This document shows positions 1-64,000 of a stretch of 64,000 nt of DNA, in pieces. This DNA comes from Malania oleifera (lineage: Eukaryota > Streptophyta > Magnoliopsida > Santalales > Ximeniaceae). The notes beneath the pieces are model-generated. The model had not been told where the DNA came from. It saw only the letters and a list, made by a program, of their open reading frames with translations, and ran no database searches. The position numbers were made by a program, and so were the translations under genes. The stretch is from the NCBI RefSeq assembly GCF_029873635.1, contig NC_080422.1, forward strand, positions 6,975,764 through 7,039,763. Direction: 5' to 3'. Within the stretch, counting starts at the first letter, position 1. Each line of letters starts with the position of its first letter.

Positions 1-546
1 ACTTCCTAAAACTGTCAGAAAGCCAAAATTTGAATAAAAGACCTTACCCTGGATTTGGGATGAATTTCAACTTCGTTTCACCAACGATCCGCTCCTACAG
101 ACGTGAAGAGAACTCTGCCAGGAACGTCATGGTGGTCTCAGATTGTCGATCCAGCGACTGATAGGGCCTAAATCGAAGAAAAAAGAGGGAGGAGTCGTAG
201 GGGTAGAGAGAGAGAGAGAGAGAGACTGCGGCGAATTTCTGTGATTAAAATCAATTTAGGGTTATTTATACTACGAGATTCATCGACGAGCCACGTCATC
301 TCGTCGACGAGTCCTTAAGTAATTTCGTCGATGAACCTTATCCTTCGTCGACAAAATTCACAATAGCCCAAATTCTTCTCTCGGTATTTTCTCGTCGATG
401 AGACTGGACCTCGTTGACGAGGCCCTGAAGAACCTTCGTTGACGAACCCTTATATTCGTCGATGAAGTCGGCTGCCTCCTTCTGTTACTGATTCCATTTC
501 TCTCCCTCTCTATAATTTAAATACCATTATTACTTGGGTCGTTACA
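1..546 (-). mobile_element. Partial gypsy-type LTR (family A), cut by window start
   Basis: On the minus strand this LTR begins TGTAACGACCC at position 546 and reads leftwards out of the window. It holds a palindrome array (275-470), a TATA box (262-271), an AG/CT microsatellite (208-226) and a donor-like GTAAGGTC (GT at 46-47). The same order is seen in the complete family A copy at 2365-4851. Only the U3 and early leader are present, so it cannot be told whether this is a solo LTR or part of a full element. Flanking bases at 547-551 are ATATT. Confidence 0.85.
262..490 (-). promoter_or_regulatory. LTR promoter: palindrome array plus TATA box
   Basis: Repeated copies and near-copies of TCGTCGACGA lie between 275 and 470, about 20-30 bp apart. 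They are followed on the minus strand by GTATAAATAA (262-271). The layout matches the U3 promoters of the other family A copies. Confidence 0.6.
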
Positions 547-2019
547 ATATTTTTTTGACTATGCATAAAAAGTTAGGGACACGACACATGCTCTCCACAT
601 ATGAAGACTTTTCAACTGCTTAATGCCTCAAAAATATTCATGTTTGGTTTGTGAATAAGTTGATTTAGGGTGGTTTTGATTGGATATGACGAGTAGGTGA
701 GAAAATGTTAGGATGAAGGACTTGACACCTCAAAAATAAGCTAGATTCTTTTCAGATTAGTCCACTCCATACATTTAGCGTTTGTTCCTTGCAATATGTG
801 GGATGTTTGATTATGACACTCCTTCTCACATATGACAAGCAAACCCAACATTTTTGAGTGTTTTTTAGGGTATACTAGTTAGGCCGAGTCAAAACAACCA
901 TTCTATAGGTGTCCATGGATATTCAGGGTGTAACGAGTCATACACATTACACATGTCTCGATATTTCGCCTATTTATACTCAAATTTATATGACTACATT
1001 AACTCTGAATTGTCTTATTGGTTGAATCTATGTGAGTATATTGTTCTTAATAGTTATATAATGATGAAACTTGCATGAGTGACTTACTTTAGAGTTGCTT
1101 GAATTATGTATGAATGAGCTGGTGTGTAATCTAGTAATATTCTCATATGTGAAATGGTATGGTTGTGTCGCATGTGCATTCATTTAATGTTTCTTGGAAT
1201 TGGTATCTATGGGTATTGCCCTGAATTGCATTCACGTTATTTGCTAGAGACTAACAAAATGTTAGTTAAAAGGTGTGATTACGAGTCTAAATTGCGTAAT
1301 TAGATGTTTAAAATCATGCATTAAAATTAAATTTTTAATTAAGCACCTAATTATGTTCAATCTTTTAACATTGCGCTCAATTTATAATAATTAGTTTTTA
1401 TTCAATAAATTGCGGATTTTATGTATTTTATTATTGCAGGAAATTTTTGGAAAGTAAATCCAAAATTTTTTTAAAAAAATGATAGAGAAGTCGTGCATAA
1501 TGAACTTGATGAAGTCTTGAACCATGTCGAAGATGGCCATGCACACTTTTAAAGTGACCCATGAAGTGATGTGACTACGAGAAAGCAAACGTGCATGCTT
1601 GGATGGGCTGTGTGCATGCTTGGATGGGCCGTGAGCTTCTTGGAGAGTAAATGTGAGGTAGCACAGCCATGGGCTTCAAACAATTGGGCTTGTGTGTGCG
1701 TTGGGAACAGAAGGAAAAAAAAAGGAGAGGTCGGGCCTGACTTGACCCGGCCATGCAAGAGAAACGGAGAGGTCTTCTTAGGGATGCTTTTGCATTTAAA
1801 AAGGAAGGAGCAAGAGGTTTGGTAGCAAGGTTTTTTTGGGGGGTTATGGAGGTCGGTGCGGCACAAGGGACTTCTCTATCTCGTCTCTTTCAGCAGCAGC
1901 TCTCATTTTCTCTCGTCTTTTATTCTCTCTGGTGGCTTTCGAGTTCTCGTCTCCTCCGGCACATCACCTCAACCTCTCAGCTCTTCCCTCCTGCTGCAAC
2001 CCGAGCATCTCTCCTTCTC

Positions 2020-2079
<60 letters not shown>

Positions 2080-2364
2080 CTCTCTCTCTAGTTAATTAGT
2101 TCTGCTACTTTCTATTTACTTTAATGTTGGTTTAAGTTTAGTATTCAATTGAATGTTCAAATTTAAGATTATTGTCTCTCTTCCCTCTCTTTCATTCTCT
2201 CTTTTCTTTTAAATAATTGTTTAAGTTAATATTATGTTTATAAGAATGGTGTTGAAATTAAAGTTTTAGACTTTTAATTTCTATTGATTATTATTAAAGT
2301 TCATTTTTTAGTTTGCTTTTTGTTAAGTTTTTGATTGTGTTAAAATTTTAATTTTGGTTACGTT
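547..2364. other. Non-genic stretch, probably old repeat
   Basis: No supportable gene. ORFs at 1549-2099 are low-complexity or microsatellite translations. There is a short direct duplication of about 20 bp (GCATGCTTGGATGGGC type) at 1591-1630. Solo LTR 2365-4851 is inserted at the right edge. The sequence resumes at 4852 and may itself be an old retrotransposon LTR, but I could not find its ends. Confidence 0.4.
2024..2092 (+). repeat. (TC)n / (TCTA)n microsatellite
   Basis: Uninterrupted TC dinucleotides pass into four TCTA units and back to TC. It accounts for the Ser/Leu-rich ORFs that overlap it. Confidence 0.95.
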
Positions 2365-2443
2365 TGTAACGACCCGAATTTAAAATGAAATTTAAATAAT
2401 AAGGAAAGGGAAATGGAAACCGGAAACAGAAGGAAGCCGTAGA

Positions 2444-2705
2444 CTTCGTCGACGACATTACATTTTGGAAGGGAAAAACAAAAAGGAGGAGTTTTAGGGC
2501 TTCGTCAACGAATCCCCTGTATTCGTCGACAAAGGCTTAAGGGAATTCGTCGATGAACACAGGACTTCGTCGACGAGAAAATACCGAGAGAGGTTCTAAG
2601 GCCGCCTAAATTTCGTCGACAAATACAGGGTCTCGTCGACAAAATTTGTGAAGGACTCGTCAACGAAAGTCGGGCTCGTTAACGAAATCCTGTTTTATAT
2701 ATATA
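2444..2705 (+). promoter_or_regulatory. LTR promoter: ten-palindrome array plus TATA
   Basis: Copies of TTCGTCGACGAA and one-base variants (CGTCAACG, CGTCGATG, CGTTAACG) begin near 2444, 2501, 2522, 2545, 2565, 2611, 2631, 2656 and 2675. TATATATA follows at 2695. Most variants are C-to-T or G-to-A changes at CpG. Confidence 0.65.
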
Positions 2706-3274
2706 CGAAAATCCGGGAGAAATGTTTTTTTTAAGAAATCTCTCTCTCCTCTTTCTCTCTCTCTCTCTCTCTCTACGGTTCTCTCTCCCTTCTCTCTACG
2801 TTTTCGGCCCCATCAGTCGTCAGATCGACGATCTGAAACTACCACGATGATCCCGGCAGAGTTCTCTACAAGTCTGCCAGGGCGGATCGTCAGGGAAACA
2901 AATTTGGATTCCATCCCAAATCCATGGTAAGCCTTTTTACTCAATTTTTGGAGTCTTGATAGTTGAGAAAAGTGTCATATGCATGAAAATACTGAAATTT
3001 AATACTGAGAGTTTTCAGTTTCGGAGTATTGGTCAGGAAACCCCTCAGGTGTTAAACTTGAATGCTTTTGGGTGAAAACTTTCTACCCAATATTTGAGTT
3101 TTTAGCAGTTGAGGAAAATATTGTATGCTTCGAAATACTGAACTTTAATTCTGAGATTTTTCATTTTCAGGGTGTTGAGTTAGGAACCCTGCGGGTACGG
3201 GGCAATTTTATTAGGGGCTTTCCAAGAATCAAGTAAGGGGATAAACTAAACTAGTTTCTGTTTTTGAGAAAATG

Positions 3275-3311
<37 letters not shown>

Positions 3312-3520
3312 TTATCATTTGATTTATGGAAAATGTATATGTTTATATATATGTTTTATATTTGCAAAATACTGTGAAAATGATCGTATGTTGAATATGT
3401 GAAAAATCTACTGTGTGGCATGAGTAAAAATATTGTGTAATGCTGTTTTCTGGAAATGTGGATGATGTGGATTTTTATGAGGGAAAACCGGCGTACAAGT
3501 CGAGATGTTTTTGTACATAC

Positions 3521-3572
<52 letters not shown>

Positions 3573-3578
3573 ATATGT

Positions 3579-3725
3579 TTGCCGACGTACGGGCCGTGCT
3601 ATGTGATTTGCCAGGGTACGGGCCGTGCTATGTGATTTGCCAGGGTACGGGCCGTGCTATGTGGTTTGCCAGCGTATGGGCTGTGCTATGTGATTTGCCG
3701 GCGTACGGGCCGTGCTATGTTAAAA
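3579..3725 (+). repeat. LTR minisatellite, about 30-bp unit x5
   Basis: Tandem units carrying TACGGGCCGTGCTATGTGAT separated by TTTGCC, within the possible second LTR intron. TA and GT microsatellites lie just upstream (3521-3570). The same unit occurs at 16070-16265. Confidence 0.9.
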
Positions 3726-4242
3726 TGAGAAATACCGGCGTACGGGCCGATGATTTTATGATACATGTATATATGTGAAATGATAAGATTGATGTGAAAA
3801 TAAATGAAATGAGATATTTATGTATCATGGTTTTAGTATATGTATATGATATCAGAAACTAGTTGGCTTGGTTTAGGCTAGCACTTGCACGGTACCGTTG
3901 CTATGTGTCCATGATCCCTGTGATCATGATATCTGTGTTAACGCCGCTGTACGGAGTGGTGTGAGATTGGATAGTCGATGTGGTTATTTTCGAGAAGTGT
4001 GCTGTTATCGCCCCTGGTGTACGGACCAGTCTGGGTAGACCCATCGGACCTACAGACTAGACTATCGACTTGGCAATGGTCGGCTAACCATTGTCAGGTC
4101 CCGCCTTCGGGCCACACAACCCAATCATGTGGGGGTAATACATGACAACAGCCAGCTAACCCACCAGGATGGTTTTTATATTATTATTATGACATGAGTT
4201 GAGATATATCATGAAAATGCAGTATGTTCTGCCTTGTTGATT

Positions 4243-4301
<59 letters not shown>

Positions 4302-4856
4302 CCAGATTTGATGAAACAGTACTAAATGTGTTATATATATGATATATGTTGAACACGAATTACTCATGTTGCCACACACTAATATTAGTTTATTTTCTTT
4401 ACTGAGAGGTGTCTCACCCCTAAATTTTATTAACTTTTTAGGAGCCCCGGATAGGAAAGCGGGAACAGCCCCGCAGAAGTAGTGTTGTTTATCTGCCCTC
4501 TGCGAAGGGTAAGTTTTTTTTTGTAGGGACAGTTAGGTTTTTGTAGGAATTGTCCCTAGATTCCATTTTTGGGATGTATATATATATTGAGAGTTAGTGT
4601 TTATAGTACTCTAGTCTGTATTGGGCACATTATGATGAGTTGAATATGATTTTATACTTTCTGCTGCGTAGGCTTCTGCTGTATATTTTGTTGTATCCTT
4701 GGAACCCACGGGTCCAGGTGGATGGTGACCTGCTGAGTCGGATTGTGGGATATGTAGTAATGATTTTATAATGTTGATAATATTAAAAAAAAAAAAATGA
4801 GTAAAATGAGCAGGTCGTGACAGCTTTGAGTAAAAAGAGCAGGTCGTGACAACGTT

Positions 4857-5289
4857 AGTGGTTGATTGAAGATTTTAAGGTTGAATGCTTCAGTTACGTA
4901 ATAAAGTTATCGTCTTTAGGCTTTTTGGTTGAAGTTTCAGACGTGTGATTTATTTGTTGCCTGAATAGATAAACGAAGGATTGTGTTTGGTATTTAATTT
5001 TGTCATTGTCTATTTCATTGTTTCTGTTTCCCGTTTCTTATCGTTTATTTAGTACGTGTTAGGTTCATAATTTAAATTTCACGTTGTTTTAATTTCGTCA
5101 CAAAATCTCAAAAATCTCAGGAAATCGAATTTAAGATGTGTTAAGTAAACTTTTCTTTTTTTATTTTCTTTTGAAATTACACAAAGTTTTAGACTAAACT
5201 GCATTCCCCGAGGAGACAATCTGACCCTTGGGCTAATTATTACACGACTGAACTCCTATACTTGGGATAGCTTTCGAGCTACTCATTTT
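4857..5289. other. Non-genic, continuation of 547-2364 background
   Basis: This is the sequence into which solo LTR 2365-4851 was inserted. No gene is visible. The GC-richer block at 5200-5280 resembles the 3' part of some plant LTRs, but I cannot bound it. Confidence 0.35.
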
Positions 5290-5294
5290 TAGAG

Positions 5295-7255
5295 TGAGTC
5301 ACTTCCCCATCGGCCTTAGTGCAAATTTCACAACATAGTTTCCATACTGAGCATACCTCCCCACCGCCATCAGTAGGAACATCACAACATACTTTTCGTA
5401 CTGAGCATACCTCCCCATCGGCATCAGTAGGAACATCACACATCATTTCCCATATTGAGCATACCTCCCCATCGACCTTAGTGCAGACTTCACAACATAG
5501 TTTCCATACTGAGCATACCTCCCCATCGGCATTAGTAGGAACATCACAACATACTTTCCGTACTGAGCATACTCCTCATCGGCATCAGTAGGAACATTAC
5601 ACATCATTTCCCATATTGAGCATACCTCCCCATCGGCATCAATAGGAATATCATAACATACTTTCCATACTGAGCATACCTCCCCATCGGTATTAGTAAG
5701 AACATCACACATCATTTCCCACACTGAGCATACCTTCCTATTGGCATCAGTAGAAATTATATAGCATAATTTCCATACTGAGCATACCTCCCCATCGGCA
5801 TCAGTAGGAACTCTCTACATTATTCTCAACCTTTCTAGAAACCAGTATAATACACTTATTTATATCATATAATACGATTTATATAATAATACAGTAACAT
5901 AATCTCAATTTCATCATATCTGTATTATTCACGTCTGTATATATCATATATCATTACATCTGTATAAAACATATCTACATATTTCATATTGACATACTTG
6001 TATTTTTTGTAAAAACTCATCCCCACATATTTCAATATAAATCTACTATTTCATGTTTCTCATGTCACACAATTTTTGAATGATAATTCATAATCTAATA
6101 ATCAAAGGGAAATATCCATATCATAAAATTCCAAAATCATATACAATATTTACATTTTCACGTACTTTAAATCAACCAGTTAATTCCCAAAAATATCTGT
6201 CATAACTTATTCCTCTTACCTGCTACTGGGAACGTGCCTACAAGTATCCTAAACCGATGCCCGTGGCGTTCACACAATCCTTGTATTCATATACCTAAGT
6301 TTAATCACTTTAACCTCGAAATTATAAAATTATCTAACATTCCTAAGCTCACACGCTCCCGTTAACCAGTTAAATTCTTAAAAAAAAAAAAAAAAAACCG
6401 CAGGTATGATCCACTTCCCATATTTAAATTTAATTCCCAACATATTACCAAAAACCCAATCTATCCTAACAGTTTAATTTAACTCCAAAAATATTCCCAA
6501 AATCCCATCTCATCAAATCCTTGCAGTTTAATTTAACTCCAAAAATACTTCCAAAAATCTGTTATAATTAAATCCCTACAGTTTAATTTAATTTCAAAAT
6601 ATTCTCAGAAATCTAACTTAATCAAGTCCTTGCAGTTTAACTTAATTCCAAAATATTCTCAAAAATCTAATTTAATCAAATACTACAATTTAATAAATAA
6701 ACCATAATTTTCATACCCATAAAATTACTCAAAAATTCATATACAATATTCCAGTAATTATATATCATGATTTAACTGGGTGAATTTCTCTAATAACTAA
6801 GATAATTTATTCTCCTTACCTTATCCTAAGAGTGGTGATTAAGATTTCCAAATTAAAAATCTACTCTGATTAACTTGTTCAGAATCGAAGCAGGTACCTT
6901 GTGGTGGTGTCTCATCATCAATTCGGCTTAATTTCAGAGTAGAAATTAAAGAGAGGGAGAGTGGAGGCCTGAGGAGAGACAGTGAGCCACGACTTGCAGG
7001 GGGTTTGATGAAATCCATTCAATTTTCAACTTGAATATTCTTACAGAGGATTCATACTTTCAATATATATATATATATATAATATTATTATATTCATATA
7101 TTATTATATTATATTATTTAATTAGTAATTATTAAATAATTAATTAATAGTTTTTTATTAAATTAATTTAATTTAATTTTAATTTATTTATTTTTTGTTT
7201 ATTCTTCATTTTTCTTTTTTGACACTCCTAAACATCTCATTTTCTGGATGTTACA
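5295..7255 (-). mobile_element. Solo LTR, family F-like (1961 bp)
   Basis: On the minus strand it starts TGTAACATCC at 7255 and ends GTGACTCA at 5295. The target duplication is imperfect (TAGAG 5290-5294, TAGAA 7256-7260). It shares its minisatellite unit with the plus-strand LTR at 45911-50702. Donor-like sequences read GGTAAGGAG near 6820 and CAGGTAAGAG near 6215 on the minus strand. No coding capacity. Confidence 0.75.
5319..5815 (-). repeat. LTR minisatellite, 52-54-bp unit x9
   Basis: CTGAGCATACCTCCCCATCG recurs near 5349, 5400, 5457, 5510, 5565, 5618, 5670, 5725 and 5778. The reverse complement of this unit forms the array at 49691-50005. The overlapping ORFs are translations of the repeat, not genes. 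Confidence 0.93.
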
Positions 7256-7260
7256 TAGAA

Positions 7261-9589
7261 TTACTTTTGAATTGATCGAAATCATAAGTTAGGTCTTGTG
7301 ATGTTAAAAGAAATCTATTTTTGTTCCTACACTTTTGATTAGTATAATTGAAGACTTGTATTTAATCATTCCATGCAAATATTTTCGTCATCCTCCTATC
7401 TTAACAAAATTGCGAATGCATATAAATTATTAAATTGATATTTTAAATTATATCACTGTTATTTGCAATAAGTTTGTCGTTAAAAATATTTCAAAGAGTT
7501 CTACTTATGGTGAAGTAATTATATTTGAGTGCATAATATATTAGTATAAAATAATTTTAAAAATAATATATTTTTTCGTCACTAATAATGTCGGGACCTC
7601 AAACAAGCCGGACTAATTTTCAAGAATAGAAGGATTTTCTATTCATTTCACCCTTCTAATTTATAACTATTAAATTAAATTCAATGATAATTTTAATTGA
7701 ATAAAATTAATAAGTATAAGTCCTTAATTATAAGAATTAAAAGTATAGGAACTAAATTGATTTTAGCTAAAAAGATAAAAATTAACTGATCATTTTACTC
7801 TTTTTAAATTCAATTTATTTTAATGAGACTATTATTTTCATTTATGTAATTTACACGTCAATTTATAATAATAAGGATTTTTTAAAAATAAAGATATTGT
7901 GTTTGAGAGCATAAATTTCGAATCTTAAATTTTAATTTAGATGAATTAAAAAATTTAATATAATTATATATCATATTTTGTCCAAATTTACAGAAGTTCA
8001 AATTTAAAATATCTTCTAAATATAGGAAGAATTTATCGGAACAAAAAACAATTCGTTAATTGTTATGTCTTAAGTAATTAACTTAACTTTAAAAATGACA
8101 AAGTAAAAAAAAATCAAAAGGTATTTTTTTAATAAAAAAATTATGCCCAACATTGACTTGGGATTTTATTTACTTATTTAAGAAATTGAAATACTCGGGA
8201 GCAGTGGGTGGACAGTGCATCCGCCGGCCCAAGTTAGAGCAGGCCGTGAACTGTGACAGACAAACCAGGCCAGAGGTCACGGTGGAAGCTGAGCCGGGCG
8301 GATCAGGTGCCACGTTGCAGTTCTTTGGACCACTGAACCTGGTGAGGTGGATTGCAGATCAAGATGTCCTACGTGTACGGCCACGATTGGTTCAAACACT
8401 ATTCTTCTTCCATTCGTACTATTCCCATTTCCCACTACGCCCCCTTCGAAAACGCAGCCTGCCGCACGCAAAAACAAAAAGGTACCAACTTGGTACTATC
8501 TTGTAATTTTAGACATTTTTTTTTTTTTTATAACTAAAATAGGAGTAACTCCAATTATTTATTAATCTACATTTAATTTTAACAGAAGAATACTGTGATT
8601 ACAAGACAAGCATTTGGAGATTATAGATAAAAAAGACATTAAAGGTCTTCCAAAAACAACACCAACAAACAATCAAAATAGGACTATAAATTCAAACAAA
8701 ACTAAATAAGAAACAAATATAAACAGATATAAGAAAAAATAATAATAAAATAAATTAAAATAAAAAATATATAAACTAACCAAACAAAAATCAAAAGGAT
8801 GAACTAATGACGAAGGGAAGTGAAAACATAACCTATTTATCTAAAAGATACATTTCAGAAAACGTAGTAAAATAATTTGTAATAAAAAATTATTGTAATT
8901 TTCTTGTAAATTCATGCAAATTTGAAATTTGAAATTCAAAATATAAGCTTCAAAACACTAGTGAAAGCATACTTCTTAGAAAAAGTTTGAGTTAAAAAAT
9001 AACAATAATACACAAAGTAGTAGTCATCAATTTACGAGTATTATATTTATAATTCTTAATTCTTAATAGATTCCTCACAAGATATCAAAGCTCAAGTCTT
9101 AGAAAATTTGAGTTTTTAATTGAGATTAAACCTTAATATTTAAGAGAAGAAGGGTCGAGTGGTGAATTCTTTATCCTAGTGAATTGATCGAGTATCTGAA
9201 TATCTAAATTGTTTCGAATACTATTATATTTTAAAATATATACATATATAGTATTAAAAACGATTTTCTTTGTATGAAAAACTCTATCGATAGAATTATA
9301 TAGAGTACTTCACTTTATATTGTATTTAGAAAAAAAGTATTTGAATGGAAGAATAAATTTTTCCTGTACAATACAAAAAGTGGGGCATAAGCACCCTTTC
9401 TATTGAAACGTTTTTTTCCCCCTTTTCTTTTTGTTGTAGTATGTGGTTTATATCGAGTGGAATACGTGTATAGAGAAAGCAAACCGATGCCAAAATATGT
9501 CATCATTCCGCTCTACTCCCTTCTAACATCGGCCTTTTGGACTTAAAATTTATTATTTTATTGGTTGAGATGATTAATAGGCTGGGGTG
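7261..9589. other. AT-rich intergenic, no gene seen
   Basis: Mostly AT-rich low-complexity DNA. One GC-rich block at about 8190-8480 stands out. It carries ACGTG-type and CCAAT-type motifs and short ORFs on both strands that I do not recognise. It could be a relic of a gene or promoter. Confidence 0.4.
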
Positions 9590-9840
9590 AGGGCGCAACG
9601 CTCCCGCAGGACGGTACAGAGGTAATTTGAGAGATTCCTCTAATACCTCTGTACGGTTAGGGTTAGTATAAATATATATGACGTAACCCTATTTTAATAT
9701 AGTGAAATTCATCCGCTGCTCGCTCTTTTTAGATGTAGGCATATATACTGCCGAACCACGTTAAATCTATGTGTTCTTGTTGATCCATCTCTTTATTTTT
9801 TTCGTACTATTCATCATAATTGTTACACGTTTCACAACAA
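9590..9840 (+). mobile_element. Remnant of a Ty1/copia-type LTR
   Basis: Contains GATGTAGGCA, then GCCGAACCACGTTAAATC and TTGTTGATCCATC. This order is typical of the leader part of many plant copia LTRs. Upstream, at 9613-9653, is an 11-bp perfect inverted repeat (GTACAGAGGTA / TACCTCTGTAC). No ends or target duplication were found. Confidence 0.55.
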
Positions 9841-12439
9841 TTTTCTTTTCAAATAATTCAAACTTCTAGTAGCATTCTACAAAAAAAAAAATTTTTTTAA
9901 TAGGAACAACTGTTGACTTAGCAGTAACATATGCAAGTCTTACTGTACAAACTATAATAATGAAATATATCTTGTAGTACTAACTCATAATATCTACTTA
10001 TCTTTCTATGACAATGTGCAAGTATTTATTATTTTTTTGTTTTTTGACTTTGCAATCTCAAGCCTAATTTGGTCTTCTTGAGACCGATCCCCTCATTTAA
10101 AGTTAAAATTATAAATGCCCAACATAATTTATAACTTTTAGAAAGAAACATTAACATTTAAAGTAATTTTTTAAGTGATATTCTTAAAAATAAGACGTCA
10201 AGGATTAGATTTTGGAAAATGACTCTTTCCAATTGAGATTAAGTCTTATTATTTAAATGGAGAAAGTTAGATAGGTTAGTATCAGTCGAATGTCTGAAGG
10301 GACTTAGTTACCATCATATCTGAAAAAAGAAAAAAAAAAAAAAAACTATATTGCTAAAAGTGTTTCTCCTTTGCATTCAGAATACCACTGATAAGAATTA
10401 TGCAAACGATTATCTTACTTTACATTGCATTTAGATAAAAGAGACTCAAAAGAAAAAAAATATAACTTTCTTTCCATATAACACAAAAAAAACACGAAAG
10501 GTTGAATGTAATCTAATGCCCCTTTTTTCTTAACTTTCTTGACTTTCTTTTTTTTTTTTTCTTTCCTCTTTTCTACAAAGAATTCAAACTCCCACAAATA
10601 ACCTTCTAGAAAAATTCATAGAAGCACAAAGCACCCATCTCGTTGCAATTCATATACACTTTTCAATTTACAACAACGAATGAGTTAGCAATTCAGTATG
10701 CAACTCTCATTGTGTAAACGAAAATGTTAGAACAAGATTCATTCCATTCTTGAGGTCGATTTTCCTTAACGTAAAAATTATAAATAAGCAACTTATTATC
10801 GTTCATCTTCTGCTATCTTAATAGTTATCAATAATCTTTTATAATAATTTATCATCAGGTACTATTTATGATATGCATAATTCTCATTGATCACTAACTA
10901 CTAAATTTTTTTTTGACCATGCAAGGCTTAAATAAAATTCAACTTTAATTATATCGGTCAATGCAGATGATCAAATCGAGTGAAATGAAATATTAATCTT
11001 GATTTAAAAAAAAAAAAAGGGAGAAACAAAAGTTAGACATGGATGAAAAATGACATCGTCTTAATTCCACCCCCCTGACAGAAGGGAAGTAATTAGGATT
11101 TATTGTGGGATTCTGCAGCTAGATTTAGCATCAGAAAAGGAGAAAACATATAGAAATCTCTGAACCTTCTGATAGGGTGCATTAATGATAAACCAAACAG
11201 GGCCTTACAGTCCCCCACAGGCAGGCAACTGGGCCACGCATCTCGTGACAGAATGACACAAAGTGGATCCTCTATCTTTGACCAAAATATAACGATATAA
11301 GTTTAGGGTAGTGGTTGGGTTAGGGTATAGGGACAAGTGTACTATCTTTATTGGACAGTTGGGAGAGCCTCAATCAGCTGCTGTCAGGCTTTAAGGTCTC
11401 AAGAATGTCTTGAAAATGAGTGTAGAAATTAGCCTAAGCAAACATGGATTTTCTTTTAAGTAAATAATTTTTTGTACACGTCATCTGCCAAGTGGGATGA
11501 AGGGAGAGAGTTCTCTCACCAATAATTTGGGGGCTTTTAGGAGCATCAGAATCATGCACCTCAAATTTACAAAATATATGATTATGGAATGCAAGTTTGT
11601 ATTTAAATATAAGAAGAGATTAGGTGTTTGAGTTTTGTGATTTGTAAAAATTATTGTAAATATTTAAAATATAAAAATTAATTGTATTGAATTCTTGTGT
11701 GTCAAATAATTCAAAAATAAATAATTGATCGTAAGAATGTTTCTCAAATTTTTTTATACTATAGGAATTTAAGCATCGTGTTTTTATCTAACCTTTGTTG
11801 AGACCTTTGTCACATAGGTTGGCTCATATTAAACTTTGACCAATTAGTAATATCCTTTTTGACAATTTCTTGTTGAAATTCGAGTCAAACTTGTGACCTT
11901 GACTTTGTACAATGTGTAGGACTAAGTGCATGCAGTTATACTAAAAAGAATAGTTAACAATGTAACAAGATTGTTGCCCAAATTCTTTATATTTTTTTAG
12001 TTTTTTTTTTTACTCATCTCTTATTTGATCACTATTCTTACATAATTTTAAGGCTAAAATTTAAGACTTCTAATGAAAGTTTCACGTTTTAATAGTGAGA
12101 TTTGATGCTATAGCGATTTGAGTACTACATTTCGACTGTGACTTAATCCACACCCAAAATTACGATATATTGTTTTTGGACCCCTCTACTATAGCCTTAA
12201 AATTCTAGTGTTGCCTATGTTAATAAATTCTTGCCTCCAAAAGATGGGGGACAAGAGTTTCAATTTTTTTTTTTATGAAAGGTTTCATTTAATGTTTATT
12301 TAGGGTTAAGTCGATAGTGGGAATCGGTATAAACATTAATGTGTGTAGGTGTGTATATATGATATATTTATGTGTGTGTGTGTGTGTCTTGCACATGCAT
12401 GTGCAAGTTGTTAGCCATATTCAAAAAATTATTCACTTA
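9841..12439. other. Intergenic, no gene seen
   Basis: AT-rich with poly-A/T runs. Parts of 10200-10900 look like a diverged copy of 9100-10050. The moderately GC-rich block 11050-11400 has no reading frame of note. A GT microsatellite lies at 12367-12388. Confidence 0.4.
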
Positions 12440-12649
12440 GAACTTGTTAGCCTTGTTGGTTACACTATAATGGTTTATGTGTTTTGATGATATTAACGTA
12501 TATGTTGTTCCTAGTGTATTCTATCTTTGCAGATCATGTTTAGTACAGATACAAGTGCTAAATACATGAAGTGTAACGACCCGAAGAGTAACGGTATTTA
12601 AATAATAAAAGAAAGAGGAATGGAAACTAGAAACCAAAGGAGGAAGTCG

Positions 12650-12891
12650 ATTTCGTCGACGACATTACATTTTGGAAAGGAAAAATCCCGAGGAATTCTC
12701 AGCTCCTCATTGATGAATACAGGGGACTCGTTGACGAAGGTATTAGAGAATTCGTCAACAAATATAGGGGACTCGTCGACGAAGGTATAAGAGAATTCGT
12801 CGACGAAGGTATAAGAGAATTCGTCGACGAATACAGGGAACTCATCGACGAATGACGTGGCTCGTCGACAGATTCCCCTGTTCTATAAATA
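12650..12891 (+). promoter_or_regulatory. LTR promoter: palindrome array plus TATA
   Basis: About nine GTCGAC palindromes, including the perfect 14-bp ATTCGTCGACGAAT near 12818. One 22-bp spacer unit is tandemly duplicated (12771-12815). CTATAAATA at 12883-12891 follows directly. Confidence 0.65.
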
Positions 12892-13154
12892 TGAAAATCC
12901 GGATTTTGACTTCCTAAAGAAGCTAAGTTTTCCCTCTCTCTCTCCTCTTTGGTTTTCTCTCTTTCTCTCTCTCTTCAATTTTGGGCCGAATTTGCACCGG
13001 ATCGAAGGTTTGAAGTCACCACGACGCTCCTGAGGAAGTTCTCTCCAAATCTACCGGAGCGGATCGTGGAAGAAAGCAAGTTGGGAATCATCTCAGAATT
13101 GAGGTAAAACTTTTTAAGTCAAATTTGGCCTCGGGGTAGTTATAAGAAATGTTG

Positions 13155-13389
13155 TGTAAAGACCCAAAAATTTAAAAAGGATTAAAATAGTTTGGAAAAA
13201 AATAAATAAATAAAATAACAGGTAAATAAATAAAAGGAATGACATGAGAAAAGAAAAAAATAATAATTAAAATTAAAGAAATTAAATTAAATTAAGATAA
13301 ATTAAATAATTAAATAATTAGTTATTAAATTAAATATTTTTACATTGGATTTTAAAAAAAAACTAATTAAAATAAGAGAAATATATATA

Positions 13390-13441
<52 letters not shown>

Positions 13442-15692
13442 AACTGACAGTGACAGAAGATAAGAAAGAAGAAAGAAGAAAGAAGAAGGAAGAAGAAGAT
13501 CAGGCGCAGACCCCCCCTGTGAAATTTTCCTGTGCGCGCGCCAGCCCTCTGTCTTCGCTTCTCTCATTCTCTCAATTACTCGGCGAGTTTGCGATGGATC
13601 GGGAAACGGAAGGTGCCATTGGAATCCTGGTTTCACTGCCAACATTTCTACTAGAGCAGATTTTTCATGGGAACGGCTTAGGTACTGCTCCTGGGGAAAG
13701 GTAATTTTTTCCTATTTTCTCAATTTCACCGTTAATATGTGGTTAAATCGAAGAACTGACACCACCATGGGATCCTAGTTGTCATTATCGTCATTTTGAC
13801 GTAGGTAATTTGTCAATTGAAATTTTCTAGACCCTACTCCAAAGCGAGAGTGGGATTTGGGAAATTTGACAATTTGACTAAATTTAAGGGTTTTAATATT
13901 TATTTAGGAATTATAACCCTAGGAAGTATTAAATTAATATTTTATTCAGGAATAATTTATTGGAATTAGGAATTTAATTTCAGGGTCTGGGTGAGCGCCG
14001 CAGGTATTTTTCAGAGTCCCTGTTGGCGTAGTTCAAGAAATCAGGTAAGGGGAAAAATATATATTAAATCATAATTTTTATGAATTTAATGGAAAAATAA
14101 ATTGTGTTATATGTATGTGTAATTTTTCAGTATGGGTAAAATGTCAGCTGTTAAAATTATATATATATATATATATATTTTAAGTTTAGGGCTGTTTATT
14201 AGATATGCATATGCAAAAATGAACTGATGAAAGTGGGAAATATTTTCAGGATAATTAAGTAAGAAAGGAAAGGTATTTTTAATATATAAACATTAAATAT
14301 TGGTTGACTTATTTTACAAACAGTGTATGAATTTTATTGTTAAATTGTGTGGCATAAGAATCTGTGCAAATATATGTTAAATATATGAGATGCAGGCTAA
14401 GTAAGTAAAACCATGAAAATAAAATATGATATGGACAATGTTGCCTATGTGTGTTCATGCAATCATGTAAACAGCTGAAAAATGCTGGGTAAACAGCCGA
14501 AAGATGCTGGGTAAAACAGCTAAAAGTGGCTGGGTAAATGTGTCACAGCTGAAAGTGGCTGGGTAAATGTAAAATAGCTGAAAGATGCTGGGTATGAAAT
14601 GAAATGAAATGAAAAGGGAAATGAATGAAATGGAAATGAAATGTAAAATATGAACAGTGTAAAATGGGAAAGAGTCACTTAAAGTGAAATACAATGCAAT
14701 GTTAAGCCATGAATATGAAGAGATGTATATAATTAAATAATGATAGAAAGAATGATGTATTATGATATTAGAAGTATGTATGTACGTAGAATATGTTACG
14801 ATTGGGCAAGGCATACCTTTCGCCTAAGGGCTTGCTGAGTAAGGCAAGTGCACTAATAGCTTCAGATGTGGCAGTAGCTGCATAACGCACTAGGGCAGAG
14901 GGAATCTACTTGTATGGGCGGGTAGAATTCCCTATCCTTGGGGCCTTTGCCGGTAAACTATTGTTGAATGCGTGAGTACAGGATTAATTTAATACTTGAG
15001 AGCTTACTAAGTAAGGTGAGTGCCCTGGTATACTTTAACTGCACCCTTTGGGTTGCTTAGGTATCAGAGTAGAGGGGGTGCTACTTGTATGGGTGGGTAA
15101 TCACCCCTATCCTCGGGTAATCTCGTGGGTTAAACATTTGCATGTGTTTGATTAGGATCAGGTAATGATTGTGAAAATTATGTTAAGGATTTTCAAATGT
15201 TAAATATTATGTTATATATAAACTCATGTTGGCCACACACTGCTTTAATATATGGTTTCTTCCCTTACTGAGATGTGTCTCACCCGAATATGAATTTATC
15301 TTCTTTTTTTTTTTTTTTCAGGATTTCATCGAGATCAAGCTTAGAGAGCTCGAGATTCTATAACATTATTGGGAAATAGTAAAAGAAAATGGTATATTTC
15401 TATGTTAATTATGAGATGCAAAAATTTATGTTTTACATCCTTATATTTTAAGTCTGTGGAGAAAAGAAAGTTTGTGAACATACTGAATTATTTTAGGAGT
15501 TATGTAGATTTATGGAAATGCAGGTATTGGATGATTTAATATGAATTATAGTTAGAATTAGTAAACTCTGGTATTATGTTATATGGAGATTATGATCATG
15601 TTTTTCCGCTGCGTATGTTTTGGAATATGATTTATGAGGATATGATTAGGTATAACGCACCGGACCCGGGTTTAAGGGTTCGGGGCGTTTCA
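13155..15692 (+). mobile_element. Solo LTR, family H (2538 bp), innermost of triple nest
   Basis: Starts TGTAAAGACCC and ends GGGGCGTTTCA, with a perfect target duplication TGTTG (13150-13154 and 15693-15697). It lacks the palindrome array but keeps the splice-like signals: donor AAG|GTAATT (GT 13701), acceptor TTTCAG (AG 13982-13983), donor CAG|GTAAGG (GT 14045), and a long T-tract ending CAG (AG 15319-15320). A minisatellite of AGCTGAAAGATGCTGGGTAA units lies at 14470-14600. Confidence 0.92.
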
Positions 15693-15900
15693 TGTTGTGC
15701 GCATGAAAATACTTAAGTTTAATACTAGGGGTTTTCACTTTGAGGGTATTGGTTAGGAAGTCCTATGGGAGTTAGATTAGATTGTTTTGGGGGCTTTCTC
15801 AATGGCCAAGTAAGGGGATAAACTAAACTAATATCTTATGAAAAATGTATGTATATTTATAGCACTTGGTTTTTGGAAAGAAAGTATGTATGTGTGTGTG

Positions 15901-15938
<38 letters not shown>

Positions 15939-17931
15939 TTATATTTGGGAAATATTGTTGAATATAATCGTATGTTGAATATGGAAAACTTGTTTAGTGT
16001 GGCATGAGTATAAAATGTATGAATTACTGTTTTCTAGAATGAGATGGTGATATGGATTCTTATAATGGGAAAACCGGCGTATAGGCCGAGATTTTTATAT
16101 ATGATATGTTTGCCGACGTACAGGTCGTGCTATGATGTGATTTGCCCATATACGGGCTGTGTTATGATATGTTTGCCGACATACGGGCCGTGCTATGATG
16201 TGATTTGCCAGCGCACGGGTTGTGCTATGATGTGGTTTGCCGGCGTACGAGCCGTGCTATGATAAAATGTGTAATGTCGGTGTATGGGCCGATGATTTTT
16301 ATGATACACGTATATATGAAAAATGATATGATTGATGTAAAAATAAATGATATAAGATATCTATGTATCACAGTTTTAGTATATGTTATATGATATCAGA
16401 ACCTGGTTGACTTGGTTTAGGCTAGCACTTGCACGGTACCGTTGCTATGTGTCCATGGTTTTCGTGATCATGATATTTGTGTTAACGTCGCTGTACGGAG
16501 TGGTGTGAGATTGGATGGTCGATGTGGCTTTTAAGAAAAGTGTGTGATCGCCCCTGGTGTACGGACCAGGTCAAGTAGGCCCATCGGACTTTCAGACTGT
16601 ATGTTTGATTTGGCAGTGGTCGGCCAACCATTGTCAGGTCCCTCCTTCGGGCCACACAACCTAGTCATGTGGGGGTAATACATGACAACAGTTAGCTAAC
16701 CTACCAAGAATGTTTTATGTTATTATTATTATATGAGATGAAATATGCTTATGAAAATGCTATATGTTATGTCATGATTTGATATGTATATGTTTTCCCA
16801 GATTAGACAAAACAGTTACTGAATATGTTCTATATGAGATATGTATAACACAGTTTACTCATGTTGTCATACACTAGTATTAGTTTATTTCCCTTACTGA
16901 GAGATGTCTCATCCCTAAATTCTATAAATTTTTCAGGAGCCCAGATAGGAGAGCGGGAAAAGCCCCGCTGATCTAGCACTGTCTACCTGCCCTTTTTGAA
17001 GGGTAAGTTTTGTAGGGTCAGTTAGATTTTTGTGGGAAGTGTTCCCAGATTTTGTTCTTTTGGGATGTATATACTAAAATACAGTGGTATAGTGACTCTG
17101 GTATTTGTAATAATATGATGGATGTTTGTATTTACAACATTGAGAATATATGTTTCTTACTGTTTAGGTTTCCGTGTTGTACTCTGATTTATTCCTAGTA
17201 CCCACGGGTCCAGGTGTATGATGACCTGCTGAGCTGGGAATTATGACATTGATTTTATTTTATTTTTTAAAAGTGGAAATTGGGAAGGTCGTCACATAAA
17301 GTATTGGTCAAAAGGCAAAGATCGGACCGAGTTGATATTCGAATAGGAAGATCAAATGGATACGTACTTGGAAGAATCCAAACACGACCAAAGGAAGCTT
17401 AAATGTAGTCTTATATGTATTTAGTGAGTGTTTGAGGTAGTATGTTTTTGTAACTCTTGCGATTTTGTTTCAAACATGATTTCTAAGCAAGAGTTGAGCA
17501 AAATGCATGTATACTAGGACACATGAGTTTATAGGATTTCACAAAATCACAAACTGAACATACATAGTTTTCAAAGTTAAGTTAAAGAGTTTGTCAAAAG
17601 AATCATAAACTCAAAGTTGTTTTCCAAAGGGACAAATTTTCAAACATCTTAATATTTTGAACATCTTCATACTTAGTCCCAATTTTATCAAAACGAGTCT
17701 TATGTCCTAAAGATTCAAAGAAAGTCAAGTATATTTTCAATACAAGACATACCAAGTTTATAAGATATCAAAATGGTCTTTCAAATGTATTTTATTTATC
17801 AAGAAATCTTATACTCAAAGGGAAACTCTTTTGAGCTAGTATTAATCTTTATTAGAATTAATATCTTTAATATACTTTTTTCTAATAATATTTTAAGTCA
17901 TTAAAAGGCTAATTGGCATGGAAATACAAGG

Positions 17932-18162
17932 GACTCATCGACTAGTGGGTAGCACTCGTCGACTAGAAAATCTAGTAGCTGATCTAGTCGACTAGTACAA
18001 GGCACTAGTTGACTAATGGGTGGGACTAGTCGACTAGTGAGTGGGACTAGTCAACTAGTGGCCTTGAGCCCAACATTGTAACGACTAAAACTCGATCCAT
18101 CCGAATGGGATTCACTTCTAACTGCTAATTAACGGTTAGAATGAATTTTTGGCTATAAATAC
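17932..18162 (+). promoter_or_regulatory. Copia-type LTR promoter: TAGTCGACTA palindromes plus TATA
   Basis: Six or seven palindromes centred on GTCGAC, among them perfect CTAGTCGACTAG near 17985 and ACTAGTCGACTAGT near 18026. CTATAAATAC follows about 95 bp downstream. Confidence 0.6.
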
Positions 18163-18831
18163 AAGTCCTTAGACTTGATTTAACATGGTTTTGATCATTT
18201 TAGTGAGATATATCTTTTGAATACCAAAAACCTAAGTACCTAGCACTTTGCATCTATATTCTTCATTCACAAATGCTCATTCTCTCTTACTCTTTAATTG
18301 TGTTTGATTCAATCCTTGAGAGAATATTGTGAGATTTTTTTTGTAAGTGATATTAGTTCAATCAAGGAGTATTTCTTTGTACACCCATCCTTTTGTAAAA
18401 GGTTCTTTGTGAACCAACTTGGTGAAGGTTCTTAGTGAACCAATTGACAAGGCATCTTGGTGATCCTTGTGACTCTTGGTGAGTGTGGTAAGGATTTGTT
18501 CCCAAGTGTAGAGTTTGGTACCCGAGTTGTAAGGCTTGCTTCTCCGATGAAGGAGTTTTATAATGGATTGTGGAATCCTTGGCTTGGTGCTAAGGTGTGG
18601 ACGTAGGTTTGATGTTGAACCACGTTAAAACTTCGATGTTAATCTTTCTCTCCCTATACTCTTTAATTTATGTCTTGTGCTTGATTTATATTATATATAT
18701 ATTGTGATATAGTTGCTTGCAATCTTGCCAAGAGTTTTATTTTGTAGAGAAAACCTAAATACCAGAAAAGAATCCATTTACCCCCCCCCCTCTTGGACTA
18801 TATACTCCCAGGTGGGACGATTAACAGAGCT

Positions 18832-20762
18832 TGTAAACAAGATGGAAATTTTGCTGTTGAGAGGACGAACCCCACATAGTGTCAACGTATGATGGTGTTT
18901 TTGAAGGTTTTTAAAAAAAAAATAAAAAAATGGGACTATATATAGTGCTAGCGAGTGATGAAACCTCAACACAATTTTCTTTCACATATCATTGTCCTCT
19001 TCATGTTTTTCTTCTGTTTTTGTTTTGATTTATTTATTTATTTTTTAAAGAGGGCAGCACCTCCATTTATTTATTAATATACTCTCACTTATGGCGAAAG
19101 AATACAGTGGTTATAAGATAAAACAAAAGGGAGAGTACATAAAAACCCTAAAAAAAAAAAAACCCCCAGAATGCATTTCATGTTAAGACATTAGTGGTTA
19201 TCCCAACTTATTTGGGAGTTTAAATTTTAGATATGCATTATAGAAAAATAATTGAGTAACATACTTTCTCTCCCTCCCTCTATCTCTCAATTGAAAGATC
19301 ACACTGAATCTTAACTAAGCAACAATAGATAACCAGTATTATTCCAATACCTTCTTATTCTTTCCAAAATTCAAATGTGAAACTTTTTGCATGAAAATTT
19401 CAAATATTAACCACTAAAATGTCCCTTAAAAAGATGACCTAAATTGCCCATTCTTGCATTTACTCCTTTTTTAATAAAAAAAACTATTTAGCCACTTGTC
19501 CTATTCAATCAAAATAATAAATAAATAATATATGTATCTGTGTATCTATATGCTACATAAAACGCTTAAAGACACTAACCTATGTCAGGGTTTGTTAAAA
19601 AGACAAGAATCTCTCCCCAAATCTCAAAAATCACAATTACCTCTTTTGAAAATTGGAAATTCCACATACCTCTTTTGAATTTTTTTTTTTGAAAAAAAAA
19701 AAAAACACATATCCCCATTATATTTAACAAAAAAAAAATTTTTTTAAATAATACAAATATCTCAAAAACTAAATATAAAAAAAGATAATTTTAAAAAAAA
19801 AAAATCTTTAAAAAAAAGTTACCAAATTTTTGTAATTTCAATAGAAGCTCTTATATAGTCAAATTTTAATGTGCTCACCCCATTTTATGAATTGGAGTGG
19901 GGCCCAAAAATTGAAGGCGAATCAGAAAAGAAAAGGAGGGGAGAGAGTGTCGTTATGCGGCAAATGGGTTTGGGGAGCGTGCACGCAACTTGCAAGTGGG
20001 CATGCCCCTCCTCTTTACTCCTAGTAAGCCCTAATTCTTCTTCCGCCCCCATTCTCCTTTGCACCAAAAGAGAAAAAGGAAAGGCTGCAAAACTCCAGCC
20101 GCCCTTGTCCTCCTCACTCCCTCTTAATTAATTGCCCCAAGATCTCCCCCGAAGGTGACCACAGGTCCACAAACATGCCCTTAACTTGTTTGCTTTTTAA
20201 ATTATGAAAAAAAGTTTTGTCCCTTGCATTACGTGTGTAATCGGTTTACTATGATACAGTTATGAATGAAATCGAGAATTAAATCGAATCGAATTGAATT
20301 TATTATTCCCTAGAGAACCAAATAATCAGTGGTTTGGTTACAAATTTTTTAATTTTTAATCGATTTTCTAAATATTCAATAATTACTTTTTACAAGATTT
20401 GTTAAAAATCTATTGGGCATTTTGATTTCTGAATATTAAATGAACCAATCATGTATTAACATACTTTTTAAATTTTAACGTTTTAAACATATGTTTTATA
20501 TGGGTATTATAGTTTTTTTACATTTTTATTTTTTATAAAGGGTAAAGATAGAAAACATACCTTTGAATTTTTTTACACACCAAATCACAAATGCATAATA
20601 ATCAATTTTAGAAAATGACTAGATATGAATAGATGTGATGATGTTCGGCTAATTCATTTATTTAGTGAATCAGTTTAGATATAATATATTTTCACAAGCT
20701 CCGTTTTTTTAACTAAAGTGTTCTTTCTAAAAAGAGATTATAAAAGACACACCTTATCAGTT
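18832..20762. other. Intergenic, no gene seen
   Basis: AT-rich with A/T homopolymers. A GC-richer block at 19890-20160 contains a short ORF pair and the palindrome GGGCATGCCC. Its CT-rich strand looks leader-like, but no coding sequence follows. Confidence 0.4.
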
Positions 20763-21090
20763 AACAACAACAACAACAACAAAATCAAACCTTAATCCTA
20801 TTAAGTGGGGTCGATTATATGAATCATTTTCTATCAATTTATGCAATCATGACTCATTTCTTTTGATAGATTTTAGGATATTAAATCCTTACTTATTATC
20901 TCCTCTCAAATTATTTTAGGTCTATCCCTACCCCTTCTACTGCCCTCCATAGTAACTAAGTCACTATTCCTCACAAGTGCACTATAAGGCCTACATTACA
21001 AGTATCTATACCATCTGAGTCGTCCCTCCCTTATCCTATCTTCTATAAGAGTTACACTTAACTTACCATGAATATGTTTATTCCTTAACA
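20763..21090 (-). mobile_element. 5'-truncated RTE-type LINE fragment
   Basis: The plus strand begins with AACAACAACAAC, so on the minus strand the copy ends in a (TTG)n tail. Before it comes a conserved 3' end with AAGTGGGGTCGATTATATG. The same 3' end appears in plus orientation at 43130-43190. Plant RTE LINEs usually end this way. The interior is decayed and non-coding. Confidence 0.75.
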
Positions 21091-21286
21091 CCTTATCAGT
21101 TAACTAGTTCTATTAATTCGATCAATTTTGATTCATTTGTTATTGATCTACTATCTTCAAAACTGCTTTCAAAATAGTGTCGACATGAAAAATATGTTTT
21201 TTATATAATTTCTAATGCTAAATTTTGGATGCATAGGTATAAATTGCCAATAAAAATAATACTTTTGCTATAAATTATTATTTTAA

Positions 21287-21290
<4 letters not shown>

Positions 21291-21320
<30 letters not shown>
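21291..21320 (+). repeat. (TA)n microsatellite
   Basis: Uninterrupted TA dinucleotides in AT-rich intergenic DNA. Confidence 0.95.
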
Positions 21321-21324
<4 letters not shown>

Positions 21325-21952
21325 AAGGGGTTAAGCTATTTCAATTTTTTTATCAATTTATTAATCAATTTCAATTAATTTTTTAAATTCAAACTTTAAA
21401 AGTAAGGTCGGACCGATCGAGATCGACCCGATTCACGGTTTCAATAAATTTAATTTTTTAAAATGGTTTTTGCTAAGTTAAGAAAAAGAAAAAAGAAAAA
21501 TGTGAGGAAGAGGGTTTGGCTTTATAGGTGGAGGGGGTGGATCTTGTGATGGTGTCGTCAAGAATGAGACAATATCTGCCTATTTTGGTATCTGCCAAAT
21601 TCATTTAATGTATGCTATTTTCTCTTGGCGTGTCATGCTGACTGCTCTACCCCCATACATACTTGACTCATGCATATGCCCAAACGTGGACCATGTGTGT
21701 GTACATAATTATTATTATTATATAAAATAAATTAATTAGCAATAAATAAAAATGAGTGTAAGGATGAAATTTATCATAAATTTTTACATAATATTTGGAA
21801 TGTACTAGTAGAATGAATCGTGTTGCAATCGACTACCTTATTTTTAGGTATGTAATGTAAATTTTTTAATTCTAGTTTATTTTTAGCACATTTTATCACA
21901 AAATATCGACATTAGGTTACGAGTTAGAAGAAGAGAGGGTGAGATACCATTA

Positions 21953-22398
21953 AGGGTGAGCATAATTCAGTTAAAACCGAATTAACCGAGCATATTCGGT
22001 CAGTTCGGTTATCATTTTTCATTGCATTTCGATTTTTGATTTTCGATTTTCGATTTTTAGTTCAATTTTTGGGTTAGATTAATTCGGTTAACCGAATTAC
22101 CAAATAGTATAAATTAATAATACATAATTATTTATATATATATATTATATTTTAAAATATTTTATTTATTTTTTATATTATATATATACATATTAAAAAT
22201 CTATATATTATATATACTAAAATATCAAATCGGTTAAAATCAGTTAACCGATTTAATTGAAATTCAGTTCGATCGGTTTTGAGATTGGTTAAATATGAAA
22301 TTTCAGTCGCTTTGTTTAATGAGATTTTTTAACCAAATTTTTTTGGTTAATTTGGTTAATTAACTGAAATCACCGAATCAACCGAATGCTCACCCCTA
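21953..22398. mobile_element. Non-autonomous DNA transposon (MITE), hAT-like
   Basis: The ends are an imperfect inverted repeat: AGGGTGAGCAT...TTCAGTT on the left and AACCGAATGCTCACCCCTA on the right. Internal sequence is rich in CGGTT/AACCG. A second copy with the same ends is at 52475-52865. No coding sequence. The target duplication is unclear. Confidence 0.7.
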
Positions 22399-22904
22399 GA
22401 TATTATGTTCGAGTTAGATCTCTTATCTCATTCTTAAGCAAAGTAAGCCGCATTATGTGCATGACTTACGAGGTTGGTATTTAGTTGAAACCAAATGAAT
22501 ATGCGAACATAATGAGAGGGATGTCCTCCTGGCAAGGAACGAGTAATATTAGTCAAAACAATTTTCCATTGAGAATGCGAAAATAATATTGCAATAAAAT
22601 ATTGTCACCATAGCAACTCTCATCTCTATAACTAAGTCTAAAATAGATGATAGAAAAGCCAACAATACTCTTATATTCTAAGAGAAATTTTTAATTCCAA
22701 TTTATTCTCATGTTTCAAAAAATTACACCTTGAATGATCTAGTGTGATATCCTTTTATTTCAATGCCTTCTCGAATCTAAGGTAAGACTATTTTAGAATT
22801 CTCAATGACTCATTATATTCTATGTAAAGGAGAGCTAACTCAAGCATCAAAGAGGTCCTCCCCTTGCATGCACCTTGAGCCTATCAAGCATTTTTGTTTT
22901 ATGA

Positions 22905-23640
22905 TTGTCCCACCTAACTACAAGTCGTTAGGGCTTCAACCCTTAGGTTGCAACCCTCAAGTCATCAAGGCTTTAACTTATAACCCTCTGCTTGACTCAA
23001 CCTTTGCTCACAGGTCAAAGGTTGTTAGGGGTGTAGCCCTAAAGCTACAACTCTCAAGTCAAAAAGGGCTTACGTAGTCGCTTTTATATCATAGGCCTTA
23101 GCTAGTAGCCTTCAACATCAGGATTTCAACTCTCAACTTATAGCCTTAAAGTTGTCAAGGCTTTATCTCTTAGCCTAAAACTCTTAGATCGTCAAGGCTT
23201 TAGGCCTCAATGATAGCCTTCAACTCATTAGGGCTTTAGTTCTCAACATACAGCCTTCAAATTATTAAGGCTTCAACTCTTATCTTATAGCCTTTAGGGC
23301 TTTATTTCTCAATCTGCAGCCTCGGGTATTTAGGGATGCAACTCTCAGCTTAGAACCTTTAGGTTGTTAGGGCTTTAACTCTTTGAACGAAGCTCTCCAA
23401 TTGTCAAGGTTTGAACTCCTAGTGAAAAGCTTTCAAGTTGTCAAGGTTTCAATTCTCAACCACAACATTCAAATCTTTAGGACTTCAACTCCTTTCTTAT
23501 AGCTCTCCAACATCAAGGCTTCAACTCTCGAATAAAATCTTTCAAGTCAGCATGGTTTTAGCTCTCATCTCATTGCCTCTATTGGCCTTCAAGACTTCAA
23601 CTATTACCATAAGCATTTAGGTCTTCAAGATTCTTCTCTC
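22905..23640 (+). repeat. Degenerate minisatellite, about 50-bp unit
   Basis: Roughly 14 loose copies of a unit built on TCAAGGCTTCAACTCTCAAC and TAGCCTTCAA. Spacing is irregular and identity low. The ORFs here (22805-23077, 23438-23620) are translations of the repeat. Confidence 0.75.
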
Positions 23641-24206
23641 AACATGGATCTCTCAAAAGTAAAATTCTTAAAAGCATTTAGCCTAATTAAGTTGAAAGAA
23701 TTGAACCCAATAGAATTCCTAAAGGTATCAACTTAACTAGGAAAATTCCTTGTGGGTGTTGATCTTGAAAATAATAAATGGCACCAAACCTAGTCAACCG
23801 TAAAGGCAATAAATAAATAAATAAACACTTTTTTCATCCAAGGGAAAAATCTCTTCAGCCTCAAAAATAGGGTGAACAAAATCTCCCCATAAAGTATTGA
23901 TACCATATAACAACCCATGATCTTCATAATTGAGTTTAAAAGGAAGAATGGGAAAGTGGTGAGAATGATTTTTAACTTCTATATTCGCCCCTAATCAAAC
24001 CACTTATCCAATGATTTTCAATATAATGTATATCTATTTAGAGGAATCCTTGGATCTAAGCTAAATGATTTTCTTTTTAAATTCTCAAAGGGCTTAATAT
24101 ATTTCATGTGAATTAATTACAATAACTTAAACATCGAAGATGCCCCCCCCCCTATGCCAATTTAGGCCTCCAAAATATATTTCTATTTTATGATTCTAGG
24201 GATAGA
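23641..24206. other. Intergenic, no gene seen
   Basis: AT-rich; a C9 tract lies near 24145. Nothing recognisable before the LINE fragment. Confidence 0.4.
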
Positions 24207-24314
24207 ATGCTTAGATGAATGAGTGGTATAAAGATAAATTAAGGAATGAACGTACTCGCGATAAGTTAGATGTAACTCTTATAAAAGATAAAATTAGGGA
24301 GGAACGACTCAGAT
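24207..24314 (+). mobile_element. RTE-type LINE, left half of split copy
   Basis: Reads as the C-terminal region of an RTE reverse-transcriptase ORF, with pieces like KDKIRNE and KDKIREERLR, but with a frameshift and stops. It breaks off at CAGAT (24310-24314) and continues in register at 42947 as RWYGHLQRRP. This shows that 24315-42946 was inserted into it. Confidence 0.8.
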
Positions 24315-24416
24315 TGTAGTCATTTAAAAAAAATAAAAATAAATTAATTAATAAATAAAAAATAAATAATTAATTAATTAATATAATATAATATAATATT
24401 ATATTAATATAATATA

Positions 24417-24460
<44 letters not shown>

Positions 24461-27400
24461 CAATCCTGGATTCAATTAGAATCCTATACAGAGAGCGAAC
24501 CCCCCCCCACCAATTGGAATTGTCTTGGCCAAATTGCTCCCATCTCTCTCATCCTCTCTTCGTCTCTCTCTCTCTCTCCTCAAGCCCACTTTCTCTCTCT
24601 AAGATTCCTCCCCATATCTCGGCCAAATCAAAAAGCGAACACCACCACAGGGTCTTAACTTCGATCCTTATCATTTTAATCGGACCATATTCGTGGTTTG
24701 GAGATCCTAACCACCACTCTAAAGTTAGGGTAAGGAAGATGAATTAAATCATTTGTTTTTAAAATTTAACCAGTTATTGGGAATATATGGGCCTAGGAAT
24801 GTTAATATGGTTATCATCCCAAGGTTGAGCTGATTAAACTAGGGTATGTGAATACAACGATTTGTGCAAACACAGTAGGCATTGCTTTAGGATCCCTACA
24901 AGCATTTCTCCAGGAATTAGGTAAAGGGGTATATTATGTCAGGTATTTTTAGAAAATTTATCGATTGAAATGTAGTATTTGATTATAAAAATTATATGTA
25001 TGATTTTTCTGGATAATCGGACATATGGAAATGATGTTTATAAATTAATGTATGTTTTTGGGAAACCATGTGTTTGAGTTGAGTAAACCCTAGACGAAGA
25101 TGTTTTAATATTATTTTCAGTAAAATATGTTTTCCCCAGGCATATGGTATAATATAGTGTAACACTCACTTATGTGCCTTGGGTATGAATATTTTTACTG
25201 TATATATATCAGCAGGCCAGAATATTTTATGATTATACAGAACATGTGCAGTTAGATAATGATTTTCAAAAAATGTTATAAACCTTACAGAAATTATGAC
25301 ATTACTCAGTATAATATGACAGATCAGCCGGCCTAGTGCCGTGACAGTTCAGTTTTAGCCGGCTTAGTGTCGCGATAGATTAGTCGGCCTAGTGCCGTGT
25401 AACACCCCGACCCCGAGGGGGGGCCTGGGATATTAACTTTTTACTACTAATTTACAGCAGAAGCAAATAAACTCAATTTTTATTAAACCAGAGCACTAAT
25501 ATTCCATATTACAATCATTTATTTCAAAAGAAGGAAAATTACACAAACATAAATATCTGAAACCATACTAATATTTCTAATCAATCTTTATTTTTCTAAT
25601 CCCCACCCGCATGCTTGCTAAGCCTGATTTCCGACATGTCCTTCAGAGTTATCTGAAATAAAATATGATTGGGGTGAGACGACGCTCAGTAAGTAAATAA
25701 GATTATTATTAGTGTGTGGCTAAAATGAGCTTTTAAAAAATTTCGTAAAACAATATTTAATAATATAACTTCAAGACTGCTTTTAGAATAAATATAAATT
25801 TAAAAATTTCTGCATAAAACTTTTGTCATCAATTTCAACAGTAAATTATTATAATCATATATTATAACTGCTAAATTAAACTTTTAACTTTAAAACTGTA
25901 AAAACATTTAATGATAAACATACATATACTTTTCGTTATACGTTTTCCTTAGATCGTCATTTAAGCACTAGAATGATCCTTTTCACGTAAACTTATACTT
26001 TTCCTTCAAATCATCAGTAACTTGTATACGTAATTAAATATGTATAAACATATATTGTAAAAACCACCCTTAGGCCTGTTTGCCGTAAGTCATGTTTACC
26101 CCCATGACTGGGTTGTGCGGTCCGAAGACTGGACTTAGCTGGCTGGCCGACCAAACTAAATCAACGTACGTAAACTTTAAGTGAGATTTTCCTTATTAAG
26201 TCCTGGACTTAAACCAGGTGTGCACTCAGGAGAAATCCACTAACATAAATAACCACTCTGTAAACAGTGTGGGTGCACTCTGATCCGTATAAACTTTAAG
26301 CTGCGGTACCGAGCATCTGTAACTTTGAACTTTCGTTGCCATAAGGGGTTTGAAAATCATCTTATTATCATTTATGCAATTTAAAATAATATCATGAAAA
26401 TCTTATCTTTACTCATATTTACATAAAAAATGTAACGTAGAAATAAACTCATGCCACACAATTTTTGTGTTAAAAAAATATATATAATTTTATTTTTGAA
26501 TAGAAAGAAATGCTGAAAATTTACCCGAGGGGATTGGAACATTTCTTAACCCAAAAATAGATGCAAGTATATTAAAGGTAGAACTGGTATAATTAAATAT
26601 GCGTAAAAATAAACTCATGGAAATTTTGTGGAACTAAGTAACATAATTAAAATTTACGTACAAAATAAGTTCGGGTATGAATTTAAAATAAAAAGAAACT
26701 AACATAATCAAAATTTACTTACCTTCTTCTTTTACCGTGTGCTACGAACACAATAGTTATCTTTAAGAAATGAGATCGGAAAAAGTGGGTGATTGAGAAT
26801 TTATTCAAAAATTCTCTCTCCACCACAAATTCTTTCACTCACTAATCCTTCTCTTCCTTGGAAAATTGTTGTGAAAAATGAAGGTTGAGAGCTCCCTATT
26901 TATAGGAAAATTTTGGGGAAGAAATAGAATTTATAAAAATGTGGGGAGATGGGTGAAATTATAATTTTTTTAAAATTAAAGAATGGGCAAGGGATGGGCA
27001 AGGTATGGGTTGAGTATGGGATGGGGATGGAGGCCATGTGGGAGTGCTTGCCACCATTCCCATTAAATAAATTTTTAATTAACTACTTACCTAATTAATT
27101 AATCAATTAGTTAATTTATTATTTTATTATTTTATTATTTTTCTTAATCATTATTGTCATTATTATTATCATTGTTATTACTTATAAACTATTTTAAGTA
27201 TTTATTTATTTTATTATTTATTTTTGAACAAGAATTAAATTTAAATTTTAAAAACTCATGTGGGCCCCACATGGTCTTGTGGGCCCCACACAACTTCGAG
27301 ACCCGAATGGATCCTACGTAACTCGAATAACTCTTATACGATTTTATGCATCCTACATAGCTTTGAGACTTGTGAAAACCTCCATACGGCTTCGGGACTT

Positions 27401-27885
27401 ATGTGGGCCCCACACAGTCTTGTGGGCCCCGCATAGGATACCTATATTATTATTATTTTATCATATATCTCTACAAATTATATCAGTTAAAACATTATTT
27501 TATGTACTTATTTACGTATATAAACAGTGTCTTGTGGCTCCGGGACGCATGTGGACCCCACATAGTATTGTGGGCCCCACATATGATACCTATATTATTA
27601 TTAGCTTATTATGTATTTCGACAAATTATGTCTGTCAAAACACTATTTTATGTATATATACTTATTTACGTGTACAAATAGTGTCTATCCTGTTTATCCT
27701 ATGAAATTCCATTTTGACCAGGCCGACCTCCAGGGAGTGACTGAGCCGCAATGGTCTCTGAGCACTCGCTAAGACAAGGTCTTTCTTAGACATCAAATAT
27801 GGAATCAAGGATCCTACAGAAAAATACTTATATATTGATATTAACTAAATGACCATTTTTATTATTTTATTATTATTGTACTTTA

Positions 27886-27937
<52 letters not shown>

Positions 27938-28397
27938 TGGGTCATCACATGCCGTGATAATTCAGCCGGTCTAATGTCGTGAAAGTTTAGCCGATTTAGT
28001 GTCGTGACAGTTCAGTCGGTTTTATGTCGTGACCAGTTATGATAACAACATATTCAAAAATTATGATATCATGAATTTTACGTAGAAATATGAAAATGAG
28101 ATATGTTATAGTTATATTATATGAAATGTACTATATGATAGTAGAACCCTGATTGATTGGTTCAGATTTAGAGCTCGGTACCGTAGCTATTATGTTAGAT
28201 TAGTGCCACCACACGTCTCAGATAGAGTGTTGGTGATTGGATAGTCGATTGAGCCCATAGGAGAGTAGTGTGCCCCCTTGGCAGTCCGGACCAGGCTAGG
28301 TAGGTTAATCGTACTTACAGACGAGTTAGTTTTAACTTAGCATGGTAGGCCAACCATTGCTAGGTCCCGCCTACAGGCTGCACAACCCAATCATGTA
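24315..28397 (+). mobile_element. Left LTR of element C, truncated, with nested solo LTR
   Basis: Starts TGTAGTCATTT after CAGAT. It carries an AT-rich zone with a TA microsatellite (24422-24458), a CT-rich leader (24535-24600), donor GGG|TAAGG (GT 24730), second donor TAG|GTAAAG (GT 24921), and a CCTAGTGCCGTGA minisatellite (25322-25397 continuing 27950-28035). The sequence matches 41233-42946 in its middle part. It ends abruptly where B sequence begins (AATCATG|TAGTTTGG). Confidence 0.8.
25398..27949 (-). mobile_element. Solo LTR of family B (2552 bp)
   Basis: On the minus strand it starts TGTGATGACCC at 27949 and ends GGGGTGTTACA at 25398. The target duplication TGCCG (25393-25397 and 27950-27954) is perfect. 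It interrupts the C minisatellite. Minus-strand donor AAG|GTAAGT (GT at 26722-26721) and acceptor TTTCAG (near 25654) frame a possible 1.07-kb intron. GGGCCCAC-containing direct repeats lie at 27262-27580. The ORF at 27258-27704 is repeat-derived. Confidence 0.9.
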
Positions 28398-28614
28398 GTT
28401 TGGCCGGCCAGCCAATTAGGTTCAATCTTCGGACCGCACAACCTAATTATGGGGGTAAACATGACTTACGATTAACAAACCTAAGGGTGGTTTTTTTTAC
28501 AGTACGTGTATATACATATTTAATTACGTATACAGAACTATTGATGAATTGAAGGAAAAATAGATGTTTATGTGAACGGGGGCATTTTTGTGCCTAAATA
28601 ATGATTTAATAAGG

Positions 28615-28668
<54 letters not shown>

Positions 28669-29011
28669 GATTGAGTATTATAGTTATAGTTTTAAAAGTT
28701 AAAAAATTCAGTTTAACAGTTATAATATATGATTATAAGATTTTACTGCTATAGATGATAGCAAAAGTTTTATACAAAAATTTTTAAATTTGCATTTATT
28801 TTTCAAAACAGTTTTGAAGTTATAGTATTAAATATTATTTTACAAAATTAAAGTATTATGAAAGCTCATTTTGGCCACACACTAATAATAATTTTATTTA
28901 CTTACTGAGCGTCGTCTCACCCCAATCATTATTTTACATTTCAGATCATTTTGAAGAGTGTACCAGAAATCTGTCATAGCAAGTGTATGGCGGGAATAGA
29001 AAGAGTAGAGT

Positions 29012-31040
29012 TGTAGCGATCTGCTTAGCTAAATATATAATAAAAATAAATAAATAAAATAGTCAACCCAAACCCATGGATAGTGGGGACACCTGTCATA
29101 CACAACGGAATCTAGGCAGCAGTAAATATAAATCACATTCATCAACCATAAATTACATAATTCCAGAGTCTAATGTATTCCCAAAGATACTATGTTTATA
29201 TACAATCTCCAAAACATAAAAATAAACCTAGGTTCTTACAACAAAAATCTTCTGATCCTAGATCAGAACTTACCCTTCTAGCAAGGAAGCTCAATTCACT
29301 CAGCGGCGGCCCTGACCCGCCGGTCTCTCTGAGTTTCTTGAAATAATTTAAATTTAGGGTGAGACACCTCTCAGTAAGGGTAGATAAATTAAAATCAGTA
29401 GTGTGGCAAATGAATATTTAATGTTGTAATACATATACCGTACATTTCATATATCATAAAACTTAAATCGTAATATGGTTAGATAAACATATAACTTCAT
29501 ATTTCCAAGTAATCATACTAATCATGTATTATCTAATATGATCTATAATATTGAAAACTACCCAGGATGTATAGCTAGCTGATGTCATGTATTACCTCCT
29601 ATGACGGGTTGTACAGCCCAAAGGCGGGACCCGACAACGGCTGACCGACCACTGCTGAGTCAAAAATGTCTATAAGTACGATGGGCCCGCCACACCCTGG
29701 TCCGGACTGCCAAGTGGACGTCCACAACTCTACATTGAAAGCCACATCGACTATCCATCTCCCACCCCCTCGTGGGGTGGTTAGCACCAATCTGATCATA
29801 GATATCTGATCTATAAGTTACGGTACCGTGCTCCTGAAACTGAACTAAACTAACATCCGAGTTCTGGTAACATATAGTACATAGACATATACTGTTTATC
29901 GTAAATCAAATAACAGCCTTTTCCGAATCCTACATTAACATAATAATTACGGCCTCGCACCGAAAACATGAATAAATGCGGCCTTGCACTGAATAACATG
30001 AGTAATTACGGCTTTGCGCCGACCATATCATATATTTTGAAATCATAATTTACTGTGTTTATCAAGTTATTCTTGAAAATATTTGTAAACATGTTTTATT
30101 TTGTAAATCTAACTTAACATGGTATAGTATATATATAAAATAATATTCATGTCACACGAATTGAATGAAACCATATATTCTATTCTGAAATCACATTTCC
30201 TGTACAATTGCAGTATTTTCTCAATCTTACATTTTCTCAATTATACTCATATATAATCACATGCTTTTTGAAAATTATTCTACTATTAAATAATTATAAT
30301 TTCAAAGCAAAATAACTACTTTAATTTATCCCCTTACCTGACAACTGAAAAGCCCCTCTATAATACTGGTCTTACACTCGTAGAAAACCCAGTACCCAGA
30401 AAATGATAACTCTCAGAACTAAACGTCAGTATTTAATCGAGTACATCATTTCCTTCAACTGTGGAAAGACCAAATTTGGCACAAAAAGTCTTACCTCAAT
30501 TCAGGGATGAATTTCAACTCACTTCAACCAACGATCCGTTTCGGAAGATTTGGAGAGAACTTCCCTAGGAGCATCGTGGTAGCCTCAAATCGTCGATCCG
30601 ATGAACGATGGAGCTAAAATCAAATAGAGAGGAGAGAGAAACCATAGGGAGAGAGAAAGAGAGAGATTTCTAATTTTTTGCGTTAAAAGTCTTAGTTTTT
30701 GCTATTTATAGGACCGAATTCGTCGACAAGACACGTCACCTCATCGACGTGTCCTGTAGAAAGTTCGTCGACAAACCTACCCCCTCGTCGACGAATTTCA
30801 AACTTTCAAAAATTCTCTCTCGGTATCTTCTCGTCAACGAAACTTGTCTTCGTCGACAAGACCCTCTTGTACCCTAGTCGATGAATCCCCTGTGTTCGTC
30901 GACGAGGACCTGATAAATTTTCTTGGTCATTGCATTCCAAAGTGCAACGTTCGTCGACGAAGTCAGCTATCTCCTTTTGTACTGTTTCCATTTTCCTCCC
31001 TCTTTATTATTTAAATATCATTATTTTTCGGGTCATTACA
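29012..31040 (-). mobile_element. Solo LTR of family A (2029 bp)
   Basis: On the minus strand it starts TGTAATGACCC at 31040 and ends GATCGCTACA at 29012. Perfect target duplication AGAGT (29007-29011, 31041-31045). Palindrome array 30715-30965, TATA box at 30702-30711, donor GAG|GTAAGAC (GT at 30494-30493), donor CAG|GTAAGG (near 30337), acceptor-like TTTCAAG (near 29337). Short GCC-rich repeats at 29945-30025 take the minisatellite position. Confidence 0.92.
30702..30965 (-). promoter_or_regulatory. LTR promoter: palindrome array plus TATA
   Basis: Eight or more GTCGAC palindromes between 30718 and 30962, followed on the minus strand by CTATAAATAG (30702-30711). Same arrangement as in the plus-strand copies. 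Confidence 0.65.
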
Positions 31041-31243
31041 AGAGTAGAATAAAAAAAATTAGCATAATATAATTTAGAATATGTTTGTATATTTTATAAG
31101 TTTAGAAATTTTCATTTTAATAGTTGAGACATATATTTGTAATAAAATTAAATAGTGCTTTGGTAATAAAAATAATTTAGATTTATTTGTGTCTGCTGAA
31201 AAATTTATATGTAGGAACCCATTCAAGTCCGGGTCCTTACAAT

Positions 31244-31254
31244 TGGTATCAGAG
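31244..31254 (+). other. Primer-binding site (tRNA-iMet type)
   Basis: TGGTATCAGAG, two bases after the LTR end TTACA. It is complementary to the 3' end of plant initiator tRNA-Met, as in many gypsy elements. Confidence 0.85.
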
Positions 31255-31789
31255 AATAGGATATAGGTTTTGCATACTCTAACATATAAATTTTACCAGA
31301 GCTTAGGCATAAAACATGATTTGGGTAGGATTAGGTAGTTTAGAATATTTATTTTAGTTTGTTCTACGTTAATAATAGATTTATTATTTTAAAATAACAT
31401 TTAACCATTGTTTAATAGTGGATCTTAAAGATAGTAACATTAAAGGAAATTAGATTAACGTGAAAGCTCCCAAGAACGGGTAACAATCTTATATTCTCTA
31501 AGAAAATTGATAGTATTATTAAAGACACGTTAATTAAGCTAAATATGTTATTTATGTTTGTAGAAACACGTACCCATATTGATGACTCATAATTAATTGT
31601 TAGATCATATGCATTAATAATTTAAAATTTTCATATATATAAATATAATAATATAATAATATCCAAGATTTATTAATTTTTCGTTGTTATTATTTTCACT
31701 AAAAATATAATAAGTAGCACATTAGACCTTATTAGGTTTGGAGGTGCTACACATACAAATAGATATAAATAAACGGTTTATTCTGAAAT

Positions 31790-32180
31790 TTGAATTTACC
31801 CAAAATTTCTTTATATGTGTAAGTTGGATATGAATATGTATTTTTACGTTGCATATTCAGTTCTTATTAAAATATTCAAGCTTAATTTAGGAATATATAT
31901 TTTGACAAAATCTTTAATTTTAATTTTGTATTAGTTTATAAGGAATTAAATACAATTTAAATGTTACTATATTATATTTAAATTCAAAAAAAAAATCCCC
32001 TAGGATGTGCAAGTTAAATATGAATATATATATATATATATATACACATTGCATATTCAATTCCCATCAAGTATCCAAGTTTGATTTAGGAGTACAAATT
32101 TTGACGGAATCTTTAATTTTTATTTGTATAAATTTATAAAAGTAAAAAAAAAAAATCTCTTAGCATGTGCAAGTTAAATA

Positions 32181-32228
<48 letters not shown>

Positions 32229-32370
32229 AATTGAATATTTAATTCACATAAAGTATCAAAGTTTGATTTAGGAGTACAAATTTTGACGAAATCTTTAATT
32301 TTTATTTTGTATAAATTTATAAAAGTAAATACAACTTAAATTTTACTATATTATAAATAAATAAAAATTC
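31790..32370 (+). repeat. AT-rich tandem repeat, three copies of 170-200 bp
   Basis: Each copy contains TGTGCAAGTTAAATATGAATA, a TA tract, GTTTGATTTAGGAGTACAAA and TTTTGACGAAATCTTTAATT, or variants. Copies run at about 31790-31990, 32000-32155 and 32160-32370. The second and third are closest. Confidence 0.8.
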
Positions 32371-32539
32371 ATTAATGAAAGCAATATAAAAATTAACTAA
32401 TCTTCTTCAAATAACTAACCAATGTCAAATCATCAATTAGTCAAACATACCCAATATATATTTGATCTAGTATAATAATAATAATAATAGTAATAATAAT
32501 ATTGGAATATAAATAAATAAATAAATATATATATATATA

Positions 32540-32735
32540 GGGTACTCTCGTAGTGAAAAAAAAAAGAAGAAGCCTCATAGGTAGAAATCATCGGCTATAG
32601 CTCACTTTCCCCTGAACTAAGGCCAGGGCATGAGACCACTTGGGTATAGTGGGGATTCGAACCCGCGATCATATGGATGCACGACCAGTTTCTTACCACT
32701 AAGCCACCCACCCAAGTGGTGACCTAAGGATGAGA
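32540..32735 (-). mobile_element. tRNA-derived SINE
   Basis: On the minus strand there is an internal RNA polymerase III promoter: A box TGGCTTAGTGGT (plus 32695-32706) and B box GGTTCGAATCC (plus 32653-32663). A non-tRNA body follows, with a T-rich 3' end near 32560. It does not fold into a clean cloverleaf (mismatched T stem, incomplete acceptor), so it is not a functional tRNA gene. Ends are approximate. Confidence 0.75.
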
Positions 32736-32797
32736 TTAATTATAGTAAAAACATTAATAAAGATGTAGAAACATAAACAAAACCTTAAGTCCGCAAA

Positions 32798-32963
32798 TTT
32801 TGCAAAACGCGTCACTCAGTATCCATGACATGCGTCGCTCTCTCTCGATTCTCGCAACACATGTCGCTCTCCCTCAATTTTTGCAAAAACGCGTCGCTCG
32901 ATATCCATGACACGCGTCGCTCTCTCTCGATTCTTGCGGCACATGTCGTTGTCTCTCAATTTT
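32798..32963 (+). repeat. 80-bp tandem duplication
   Basis: Two copies starting TTTTGCAAAA(A)CGCGTC at 32798 and about 32878. Each contains ATCCATGACA(C)GCGTCGCTC and ACATGTCG. It sits immediately upstream of the G-box/TATA of the WOX-like frame. Confidence 0.85.
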
Positions 32964-32968
32964 AATAA

Positions 32969-32990
32969 CACGTGACTATTCCCCTATAAA
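32969..32990 (+). promoter_or_regulatory. G-box and TATA box upstream of WOX-like frame
   Basis: CACGTG at 32969-32974 and TATAAA at 32985-32990, about 120 bp before the ATG at 33110. Spacing fits a core promoter with a leader of roughly 90 nt. The assignment rests on motif and position only. Confidence 0.45.
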
Positions 32991-33109
32991 AAGGGTTTGC
33001 CTCCTCGAACTCTATGTATCACAGCTTTCTAGCATCTTGAATAACCACATTTCGGTTTGCAGAGATTAGCTCTTCCCAACTTTTCTCTTGATTGTATCAT
33101 TACTCAAAA

Positions 33110-33841
33110 ATGTTGCCAAATCACCTAACTCCCCTAGCTGCTGAGAGCAGCACCAGATCGCTAATCCAAAGATAGAAATCTAGCAAGGCATAGCTAGAAA
33201 TTTTAAAGGAGACCTTTCGCAACAGTCAAGGGGAACTCCCTTCTGTGGAGTGGGCTATCTTGCTTGCAGCACGACTTCAATGGTATGGTCCAATCGAGCA
33301 AAAAAATGTACGCTTTTGGTTTGAGAACGGTAGGCGTAAGCGGGGATTAGTTGAAGAAGCCACTATTTTAACTATTGGCCCCCTAATTATCCATCTTACC
33401 TCCTCCGCCACTACTACCCCGAGTAGTGCCCCTACCATTTTCCCAACCACTTGTACTCTCATCCCTATCGATAATATTCTGTCTATGAAACTTACAATTA
33501 ACATCACACCAATGAGCCATACCCCTTACAATGGCAGTATCGCAGTCACCACACTAAGGGTTTGTGATAATGCTGGTCTACTCCACCATTGCAAAGAGAT
33601 TCAAAACACGTTGAGACTCATGTACAGGCCACCGATGGCTTGTTATGAGCATCCCCATCAAAGGCCACAAGGGGAAGAGGGCAACTCTTCCTCCCTTACC
33701 GAACGAACGGGCGTTCTCTCCCTTTTTTCGACCCAAGCAAGCGACATTACAATAGGTCAACTTTGCCAAGAAATAACCCAGGTAGTTAGCAGTGACACCG
33801 TTAGCACTTCGATAAATGTTGACATTGAGCTAAGGCTCTAA
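33110..33841 (+). pseudogene. WUSCHEL-related homeobox (WOX)-like pseudogene
   Basis: From ATG 33110 the frame runs 243 codons to TAA 33841 and is broken by two TAG codons (33173-33175, 33191-33193). The stops fall at the start of a homeodomain; the second replaces the Gln usually found before the first helix. What follows has the WOX signature YGPIEQKNV and a third helix with WFEN (W48, F49 and N51 kept; usual Q50 is E). No intron or frameshift interrupts the remaining 215 codons. Near the C terminus VLSLFSTQ weakly resembles the WUS box, and the last residues IELRL resemble an EAR repressor motif, which would fit the WUS clade. In known plants these proteins are nuclear regulators of stem-cell niches. 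Here the frame lies inside a retrotransposon. It may be a captured or retroposed copy, now dead unless the stops are read through. Confidence 0.7.
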
Positions 33842-33901
33842 AGGTCAGATTTCATTTCATTTTGTTTTATATATATATTTTTAATTTATAGGACATGTAT
33901 A

Positions 33902-33946
<45 letters not shown>

Positions 33947-34160
33947 ATTATCCTTTTCCACATCTTTTAAATTTTTTTTCCATTTCAACCCCTATTAAAT
34001 CGACGATTCAAATTTTAGTTCCCAAAATAAAATATTTCACCAAATTGACCCTTAATCTATTTTAAGACTTAATAAAATCGTTCATCAATTTACTTTTTCA
34101 AATAGCGCAACCAATTATATAGTACTCATTTTAAATTAGCAAATTTCAAGGACAAAATTT

Positions 34161-34177
34161 TTATAAGGACAGGAGAA
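34161..34177 (+). other. Polypurine tract of element B
   Basis: TTATAAGGACAGGAGAA directly abuts the 3' LTR start TGTGATGATCC, as expected for the plus-strand primer site of an LTR retrotransposon. Confidence 0.75.
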
Positions 34178-34506
34178 TGTGATGATCCAAAAATATATAT
34201 ATATATACGATTGAGGCATAATAAAAATAAGAATAATAATAATAAAATAACAAAAATGCTTATTAAGTTAATATCAATACAGAAGTATTCTTCTATAGGA
34301 TCTTTGATTCCATGTTTGATGCTTAAGAAAGACTTTGTCTTAGCGAGTGTTCGAAGACCATTGCGGCTTAGTCGCTCCCTCGAAGTCGGCCTAGTCAAAA
34401 TTGAATTTCATAGGATAAACAACATAGACACTATTTGTACACGTAAATAAGCACATATACATAAAATAGTGTTTTAATAGACATAATTTGTAAAAATATA
34501 TGGTAA

Positions 34507-34556
<50 letters not shown>

Positions 34557-36411
34557 AGGTATCCTATGTGGGGCCCACATGAGTCCCGAAGTTTTGTGGG
34601 GTCCACATGAGTCCCCAAGTTATGTAAGACTCATAAAATCATGTGAAGAATAATGGAGTTACGTAGGACCCACTTGAGTCTCGAAGTTGTGTGGGGCCCA
34701 CATGAGTTTTCGAAATTCGAACTTAATTCCTTTTAAAAAAAAAGTACTAAAACATTGTTTAAAAATAATAACAATGATAATAATAATTTTTAAAAAAAAA
34801 ATTAATTGACTCATTAATTAAAAATTAATTAAATTGGAGTGGTGACAAGCACTCCCACATGACCTTCATCCCTATCACATACCTAACCCATGCCTAACCC
34901 ATCCCATGCCCATTCTTTAATTTAAAAAAAATTATAATTTTTACCCATCTCCTCATACTTTTACAAATTTAATTTTCTTCCATAAAATTTTTCTATAAAT
35001 AGGAAGCTCTCAACATTCATTTTTCACAAAAAAATTCCATAGGAAGAGAAGGATTAGTGAGTGAAAGAATTAGTGGTGGAGGGAGACTTTTTGCTATAAT
35101 TAAAATTCTCACTCACCCACTCTTCCTGATATCATTTTTTAAAAGATATTCGTGGTGATCGTAGCACAAGATTAAGTAAAATGTAAGTAAATTTGATTAT
35201 GTTATACTTTTATTAAAATTCGTACCTGAATTTATTTGTAAGTAAGTTTTGATTATGTTAGATTTTTATTCAAATTTATACCCGAGTTTATTAGTAAATA
35301 AATTTGATTATGTTATTATTTTATTTAAAATTCATACCCGAATTTATTTGTAAGTAAATTTTGATTATGTTAGTTAGTTTCATAAAATTCTCTTGAGTTT
35401 TTTTTTACGCATATTTAATTATACTGGGTTTATCTTTAATATACTTGTATTTATTTTTCAGTTAAGAAATATTCTAAACCCCTCAGGTATTTTATATTAT
35501 TAATTTCTATTTAAGAAAATATTTTTAACACGAAAATTGTGTAACATGAGTTTATTTATATGTTGCATATTTTACGAAAATATGAGCAAAAATAAGATTA
35601 TCATAATATTATTTTAATTGTATAAATTATATAATAAAAATATTTTTAAAACCCCTTATGGCTCAGATGATGCGGAAAATTACAAATGTTCGGTATCGCA
35701 GCTTAAAGTTTAAACGGATCAGAGTGCACGCACGCTATTTGTAGAGTGGTTTTATATGGTAGTAGATATCACACCCCGAACCCGCAGGTGGGTCCCAGGT
35801 ATGAATAAAGTAACCTAACCTATCTCTGTATCAATTTATACATACATGATACGATACAATAAAAGGGTCCGACCCCGTGGGATACACAGATGCCCTATAC
35901 ACATACACATACAAATCCATATTCATCAGTTACGCAGCGGAAAATGTTTCATCTATCTACATGCTTTACCATACCAAAGTTTGTACAAAGTTAGGATACA
36001 CATACCCAACAATAGTAAAGTTTACATTCTCATAAATACCGTACATACTCCGGGTGTCTACAAAACTATCACGACAACTCGGTTACAAAAACTCGTACCT
36101 AAGCAGGTATTCACAGCAGCTAAAGACACCCCCGCTTTCGAATGCTAGGATGCTAAATACGGTTACTTGATGGACCTGAAAACATTGTACGTACATTCGG
36201 AGTGAAACACCTCTCAGTACGGAAGAAAGCAGGTTATATCAGTGTGTGACATACCAGTGTTATTTTACATACTTCATAATACTATAAAATAAGATACAGT
36301 TCAAAACATTTCCATACAGTTTCATACAATCACATACAGTTCCAGTATTTTCAAAAAACCATTCTAGTACATACGATACCCAAAACATACGGTCAGTGTC
36401 ATCACACTAGT

Positions 36412-36690
36412 ACGCAACTACACAAGGTCACCTAAGTCTCACAGCGATTACATTGCTACATACGCAACTACGCTGCGACGACCGAGGCCCAATAGTGATT
36501 ACATTGCTCCATACACAACTACACAAGGTCACCTAAGTCTCACAACGATTACATTGCTACATACGGTGTAGAACACACCCATTGGTGACCAGTCGGAACA
36601 TACTACGCTGCGACGACAGAGGCCCACAATGATTACATTGCTCCATACGGTGTAGAACACACCCATTGGTGACCAGTCGGAACATACTAG
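36412..36690 (-). repeat. Tandem repeats in D LTR
   Basis: Alternating units containing GATTACATTGCTACATACG, CTACGCTGCGACGAC and GTGTAGAACACACCCATTGG. They occupy the LTR position where the other families carry minisatellites. Confidence 0.85.
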
Positions 36691-37477
36691 TGATATTTCA
36701 CACCCCGGATATAAAGCCGGCCACTCTCGCCCACGGTAGTTAAACGGTACATGGCACAGCGTACGGTAATTAGCCGCCACTAGCCGATTTCACAAAACCT
36801 AGAATCATTTTGGAACTCACGTTCCTATACATTTCAGCGTACGGTAATTAGCCGCCACTAGCTGTTTTACAAATACCTAGAACAAATACATACAACCATA
36901 CATACCACACTTATTTGGTTTACGGTAAATCATATCGTTTTCCATTTCAAGTATACAGTTTATGCAAATATGGATAACAATCATCTCAATAATACAGTTT
37001 AAACAAAACAAATGGTTTTCCAAACAAAGTAGAGATGATACCCGAAATCCCCAAATTTTTTCAAAAATTGTAACCCAAAAATCCTGTATTTTACCCGATA
37101 GATTTCCCCAAATAAGTTACCAAAACATACATACGATCGTAGCCTACAAGCTTACCGATCCTGATTTCAAAAATAAACTGATATAAACAGAATCCCCTTA
37201 CCTTAACCCGAATTTCAACTACGAACTCTATGGTCCCCAAAACTACGAACCGAGACTCCAAAACCTACAAGCCATAATACAATACATGCTTACAATTCGT
37301 ACTACTACTACACATATACTGAATTAGAAACGAAAATTGAGCCTTACCTCGATTTTAGCCGGAAACCTGAAATCGCTCGGAACGAAATTTCGATTCGCTA
37401 GAAACGTAGAGAATCCTTCCTTGATCCTCGTAGTAACGTCCGATTTATGAATCAGGCGACGAACGACGAAGAAATTA

Positions 37478-37521
<44 letters not shown>

Positions 37522-37604
37522 CGAGTTCTAGAGAGAGAGGGAGACAATTTCCAAATCTTAGCCAAGAAGCAATCCCAAAATATCTTTTAAAGGCCTTTGA
37601 CTCG

Positions 37605-37800
37605 GGTGGATTCGACGACGAATTGGCGTCGTCATCAACGAGTCCGCCATTAGCTTCGTCGACGAGACGGTGGCCTCATCAACGACTCAGATATTTCCAA
37701 TTCCTCTGAGCCTCTCGGCATTCCCTCGTCGATGAGCCTCTAAATTTCGTCAACGAGGTGCCTTCAACCTTCGTCGACGAATGATAGCCTCGTCGACGAA
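37605..37800 (-). promoter_or_regulatory. Palindrome array of D LTR
   Basis: About eight GTCGAC palindromes and CpG-decayed variants (for example CGTCGACGAATG and CATCAACGA). The first part of the array is repeated in the 5' LTR stub at 40230-40310. Confidence 0.6.
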
Positions 37801-37962
37801 GTCTGCCCAATTACTTTTTTACCCTTCTTTCAACATTAACCCACATACTACGGTTCGGGTTCTTACAACCTCCCCTCCTTACAAAAATTTTGTCTTCGAA
37901 ATTTGCGAACTCTTATTACGAACACATTCATACTACTACATACATACACACTCTGAAGTGGA

Positions 37963-38310
37963 ACGGTGGCCATTTATACGCAGCCCCATCACGATACATA
38001 CATACATACTCTATAGAATATGGGGGCCATTTATACGTAACCCCATTACGATACATATATACATACTCTAGGGAATATGACGGCCATTTATATGCAGCCC
38101 CGTTACAATACATACATACATACTCTAGGGAATACGACGGCCGTTTATACGCAGCCCCATTACAATACATACATACATACTCTAGGGAATACGATGGCCA
38201 TTTATACACAGCCCCGTTACAATACATTCATACATACTCTAGGGAATACGACGGTCATTTATACGCAGCCCCATTACGATACATACATACATACTCTCCC
38301 TCACTTATGG
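37963..38310 (-). repeat. 57-bp tandem repeat x6 in 3' non-coding part of D
   Basis: Units contain GGCCATTTATACGCAGCCCC and ATACATACATACATACTCTA. The array lies between the end of pol and the polypurine tract. The long ORFs over it on both strands are repeat translations. Confidence 0.93.
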
Positions 38311-38525
38311 TGGAGGAATACCGTGGTTATATACATACGTGGCCTCGGGAGTTCACATTACAACAGGACTCTCCCAAAGACTAACCAACAAAATACAATA
38401 CAATAACAGAGGATTACATATATACTCATACCACACTACTATCCAACTACTACTTAGAACAACTGCAGATACTTCCGGCGTATTTCTGTTTCCAGTTCCC
38501 AAGAAGCTTCCTCAACCTCGTGGTT

Positions 38526-40190
38526 TCACCACAATACCTTCACCAACAGTATTTCTTTGGTACGAAGCTTCTGAACTCTATGGTCCAAAATCTGAACAGG
38601 TATTTCCTCATACGCTAAAGTATCCTCAATTTCCAACTCATCATAACTAATAACATGATATGGATCCAACAAGTACTTTCTCAGCATGGATACGTGAAAC
38701 ACATCATGGACCCTTGAGGGTGTTGGGGGTAGTGCAATTCTGTAGGCTACCGAACTCACTCGCTCAATAATCTCGAATAGTTCGATATACCTCGGGCCCA
38801 ACTTGCATTTCCTTCCGAATCTCATCACTCCCTTCATCGGAGCGATTCTAAGGAATACTTTACCCCTACCTTGAACTCCAACTCATGGCGGTGAACATCC
38901 GTTTAACTCTTCTACCGACTCTGAGCCGAACTAATCCTCTCCCAGATCAAACCTACCTTCTCAGACACTTGCTGCACGAGTTTAGGTTCTAAAACTTAAC
39001 GTTCACCGACCTCATCCCAATACAAAGGAGATCGAAACCTCTGATTATACAAAGCCTTGAACGGTGCCATCCCTATACTAGCCTAGAAGCTATTGTTATA
39101 GGAAAACTCCACTAGTGGCAGAAACTGAATCTAACTACCACCGAAGTCTAATACACAAGGCCGTAACATATCCTCCAAGATCTGTATCGTCCTCTCCGAT
39201 TGTCCATCAGTCTGGGGGTGGAACGCTGTACTGAAAGTAAGCTTCATCCCTAGTGCTCCCTGCAAGCTCTTCCAAAATCGAGAAGTAAACCTCGGATCTC
39301 GATCTGACACAATGGACATTGGTACTCCGTGCATTCTTACTATCTCATGCACATATAGGTCCACTAGTTTACTCAAAGGGTAGCTAACCTTCGTCAGTAC
39401 AAAATGAGCGGATTTCGTCAACCAGTCTACGATTACCCAAATGGCATTCTGCCTGTGAAGCGCTGATGGCAATCCAGTAACAAAGTCCATGGAAATGTGC
39501 TCCCATTTTCACACTGGAATAGGCAAGGGTTGCAATGGCCCTGTCGGCCTCTGATGTTTAGCCTTCACCTGTTGACACGCCAGACACTGGTCCACAAACC
39601 GAGAAATATCCCTCTTCATACCACTCCACCAGAAGGACTCGCGCAAATCCCGATACATCTTCGTACTACTCGAATGTACTGTATACAAAGAACGATGCGC
39701 TTCCTCCAGAATCGTCCTTTTGATTTCATTGTCGCTTGGAACACACAACCTGGTCCCAAAGCTCAACACACCTTTGTCAGAGATGTTAAAATCCACAGCC
39801 AAACCCCGCTGCACTTTCTCCACAATCTTAGCTAACTCTGCATCACCAACTTACGTGACTTTAATACGCTCCAACAAGGTCGGCTAGATTACCAAGCTAG
39901 AAATGAAAGCTTGATGATCACCACACACCAACTCCACGCCAAGGCTTTCCAGATCCCGTCTGACATAATACTGAGCTACAACTATAGTTACTATTGCATG
40001 CTCTGACTTCCGACTCAACGCATCTGCTACCACATTAGCATTTCCTGGGTGATAACTGATCGTGCAATCGTAGTCCTTAATCAATTTTAGCCACCGCCTT
40101 TACCTCATATTCAGTTCTTTCTGCGTGAAAAAGTACCTGAGGCTTTTGTGATCAGTGAAAATCTCACACTGAACACTGTACAGGTAGTGT
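38526..40190 (-). pseudogene. Ty3/gypsy pol fragment: RNase H, integrase, C-terminal domain
   Basis: Read on the minus strand. 40190-39890: RNase H end with [11 protein letters not shown] and [10 protein letters not shown], broken by a stop. 39823-39509: integrase zinc-binding region with His-His and CLAC Cys pair. 39490-39131: integrase core beginning MDFVTGLP, with the Asp residues of [10 protein letters not shown] and SDRDPRF and the Glu of SERTIQ. 38837-38526: C-terminal region with VAYRIALPP and VHDVFHVSMLRKY, typical of Tekay/Del-type chromoviruses. The fragments lie in different frames with stops between them, so no polyprotein can be made. At 40192 it joins LTR U3 sequence directly, which marks a deletion. 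Confidence 0.9.
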
Positions 40191-40192
40191 CG

Positions 40193-40373
40193 CCATATAT
40201 TTCCAATTCCTCTGAGCCTCTCGGCATTCCCTCGTCGACGAGCCTCTAAATTTCGTCGATGAGGAGCCTTCAACCTTCGTCGACGAATGATAGCCTTGTC
40301 AACGAAGTCTGCCCAATTACCTTTTTACCCATCTTTCAACATTAACCCACATACTACGGTTCGGGTTCTTACA
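40193..40373 (-). mobile_element. 5' LTR stub of element D
   Basis: The first 181 bp of the LTR, nearly the same as 37690-37867 with about ten differences. It is cut off at ATATTTCC and fused to pol. Confidence 0.85.
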
Positions 40374-41232
40374 GTAGATTTCTCCTGAGTGCACACCTGG
40401 GTCGGACTAGAGTTTAATAGGGAAAATCTCACTCAATAATGACATACATTGATTTAGTTTGACCGGCCAGCCAATTAAGTCCAGTCTTCGGACCGCACAA
40501 CTCAATCATGGGAGTAAACATGACTTATGACTAAGGGTGTTTTTTTTACAGTACGTGTATATACATATTTAATTACGTATACATAACTATTGATGAATTG
40601 AAGGAAAAATATATGTTTATGTGAACGGGGGCATTTTTGTACCTAGATAATAATTTAATAAGGAAAAGTATATATATATATATATATACATGATTGAGTA
40701 TTATAGTTATAGTTTTAAAAGTTAAAAAATTCAGTTTAGTAGTTATAGTATATGATTATAAGATTTTACTTCTATAGATGATAGCAAAAGTTTTATATAG
40801 AAAAATTTTTAAATTTGCATTTATTTTTAAAACAGTTTTAAAGTTATAGTATTAAATATTATTTTACAAAATTAAAGTATTATGAAAGCTCATTTTGGCC
40901 ACACACTAATAATAATCTTATTTACTTACTGAGTGTCGTCTCACCCCAATCATTATTTTACATTTCAAATTATTTTGAAGAATGTACCAGAAATCTGGCG
41001 TAACGAGTGCATGGGCAGGAATAGAAAGAGCAGAGTAGAATAAAAAAAATTAACATAATACAATTTAGAATGTGTTTGTATATTTTAGAAATTTAGAAAT
41101 TTTCATTTTAATAGTTGGGACATATATTGGTAATAAAGCTGATTAGTGCTTTGGTAATAAAAATAATTTAGATTTATTTGCGTCCACTAAAAAATTTATA
41201 TGTAGGAACCCATTCGAGTTCGGGTCCTTACA

Positions 41233-42946
41233 TCCAGGGGTTGAACTAATTAAACTAGGGTATGTGAATACAGGGATTTTTGCAAACGCAACAATCTCTG
41301 CTTTAGGATCCCTGTAGGCATTTCTCCAGGAATCAGATAAGGGAATAGATTATGTCAGGTATTTTTAGAAAATTTACTGTTTAAAATGCAGTATTTGATT
41401 ATAGAAATTATATGTATGATTCTTCTGGATAATCAGGCATATGGAAATGATGTTTATAAATTAATGTATGTTTTTGGGAAACCAGGTGGTTGAGTTGAGT
41501 AAACCCTAGAAGAAGATGTTTTAATATTATTTTTAGTAAAATATGTTTTTCCCAAGAAGATAGTATAATATAGTGTAACACTCACTTGTGTGGCATGAGT
41601 ACGAATATTTTTATTATATATATCAGCATGCCAAAATATTTTATGATTATATAGAACATGTGTAATTAGATAATGATTTTTAGAAAATGTTATAAACCTT
41701 ACAAAAATTATAATATTGCTCAATGTAATATGATAGATCAACCGGCCTAGTGTCGTAACAGTTCAGCTTCAGCATGCTTAGTGTTGTGATAGATCAGCCA
41801 ACCTAGTGCCGTAACAATTCAACCAACCCAGTGTTGTGACAGTTCAGCCAGCCTAGTGCCGTGACAGTTCAGCCAGCTTTATATCGTGATCAGTTATGAT
41901 ATAACAACATATTAAAAAATTATGATATGATAGATTTTACGCAGAAATATGAAAATGAGATATGTTACAATTATATTATATGAAATATACTATATGATAG
42001 TAGAACCCTAATTGATTGGTTCAGATTTAGAGCACGGTACCATAGCTATTATGTCAGATTAGTGTTACCACATGTCTCAAATAGAGTGTTGGTGATTGGA
42101 TAGTCGATTGAGGCCAGAGGAGAGTAGTGTGCCCCCCTGACAGTCCGAACCAGGCTAGGTAGGCTAATCGTACTTACAGACGAGTCAGTTTTGACTTAAC
42201 GTGGTAGGCCAACCATTGTTAGGTCCCACCTAAGGGCTGCACAACCAAATCATGTGGGGGTAAAACATGATATCAGCTAACTATCCATCTAGGGGAAAAT
42301 TTCAGTATTATACATATATACCAAATGATTTACATGTATATAGAAATTTATTATGACACAGTATGCTTATGTTGAAAATTTGATTTTACCACACTTATAT
42401 AAGTATGAATACAGATTTACCTGATTTATCAAATACAGTTAATTATGTATAGTATATGTTTATAATATAATAGAACGCATGTTGCCACACATTGATGATA
42501 ATCTATCTCATCTTACTGAGAGGTATCTCACCCAATAATTTAAACATTTCAGGAAACCCAGACAGTCATGTAAAGCGAGCTCTGAGGTAGAGGAGGCCTT
42601 GGTACTATAGTATCAGGGTAAGTGTTTTGAGTTGGGGATATGTTTGTGTAATCCCTAGGATATGTTATGGATTTTTGGAGACATGTATGTATATTTATGG
42701 AGATAGTAGAACTCTAGTATTGAATGTAAGGTTCAGGCATATTATGTTTTCCGCTCTATGAATAGTATGTATTTAAGAACAGGAATACCCTCGGTATCCC
42801 ACTTTGGGTCCAGGTTGACATTATAGATATTATAATTGTTACTATCGGAGCATATTTTTAGCAAAATTCATAGGATCGTTACAGTTTGATATCAAAGTAG
42901 ATTATTATTTTTAAATTTATAGCAGTATAATTTTTGGATCGCTACA
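41233..42946 (+). mobile_element. Right LTR portion of element C
   Basis: Begins mid-LTR (GGTTGAACTAATTAAACTAG), where B was inserted. It parallels 24820-25397 and 27950-28397: CCTAGTG(C)CGT minisatellite 41735-41890, inverted-repeat block near 42516, acceptor TTTCAG near 42551. An LTR-like end GATCGTTACA at 42881 is followed by a PBS-like GTTTGATATCAAAG. After 65 bp there is a second end, GGATCGCTACA, at the target duplication. Confidence 0.75.
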
Positions 42947-43190
42947 CAGATGGTATGGACACTTGCAACGTAGACCAAATGGTGCGAAGAGTGAGTTAGT
43001 CATTGTGGGGGGGGCAGTGGAAGGGATTGGGGTAGACCTAAAATAACTTGGAAGAAAATAGTAAGGATTTAGTAACCCTGAATCTGTCAAAAGAAATGAT
43101 TCATAATCGCATTAATTGACGAAAAATGATTCATATAGCCGACCCCATCTAGTAAGACTTAAGGTTTGATTTTTTTGTTGTTGTTGTATG
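42947..43190 (+). mobile_element. RTE-type LINE, right half of split copy
   Basis: Continues the reverse-transcriptase C terminus (RWYGHLQRRPNG) from 24314, then the conserved 3' end with ATATAGCCGACCCCATCTAG and a (TTG)n tail ending near 43188. Decayed, non-coding. Confidence 0.85.
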
Positions 43191-43680
43191 ATTGTAGGGA
43201 TAAAAAATAGTTTCCTATCAACTATTCATTCAGGATCAAAACTTAACATGTACCATTTTTTGTATAAATAAAACCAATACCTTGAAAAGCAACAAATGTA
43301 TAATAAAGGGTGTTTGTTTCAACTTGCCCGGCACGCATAATGTGAATGCATATAAAGTCAAAATTTCCAAAACTTGACACTTATCAGTCATAACTTAAAA
43401 TAAATATTTCTAGTCAACAAGTCATATTTTGTTCATGATTTAAAAGTTATTATAACTTAAAATAAGCATGTCTAGTCAATAAAAGATTCTCACAACCTCA
43501 AACAAGAATTTGAATAGTATAAATTTGTACATAAGCATACAAATTAGTTTCGATAACATTATTACTAAATGACTAATCAAAATTTAAAATTACATCATTC
43601 AGTGCAAAGACCCTCAACCTTTGGGGCCACATATCTATCTTAGAGATATAAGCACATGTGCATAGTACTCATAAAAATTA

Positions 43681-43727
<47 letters not shown>

Positions 43728-45440
43728 GTCTTTCCCTCCAATTAAACCTAAGCATGCATATCCACTTCGGATCATCTACCTAAGCTTAGTAACCTAAGCC
43801 CTACTTTACCATCAATCCCTCCATCTTTCCATATTCTTCTTCTTATTTTTCTTTCTCTCCAACCATAACAGAGATAAAAACAATAGAACATGACACGAAA
43901 TCAATATAATCATAAATTTTTCAACGCTTAGGTCATTACAGTAGTCTTAGAGAGCGTTCCATTGTTTCACCCTTTTCCCTCTTCTCTCACCATCACATAA
44001 CTATTGATTTTTCCCAAGATCAACGGCTGCAAATGGACCCCAAAACCCAATATACATATATATATATTAAAAGGGAAGAAAAAAAAATCCAAAGAAAGAC
44101 AATGGTCTAAAAATTCAAAGAGAGCATAAGATGGTAGTAGCACAGTTCATAAGTTGGGAGCCTACCTGCGCGTGCGAGGTTAGGCTGCCCCTTTGATATT
44201 TGCCATGTTCACCAACAGACAAAAGGGGCCCTAGGGGAGCCTCGTGGGCCCCAAAAGCCCCCATTTTGTATCTAAGCAAAACCCTCCTAAAACCCTACCT
44301 CTCTCTTCCAATTTCCCATTTATACCCTTCGTCCTTCTGTATTATTATGATTTTGTTTTTAAAAAAAAATAAATAAATAATAGCGTAGTCTATGGACAGC
44401 ATAATTGCCATCTTTTTCCTGACGTGGACTGTTATTTTCCAGGTGGGATTTTTACTGCTTTTAATGATATGGATTTTTTTGAAATAAATAAATAGGGAAA
44501 GTAGGGTTTTGGTGGGGTTTTAGAGGAGAGGCAGAGCAAGCTTCAGGCATGGGCAGATGTCGGAGTCCATGGTCTCCCCCATGCCTCTGCTTTCCTAGTT
44601 TAAAGTCGATCCAAACATTTTACACGTACTATTAAATGAAACCACCTTAAACCAATAATAATAATAATAATAATAATTTAATAATTTTGAATTTCTTTAG
44701 AAGAGATCTTTCTCTATGAACCTTGTGAAGAGCATGTGTTTTTGGTCTCTCTTGTTTGGGTTTTTTTTTTTTTTTTTTCTTTTTCGTTTTTTAAAATATT
44801 TGGCGTACGCATGATAACGAATAGTGTTATAGAAATAGAAAAGTTATACAAAATTATTTTTCATAAATACATGTGGCATTATATCATTTGTCTGTTTTAA
44901 ATAAATCGAGTCCATAATAATTATAATCATGCAGGCTAGATCTAGCTCATTGAATTGTAAATCATTGTCTTTCTCTTTTCACTAGAAAATTATTGGTTAC
45001 AAAAACCTAATTTAAATTTTATAAAGTAAAGCCCTTGATTTTAACTATTGTGGGTCATCTCGAGCAATGATTTAATAAATAGTGAACCCATTATAGCGAA
45101 CACTTGTATACATTATGAAAATATATGTATCAAATGGTAGCTGCTAAGTAAGTTTAACATTTTTTCTTTAACGGGGATGGATACAATTGTAAGTTGATTA
45201 ATAATTTCCGTACAATACTCCATTCTTATTGTCTGCACCTTCATAATCTAATAATTGAGATAAGGTTCAATTCCTTCGCTAAATAGCATGTTGTTTTGTT
45301 CTGGTCCATTTAGGACCTCTTAGGCGTAAACTATATGTTGGGAGATAACTCATCTTTCATCTCATATTCCAAATATGAATAAATAGACCTTCAATAAGGC
45401 TTGGTTCGCATTTGGAAGTAGAGGTGACATGCATATTAAG
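43191..45440. other. Low-copy intergenic, no protein gene seen
   Basis: A TA microsatellite lies at 43684-43724. A GC-richer part (43930-44620) ends in an imperfect hairpin: arms GCAGAG / CTCTGC (44531-44536, 44585-44590) and AGGCATGGG / CCCATGCCT (44545-44553, 44578-44586). It matches no miRNA I know. Confidence 0.4.
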
Positions 45441-47418
45441 GTTGTGAGTAGACCTAGCAAAGCGGATCAGGTCGGATAATTCGTGGCGGATTAGGTGGAT
45501 TATCATATGAGAATATTATAATCTATATCCAACTCGTTTAAGTTGCGGATTTATGGTGGTTCGTATCAGATAATTTATATCAAATGGCGGATAATCCGTC
45601 ATTCTTATCCCTAATATAATTTTTGTACCATTTAATGAACAATTTATTTTATAACACAATAACTAAAGTTATTTTTAAAATTATAATTTGGTAATATATT
45701 AAACATATAAAAACTAATCACAAAATTATGATTTATTTTTTATTTTTCAAAGCACGAATTTACAGACTTATATTTTGATCACAAAAAAACTGAGTATTTG
45801 GGCTTAAGTTTGAATATGGACATAGAGTAGACCTAGAGACTCATATAATAGTGCAAGAGTTGAGAGTGTGGGACTAGGTCTTGGGCAATAGAACTTATAG
45901 TGATTGATTTTGTAACGACCCCCAAAAAAAAATAATAATATGCATGGAAGTGTAAAAATAAATAAATAAATATAATAAAATAATAATAATAATTATTAAT
46001 TAATTGATTAATTTAAATACTATTAAATTGAATTACTTAAATAAATAATATGGTAGATATATATATATATATGTATATAATATTAATATAATATAATAAT
46101 TGATATATAAATATATAATAAGTATTTGGATGCTTCTGTGAGAAGCATCCAAATTGAAATATAATTGAAGGTCTTCCCATAACCAAATTGATGCTCTCTC
46201 TCTCTCTCCTCATGGTCTCACTCTCTCTTTCTAAAATTATTCCCCATCCGTAAGCCAATTTGAAAAATGAACACCGTCACGAGATCCCGGTTTCAATCCT
46301 CAACAAGTTAACTGGAGTGGATATGTCGTAGGGTCGTCGTAGGCATCACTCTAGGCATAAGGTAACTCTTTCTCTCTCTCCTCAATTTCTCTTCAGATCT
46401 TCAGCTAAATTGACGATCAAACGCGATATCAGGGTCCTAATTTCCATTCTCGTTGTTTTAATTAGAGTGGATTTGTGATTTGGGGATCTTAGGCACTACT
46501 CTAAGGTTAAGGTAAGGTTACAAATTATGTTTATTGTTTTAAAAATTTTAACCGATTAAATTGTAGTATTTAATTATTAAATTGTAGTATTGGATTATAT
46601 TAGATTTTTGGAGATATTTTGGGAATTTAAATTAAATTGCAGCAATTTGATTAAATAGAATTTTTGGGAAATATTTTGGAATTAGATTAAATTGCAGGGA
46701 TTTGATCATATTGGTGTTTTTTTTTTTTTTTAAAAATATGTTAGAAATTAAATTCAAATAAGGGAAGTGGATCATACCTGCCTTTCTTTAGAATTTGACC
46801 GGTTAATGGGAGTGTGTGGGCCTAGAAAGATTAAATAGCTATTATTCTGAGTTTAAACTGAACAAACTAAAGTGTATGATTATAGGTGTCATGCTCCGAA
46901 CACCGCAGGCATCAGTTTAGGATCCCTGTAGGCAATTTTTCAATAAGCCGGTAAAGGAAATAAATTATGACATATATTTTTAGGAATTAACTGGTTGACT
47001 TAAAGTACGTGAAAATGAAAATATTGTATATGGTTTTGAAATATTCTGATATGGATATTTCCTTGTGATTATTAGATTATGAGTTATCATTCAAAAGTTG
47101 TGTGGCATGAGAAACATGAAATAGCAGATTTTACTGAAATATGTGAGGATGAGTTTTTACCAAAAATACAGGTATGACGATATGAAATATACAGATATGT
47201 TTTATATAGATATATACAAACATGTTTTATATAAATGCAGTGATATGAGATATATATAGACACAATTTATACAGATATAATGAAATGAGATATACACAGA
47301 TATAATGATATATATAGAATCATAGTATGATAGTTTTATACTGAATTGTGAAATTGAGATTATGTTACTGTATTATTATATAAATTGTATTATATGGTAT
47401 AAATGGGTGTATTATACT

Positions 47419-49642
47419 TGTAACGCCCCGACCCTTTATACTAGCTCAGAGTGTTACTACACATACGTTATACCTGTATTTGATAAACATACATAAACAA
47501 CTCGCCCTAAATAGGGACAAACGGATATATCTTATACATATATGTATTCATGCACAGTGGAAAACATAAACATTCTTACGGGGTTCTATTAGACATATAC
47601 TAGAGTTCTATCTATATTCTTTAGTACATAAGATCCATTCTTAAAACATAAATTGTATTACATCCCCTTACATTCAACCAGGCTAACAACCTAATACTGA
47701 TACAAAAAATTACATCTACCAACAAGACTCTACGCGCCAAAGTCCCTCTAGAAAACTAGGACCGACGTTCTATAAGACCTGAAACAAAGGTTGTAAGATT
47801 AGGGTGAGACACTTCTCAATAAGGTGGAAGATATTATATCAGCATGTGATTACATGAGTTTATTCCAATTAGAAACAATTGCACAATATCACATTCACCA
47901 TACAGTACTATAAGGGATATATAAACATAATACAGCATCATTACAAGCGAGAGTTCCCGAGGTTAGGGTAGGGTATAGGCCCATCCACTGTATGATCCCT
48001 CCACACGGTACTCAACCCTGTGACTTTGCCCATTTTAGTTTTAAAATCATGTATATGAAAATTTAGGACAATGACCAGCTTTGGAACTTTCAGAAATATG
48101 CCTAATTACCCAGTGGCACGGGTTGTGCACTGATAAACTCTGACAGCGCCCTGTTTATGCAGGCACTGTCAAGCATCACATATATAGTCCGACTGTTCCA
48201 CCTGGTCAATTATTTCACCAGTGGCCCCAACACTCCTGCAAGCCGACTATTTCGATACCCACACTGATTCACATGTGTGGTTGCACTATACCTCAGTTAG
48301 CAACAGAACTACGCCTCAAGCTAATTAAAGCTTCAGATAACTTGGAGTGTCTTAAGCTTTCAACTCCTTTAGAGTGTCTTTCAACTCCTTTAGTTATAAT
48401 TTGTGGTCATAATTCATCATATATATAATTTACAATGAAAACATAACAATCTGTGCAATTCTAGTAATTTCACAATCATAATCATGCAATCCTTCATGTA
48501 TTCTTTCTTTTCTTTTAGACAGTGGTGTTAACCGGCACAAACGCTCTCGATTCAACCCTTTTTACATATAAAGCTCGGTGATTAACCGACACATGTTTTC
48601 CACATTTTTAGGTAACAGAATGGATTCTAGCTCTCACAGTTCATTTACAAATATAACAGTTCAGTAAGTTCCACTTCATATCATATGTCACGCTCGTTTC
48701 ATCAAAATTCGCTATAAACAATGTATAACTCGAAAAATACCATTTAGACCATAAACATGGGTATCAAGCAGCTCCTACTTTAGGTTTAAAACAAATAAAG
48801 TAGTTTTGGAAAGTTTGGAGTTCATATGCCAAAAACCCATTTTTGCCAAAAACCGTAAAATCGTAAGAAATAACATTTATACTTGGTAAAACTTTGCAAA
48901 TAAGTAGTCAAAACGTGCATAAAGGAATAGGCCAACTTTTTAGTGGTTCAGTTTTCTAAAAATACCGATGTAAACAAATCCCCTTACGTTAATCTCGAAA
49001 ATCAAAACATGAACGAATCGATCCAAAACAACGACACGGGATCCCTGAAACCTAAAAACTGAAGAACAATACTTCACTATAATCTCAACTACTACATATA
49101 TACCGAACCAAAAACGAAATCAGATCCTTACCTCAATTTTAGAGAAAAACCCAAAATCCTCAGAACGAAAATCTGATTCGCTATAACTGTAGAGATTCTC
49201 CTCCTAATCCACGTAGTGATGTTGGATTGTTGATTCCGACAACAGACGGAATGAAATCTTAGAGAGAGAGAGAGAGGGTTGGTTCGTGTTCAAGAGAGAG
49301 AGAGAGAGGGAGAATTGAGTTTCTTCCTCATTAAGCAACTAAATGATATTTATAAACAAGGTTGACCTGGCCAGACTCGTTGACGAGTTGGAGTTCTCAT
49401 CGACGAGCCGAAGAAGGTTGCCCATGGCCAAGTAAGTGACCTCGTTGACAAGCTTAAGATTTCAGAATCTCTAAAAATTCCTCGGTATCTTCTAGTCGAT
49501 GGGTCCCTACGTCTCATTGCTGAGCCACAGAAGAAACTTCGTCGATGAGAAATGAAGCCTTGTCGACAAGCCCCACTGTTTTATCCTTTTTAATTTCCCT
49601 TTTTTTTTTTCTTTATTTATTTTCCAGATTTGGGTCCCTATA
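47419..49642 (-). mobile_element. Solo LTR with palindrome array, nested in family F LTR
   Basis: On the minus strand from 49642 (TATAGGGACCC, probably mutated TG) to 47419 (GGGGCGTTACA). Target duplication ATACT (47414-47418) / ATAAT (49643-49647), one mismatch. Array 49378-49566, TATA 49347-49357, AG microsatellites near 49260-49310, donor GAG|GTAAGG (near 49131), donor CGTAAGGGGA (near 48985), acceptor GTTTCAG (near 47784). Confidence 0.85.
49347..49566 (-). promoter_or_regulatory. LTR promoter: decayed palindrome array plus TATA
   Basis: Seven or so copies such as TCATCGACGAGCC and TTCGTCGATGAG, then TTTATAAATATC on the minus strand. Confidence 0.55.
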
Positions 49643-49690
49643 ATAATGGTTTTTAGAAAGGTTGAGAATAATGTAAAAATGTGAAAACGA

Positions 49691-50005
49691 GTTTCTATTG
49701 ATGCCGATGGGGAGGTATGCTCAGCATAAAAATTATGTTGTATAGTTTCTACTGATGTCGATGGGGAGGTATGCTTAGTATAGAAATGATGTGTGATGTT
49801 CCTACTGATGTCGATGGGGAGATATGCTCAGTATAGAAATGATGTGTGATGTTCCTACTGATGTCGATGGGGAGGTATGCTTAGTACGGATAGTATGTTG
49901 TGATGTTCTTACTGATGCCGATGGAGAGGTATGCTTAGTATGGAAACTATGTTGTGAAGTCTGCACTGAGGCCGATGGGGAAAAATGCTCAGTATGGGAA
50001 AGTAA
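49691..50005 (+). repeat. LTR minisatellite, 52-54-bp unit x6
   Basis: Units carry GATGCCGATGGGGAGGTATG, then CTCAGTATAGAAATGATGTG. It is the reverse complement of the 5319-5815 array, so the two LTRs are related. Confidence 0.93.
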
Positions 50006-50123
50006 GTATGCATTGAGGGTTGAAATTATGTGATCTATTGTATTATGTAAAATACTTAAAGGTGGATTTACGTACGCGTGGATACTTGTTAAGCTAGAAC
50101 ATATTCTAGAGAAATGAATGTTT

Positions 50124-50189
<66 letters not shown>

Positions 50190-51199
50190 TTATGAGTACA
50201 TATCTACATGATTTCTCAGTTGAAATAATGATTTAAAGAATGTGTTTTGATATACCAAACTCATGTTGCCACACATTGTTAATAATTTATTCCGTCTTAC
50301 TGAGAGGTATCTCACTCCTATAAATTTAACATTTCAGGAAATACCAGGAATCAAGCCTAGGGAGCTCCAGGGCAGGATTAGTTGGTTGTTTGTTTAAAGT
50401 AAGTATCGGTGAGAACTGATGTGTGTATAATAACATTTAGGACACCTAGTATTGTGTTAAAGTCTAGTTCTAGAGAGCTGTCTATGTATTATGATGATAT
50501 TAACACTCTGATATTGTGTTTGGGATTAGATGTATATACGTTTGTTTCCGCTATTTGGTATATTAATAGTGATGGACAGGTTACCCCGGTACCCCACTTT
50601 GGATTGGGTCATGTTGATGTATGGTATCAAAAATGTAGATTGATTATTGTAGTTTATAGTATTGAAAGGAAAAAAAAATGGTAGGGAAATTGGGTCGTCA
50701 CAGATTTGGCGCTTAATAAACATGAGCATATCGGATTATCAATGAATGTAAATATTAGTTGTTAGCAAATAGACGGATATCCATTGGATAAAATCTTAAA
50801 TCCGCCAACCGACTCATTTAGAGGCGGATAAAAAATTTTAAACCATATTTGACTCATTTGATGTATAGATTGGTTATAAGTTAATTTAAGCGAATCGAAT
50901 TCGATTATTTTTATCTATTTTTCCAAGTCTAGTTGTAAACTTAACAAAGTTTAATTATAATAAACATATAAATAACACCATCCGCTACACCCTTTTTCAA
51001 GTAAAGTAAAACTCATTATTGTTACAATCTTCAATCTATCTATATTTAGTACATCAAATTCCAAATGGACATTTTTTTTACCGTAATTAATGGTTATCAT
51101 CTAACTTTATATGATACTTTAATTCCAACTATTTTGGATCTTCTCAAAGGACAATATGAATAAATATTGAACTCATTATAATAATTTTTTTTTATAAAA

Positions 51200-51890
51200 G
51201 AATTGACTATATGCAATCATCTAAAAAATGATAAGTTCAACCCAACCCACGCACCCATCTTTTTTTTTTTTTTGGATAATGTGGGACTCCAATCTGGGTA
51301 AGCCCTTTGATAAGCTCAGACGACACCGAACAGGGGGGGAAGAAAATATTCCTACTTGCTCATTGAAGCATCCCTAACAATTCATTAGGTAAAAATAAGT
51401 CAGGAATAGAATTTAGGAGCTCGTGGTTATCAAAATCCAACTTCGTCTTTTCCACTTGAGTAAATTCAAATGGGTTCACTCAGTAAGGAAAGGGTGTTGT
51501 ATTTGATGTCGCTCCACCCAATAAGCGAGCATTAGTGGAATTCTCTTACTTGTAAGCTTGAGGCGGGGACGTAGGCAGTATTGGCCGAACCTCGATATTA
51601 TACTGTGTGTTCCCTTATTTTCTGCACTTCAATTTCCTTACATGTATGTTATTATTTATTTTCTTGATTATTTTACATACATGGTTTGAATTGTTGAGAA
51701 ATACTGAGATTAGTTTATTTGTTTAAATATTTATTTTGTAGTTTTTCGGTGATATTGGGAAAAGCTTAGATTGACCTTAGGGTATGCATTTCTGCTGCTG
51801 GCTTAGCTAAACTTAGGAAGAATTTTTAAATTTCTAATTCACCCCCCCCCCCCTCGTTTCTTGAGATTACACCAAAGTCAACACACTCTT
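51200..51890 (+). mobile_element. Copia-type LTR remnant
   Basis: GGGGACGTAGGCAGTATTGG and CCGAACCTCG near 51567-51595 are the leader motif of plant copia LTRs. A C12 tract at 51841-51852 followed by CTCGTTTCTTGAG marks the usual 3' part. Exact ends not determined. Confidence 0.6.
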
Positions 51891-52474
51891 CATGGGAGAT
51901 GAACCATGAAGTAGAAGTGCAAATTCCACTATAATAAACGCTTGAAAATTCTATAATATAATTAGATATTGTGCTATTTACAATGCTCTTCTTAGAATAT
52001 TTTTTCTCATTGTGAATTTGGAGAATAATTTTGAACCAATTAGGGTAAGAAAAACTTATAAAATATGATATTTTATCACAATCTTCACAATTAAATTGAT
52101 TGCAATTATGTTTCAATCATTTATTAATTGATTTTTTTTATTTAAATTGAGACTTGGTTTTACATTTGAAAGAGAGTTGTGTATTTATATGCCCACCTAA
52201 ACTATTAAGATACCCACTTAATGCTTTTAATAAAAAGCTGGTCGGTTATGCATCCAAATTGTTAACCACTGAGGCAGTAAATGAGAGTGAAACAAGATAT
52301 TTTTCTCTTAGAAAATAAAGCCAAATTTCTATAATCATATATGCAAGCTAGCTAGATCTTGCTCATAAAATTTTTAAATCAATATTTTCTTCTCCACGAG
52401 CTAATGCTTGATTGCATTGGGACTCGAGAAAAGCTTAGGTTTATAATAGTAATATTCACTTCATGCATGTATTT

Positions 52475-52865
52475 AGGAGTGAGTATAATTCGGTTAAAAA
52501 CTGAATTAATCGAATAAATTCAGTCGGTTTGATTTTCAATTTTGTTGAATTTTGATTTTCGATTTTTGCTTCGATTGACCAAATTAACCAAATAGTAAAA
52601 ATTAATAATAAATAATTATATATGTTATATATTAAAATATTTTATATATTATATATATACTAAAATTTTATTGATTTTTATATATTATATATATTAAAAT
52701 TATATATATATATATATTAAAATATTAAATTGGTTAAAGTCAGTTAACTAATTTAACCGAAATTTGGTTGGATCAGTTTTGAGTGCGATTAAATATGAAA
52801 TTTTGATCTGTTCGGTTAATGAGATTTTTTAACTGAAATACCGAACCAACCGAATGCTCACCCCC
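52475..52865. mobile_element. MITE, second copy of the 21953-22398 family
   Basis: Ends TAGGAGTGAGTATAATTCGG (left) and CCGAATGCTCACCCCCTA (right) form an imperfect inverted repeat. CATGCAT occurs close to both ends and may be the target duplication. AT-rich interior, no ORF. Confidence 0.7.
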
Positions 52866-53742
52866 TACATGCATCTCGTGTTTTAAGAGCAAAAATGAAT
52901 AAGCCCTTGACTTAAAGTATAAGACAACTTTTAGTATCAGTATTGGAAGCAGAATTCTTCTTGATGCTAATGTGATGCACGAATGCACCCTTATTTGCAA
53001 TACTATGATGATGTATGGAAGGAGTGCATAAAATGAAACGTGTCAATTGAGAGACTTTAGTGCATGAAGTTAATTAAAGACTCCTTGTAAAATAGCTTTT
53101 TAAGAGCAAAATATACAAAACCTCTTTCATCACTTATTGAATCTAACATAATAAAACTCTTTTAACTGTTTTTGTTTTGATCCCTTTCAAAGAAGAGAAT
53201 TATTAAACATTAAACTCATTTATATCAAATAATGGTTACTTAAATATATAGAGCACATCTCATCATTCCTCAAAGAAAACTGTCACATAAATGACTGTTA
53301 TTCTTTTTAAACTTTAAAGGGTTAAATAATCTTTTGGCTTCATCAAATTTTGCATTTTAAGTTTCTAACTATTTAGGGAAACAATTTAATAATGGCAAGT
53401 GCTGGGATAGTCTAATAGTAACAAACCTTTAATGATAATGAAATGATAATATTTGGATCCGACCCATTTGCCCATACCCATTTCCACCACACACAAACAA
53501 AAAGGGTAATTAAAGCCACAACATATTTCCAAAAAGGATAGATGGATAACATATACTATAACAAAAAATAATAATAACAGATTAAACATCAAAACCAAAA
53601 CAAAAAACAAAAGCAAAAACAAAAACAAAAAAAAATAAACAAATAGCAGCCGACATTTTTCCCGCCCATACAAAATCTGCCGAGGAATTGGCAGTGGTCA
53701 CCGCCATCAACAAGAGTCGTCGTTTTCTCCAAGACGATTTTC

Positions 53743-54738
53743 TCAGAGAGCAACGAGAGGATCCGACCCGAATATATCGCCGATGTCCTGGAAGTAGTCG
53801 TCCACGGGCCACGTCGTCAACCCGAACCCTTGATCCTGGCCCGGATCGACGTACAGACCGCAGCATTCTTCGCCGAAAACGTTGCCGTCACGTAGACTCG
53901 TCTCGTCGAGGAGATCCGGAACGAAATTTTGAACCTCGAAAATATCATTCGGCAAAAGCGTATCGAGCGGCCAGTAATCAGAGAAATGAGATGATACGCA
54001 AGCATCTTCCGCGATATCATGGATTTCGGCGATATCTCGAATGGGCTCAATATCACGGGATTCTGTAACGGTTTCCGGTACGGATCCCTGCGATTCGGCC
54101 TCTTCGTTGGAAGGAGAGCGGAAGCGGAGGACGGAAGTCGGAGAGCAGAGGCTGTGGTGAGATTCTTCGCCGGAGTAATAGCCGGAGCTAGTCATCGGAG
54201 CATTCGTTGGCGGCGGCGCTGAGAAGTTCGTCTGCGCGTCGGGACCACGCAGCTGAATGGCTGCGTTGTCGTAAACCATGGCAGCCTCCTCCGCCGTATC
54301 GTAGGTGCCGAGCCAGAGGCGCACACCTCTCAATGGATCTCTGATCTCCGCCGCCCATTTTCCCCACGGCCTTTGCCGGACCCCGCGGAACTTCTTGCAG
54401 GATGGCTGCCTCACCAGCCGGCGAGTAGCCGACGACTCCTTCCTCCTGCGGGTCGTCGCCGGCGGCTTCCTCCAGACGCCGTTGCCTCCTCCGTTTTCTC
54501 TGAAACAGGAATCGATCCTGATCTCGTTGACGAACTTCTTGACCCTTCGTCGCTCGGTTTCCTCGTCGCTGGAGGAGTCTGTTGCGTCGCCGTCGGTGAC
54601 GGATATCCGGACGACTCTCGGTCCTCCAGCATTCATCTCGGACAGGTTTTTCATCCCCGGCCGTCTGGCGATAGTGGTGCACTCTCGGTGCTCACTGTAT
54701 TTGACTGGAGAGAAAATAGCAGAGCTTCGTCGGTCCAT
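53743..54738 (-). CDS. CRF: AP2/ERF transcription factor, cytokinin response factor (CRF) class
   Basis: Single-exon gene of 331 residues. Residues 11-60 form the CRF domain (PVKYSEH, then [19 protein letters not shown]), followed by a basic RRRVKKF segment. The AP2/ERF DNA-binding domain spans about 117-173, with [17 protein letters not shown] and the Ala and Asp that mark the ERF type. SPTSVLRF at 199-206 is the putative MAP-kinase site typical of CRFs. The C-terminal third is acidic and probably activating. Known CRFs act in the nucleus downstream of cytokinin two-component signalling and in development and stress; size and layout agree. The ATG at 54736-54738 is chosen because the CRF domain begins ten residues later. 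It is the only intact gene in the window and sits in a repeat-poor island. GC-rich third positions contrast with the AT-rich surroundings. Paralogue number within the clade cannot be decided. Confidence 0.96.
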
Positions 54739-55100
54739 CTGAAGAGATTAATTACTCAGATTCGCATTGGAATGGAGAAAGTGGAGAGCGGGAGTGAAAT
54801 AGAGAGCGAGCAAAAAGGAGAGATTCCTCTGAGACCAAACACGAGGGGAATAAAGAAGAGGATATAAAGAAAGCTGAGTGAGATAACACGTTAAAGAGAA
54901 GCTTGGAGCAGAGAAAAATCAAACCTCAAAATCAATTGAATACTCCTTGAAAAGTTATCGAGTGCCAAGAAATTTCAAGGAAAGTTGCAGGGAGAGGGAG
55001 AGAGAGAAATCCCAAAAAGGAGCGTCAAAACCTTTTGACTATTTCGGAAGATCAGTAGGCAGGTAATGAAGGGCTGTGTGAACTCCCGAATCAGAAATGT

Positions 55101-55160
55101 CTACCTGAGAGAACTTAAACAGGGCAGACCATAGCCAGAGCCAGAACAGGACCCGTACAT
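55101..55160 (-). other. Upstream ORF of 19 codons in CRF leader
   Basis: ATG at 55160-55158, stop TAG at 55103-55101. The peptide starts MYGSCSGSGYG and is Gly/Ser-rich. Its conservation is unknown. It would reduce CRF translation if retained in the mRNA. Confidence 0.35.
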
Positions 55161-55418
55161 GGCGTGAAGGAAAGGAAAAATTAACCAAAAATTTTCAAGG
55201 AAAGTTGCAGAGGCAAGGCAAAAAAGATAACCCAACAACAACTTTCCCGGAAAAGCAAAGAGAATAAATGTTTCTGAGTCACCGACTCACCGGATGCTCT
55301 CCTCCCTCACCAACTTGGGATTTTCCACTTCCAGCAACCCCAAATGCTTCTCTCTTCCGCGTATTTTCCCCTGTAGATTCCGAGAAAAAAAAAACCCCCA
55401 AGAAAAAAGAAACCCAAA

Positions 55419-55459
55419 AAGAAGAAGAAGAAGAAGAAGAAGAAGACTAAAAGCAGAGC

Positions 55460-55507
<48 letters not shown>
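55419..55507 (-). repeat. (GAA)n and (GA)n microsatellites in CRF leader
   Basis: GAA repeats at about 55421-55446 and GA repeats at 55461-55507 on the plus strand, giving TTC and TC tracts in the CRF transcript. Such pyrimidine tracts are common in plant leaders. Confidence 0.9.
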
Positions 55508-55510
<3 letters not shown>

Positions 55511-55563
55511 TAAGACGCACGGAGAAGCTCAGTTGGGGTGAAGACCGAAACCCACACTGACTG

Positions 55564-55575
55564 CTATTTTATAGG
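55564..55575 (-). promoter_or_regulatory. TATA box of the CRF gene
   Basis: CCTATAAAATAG on the minus strand, followed by CAGTCAGTGTGGG and then the TC-rich leader. Position and orientation fit the CRF gene. Confidence 0.55.
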
Positions 55576-55579
55576 ATCC

Positions 55580-56355
55580 CAAACAGCCGAAATCAGCAAT
55601 CCCCCACTCCCTTAGAACCTGCCAGTTAATAATATCCTATTATTTTCGAATTTCAACTTCTCCAATTTTCTTAATTATTTAATTATTCCAATTAATTACA
55701 ATTAATTTCCATTAAACCCTATTGATTACAATTATCAACTAGCTTCGGTGATGACAAAGTAAAATAGAGATTCAAGCGATACCTCGAGATATTTTACGAG
55801 GCATCACATCGGACGTGGCCACAAGATCTCGATTTGTGGCAACTATGGGCCCAATAAATGGTACCAGCCGAATCAACAAGTGACAATTGTGTTGACTCAA
55901 TTAGAGTTGGCTCTGGTAATCAACGTAGGATCACATGAGCTCGTTGATCTATAAGTTTTGTTACATGAGTCAGTCACATCGTTTAAGTACCCTTAATTGC
56001 CCTATAAACTTCTTTTAATTATGATCATTACCATCAATTACTAGATTCATCCCATAAGACTTTTTTGTCATTTCTTCGAGACAAGGCTTGCTGGTAGTTA
56101 GGTTGTGTACAGACATGGTAAAACGATAACTTTTCAATTTTATACAGTTTTACCGAAGGTACCCTTGTATTGGCTACCAATTTTTTTATTTTATTCATAT
56201 TTTTTTTAGTTACTGTATGCGTGCATCTCCAACTTTATAACTTAGATCCCAAAAGTTCGGCATGTGTCAAGATATGATTGGATGGGGCATCCGATGATGG
56301 TCCAACTCAACTAGGGATTTGCTTGTGGTGAGTCTTGATCGGTGTCCATGACGGG
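55580..56355. other. Probable CRF upstream region, nothing recognised
   Basis: Moderately AT-rich single-copy-looking sequence with no ORF or repeat signature. The gypsy element at 56356 lies only about 0.8 kb upstream of the CRF TATA box. Confidence 0.4.
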
Positions 56356-58284
56356 TGTAAAGACTCGAAAATTTTCATAATTAAATAATTGAGAATAAGG
56401 ATAAATTTAAAGGAGATTAAGCAGGGTTCGTTAACGAACCACCTTCTTTACTTCATCGACGAAATCACGTGTCTCGTCGATGGGAAAATACTGAGAGAGG
56501 TTATAGCAGAGCCTGAAATTCGTCGACGAAGGTTGGAAGTTCGTTGACGAAATTTTTTCTTAGACTCGTCGATGAGATGACGTGTCTCGTCAATGAAGCC
56601 GCCTATATAAATTTGCAAAATTCGAGTTTTCAGCGAGATTTTCATGCAAAATCCTTCTCTCTCTCTCTAAACTTGTTCCTCTCTCCTTCTCTCTAAATTT
56701 TTGGCTTTGATTTTCGCTGGTTGGACTATCGGAAGCCGTCACGCTACTCCTGGGAAGATTCTCTTCAAGTCTGTTAGAGTAGTTCGTTGGTTAGGCCAAC
56801 TTGGGCACCATCCCAAATTTTGGGTTAGTTGGGTATTTTAAGTTTTATAAGGTATTTGGTATTTCTAAATTAAGAAAAATGCTTTAGATGGAATAATACT
56901 GAAGTTTTGTTGGGAAAAATGCAATTTCAGGGTATTGAGTTAGGGAACACACAAGTGTAAGTTTGGAATATTTGTGGCCTTCTCAGTAAGTCAAGTAAGG
57001 GGATAAATTAAGTCAATATTTTTTATAAAATTATTATGAATTAAACAACATCTATTTTCAGGAAAATATGTATGATATAGAATTATGTTTGAGAATACTA
57101 TTATTTAACAAGGAAATGATTTTAACACATTTTATATGGAAATATGATTTCAGGATAAATTATGAGTTTATAAGGTTATGAACATTTGTGTAACATGAGT
57201 ATAATATTTCCATGAAATTTATGTTATATTGAAATATTATGATTTTCCTAAGATAAGCATGTTATAGCAATTTTCAGAAAAACCCTAAAAACAGTACAAA
57301 AACTATGGTTTAAGAATATTATGATAACAAGTGCAAGATTTTCGTGTACAAGTACATCATGTTACGCCGACGACGGTATTATGATTTCTACGTTATGATA
57401 TAATGACATAAAATGCCGTAATTATGCATGTTATGTCAAGTTTCAAAAAAATATTATCATGTTATGTTTTACCCTGATATATTAAACTGTTTTGTTCAAT
57501 ATCATGAAATGTATTATATGTTATCACAACCTGAATAGCTTAATTTAGTTTCACGAAACACGGTATCATAGTTGTATGTTCACATTTACGTTTACGTTTA
57601 TGTTAGTGTTACCACACATCTTATGTAGAGTGTGGGAGATGGCAGTCGATGTGACTTAATGGGAGTGTTGTAGTTCCCCTGGTAGTCCGGCACAAGTGGA
57701 ACAAGCCCATCGTACTTACACTATAACCAATATTGACTTAGCATGGTTAGTCAGCCATTGCTAGGTCCAACCTTCGGGCCGCACAACCCTATCATGTGGG
57801 GGGTAAGACATGACGATAGCTAACTATCTATCTATCCTAGGTAATAATTTAAGTATGATATGTTCATATAAGATGATTTTCCAGTACAGGAATTTAGTAT
57901 GTTAAATTATGTTATGTTAAATCATGTTTTATTCAAATATGATATAATTGTTTATACCTGTTATGAATTATGTACTGTTTATAAGTATATCATGAAAAAT
58001 ACTCATGTTGCCATACACTGATATTAATTTGTCTCCCTTACTGAGAGGTGTCTCACCCCAGCATTACAAATATTTCAGGAAATCCAAGTAGGAGGGTGGA
58101 TAGAGCCCCGCAGCATTGGAAGTGGGTTGAGCTACCCTATTTGTAGGGTAAGTGGGTGAGCTACGGTTAGATGGATTTTTGGATTGAGACCCTAGAAATA
58201 CTTTTTGGTCTTTTATGGATGAATATATATATTAGATGGATTTTTGGATTGAGACCCTAGAAATACTTTTTGGTCTTTTATGGA

Positions 58285-58331
<47 letters not shown>

Positions 58332-58551
58332 CAGATTTAGTAGAGCTCTGGTATGGTTTCTGGTGTTTTATGGTATGTATGTGATTTTATGTTTTCTACT
58401 GCTTAGGTATCGGAGTTGTATGACAGGTATATCCTTGGTACTATGGGTCCAGGTTGATCATGACTTTAGTAGTTTAGCAGGTTATTTGGATTATTATAAA
58501 TATTATTATGTGCAAAAGAAATAAATATGGTAAAATAGGTAGGTCGCTACA
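56356..58551 (+). mobile_element. 5' LTR of gypsy element E (2196 bp)
   Basis: Starts TGTAAAGACTC, ends GGTCGCTACA, and is followed by a primer-binding site. Palindrome array 56427-56600, TATA 56603-56612, CT-rich leader, acceptor TTTCAG (AG 56929-56930), donor CAA|GTAAGG (GT 56995), inverted-repeat block near 58040, acceptor TTTCAG (AG 58077-58078). A 66-bp segment (AGATGGATTTTTGGATTGAG...) is tandemly duplicated at 58168-58300, followed by a TA tract (58289-58330). Left flank ACGGG. The 3' LTR lies beyond the window. Confidence 0.92.
56427..56612 (+). promoter_or_regulatory. LTR promoter of element E: palindrome array plus TATA
   Basis: Eight palindromes including TTCGTCGACGAA near 56518 and variants CGTTAACGAA, CATCGACGAA and CGTCGATGA. 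CTATATAAAT at 56603-56612 follows the last by about 10 bp. Confidence 0.65.
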
Positions 58552-58554
58552 GTT

Positions 58555-58566
58555 TGGTATCAGAGC
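58555..58566 (+). other. Primer-binding site of element E
   Basis: TGGTATCAGAGC, three bases after the LTR end. It is an exact complement of the initiator tRNA-Met 3' end. Confidence 0.92.
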
Positions 58567-58870
58567 CTAGGTTGCTAGGTTCTATAGACTCTAGAGTGCA
58601 GCAGAAAAATTACCAGAGTATAGGAAAAGGATTTGAAGTTTTGTTCTGCAGTCTAAAGGCAGGACTTTTGTGGTGGTTTCTGTTTCTTTTCTAGGGTAAC
58701 GATTTCTGGAAAGTCATAGTAAACTATTGCTGGGTTGTGTTTCTAAAGTGTAGAATTAAATCTTGAATTAAGATAAGGATGTCAAGATGGAAGGCATACT
58801 AAGAGTTTTGGTTAGATACGTAAATTATAAGGATGGAATACCTAAGCTATGTTTATTATTTTTTTTCAGG

Positions 58871-61800
58871 ATAGACCCAGGTAGTGGCAGTGCTCATGTG
58901 AGTGGAAGTGAGGGTGCAGGGCCCTTAGGTGCAGGTGGAGCTGATTTAGATGCAGTATTATGCAGTGTGACTCAGCAGGTCATGACTGAGATCGCATGGA
59001 GCACCAGAGAGCAGGGAAGCCCGTCTGCAGGTCATGGGTAAACGATAGAGAAATTCACCAAAATGAACCCTCCGGCATTTTCAGGAGGAGTTGATCCTGC
59101 AATAGCTAAAAACTGGATGTAAGAGATAGAGAAAGTATTAGCAGTGCTGCAGTGCACGAAGGAATAGAGGGTCTTATTTGCCACTTATAAACTAAAAAGA
59201 GAGGCTAAAAGATGGTGGACTGCGATAAAATTATTAGAGGAACAGAGGGTAGTGCTTATAACTATGACTTGGTGCCAGTTTAGAGAATTGTTCTTTGAGA
59301 GATATTTTTCAGCCACTATCAGGGAGGCCAAACTTGAGGAATTCTTAAACTTGAAATAGGGACAACAAACAGTCCAACAATACGCGGCGAGGTTCATAGA
59401 ATTATCTCGCTTTGCCCCATATATCGTTCCCAATGAGGCAATGAAGGCGAGATAGTTTGAAAGAGGTTTGAGGCGAGAAATTTATAAGTAGGTAGCAGTA
59501 TTGAAAGTGCAGGACTTTTTCGAGTTGGTAAACAGAGCTGCTGTGGCTGAGACTGGTGAGCGGATGGGTGTAGAGGAGCAGGGATAAAAGAAAAGGTCCA
59601 CACCTTCAAGCTTTCAGCAGGGATCTAGTCGAAACCAGTAGAGGAGAGGGAATTATAGCAGAGGACAAAGGCAGGAGACTGGGGGCCATGAGATTCAGGG
59701 AGTATAGACCTACCATGTTTGTCAGACATATGGAAAGAGACACTTAGGAGTGTGTCGAGCAAGAAGAGGCGTCTACTATCGTTGCGGTGTACTGGGGCAT
59801 TTGGTATGAGATTGTCCTGCACCACCTGGTACTGCACTTGCTCCCATACCACACCGAGGATGTTATCAAGTGCCTCATGGAGGCCAACAAAGGAATGTAA
59901 CCTTGACGAAGGTTTATGCTTTGACGCAAGGAGACGCAGAGGGCGCAAACGACGTCGTGATAGGTACCTTTACTACTTTATCATATCAAACTATTATTTT
60001 ATTTGATACAAGTGCCACCCACTCTTTTATGTTTGCGAGGTATGTTAAATTGGCTGGTGTTGAGACATAGTTATTAGATGTTGAACTTTCAATAACAACA
60101 CCGACAGGGCTAGTGGTTAGGTGTCGAAGGGTGTTCAGGGGCTATTCAGTAGAAATTTAGGGGAGAGTATTACTAGCTGACTTAATTGTATTAGATTTGT
60201 ATGGATTCGATATAATACTGGGTATGTACTGGCTAGCTACTAACCATGCTACTATTGACTGTCATCTGAAAGAGATGATTTTCAAACCACCAGGAAAGCC
60301 AGAATTCAGATTTGTGGGATCGCGGGTGCAATCCCCACCTCATTTAGTATCAGCCATGCAAGCAAAAAGACTACTTTTGGACAGATGTCAGGGGTTTATG
60401 ACTTATGTAAAAGAGGTGAGAAAAAATGAATTGAAGCTTGTCAGTACACTAATGGTTAAGAAGTTTCCAAACGTTTTTCCAGAAGAACTTCCTGGATTGC
60501 CTACTAACCGTGAAATAGATTTTACTATCGACTTACTCCCAAGGACGGCGTCAATCTCTGAAACTCCTTACCAAATGGCTCCAGCAGAATTGAGAGAATT
60601 AAAAGATCAGTTGCAAAATTTATTGAATAAAGGGTTTATTAGACCTAGTGTATCGCCTTTAGGACCTCCAATTTTATTTATGAGGAAGAAGGATGGGTCT
60701 ATGAGGATGTGTATATATTACAAAGAAATAAACAAAGTAACAATTAAGAACATGTATTCTCTACCCTATATAGATGACTTATTTGATCAGCTTTAGGGTA
60801 CACGGGTCTATTCCAAGATCAACCTTAGGTCAGGTTATCATTAGGTGAAAGTTAAAACTGAAGATATTTCAAAGAAAGCTTTCAGGACCAAGTATAGGCA
60901 TTATGAATTTCTAATTATGCCATTTGGTCTGACGAATTCGATGAATAGAATCTTTCATCAGTATTTAAACCAGTTTGTTATGGTTTTCATTTATGACATA
61001 CTGCTTTACTCGAGGAGTTTTGAGGAGCATGAGATGCACCTAAGGCTAGTAGTTCAGATGCTCAAGGAAAAGAAATTGTATGCCAAGTTTAGCAAATGTG
61101 AATTATTGTTGGTTGTCTCAGCTCGGAGTATATAGTCTAGAGGGGGGTGAATAGACTCTTTTTACGGAATACGTATTTTTCTACAAAATGAAAACTCTTG
61201 GCAAGATACAAGAAATTATATCGCAATATAAATATAAATCATGCACAAGATATAAAATAAAGAGTGTAAAGGAGAGAAAGAATAATATCGGTATTTTTAT
61301 GTGGTTCAGCACCAAGCCTACGTCTACGCCTTAGCACCAGACCAAGGATTCCACAATCCATTATAATCGCTCCTTTCGCAGCAGAGCAAGCCTTACAAAT
61401 TCAGGAACAAATCCCTACCACTCATAAAGAGCCTTTACCGATTCGGTTCACAAAGAACCTTTAACAAGAAAATGGAAGATTGTAAAGAATGCTCCTTACA
61501 ATGAGCAAATATGATTTACAACTCAAACCCCACACTATTCTCTCAAGAATTGAATTAAACACAATAAGTAAGCAAGAGAGAATGAGCACATGTAATGGAG
61601 AACTAATATGCAATGCGCTAGGTTTTATATAAAATGATGTTTTTTACTAACAATGATCAAAGACCTTCAAAACCATGTTAATACAAGTCGAATAGCTTGT
61701 ATTTATAGCCCAAGAGCCTTAGGAGCCATTAACTAGCCTTTGGGGGGGAAGAAAAAATATTTTATTTGGTAAAATAGCTGTTTTTCACCCGTTAGCGTCA

Positions 61801-64000
61801 TTTTGCCCGTTGGACTCATCGACTAGGCCCCTACACTCGTCGACTAGACATACACTGCACCTTATCAACGAATCCCCTGTGTTCGTCGACGAGGTCCCTG
61901 AATTAGAAAATATCATCAACATAAAAGTTGTGGAATTTTGTCTTAACTTTCCATAGACATCAAGATCGTCCCATTTGTACTTTTCTAGAAAAAGTTATGT
62001 TCAAAATATTGAAAGATAATCAGGACTCAAGGCTGCACTACGGTAGTGATGATTGCTTTGTTTTTCCTTATCAAAAAGTGTTTCAATGACTCAAAACATT
62101 CTTGGACAAAAGTATATGAAATGTATTAAGTCTAATGAAGATTAAAACTTATCCAAATGAGTTTTCTTTTGAATATAAGATATTTTGATTAATAAAACAC
62201 ATTTGAAAACTCATTTTGATATCTTATATGCTTAGTATGTCCTTTTATAAATATACTTGACTTTCTTTGAACCTTTAGGACACAAGATTCATTTTGATAA
62301 AACCGGGACTAAGTATGAAGATGTTCCAAATACTAAGATATTTGAAAACTTGTCTCTTTAGAAAACATATTTGAGTTTAGGATTCATTTAACAAACTCTT
62401 TAAGTTTAACTTTGAAAGCCATGAAAGGTGAGTTTGTGTTTATGTCTTTAGTGCAATCCTATATGCTCATGTGTCCTAGTATGCTTATGCAATGGCTCAA
62501 CTCTTACTCAGAAATCATGTAAGACACACACCGTAAGAGTTACAATATGCATGCACTCACTCATACAACCCTTATTACAATTAATTTATACACAATAAAA
62601 ACTTCAGGATGTGCTTTGGTGCGTTCGAGTCAGCGTCCTTCCGATCTTTCCTATTTGATGTCTACTTGGTCTGATCTTTGCTTCTGATTTGGTACCTCCA
62701 TGTATTTGACACTTTGTACCTGTACTAGATAAGATTTGCAAGGATGGAAAATACTGGGAACAACAAATAGGTTAATATCATCAAAACATATAAACCAAGA
62801 TAGTGTAGTTGTCAGGGCTAACATTCTCCCCCTTTTTAATGATGTCGAAACTATTAAGAATCTATTTAATCTTTGCATTTGTGTTTGTTCTTAGTACAAA
62901 GATAATCTTACTTAGAACCACTAATTGGTTGTTATCATCAAAACAAGACAATTAAACTTACGTAGCCTCTAAGGCTAACAATTATGGTTAGAGAAAGTTG
63001 CGTTTCTGGGGCATGTTATATTAGGGGATGAAATTTCTGTAGATCCCAGCAAGATAGAGGCAGTGGTTAATTGGGTCAAGTCGGAGAACGTACAAAAAGT
63101 CAGGAGTTTCTTAGGACTGGAAGGCTATTACCGTCGGTTTGTAGAGGAATTTTCAGCATTGTTAGGGCCTTTGACGTGACTAACTAGAAAGAATTTCATG
63201 TTTGAATGGGATGACATTTGTGAGCAGAGCTTCCAGGAATTGAAACAAAGGCTCGTTACAGCATCAGTATTGACCATTCCATCGGGAGGTGATGGCTACG
63301 TAATCTGTTGTGATGCGTCTTTGAGGGGGCTTGAATGTGTATTAATGCAATAGGGCATAGTGGTAGCATATGCCTCTAGACAATTGAAAGATTATAAAAA
63401 GAATTATCCTACTCATGATCTAGAATTGGCTGCAATGATTCATGCACTGGAGATTTGGAGGCATTATCTGTACGGAGAGAGATGTGAAATTTTTTCAGAT
63501 CATAAAAGTTTAAAGTACTTATTCATGTAGAAGGAGTTGAATATGCAGCAAAGAATATAGATAGAGCTCATCAAATATTATGATTGTACCATCAGTTACC
63601 ATCCAAGTAAAGCAAATGTGGTGGCGTATGCTCTGAGTCGAAAATCAAAGGAGGCAGTACAGTTAGCTGTAGAAATTCAACACTCGATCCAAATGGACTT
63701 GGAGAGACTTGGCATTGAGTTAGTAGGAAGTGATCACTAGACATTTATCGCCAACCTGGTGGTGCAACCTACTATACAGGAAAAGATTAAAGCAGCCCAG
63801 AAGAATGATGTAGAGTTGATAGAGTTAATAGAAGAGGTACAGGATGGACAGGGGGAGGAGTTTAGTATATCAGATGATGGAGCTCTATGGTTCCGTACCA
63901 GATTGTGCGTGTCTACAGATGAGAATATCAAAAAGGCGATCCTTGAAGAGGCTCACAGATCCCTGTACACGGTATATCCAGGTAGCACTAAAATGTATAG
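58871..64000 (+). pseudogene. Ty3/gypsy gag-pol of element E, many stops, split by an LTR
   Basis: One continuous frame (58871-61106, then 62986-64000) after removing the insert, with no frameshift I could find and about 19 stops. Order: gag capsid (MNPPAFSGG near 59063); zinc knuckle near 59779 with its first Cys changed to Tyr; protease near 59998 (LFDTSATHSF, usual Gly changed); reverse transcriptase 60470-61106 and 62986-63200 with both catalytic regions damaged (first Asp of the KIDL-type motif is Asn, and FIDD reads FIYD); RNase H 63280-63600 ([10 protein letters not shown]); start of the integrase zinc finger (EEAHRSLYTV). It would encode the capsid and replication enzymes of a chromovirus-type retrotransposon but is clearly dead. 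It runs off the window end. Confidence 0.93.
61107..62980 (-). mobile_element. Solo LTR, copia-type family G (1874 bp), inside E's reverse transcriptase
   Basis: Perfect target duplication ATTAT (61102-61106, 62981-62985). On the minus strand it starts TGTTAGCC at 62980 and ends CAACCAACA at 61107. It has a C-tract, the copia-like GAACCACATAAAA leader and TATA GGCTATAAAT (61701-61710). Palindromes at 61812-61895 include both the TAGTCGACTA and TCGTCGACGA types. It is the same family as 12445-18826, in opposite orientation. Insert plus duplication is 1879 bp, which explains the frame change in pol. Confidence 0.93.

Follow-up and report, generated by a model that had tools for sequence, protein, structure and literature searches.

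Intronless WUSCHEL-type homeobox frames in place of gag-pol in a dispersed family of LTR elements of the garlic-fruit tree, Malania oleifera

Introduction

LARDs and TRIMs possess LTRs, a primer-binding site (PBS) and a polypurine tract (PPT) without gag-pol, are moved in trans and are non-coding. In a passage of PMC13317346, TRIMs are named as a non-autonomous LTR family. Maize Bs1 holds segments of three genes, none of which is full length, according to the parts of PMC13317346 and PMC7264820 that treat transducing LTR elements. In the part of PMC9289625 on captured domains, Ty3/Gypsy elements of the orchid Phalaenopsis carry an AlkB m6A demethylase frame, and a B3 DNA-binding domain occurs in Gypsy consensus sequences of Aegilops tauschii. 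The domain screen in section 12 of that paper names B3 and no homeodomain; because the marker of the screen was reverse transcriptase, the Aegilops B3 domains lie in elements that bear it.

Here we describe an LTR-element family of Malania oleifera, of which one copy lies in the window, the whole stretch of 64,000 nucleotides of DNA that was analysed. The family resembles LARDs and TRIMs in having LTRs, PBS and PPT without gag-pol, and differs from them in coding for a homeodomain protein. Like Bs1 and other transducing LTR elements (PMC13317346, PMC7264820, in the parts cited above), it has host coding sequence on the sense strand inside an LTR element, whereas Bs1 has no counterpart to its single frame, which looks nearly complete, bears three landmarks of WUS and recurs in hundreds of copies. 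It shares with the Phalaenopsis AlkB elements that a plant LTR lineage fixed and amplified a host-type domain, and with the Aegilops B3 elements that a plant transcription-factor DNA-binding domain lies within LTR elements (PMC9289625, same part). The Phalaenopsis elements, however, are ca. 25 kb long with the domain in an additional frame (PMC9289625, same part), whereas the Malania WOX frame is the sole frame seen and its domain is that of a stem-cell transcription factor, as predicted from sequence.

In the structural part of PMC7203112, R38, N90 and R94 of WUSCHEL read bases, W39 docks and Y54 is an inserted residue. The element agrees with host and Arabidopsis WUSCHEL in the length of the homeodomain, in W39, R38, N90 and R94 (R or K), in the insertion of one residue where helix 1 ends (the Y54 slot) and possibly in its WUS-box-like and EAR-like ends. 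It departs from WUSCHEL in Q89, which is E, and Y86, which is F, in that 25 of the 60 homeodomain residues are identical to host WUS, in a middle region that is unrecognisable against WUS, and in its mobile location. No plant LTR family carrying a WOX gene or a homeodomain was found in the literature that was searched (CC-licensed PMC full texts, some judged from abstracts). LTR elements are known to capture genes, but a family of high copy number whose only visible gene is a stem-cell regulator is, within the literature searched, not.

Structure of the window copy

The features of the window copy are given in Table 1. The PBS that the first-pass annotation had placed at 31244 was confirmed directly after the LTR end, and we take TGGTATCAGAG to be of the initiator tRNA-Met type. 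The polypurine tract that it had reported was likewise found, followed at once by the LTR start. It had further claimed that gag-pol is absent, and the WOX frame is indeed the sole sense-strand frame of at least 60 aa in the interior of the window copy, being preceded by ca. 1.9 kb after the PBS without any such frame. The annotated frame of 243 codons exists and is not open: TAG stops lie at 33173-33175 and 33191-33193, and its longest open piece (33245-33841) has 198 aa. The 3' LTR is interrupted by an insertion of 4.6 kb (35771-40372). With two TAG stops in its frame and breaks in both LTRs, the window copy is regarded as dead. The LTR also holds a TATA-like box, CTATAAATAGG, near 34994.

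Table 1. Coordinates of the element features in the window.
Feature	Position	Strand	Basis
5' LTR, first piece of the surviving last third (LTR start absent)	28393..29011	+	blastn against LTRs of sibling copies L022 and L024
Nested solo LTR of another family, splitting the 5' LTR; flanks repeat AGAGT	29013..31041	-	gap in LTR match; ends and repeat read by eye
5' LTR, last piece, terminal CTTACA	31041..31241	+	sequence reading and blastn against sibling LTRs
Primer-binding site core TGGTATCAGAG, directly after LTR end CTTACA	31244..31254	+	sequence reading
Leader minisatellite, units GCGTCGCTC...GATATCC...TCTCTCTCGATTC, upstream of internal TATA	32790..32965 (approximate)	+	sequence reading
Internal TATA box TATAAAAA, 125 bp before ATG	32985..32992	+	position kept in siblings
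WUSCHEL-type homeodomain frame, 243 codons and TAA, TAG at codons 22 and 28	33110..33841	+	translation, sibling alignment, Pfam, profile
Homeodomain, codons 20-79	33167..33346	+	alignment to WUSCHEL 6ry3, profile positions 19-79
WUS-box-like stretch GVLSLFSTQ (host WUS: ETLPLFPMH)	33710..33736	+	motif assigned by eye
C-terminal IELRL, EAR-like (host WUS: SLELSL)	33824..33838	+	motif assigned by eye
3' piece that recurs in other LTR elements of this genome, with the polypurine tract	34143..34177	+	sequence comparison; exact 27-mer genome count
3' LTR, first two thirds, beginning TGTGATGATCC at 34178 after purine-rich tract	34178..35770	+	blastn against sibling LTRs
3' LTR, last third, terminal CTTACA	40373..41232	+	blastn against sibling LTRs

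The promoter motifs reported upstream of the frame fared differently. The internal TATA box is placed at -125 or -126 from the ATG in 18 of 24 copies and within -120 to -140 in 21 of them, and it follows the minisatellite, the unit of which is 81 bp (4.0 copies) in the young copy L043. The G-box was seen in 3 of the 24 copies and was rejected as a family feature. For the WUS motifs TTAATSS, TGAATGA and CACGTG, counted in the LTR part of one copy and in the leader of a second, there was no enrichment over 200 shuffles, which tells against the explanation favoured below.

A dispersed family with the frame at a fixed place

Searched with the open 198-residue piece, the genome yielded 926 first-look candidates. 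The best 150 of these were scored and all matched; 45 of the 150, the window included, had no stop inside the match. With the frame of a young copy as the query, 122 of the best 150 of 1,027 first-look candidates were free of stops, confirming that other copies keep the frame open, and the recurrent frame lengths of 236, 253 and 235 aa corresponded to sets of near-identical copies. Since both scored sets favour intact copies, these stop-free fractions are not unbiased rates. First-look places for a query of 1 kb from the LTR numbered 3,457, and the best 40 were scored.

Twenty regions of ca. 10 kb were fetched and, together with the window, made up 21 sequences for LTR comparisons. A single paired upstream and downstream block of 2.0-2.5 kb was present in nine of them (L013, L016, L017, L019, L021, L022, L024, L025 and L026); L009, L015, L023 and L027 showed no pairing and the others paired in shorter pieces. 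The LTRs, ca. 2.4 kb long, read TGTGATGACC...CTTACA, with a TG start and a CA end. Target-site repeats, read by eye from the flanking sequence of ten copies, were exact 5-bp duplications in five (L017, L019, L021, L022 and L025) and had one mismatch in two (L024 and L026), and the LTR ends were not located in the remaining three (L011, L012 and L016). The exact duplications in five copies show that units of LTR-WOX-LTR transposed. The PBS core was exact in 5 of the 21 sequences, a 22-mer of LTR end and PBS was found at no more than six mismatches in 13, and a purine tract followed by the LTR start in 16.

A 38-mer spanning the PPT/LTR junction occurred 225 times in the genome at one mismatch or fewer, and its reversed reading did not occur. 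Among 100 exact junctions listed, 76 are preceded on their own strand by a frame listed in the genome searches. The frame lies 261-289 bp upstream in 69 of these, and the other seven have homeodomain-only matches 725-740 bp upstream, which corresponds to the same frame position. Ten of the 24 junctions without a listed frame were fetched, and all ten have the WOX C-terminus in that same position. Thus, all 86 junctions checked among the 100 listed carry the frame, ca. 270 bp before the PPT and the 3' LTR, and the question put by the first-pass annotation, whether independent copies carry it at the same position, is answered positively. In four pairs, neighbouring frames are spaced 5,589-5,766 bp apart and look like arrays sharing LTRs. 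The window copy is one of hundreds in a family of dispersed LTR elements, in which an intronless WUSCHEL-type frame lies at a fixed place.

Origin, mobilisation and age

The explanation that we favour, with a probability of roughly 0.8, is that a copy of a WUS-like mRNA was captured by a Ty3/gypsy-type element, replaced gag-pol, was copied in trans and spread at least twice. A gypsy-type element would have lost gag-pol and gained the WUS-like cDNA, e.g. by template switching, while retaining its LTRs, PBS and PPT, with which it could still be transcribed and copied in trans. Transcription may start from the LTR, the internal TATA box or both, and copying would be carried out by the enzymes of relatives with gag-pol. 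The unit of LTR-WOX-LTR would then have spread at least two times, in an older burst that includes the window copy and in younger sets with mostly open frames. The first-pass annotation had proposed that a WUS-clade gene is carried by a non-autonomous gypsy-like element; frames at the same place, copies with their own LTR pairs, target-site duplications and the continuous frame argue for this proposal.

The genome contains 1,104 exact occurrences of the 27-mer that precedes the PPT. Three occurrences for which no WOX frame was listed were sampled, and in all three the upstream sequence was not WOX; some 200 bp upstream, each had in another reading frame a peptide like EASWELEEHIRQKCPQLF, presumably the end of a gypsy chromovirus pol. 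These findings indicate that the WOX element has a 3' end in common with other LTR elements. A reading of the 27-mer itself as a pol tail was dropped, the pol-like end at these three places being in another frame with stops between. The interior of the window copy had no gag-pol frame by which reverse transcriptase or integrase could place the element in Ty3/gypsy, and the shared 3' piece and the pol-end-like motif at the three sampled places suggest that it is gypsy-like. Junctions without a listed frame were considered as gag-pol partners and rejected, all ten fetched being WOX copies; among the junctions fetched, no gag-pol partner with the same LTR was found.

LTR divergence (K2P) in eight complete old copies was 0.081-0.100, a narrow range that suggests a single burst, and the LTRs of the young copy L043 differ at 9 of 713 sites (98.7% identical). 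At a rate of 1.3e-8 per year, the old copies would be 3-4 My old and L043 0.5 My. The rate in use for Malania, 2.5e-8 per generation with 10 years per generation in the part of PMC11417964 that gives it, puts them at 16-20 My and 2.6 My, respectively.

Tests for selection on the frame

A rival reading, to which we give somewhat less than even odds, is that the WUS-derived frame hitchhikes as passive cargo, with a protein that is useless to the element, and that the young copies are open only through sources that chanced to be so. The deepest branch of the frame stands against it. The homeodomain of the element and that of host WUS differ at 83 of 180 nucleotides, change on the WUS side included; given this divergence, neutral drift is expected to keep 15.9 ± 2.6 of the 60 homeodomain residues, whereas 25 are kept (P = 0.0005), the base-reading residues among them. 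The chance of no stop arising on this branch under neutral drift was 0.07. In 29 frames, a set that omits L019 and L021, whose frame is split between two pieces, as well as the partial L047, and in which the second frames of L010 and L011, each being the neighbour of the other, were used once, there were 33 stops, 23 of them C to T. Almost all stops are separate events on end branches, and those shared between frames recur independently on the tree; only the tandem neighbours L010 and L011 share theirs by descent, and no stop was inherited by dispersed copies, which also speaks against mere carriage.

Comparisons of more recent divergence are consistent with passive cargo and count against the favoured explanation. 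The identity of the frame (0.83-0.85) is no higher than that of its flanks (0.83-0.89). Between young and old subfamilies, fixed changes (N 20 : S 11) and private changes (N 215 : S 104) did not differ (p = 0.84), so that no amino-acid constraint was seen, and all contrasts of shared and private changes were non-significant (smallest p = 0.09). NG86 dN/dS was 0.26-0.89 in 28 young pairs, with a median of 0.53 in 168 young-old pairs. Under a neutral null, in which the transition bias was as observed and the CpG and CHG weights were set by the analyst, the means were 0.68-0.75. The dN/dS check that the first-pass annotation had suggested was divided: 6 of 14 tested pairs, which are non-independent, fell under the 5% line of the null, against passive carriage, and 8 lay within it. 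Purifying selection had been read from the first dN/dS table; this claim was lowered because the neutral mean is near 0.7 rather than 1 and the test of fixed and private changes showed no difference. Every gap between young and old frames is a multiple of three, of which only the two fixed in a subfamily count because five old copies were chosen for being open. Taken together, the deep-branch and stop results and the null recent contrasts suggest that in the long term an open frame was probably favoured, and amino-acid constraint since the subfamilies split is not seen. We lean slightly towards the view that the open frame was selected for during most of the history of the element.

Identity of the encoded protein

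The window piece by itself scores weakly (Pfam Homeodomain, E = 0.18; WUSCHEL 6ry3, E = 0.033), and the WOX homeodomain called by the first-pass annotation was settled by the siblings. Pfam PF00046 was above the cut-off in three of four sibling copies scanned. A profile of 12 sequences matched WUSCHEL (E = 7.2e-12) and STENOFOLIA (E = 2.3e-11), and the next homeodomain structure, the best non-WOX one, had E = 0.31. The YGPIEQKNV, WFEN, LSLF and C-terminal IELRL motifs that had been noted are present in the window and have counterparts in the siblings, in which GVLSLFPTQ is followed by VELRL or VDLRL, in the order of the WUS-box and the EAR motif; these stretches are divergent and were assigned by eye. 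Position 94 is R in the young copies and K in most of the old ones.

It is improbable, in our estimation, that the frame came from another homeodomain gene or another organism and is WUS-like by chance or through shared WOX ancestry. Such an origin is in keeping with the homeodomain tree of 60 columns, which did not place the element but set it away from every WOX gene on a single long branch (1.09), and with the unrecognisable middle region. It also agrees with the protein searches, which gave no homologue outside Malania: the single homologue among 609 candidates was the uncharacterized LOC131144967 of Malania oleifera (mean pLDDT of its predicted structure 29.5, too low to be informative), and the 12-row profile returned only this protein among 6,134 candidates in the protein database at E up to 10. 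Against it, WOX structures were the only significant matches, by about ten orders of magnitude, and the homeodomain is thus closer to WOX than to other homeodomains. Furthermore, the element and host WUS (L029) align over 60 residues without a gap, in agreement with the enlarged loops by which WOX homeodomains differ from canonical ones, and both exceed the six host WOX loci other than WUS (L037-L042) by one residue. Host WUS scored 57.8 bits with the profile and a WUS-like duplicate, L030, 58.5, against 49.3 for the best non-WUS locus, L037, and the WUS-box-like and ELRL-like stretches lie in WUS order.

The frame of the element is continuous over 230-243 codons, whereas in host WUS the homeodomain and the WUS-box lie in different reading frames ca. 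1.4 kb apart with stops between. Since it is continuous where host WUS is split, the frame was taken as a retroposed copy, in line with the absence of donor introns for which the first-pass annotation had suggested a check; the donor would have been WUS itself rather than another WUS-clade gene. The predicted protein may bind DNA and may contact a co-repressor via its WUS-box-like and EAR-like end. The alternative raised by that annotation, a one-off WOX retrocopy in an already gutted element, with which the window copy by itself is compatible, is refuted by at least 150 scored copies per query, a fixed distance to the PPT and copies with their own target-site duplications.

Implications

For a mobile element to carry a WUSCHEL-type gene in place of its own genes is very unusual, and the family combines recent insertions with many open frames. 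Accounts of plant LTR elements that capture genes usually concern fragments, whereas in the Malania family a master developmental regulator is apparently the sole gene. The family suggests that surveys in which reverse transcriptase serves as the marker miss such elements, and counts of homeobox genes in the Malania oleifera genome may be confused by them.

We regard it as possible, though unlikely, that the element encodes a working, selected WUS-type factor that aids its own spread, either through a promoter in the LTR or leader or through stem-cell identity in germ-line-forming cells. If this were true, a retrotransposon would possess a stem-cell regulator of its own, and its many open copies could perturb or feed the WUS network of the host. 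The family makes it possible to ask in concrete terms whether a mobile element can gain by controlling the stem cells that found the germ line.

Repeats and coding features around the window copy

The segment directly 3' of the 3' LTR of the WOX element (41231-42255) was 86-92% identical to 24815-25398 plus 27950-28396, a second copy lying directly upstream of the truncated 5' LTR. The repeats that precede the WOX element on its 5' side contained a nested LTR of this element's family, with no WOX interior adjoining it. The 57-bp tandem repeats, which yield a repetitive 164-aa frame, fell within the 4.6 kb insertion of the 3' LTR. Besides, a frame with an AP2/ERF domain was found, which is probably a host gene. 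The retroviral-type protease remnant belongs to a different LTR element, and LTR comparison within the window found no LTR common to that element and the WOX element.

Related loci in the Malania oleifera genome

The apparent host WUS gene was located at C1:43737672 (L029). Seven further WUS-like homeodomain copies showed 72-78% identity to Arabidopsis WUS, three of them with a stop inside the match, and five were clustered within ca. 30 kb.

LOC131144967 (P0001), the sole homologue in the protein-database search, is a copy of the WOX element annotated as an uncharacterized host protein, in which the homeodomain is fused to an unrelated N-terminus. In the leader of the young copy L043, a minisatellite adjoins the internal TATA box on its upstream side and could represent promoter repeats. 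Four pairs of adjacent WOX frames were found elsewhere in the assembly, the two frames of each pair lying on one strand and spaced by 5.6-5.8 kb, as in LTR-sharing arrays.

Features of the window (bare coordinates), of the genome assembly G000 (contigs C) and of single loci (L)
Feature	Location	Strand	Remark
LTR of WOX-element family	25451-27950	minus	
57-bp tandem repeats	37963-38354		
AP2/ERF-domain frame	53743-54738	minus	331 aa; Pfam PF00847, E 1.7e-14
Protease remnant	60197-60796	plus	RVP_2, E 3.9e-6
WUS-like cluster	G000 C1:44656763-44686209		L030, L031, L034, L035, L036
WUS-like copy	G000 C13:48345875		L032
WUS-like copy	G000 C435:36142		L033
Minisatellite	L043 1881-2202		81-bp unit, 4.0 copies
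Paired WOX frames	G000 C6:84607005-84613283		
Paired WOX frames	G000 C7:96280977-96287432		
Paired WOX frames	G000 C1:68242943-68249267		
Paired WOX frames	G000 C4:124242635-124249023
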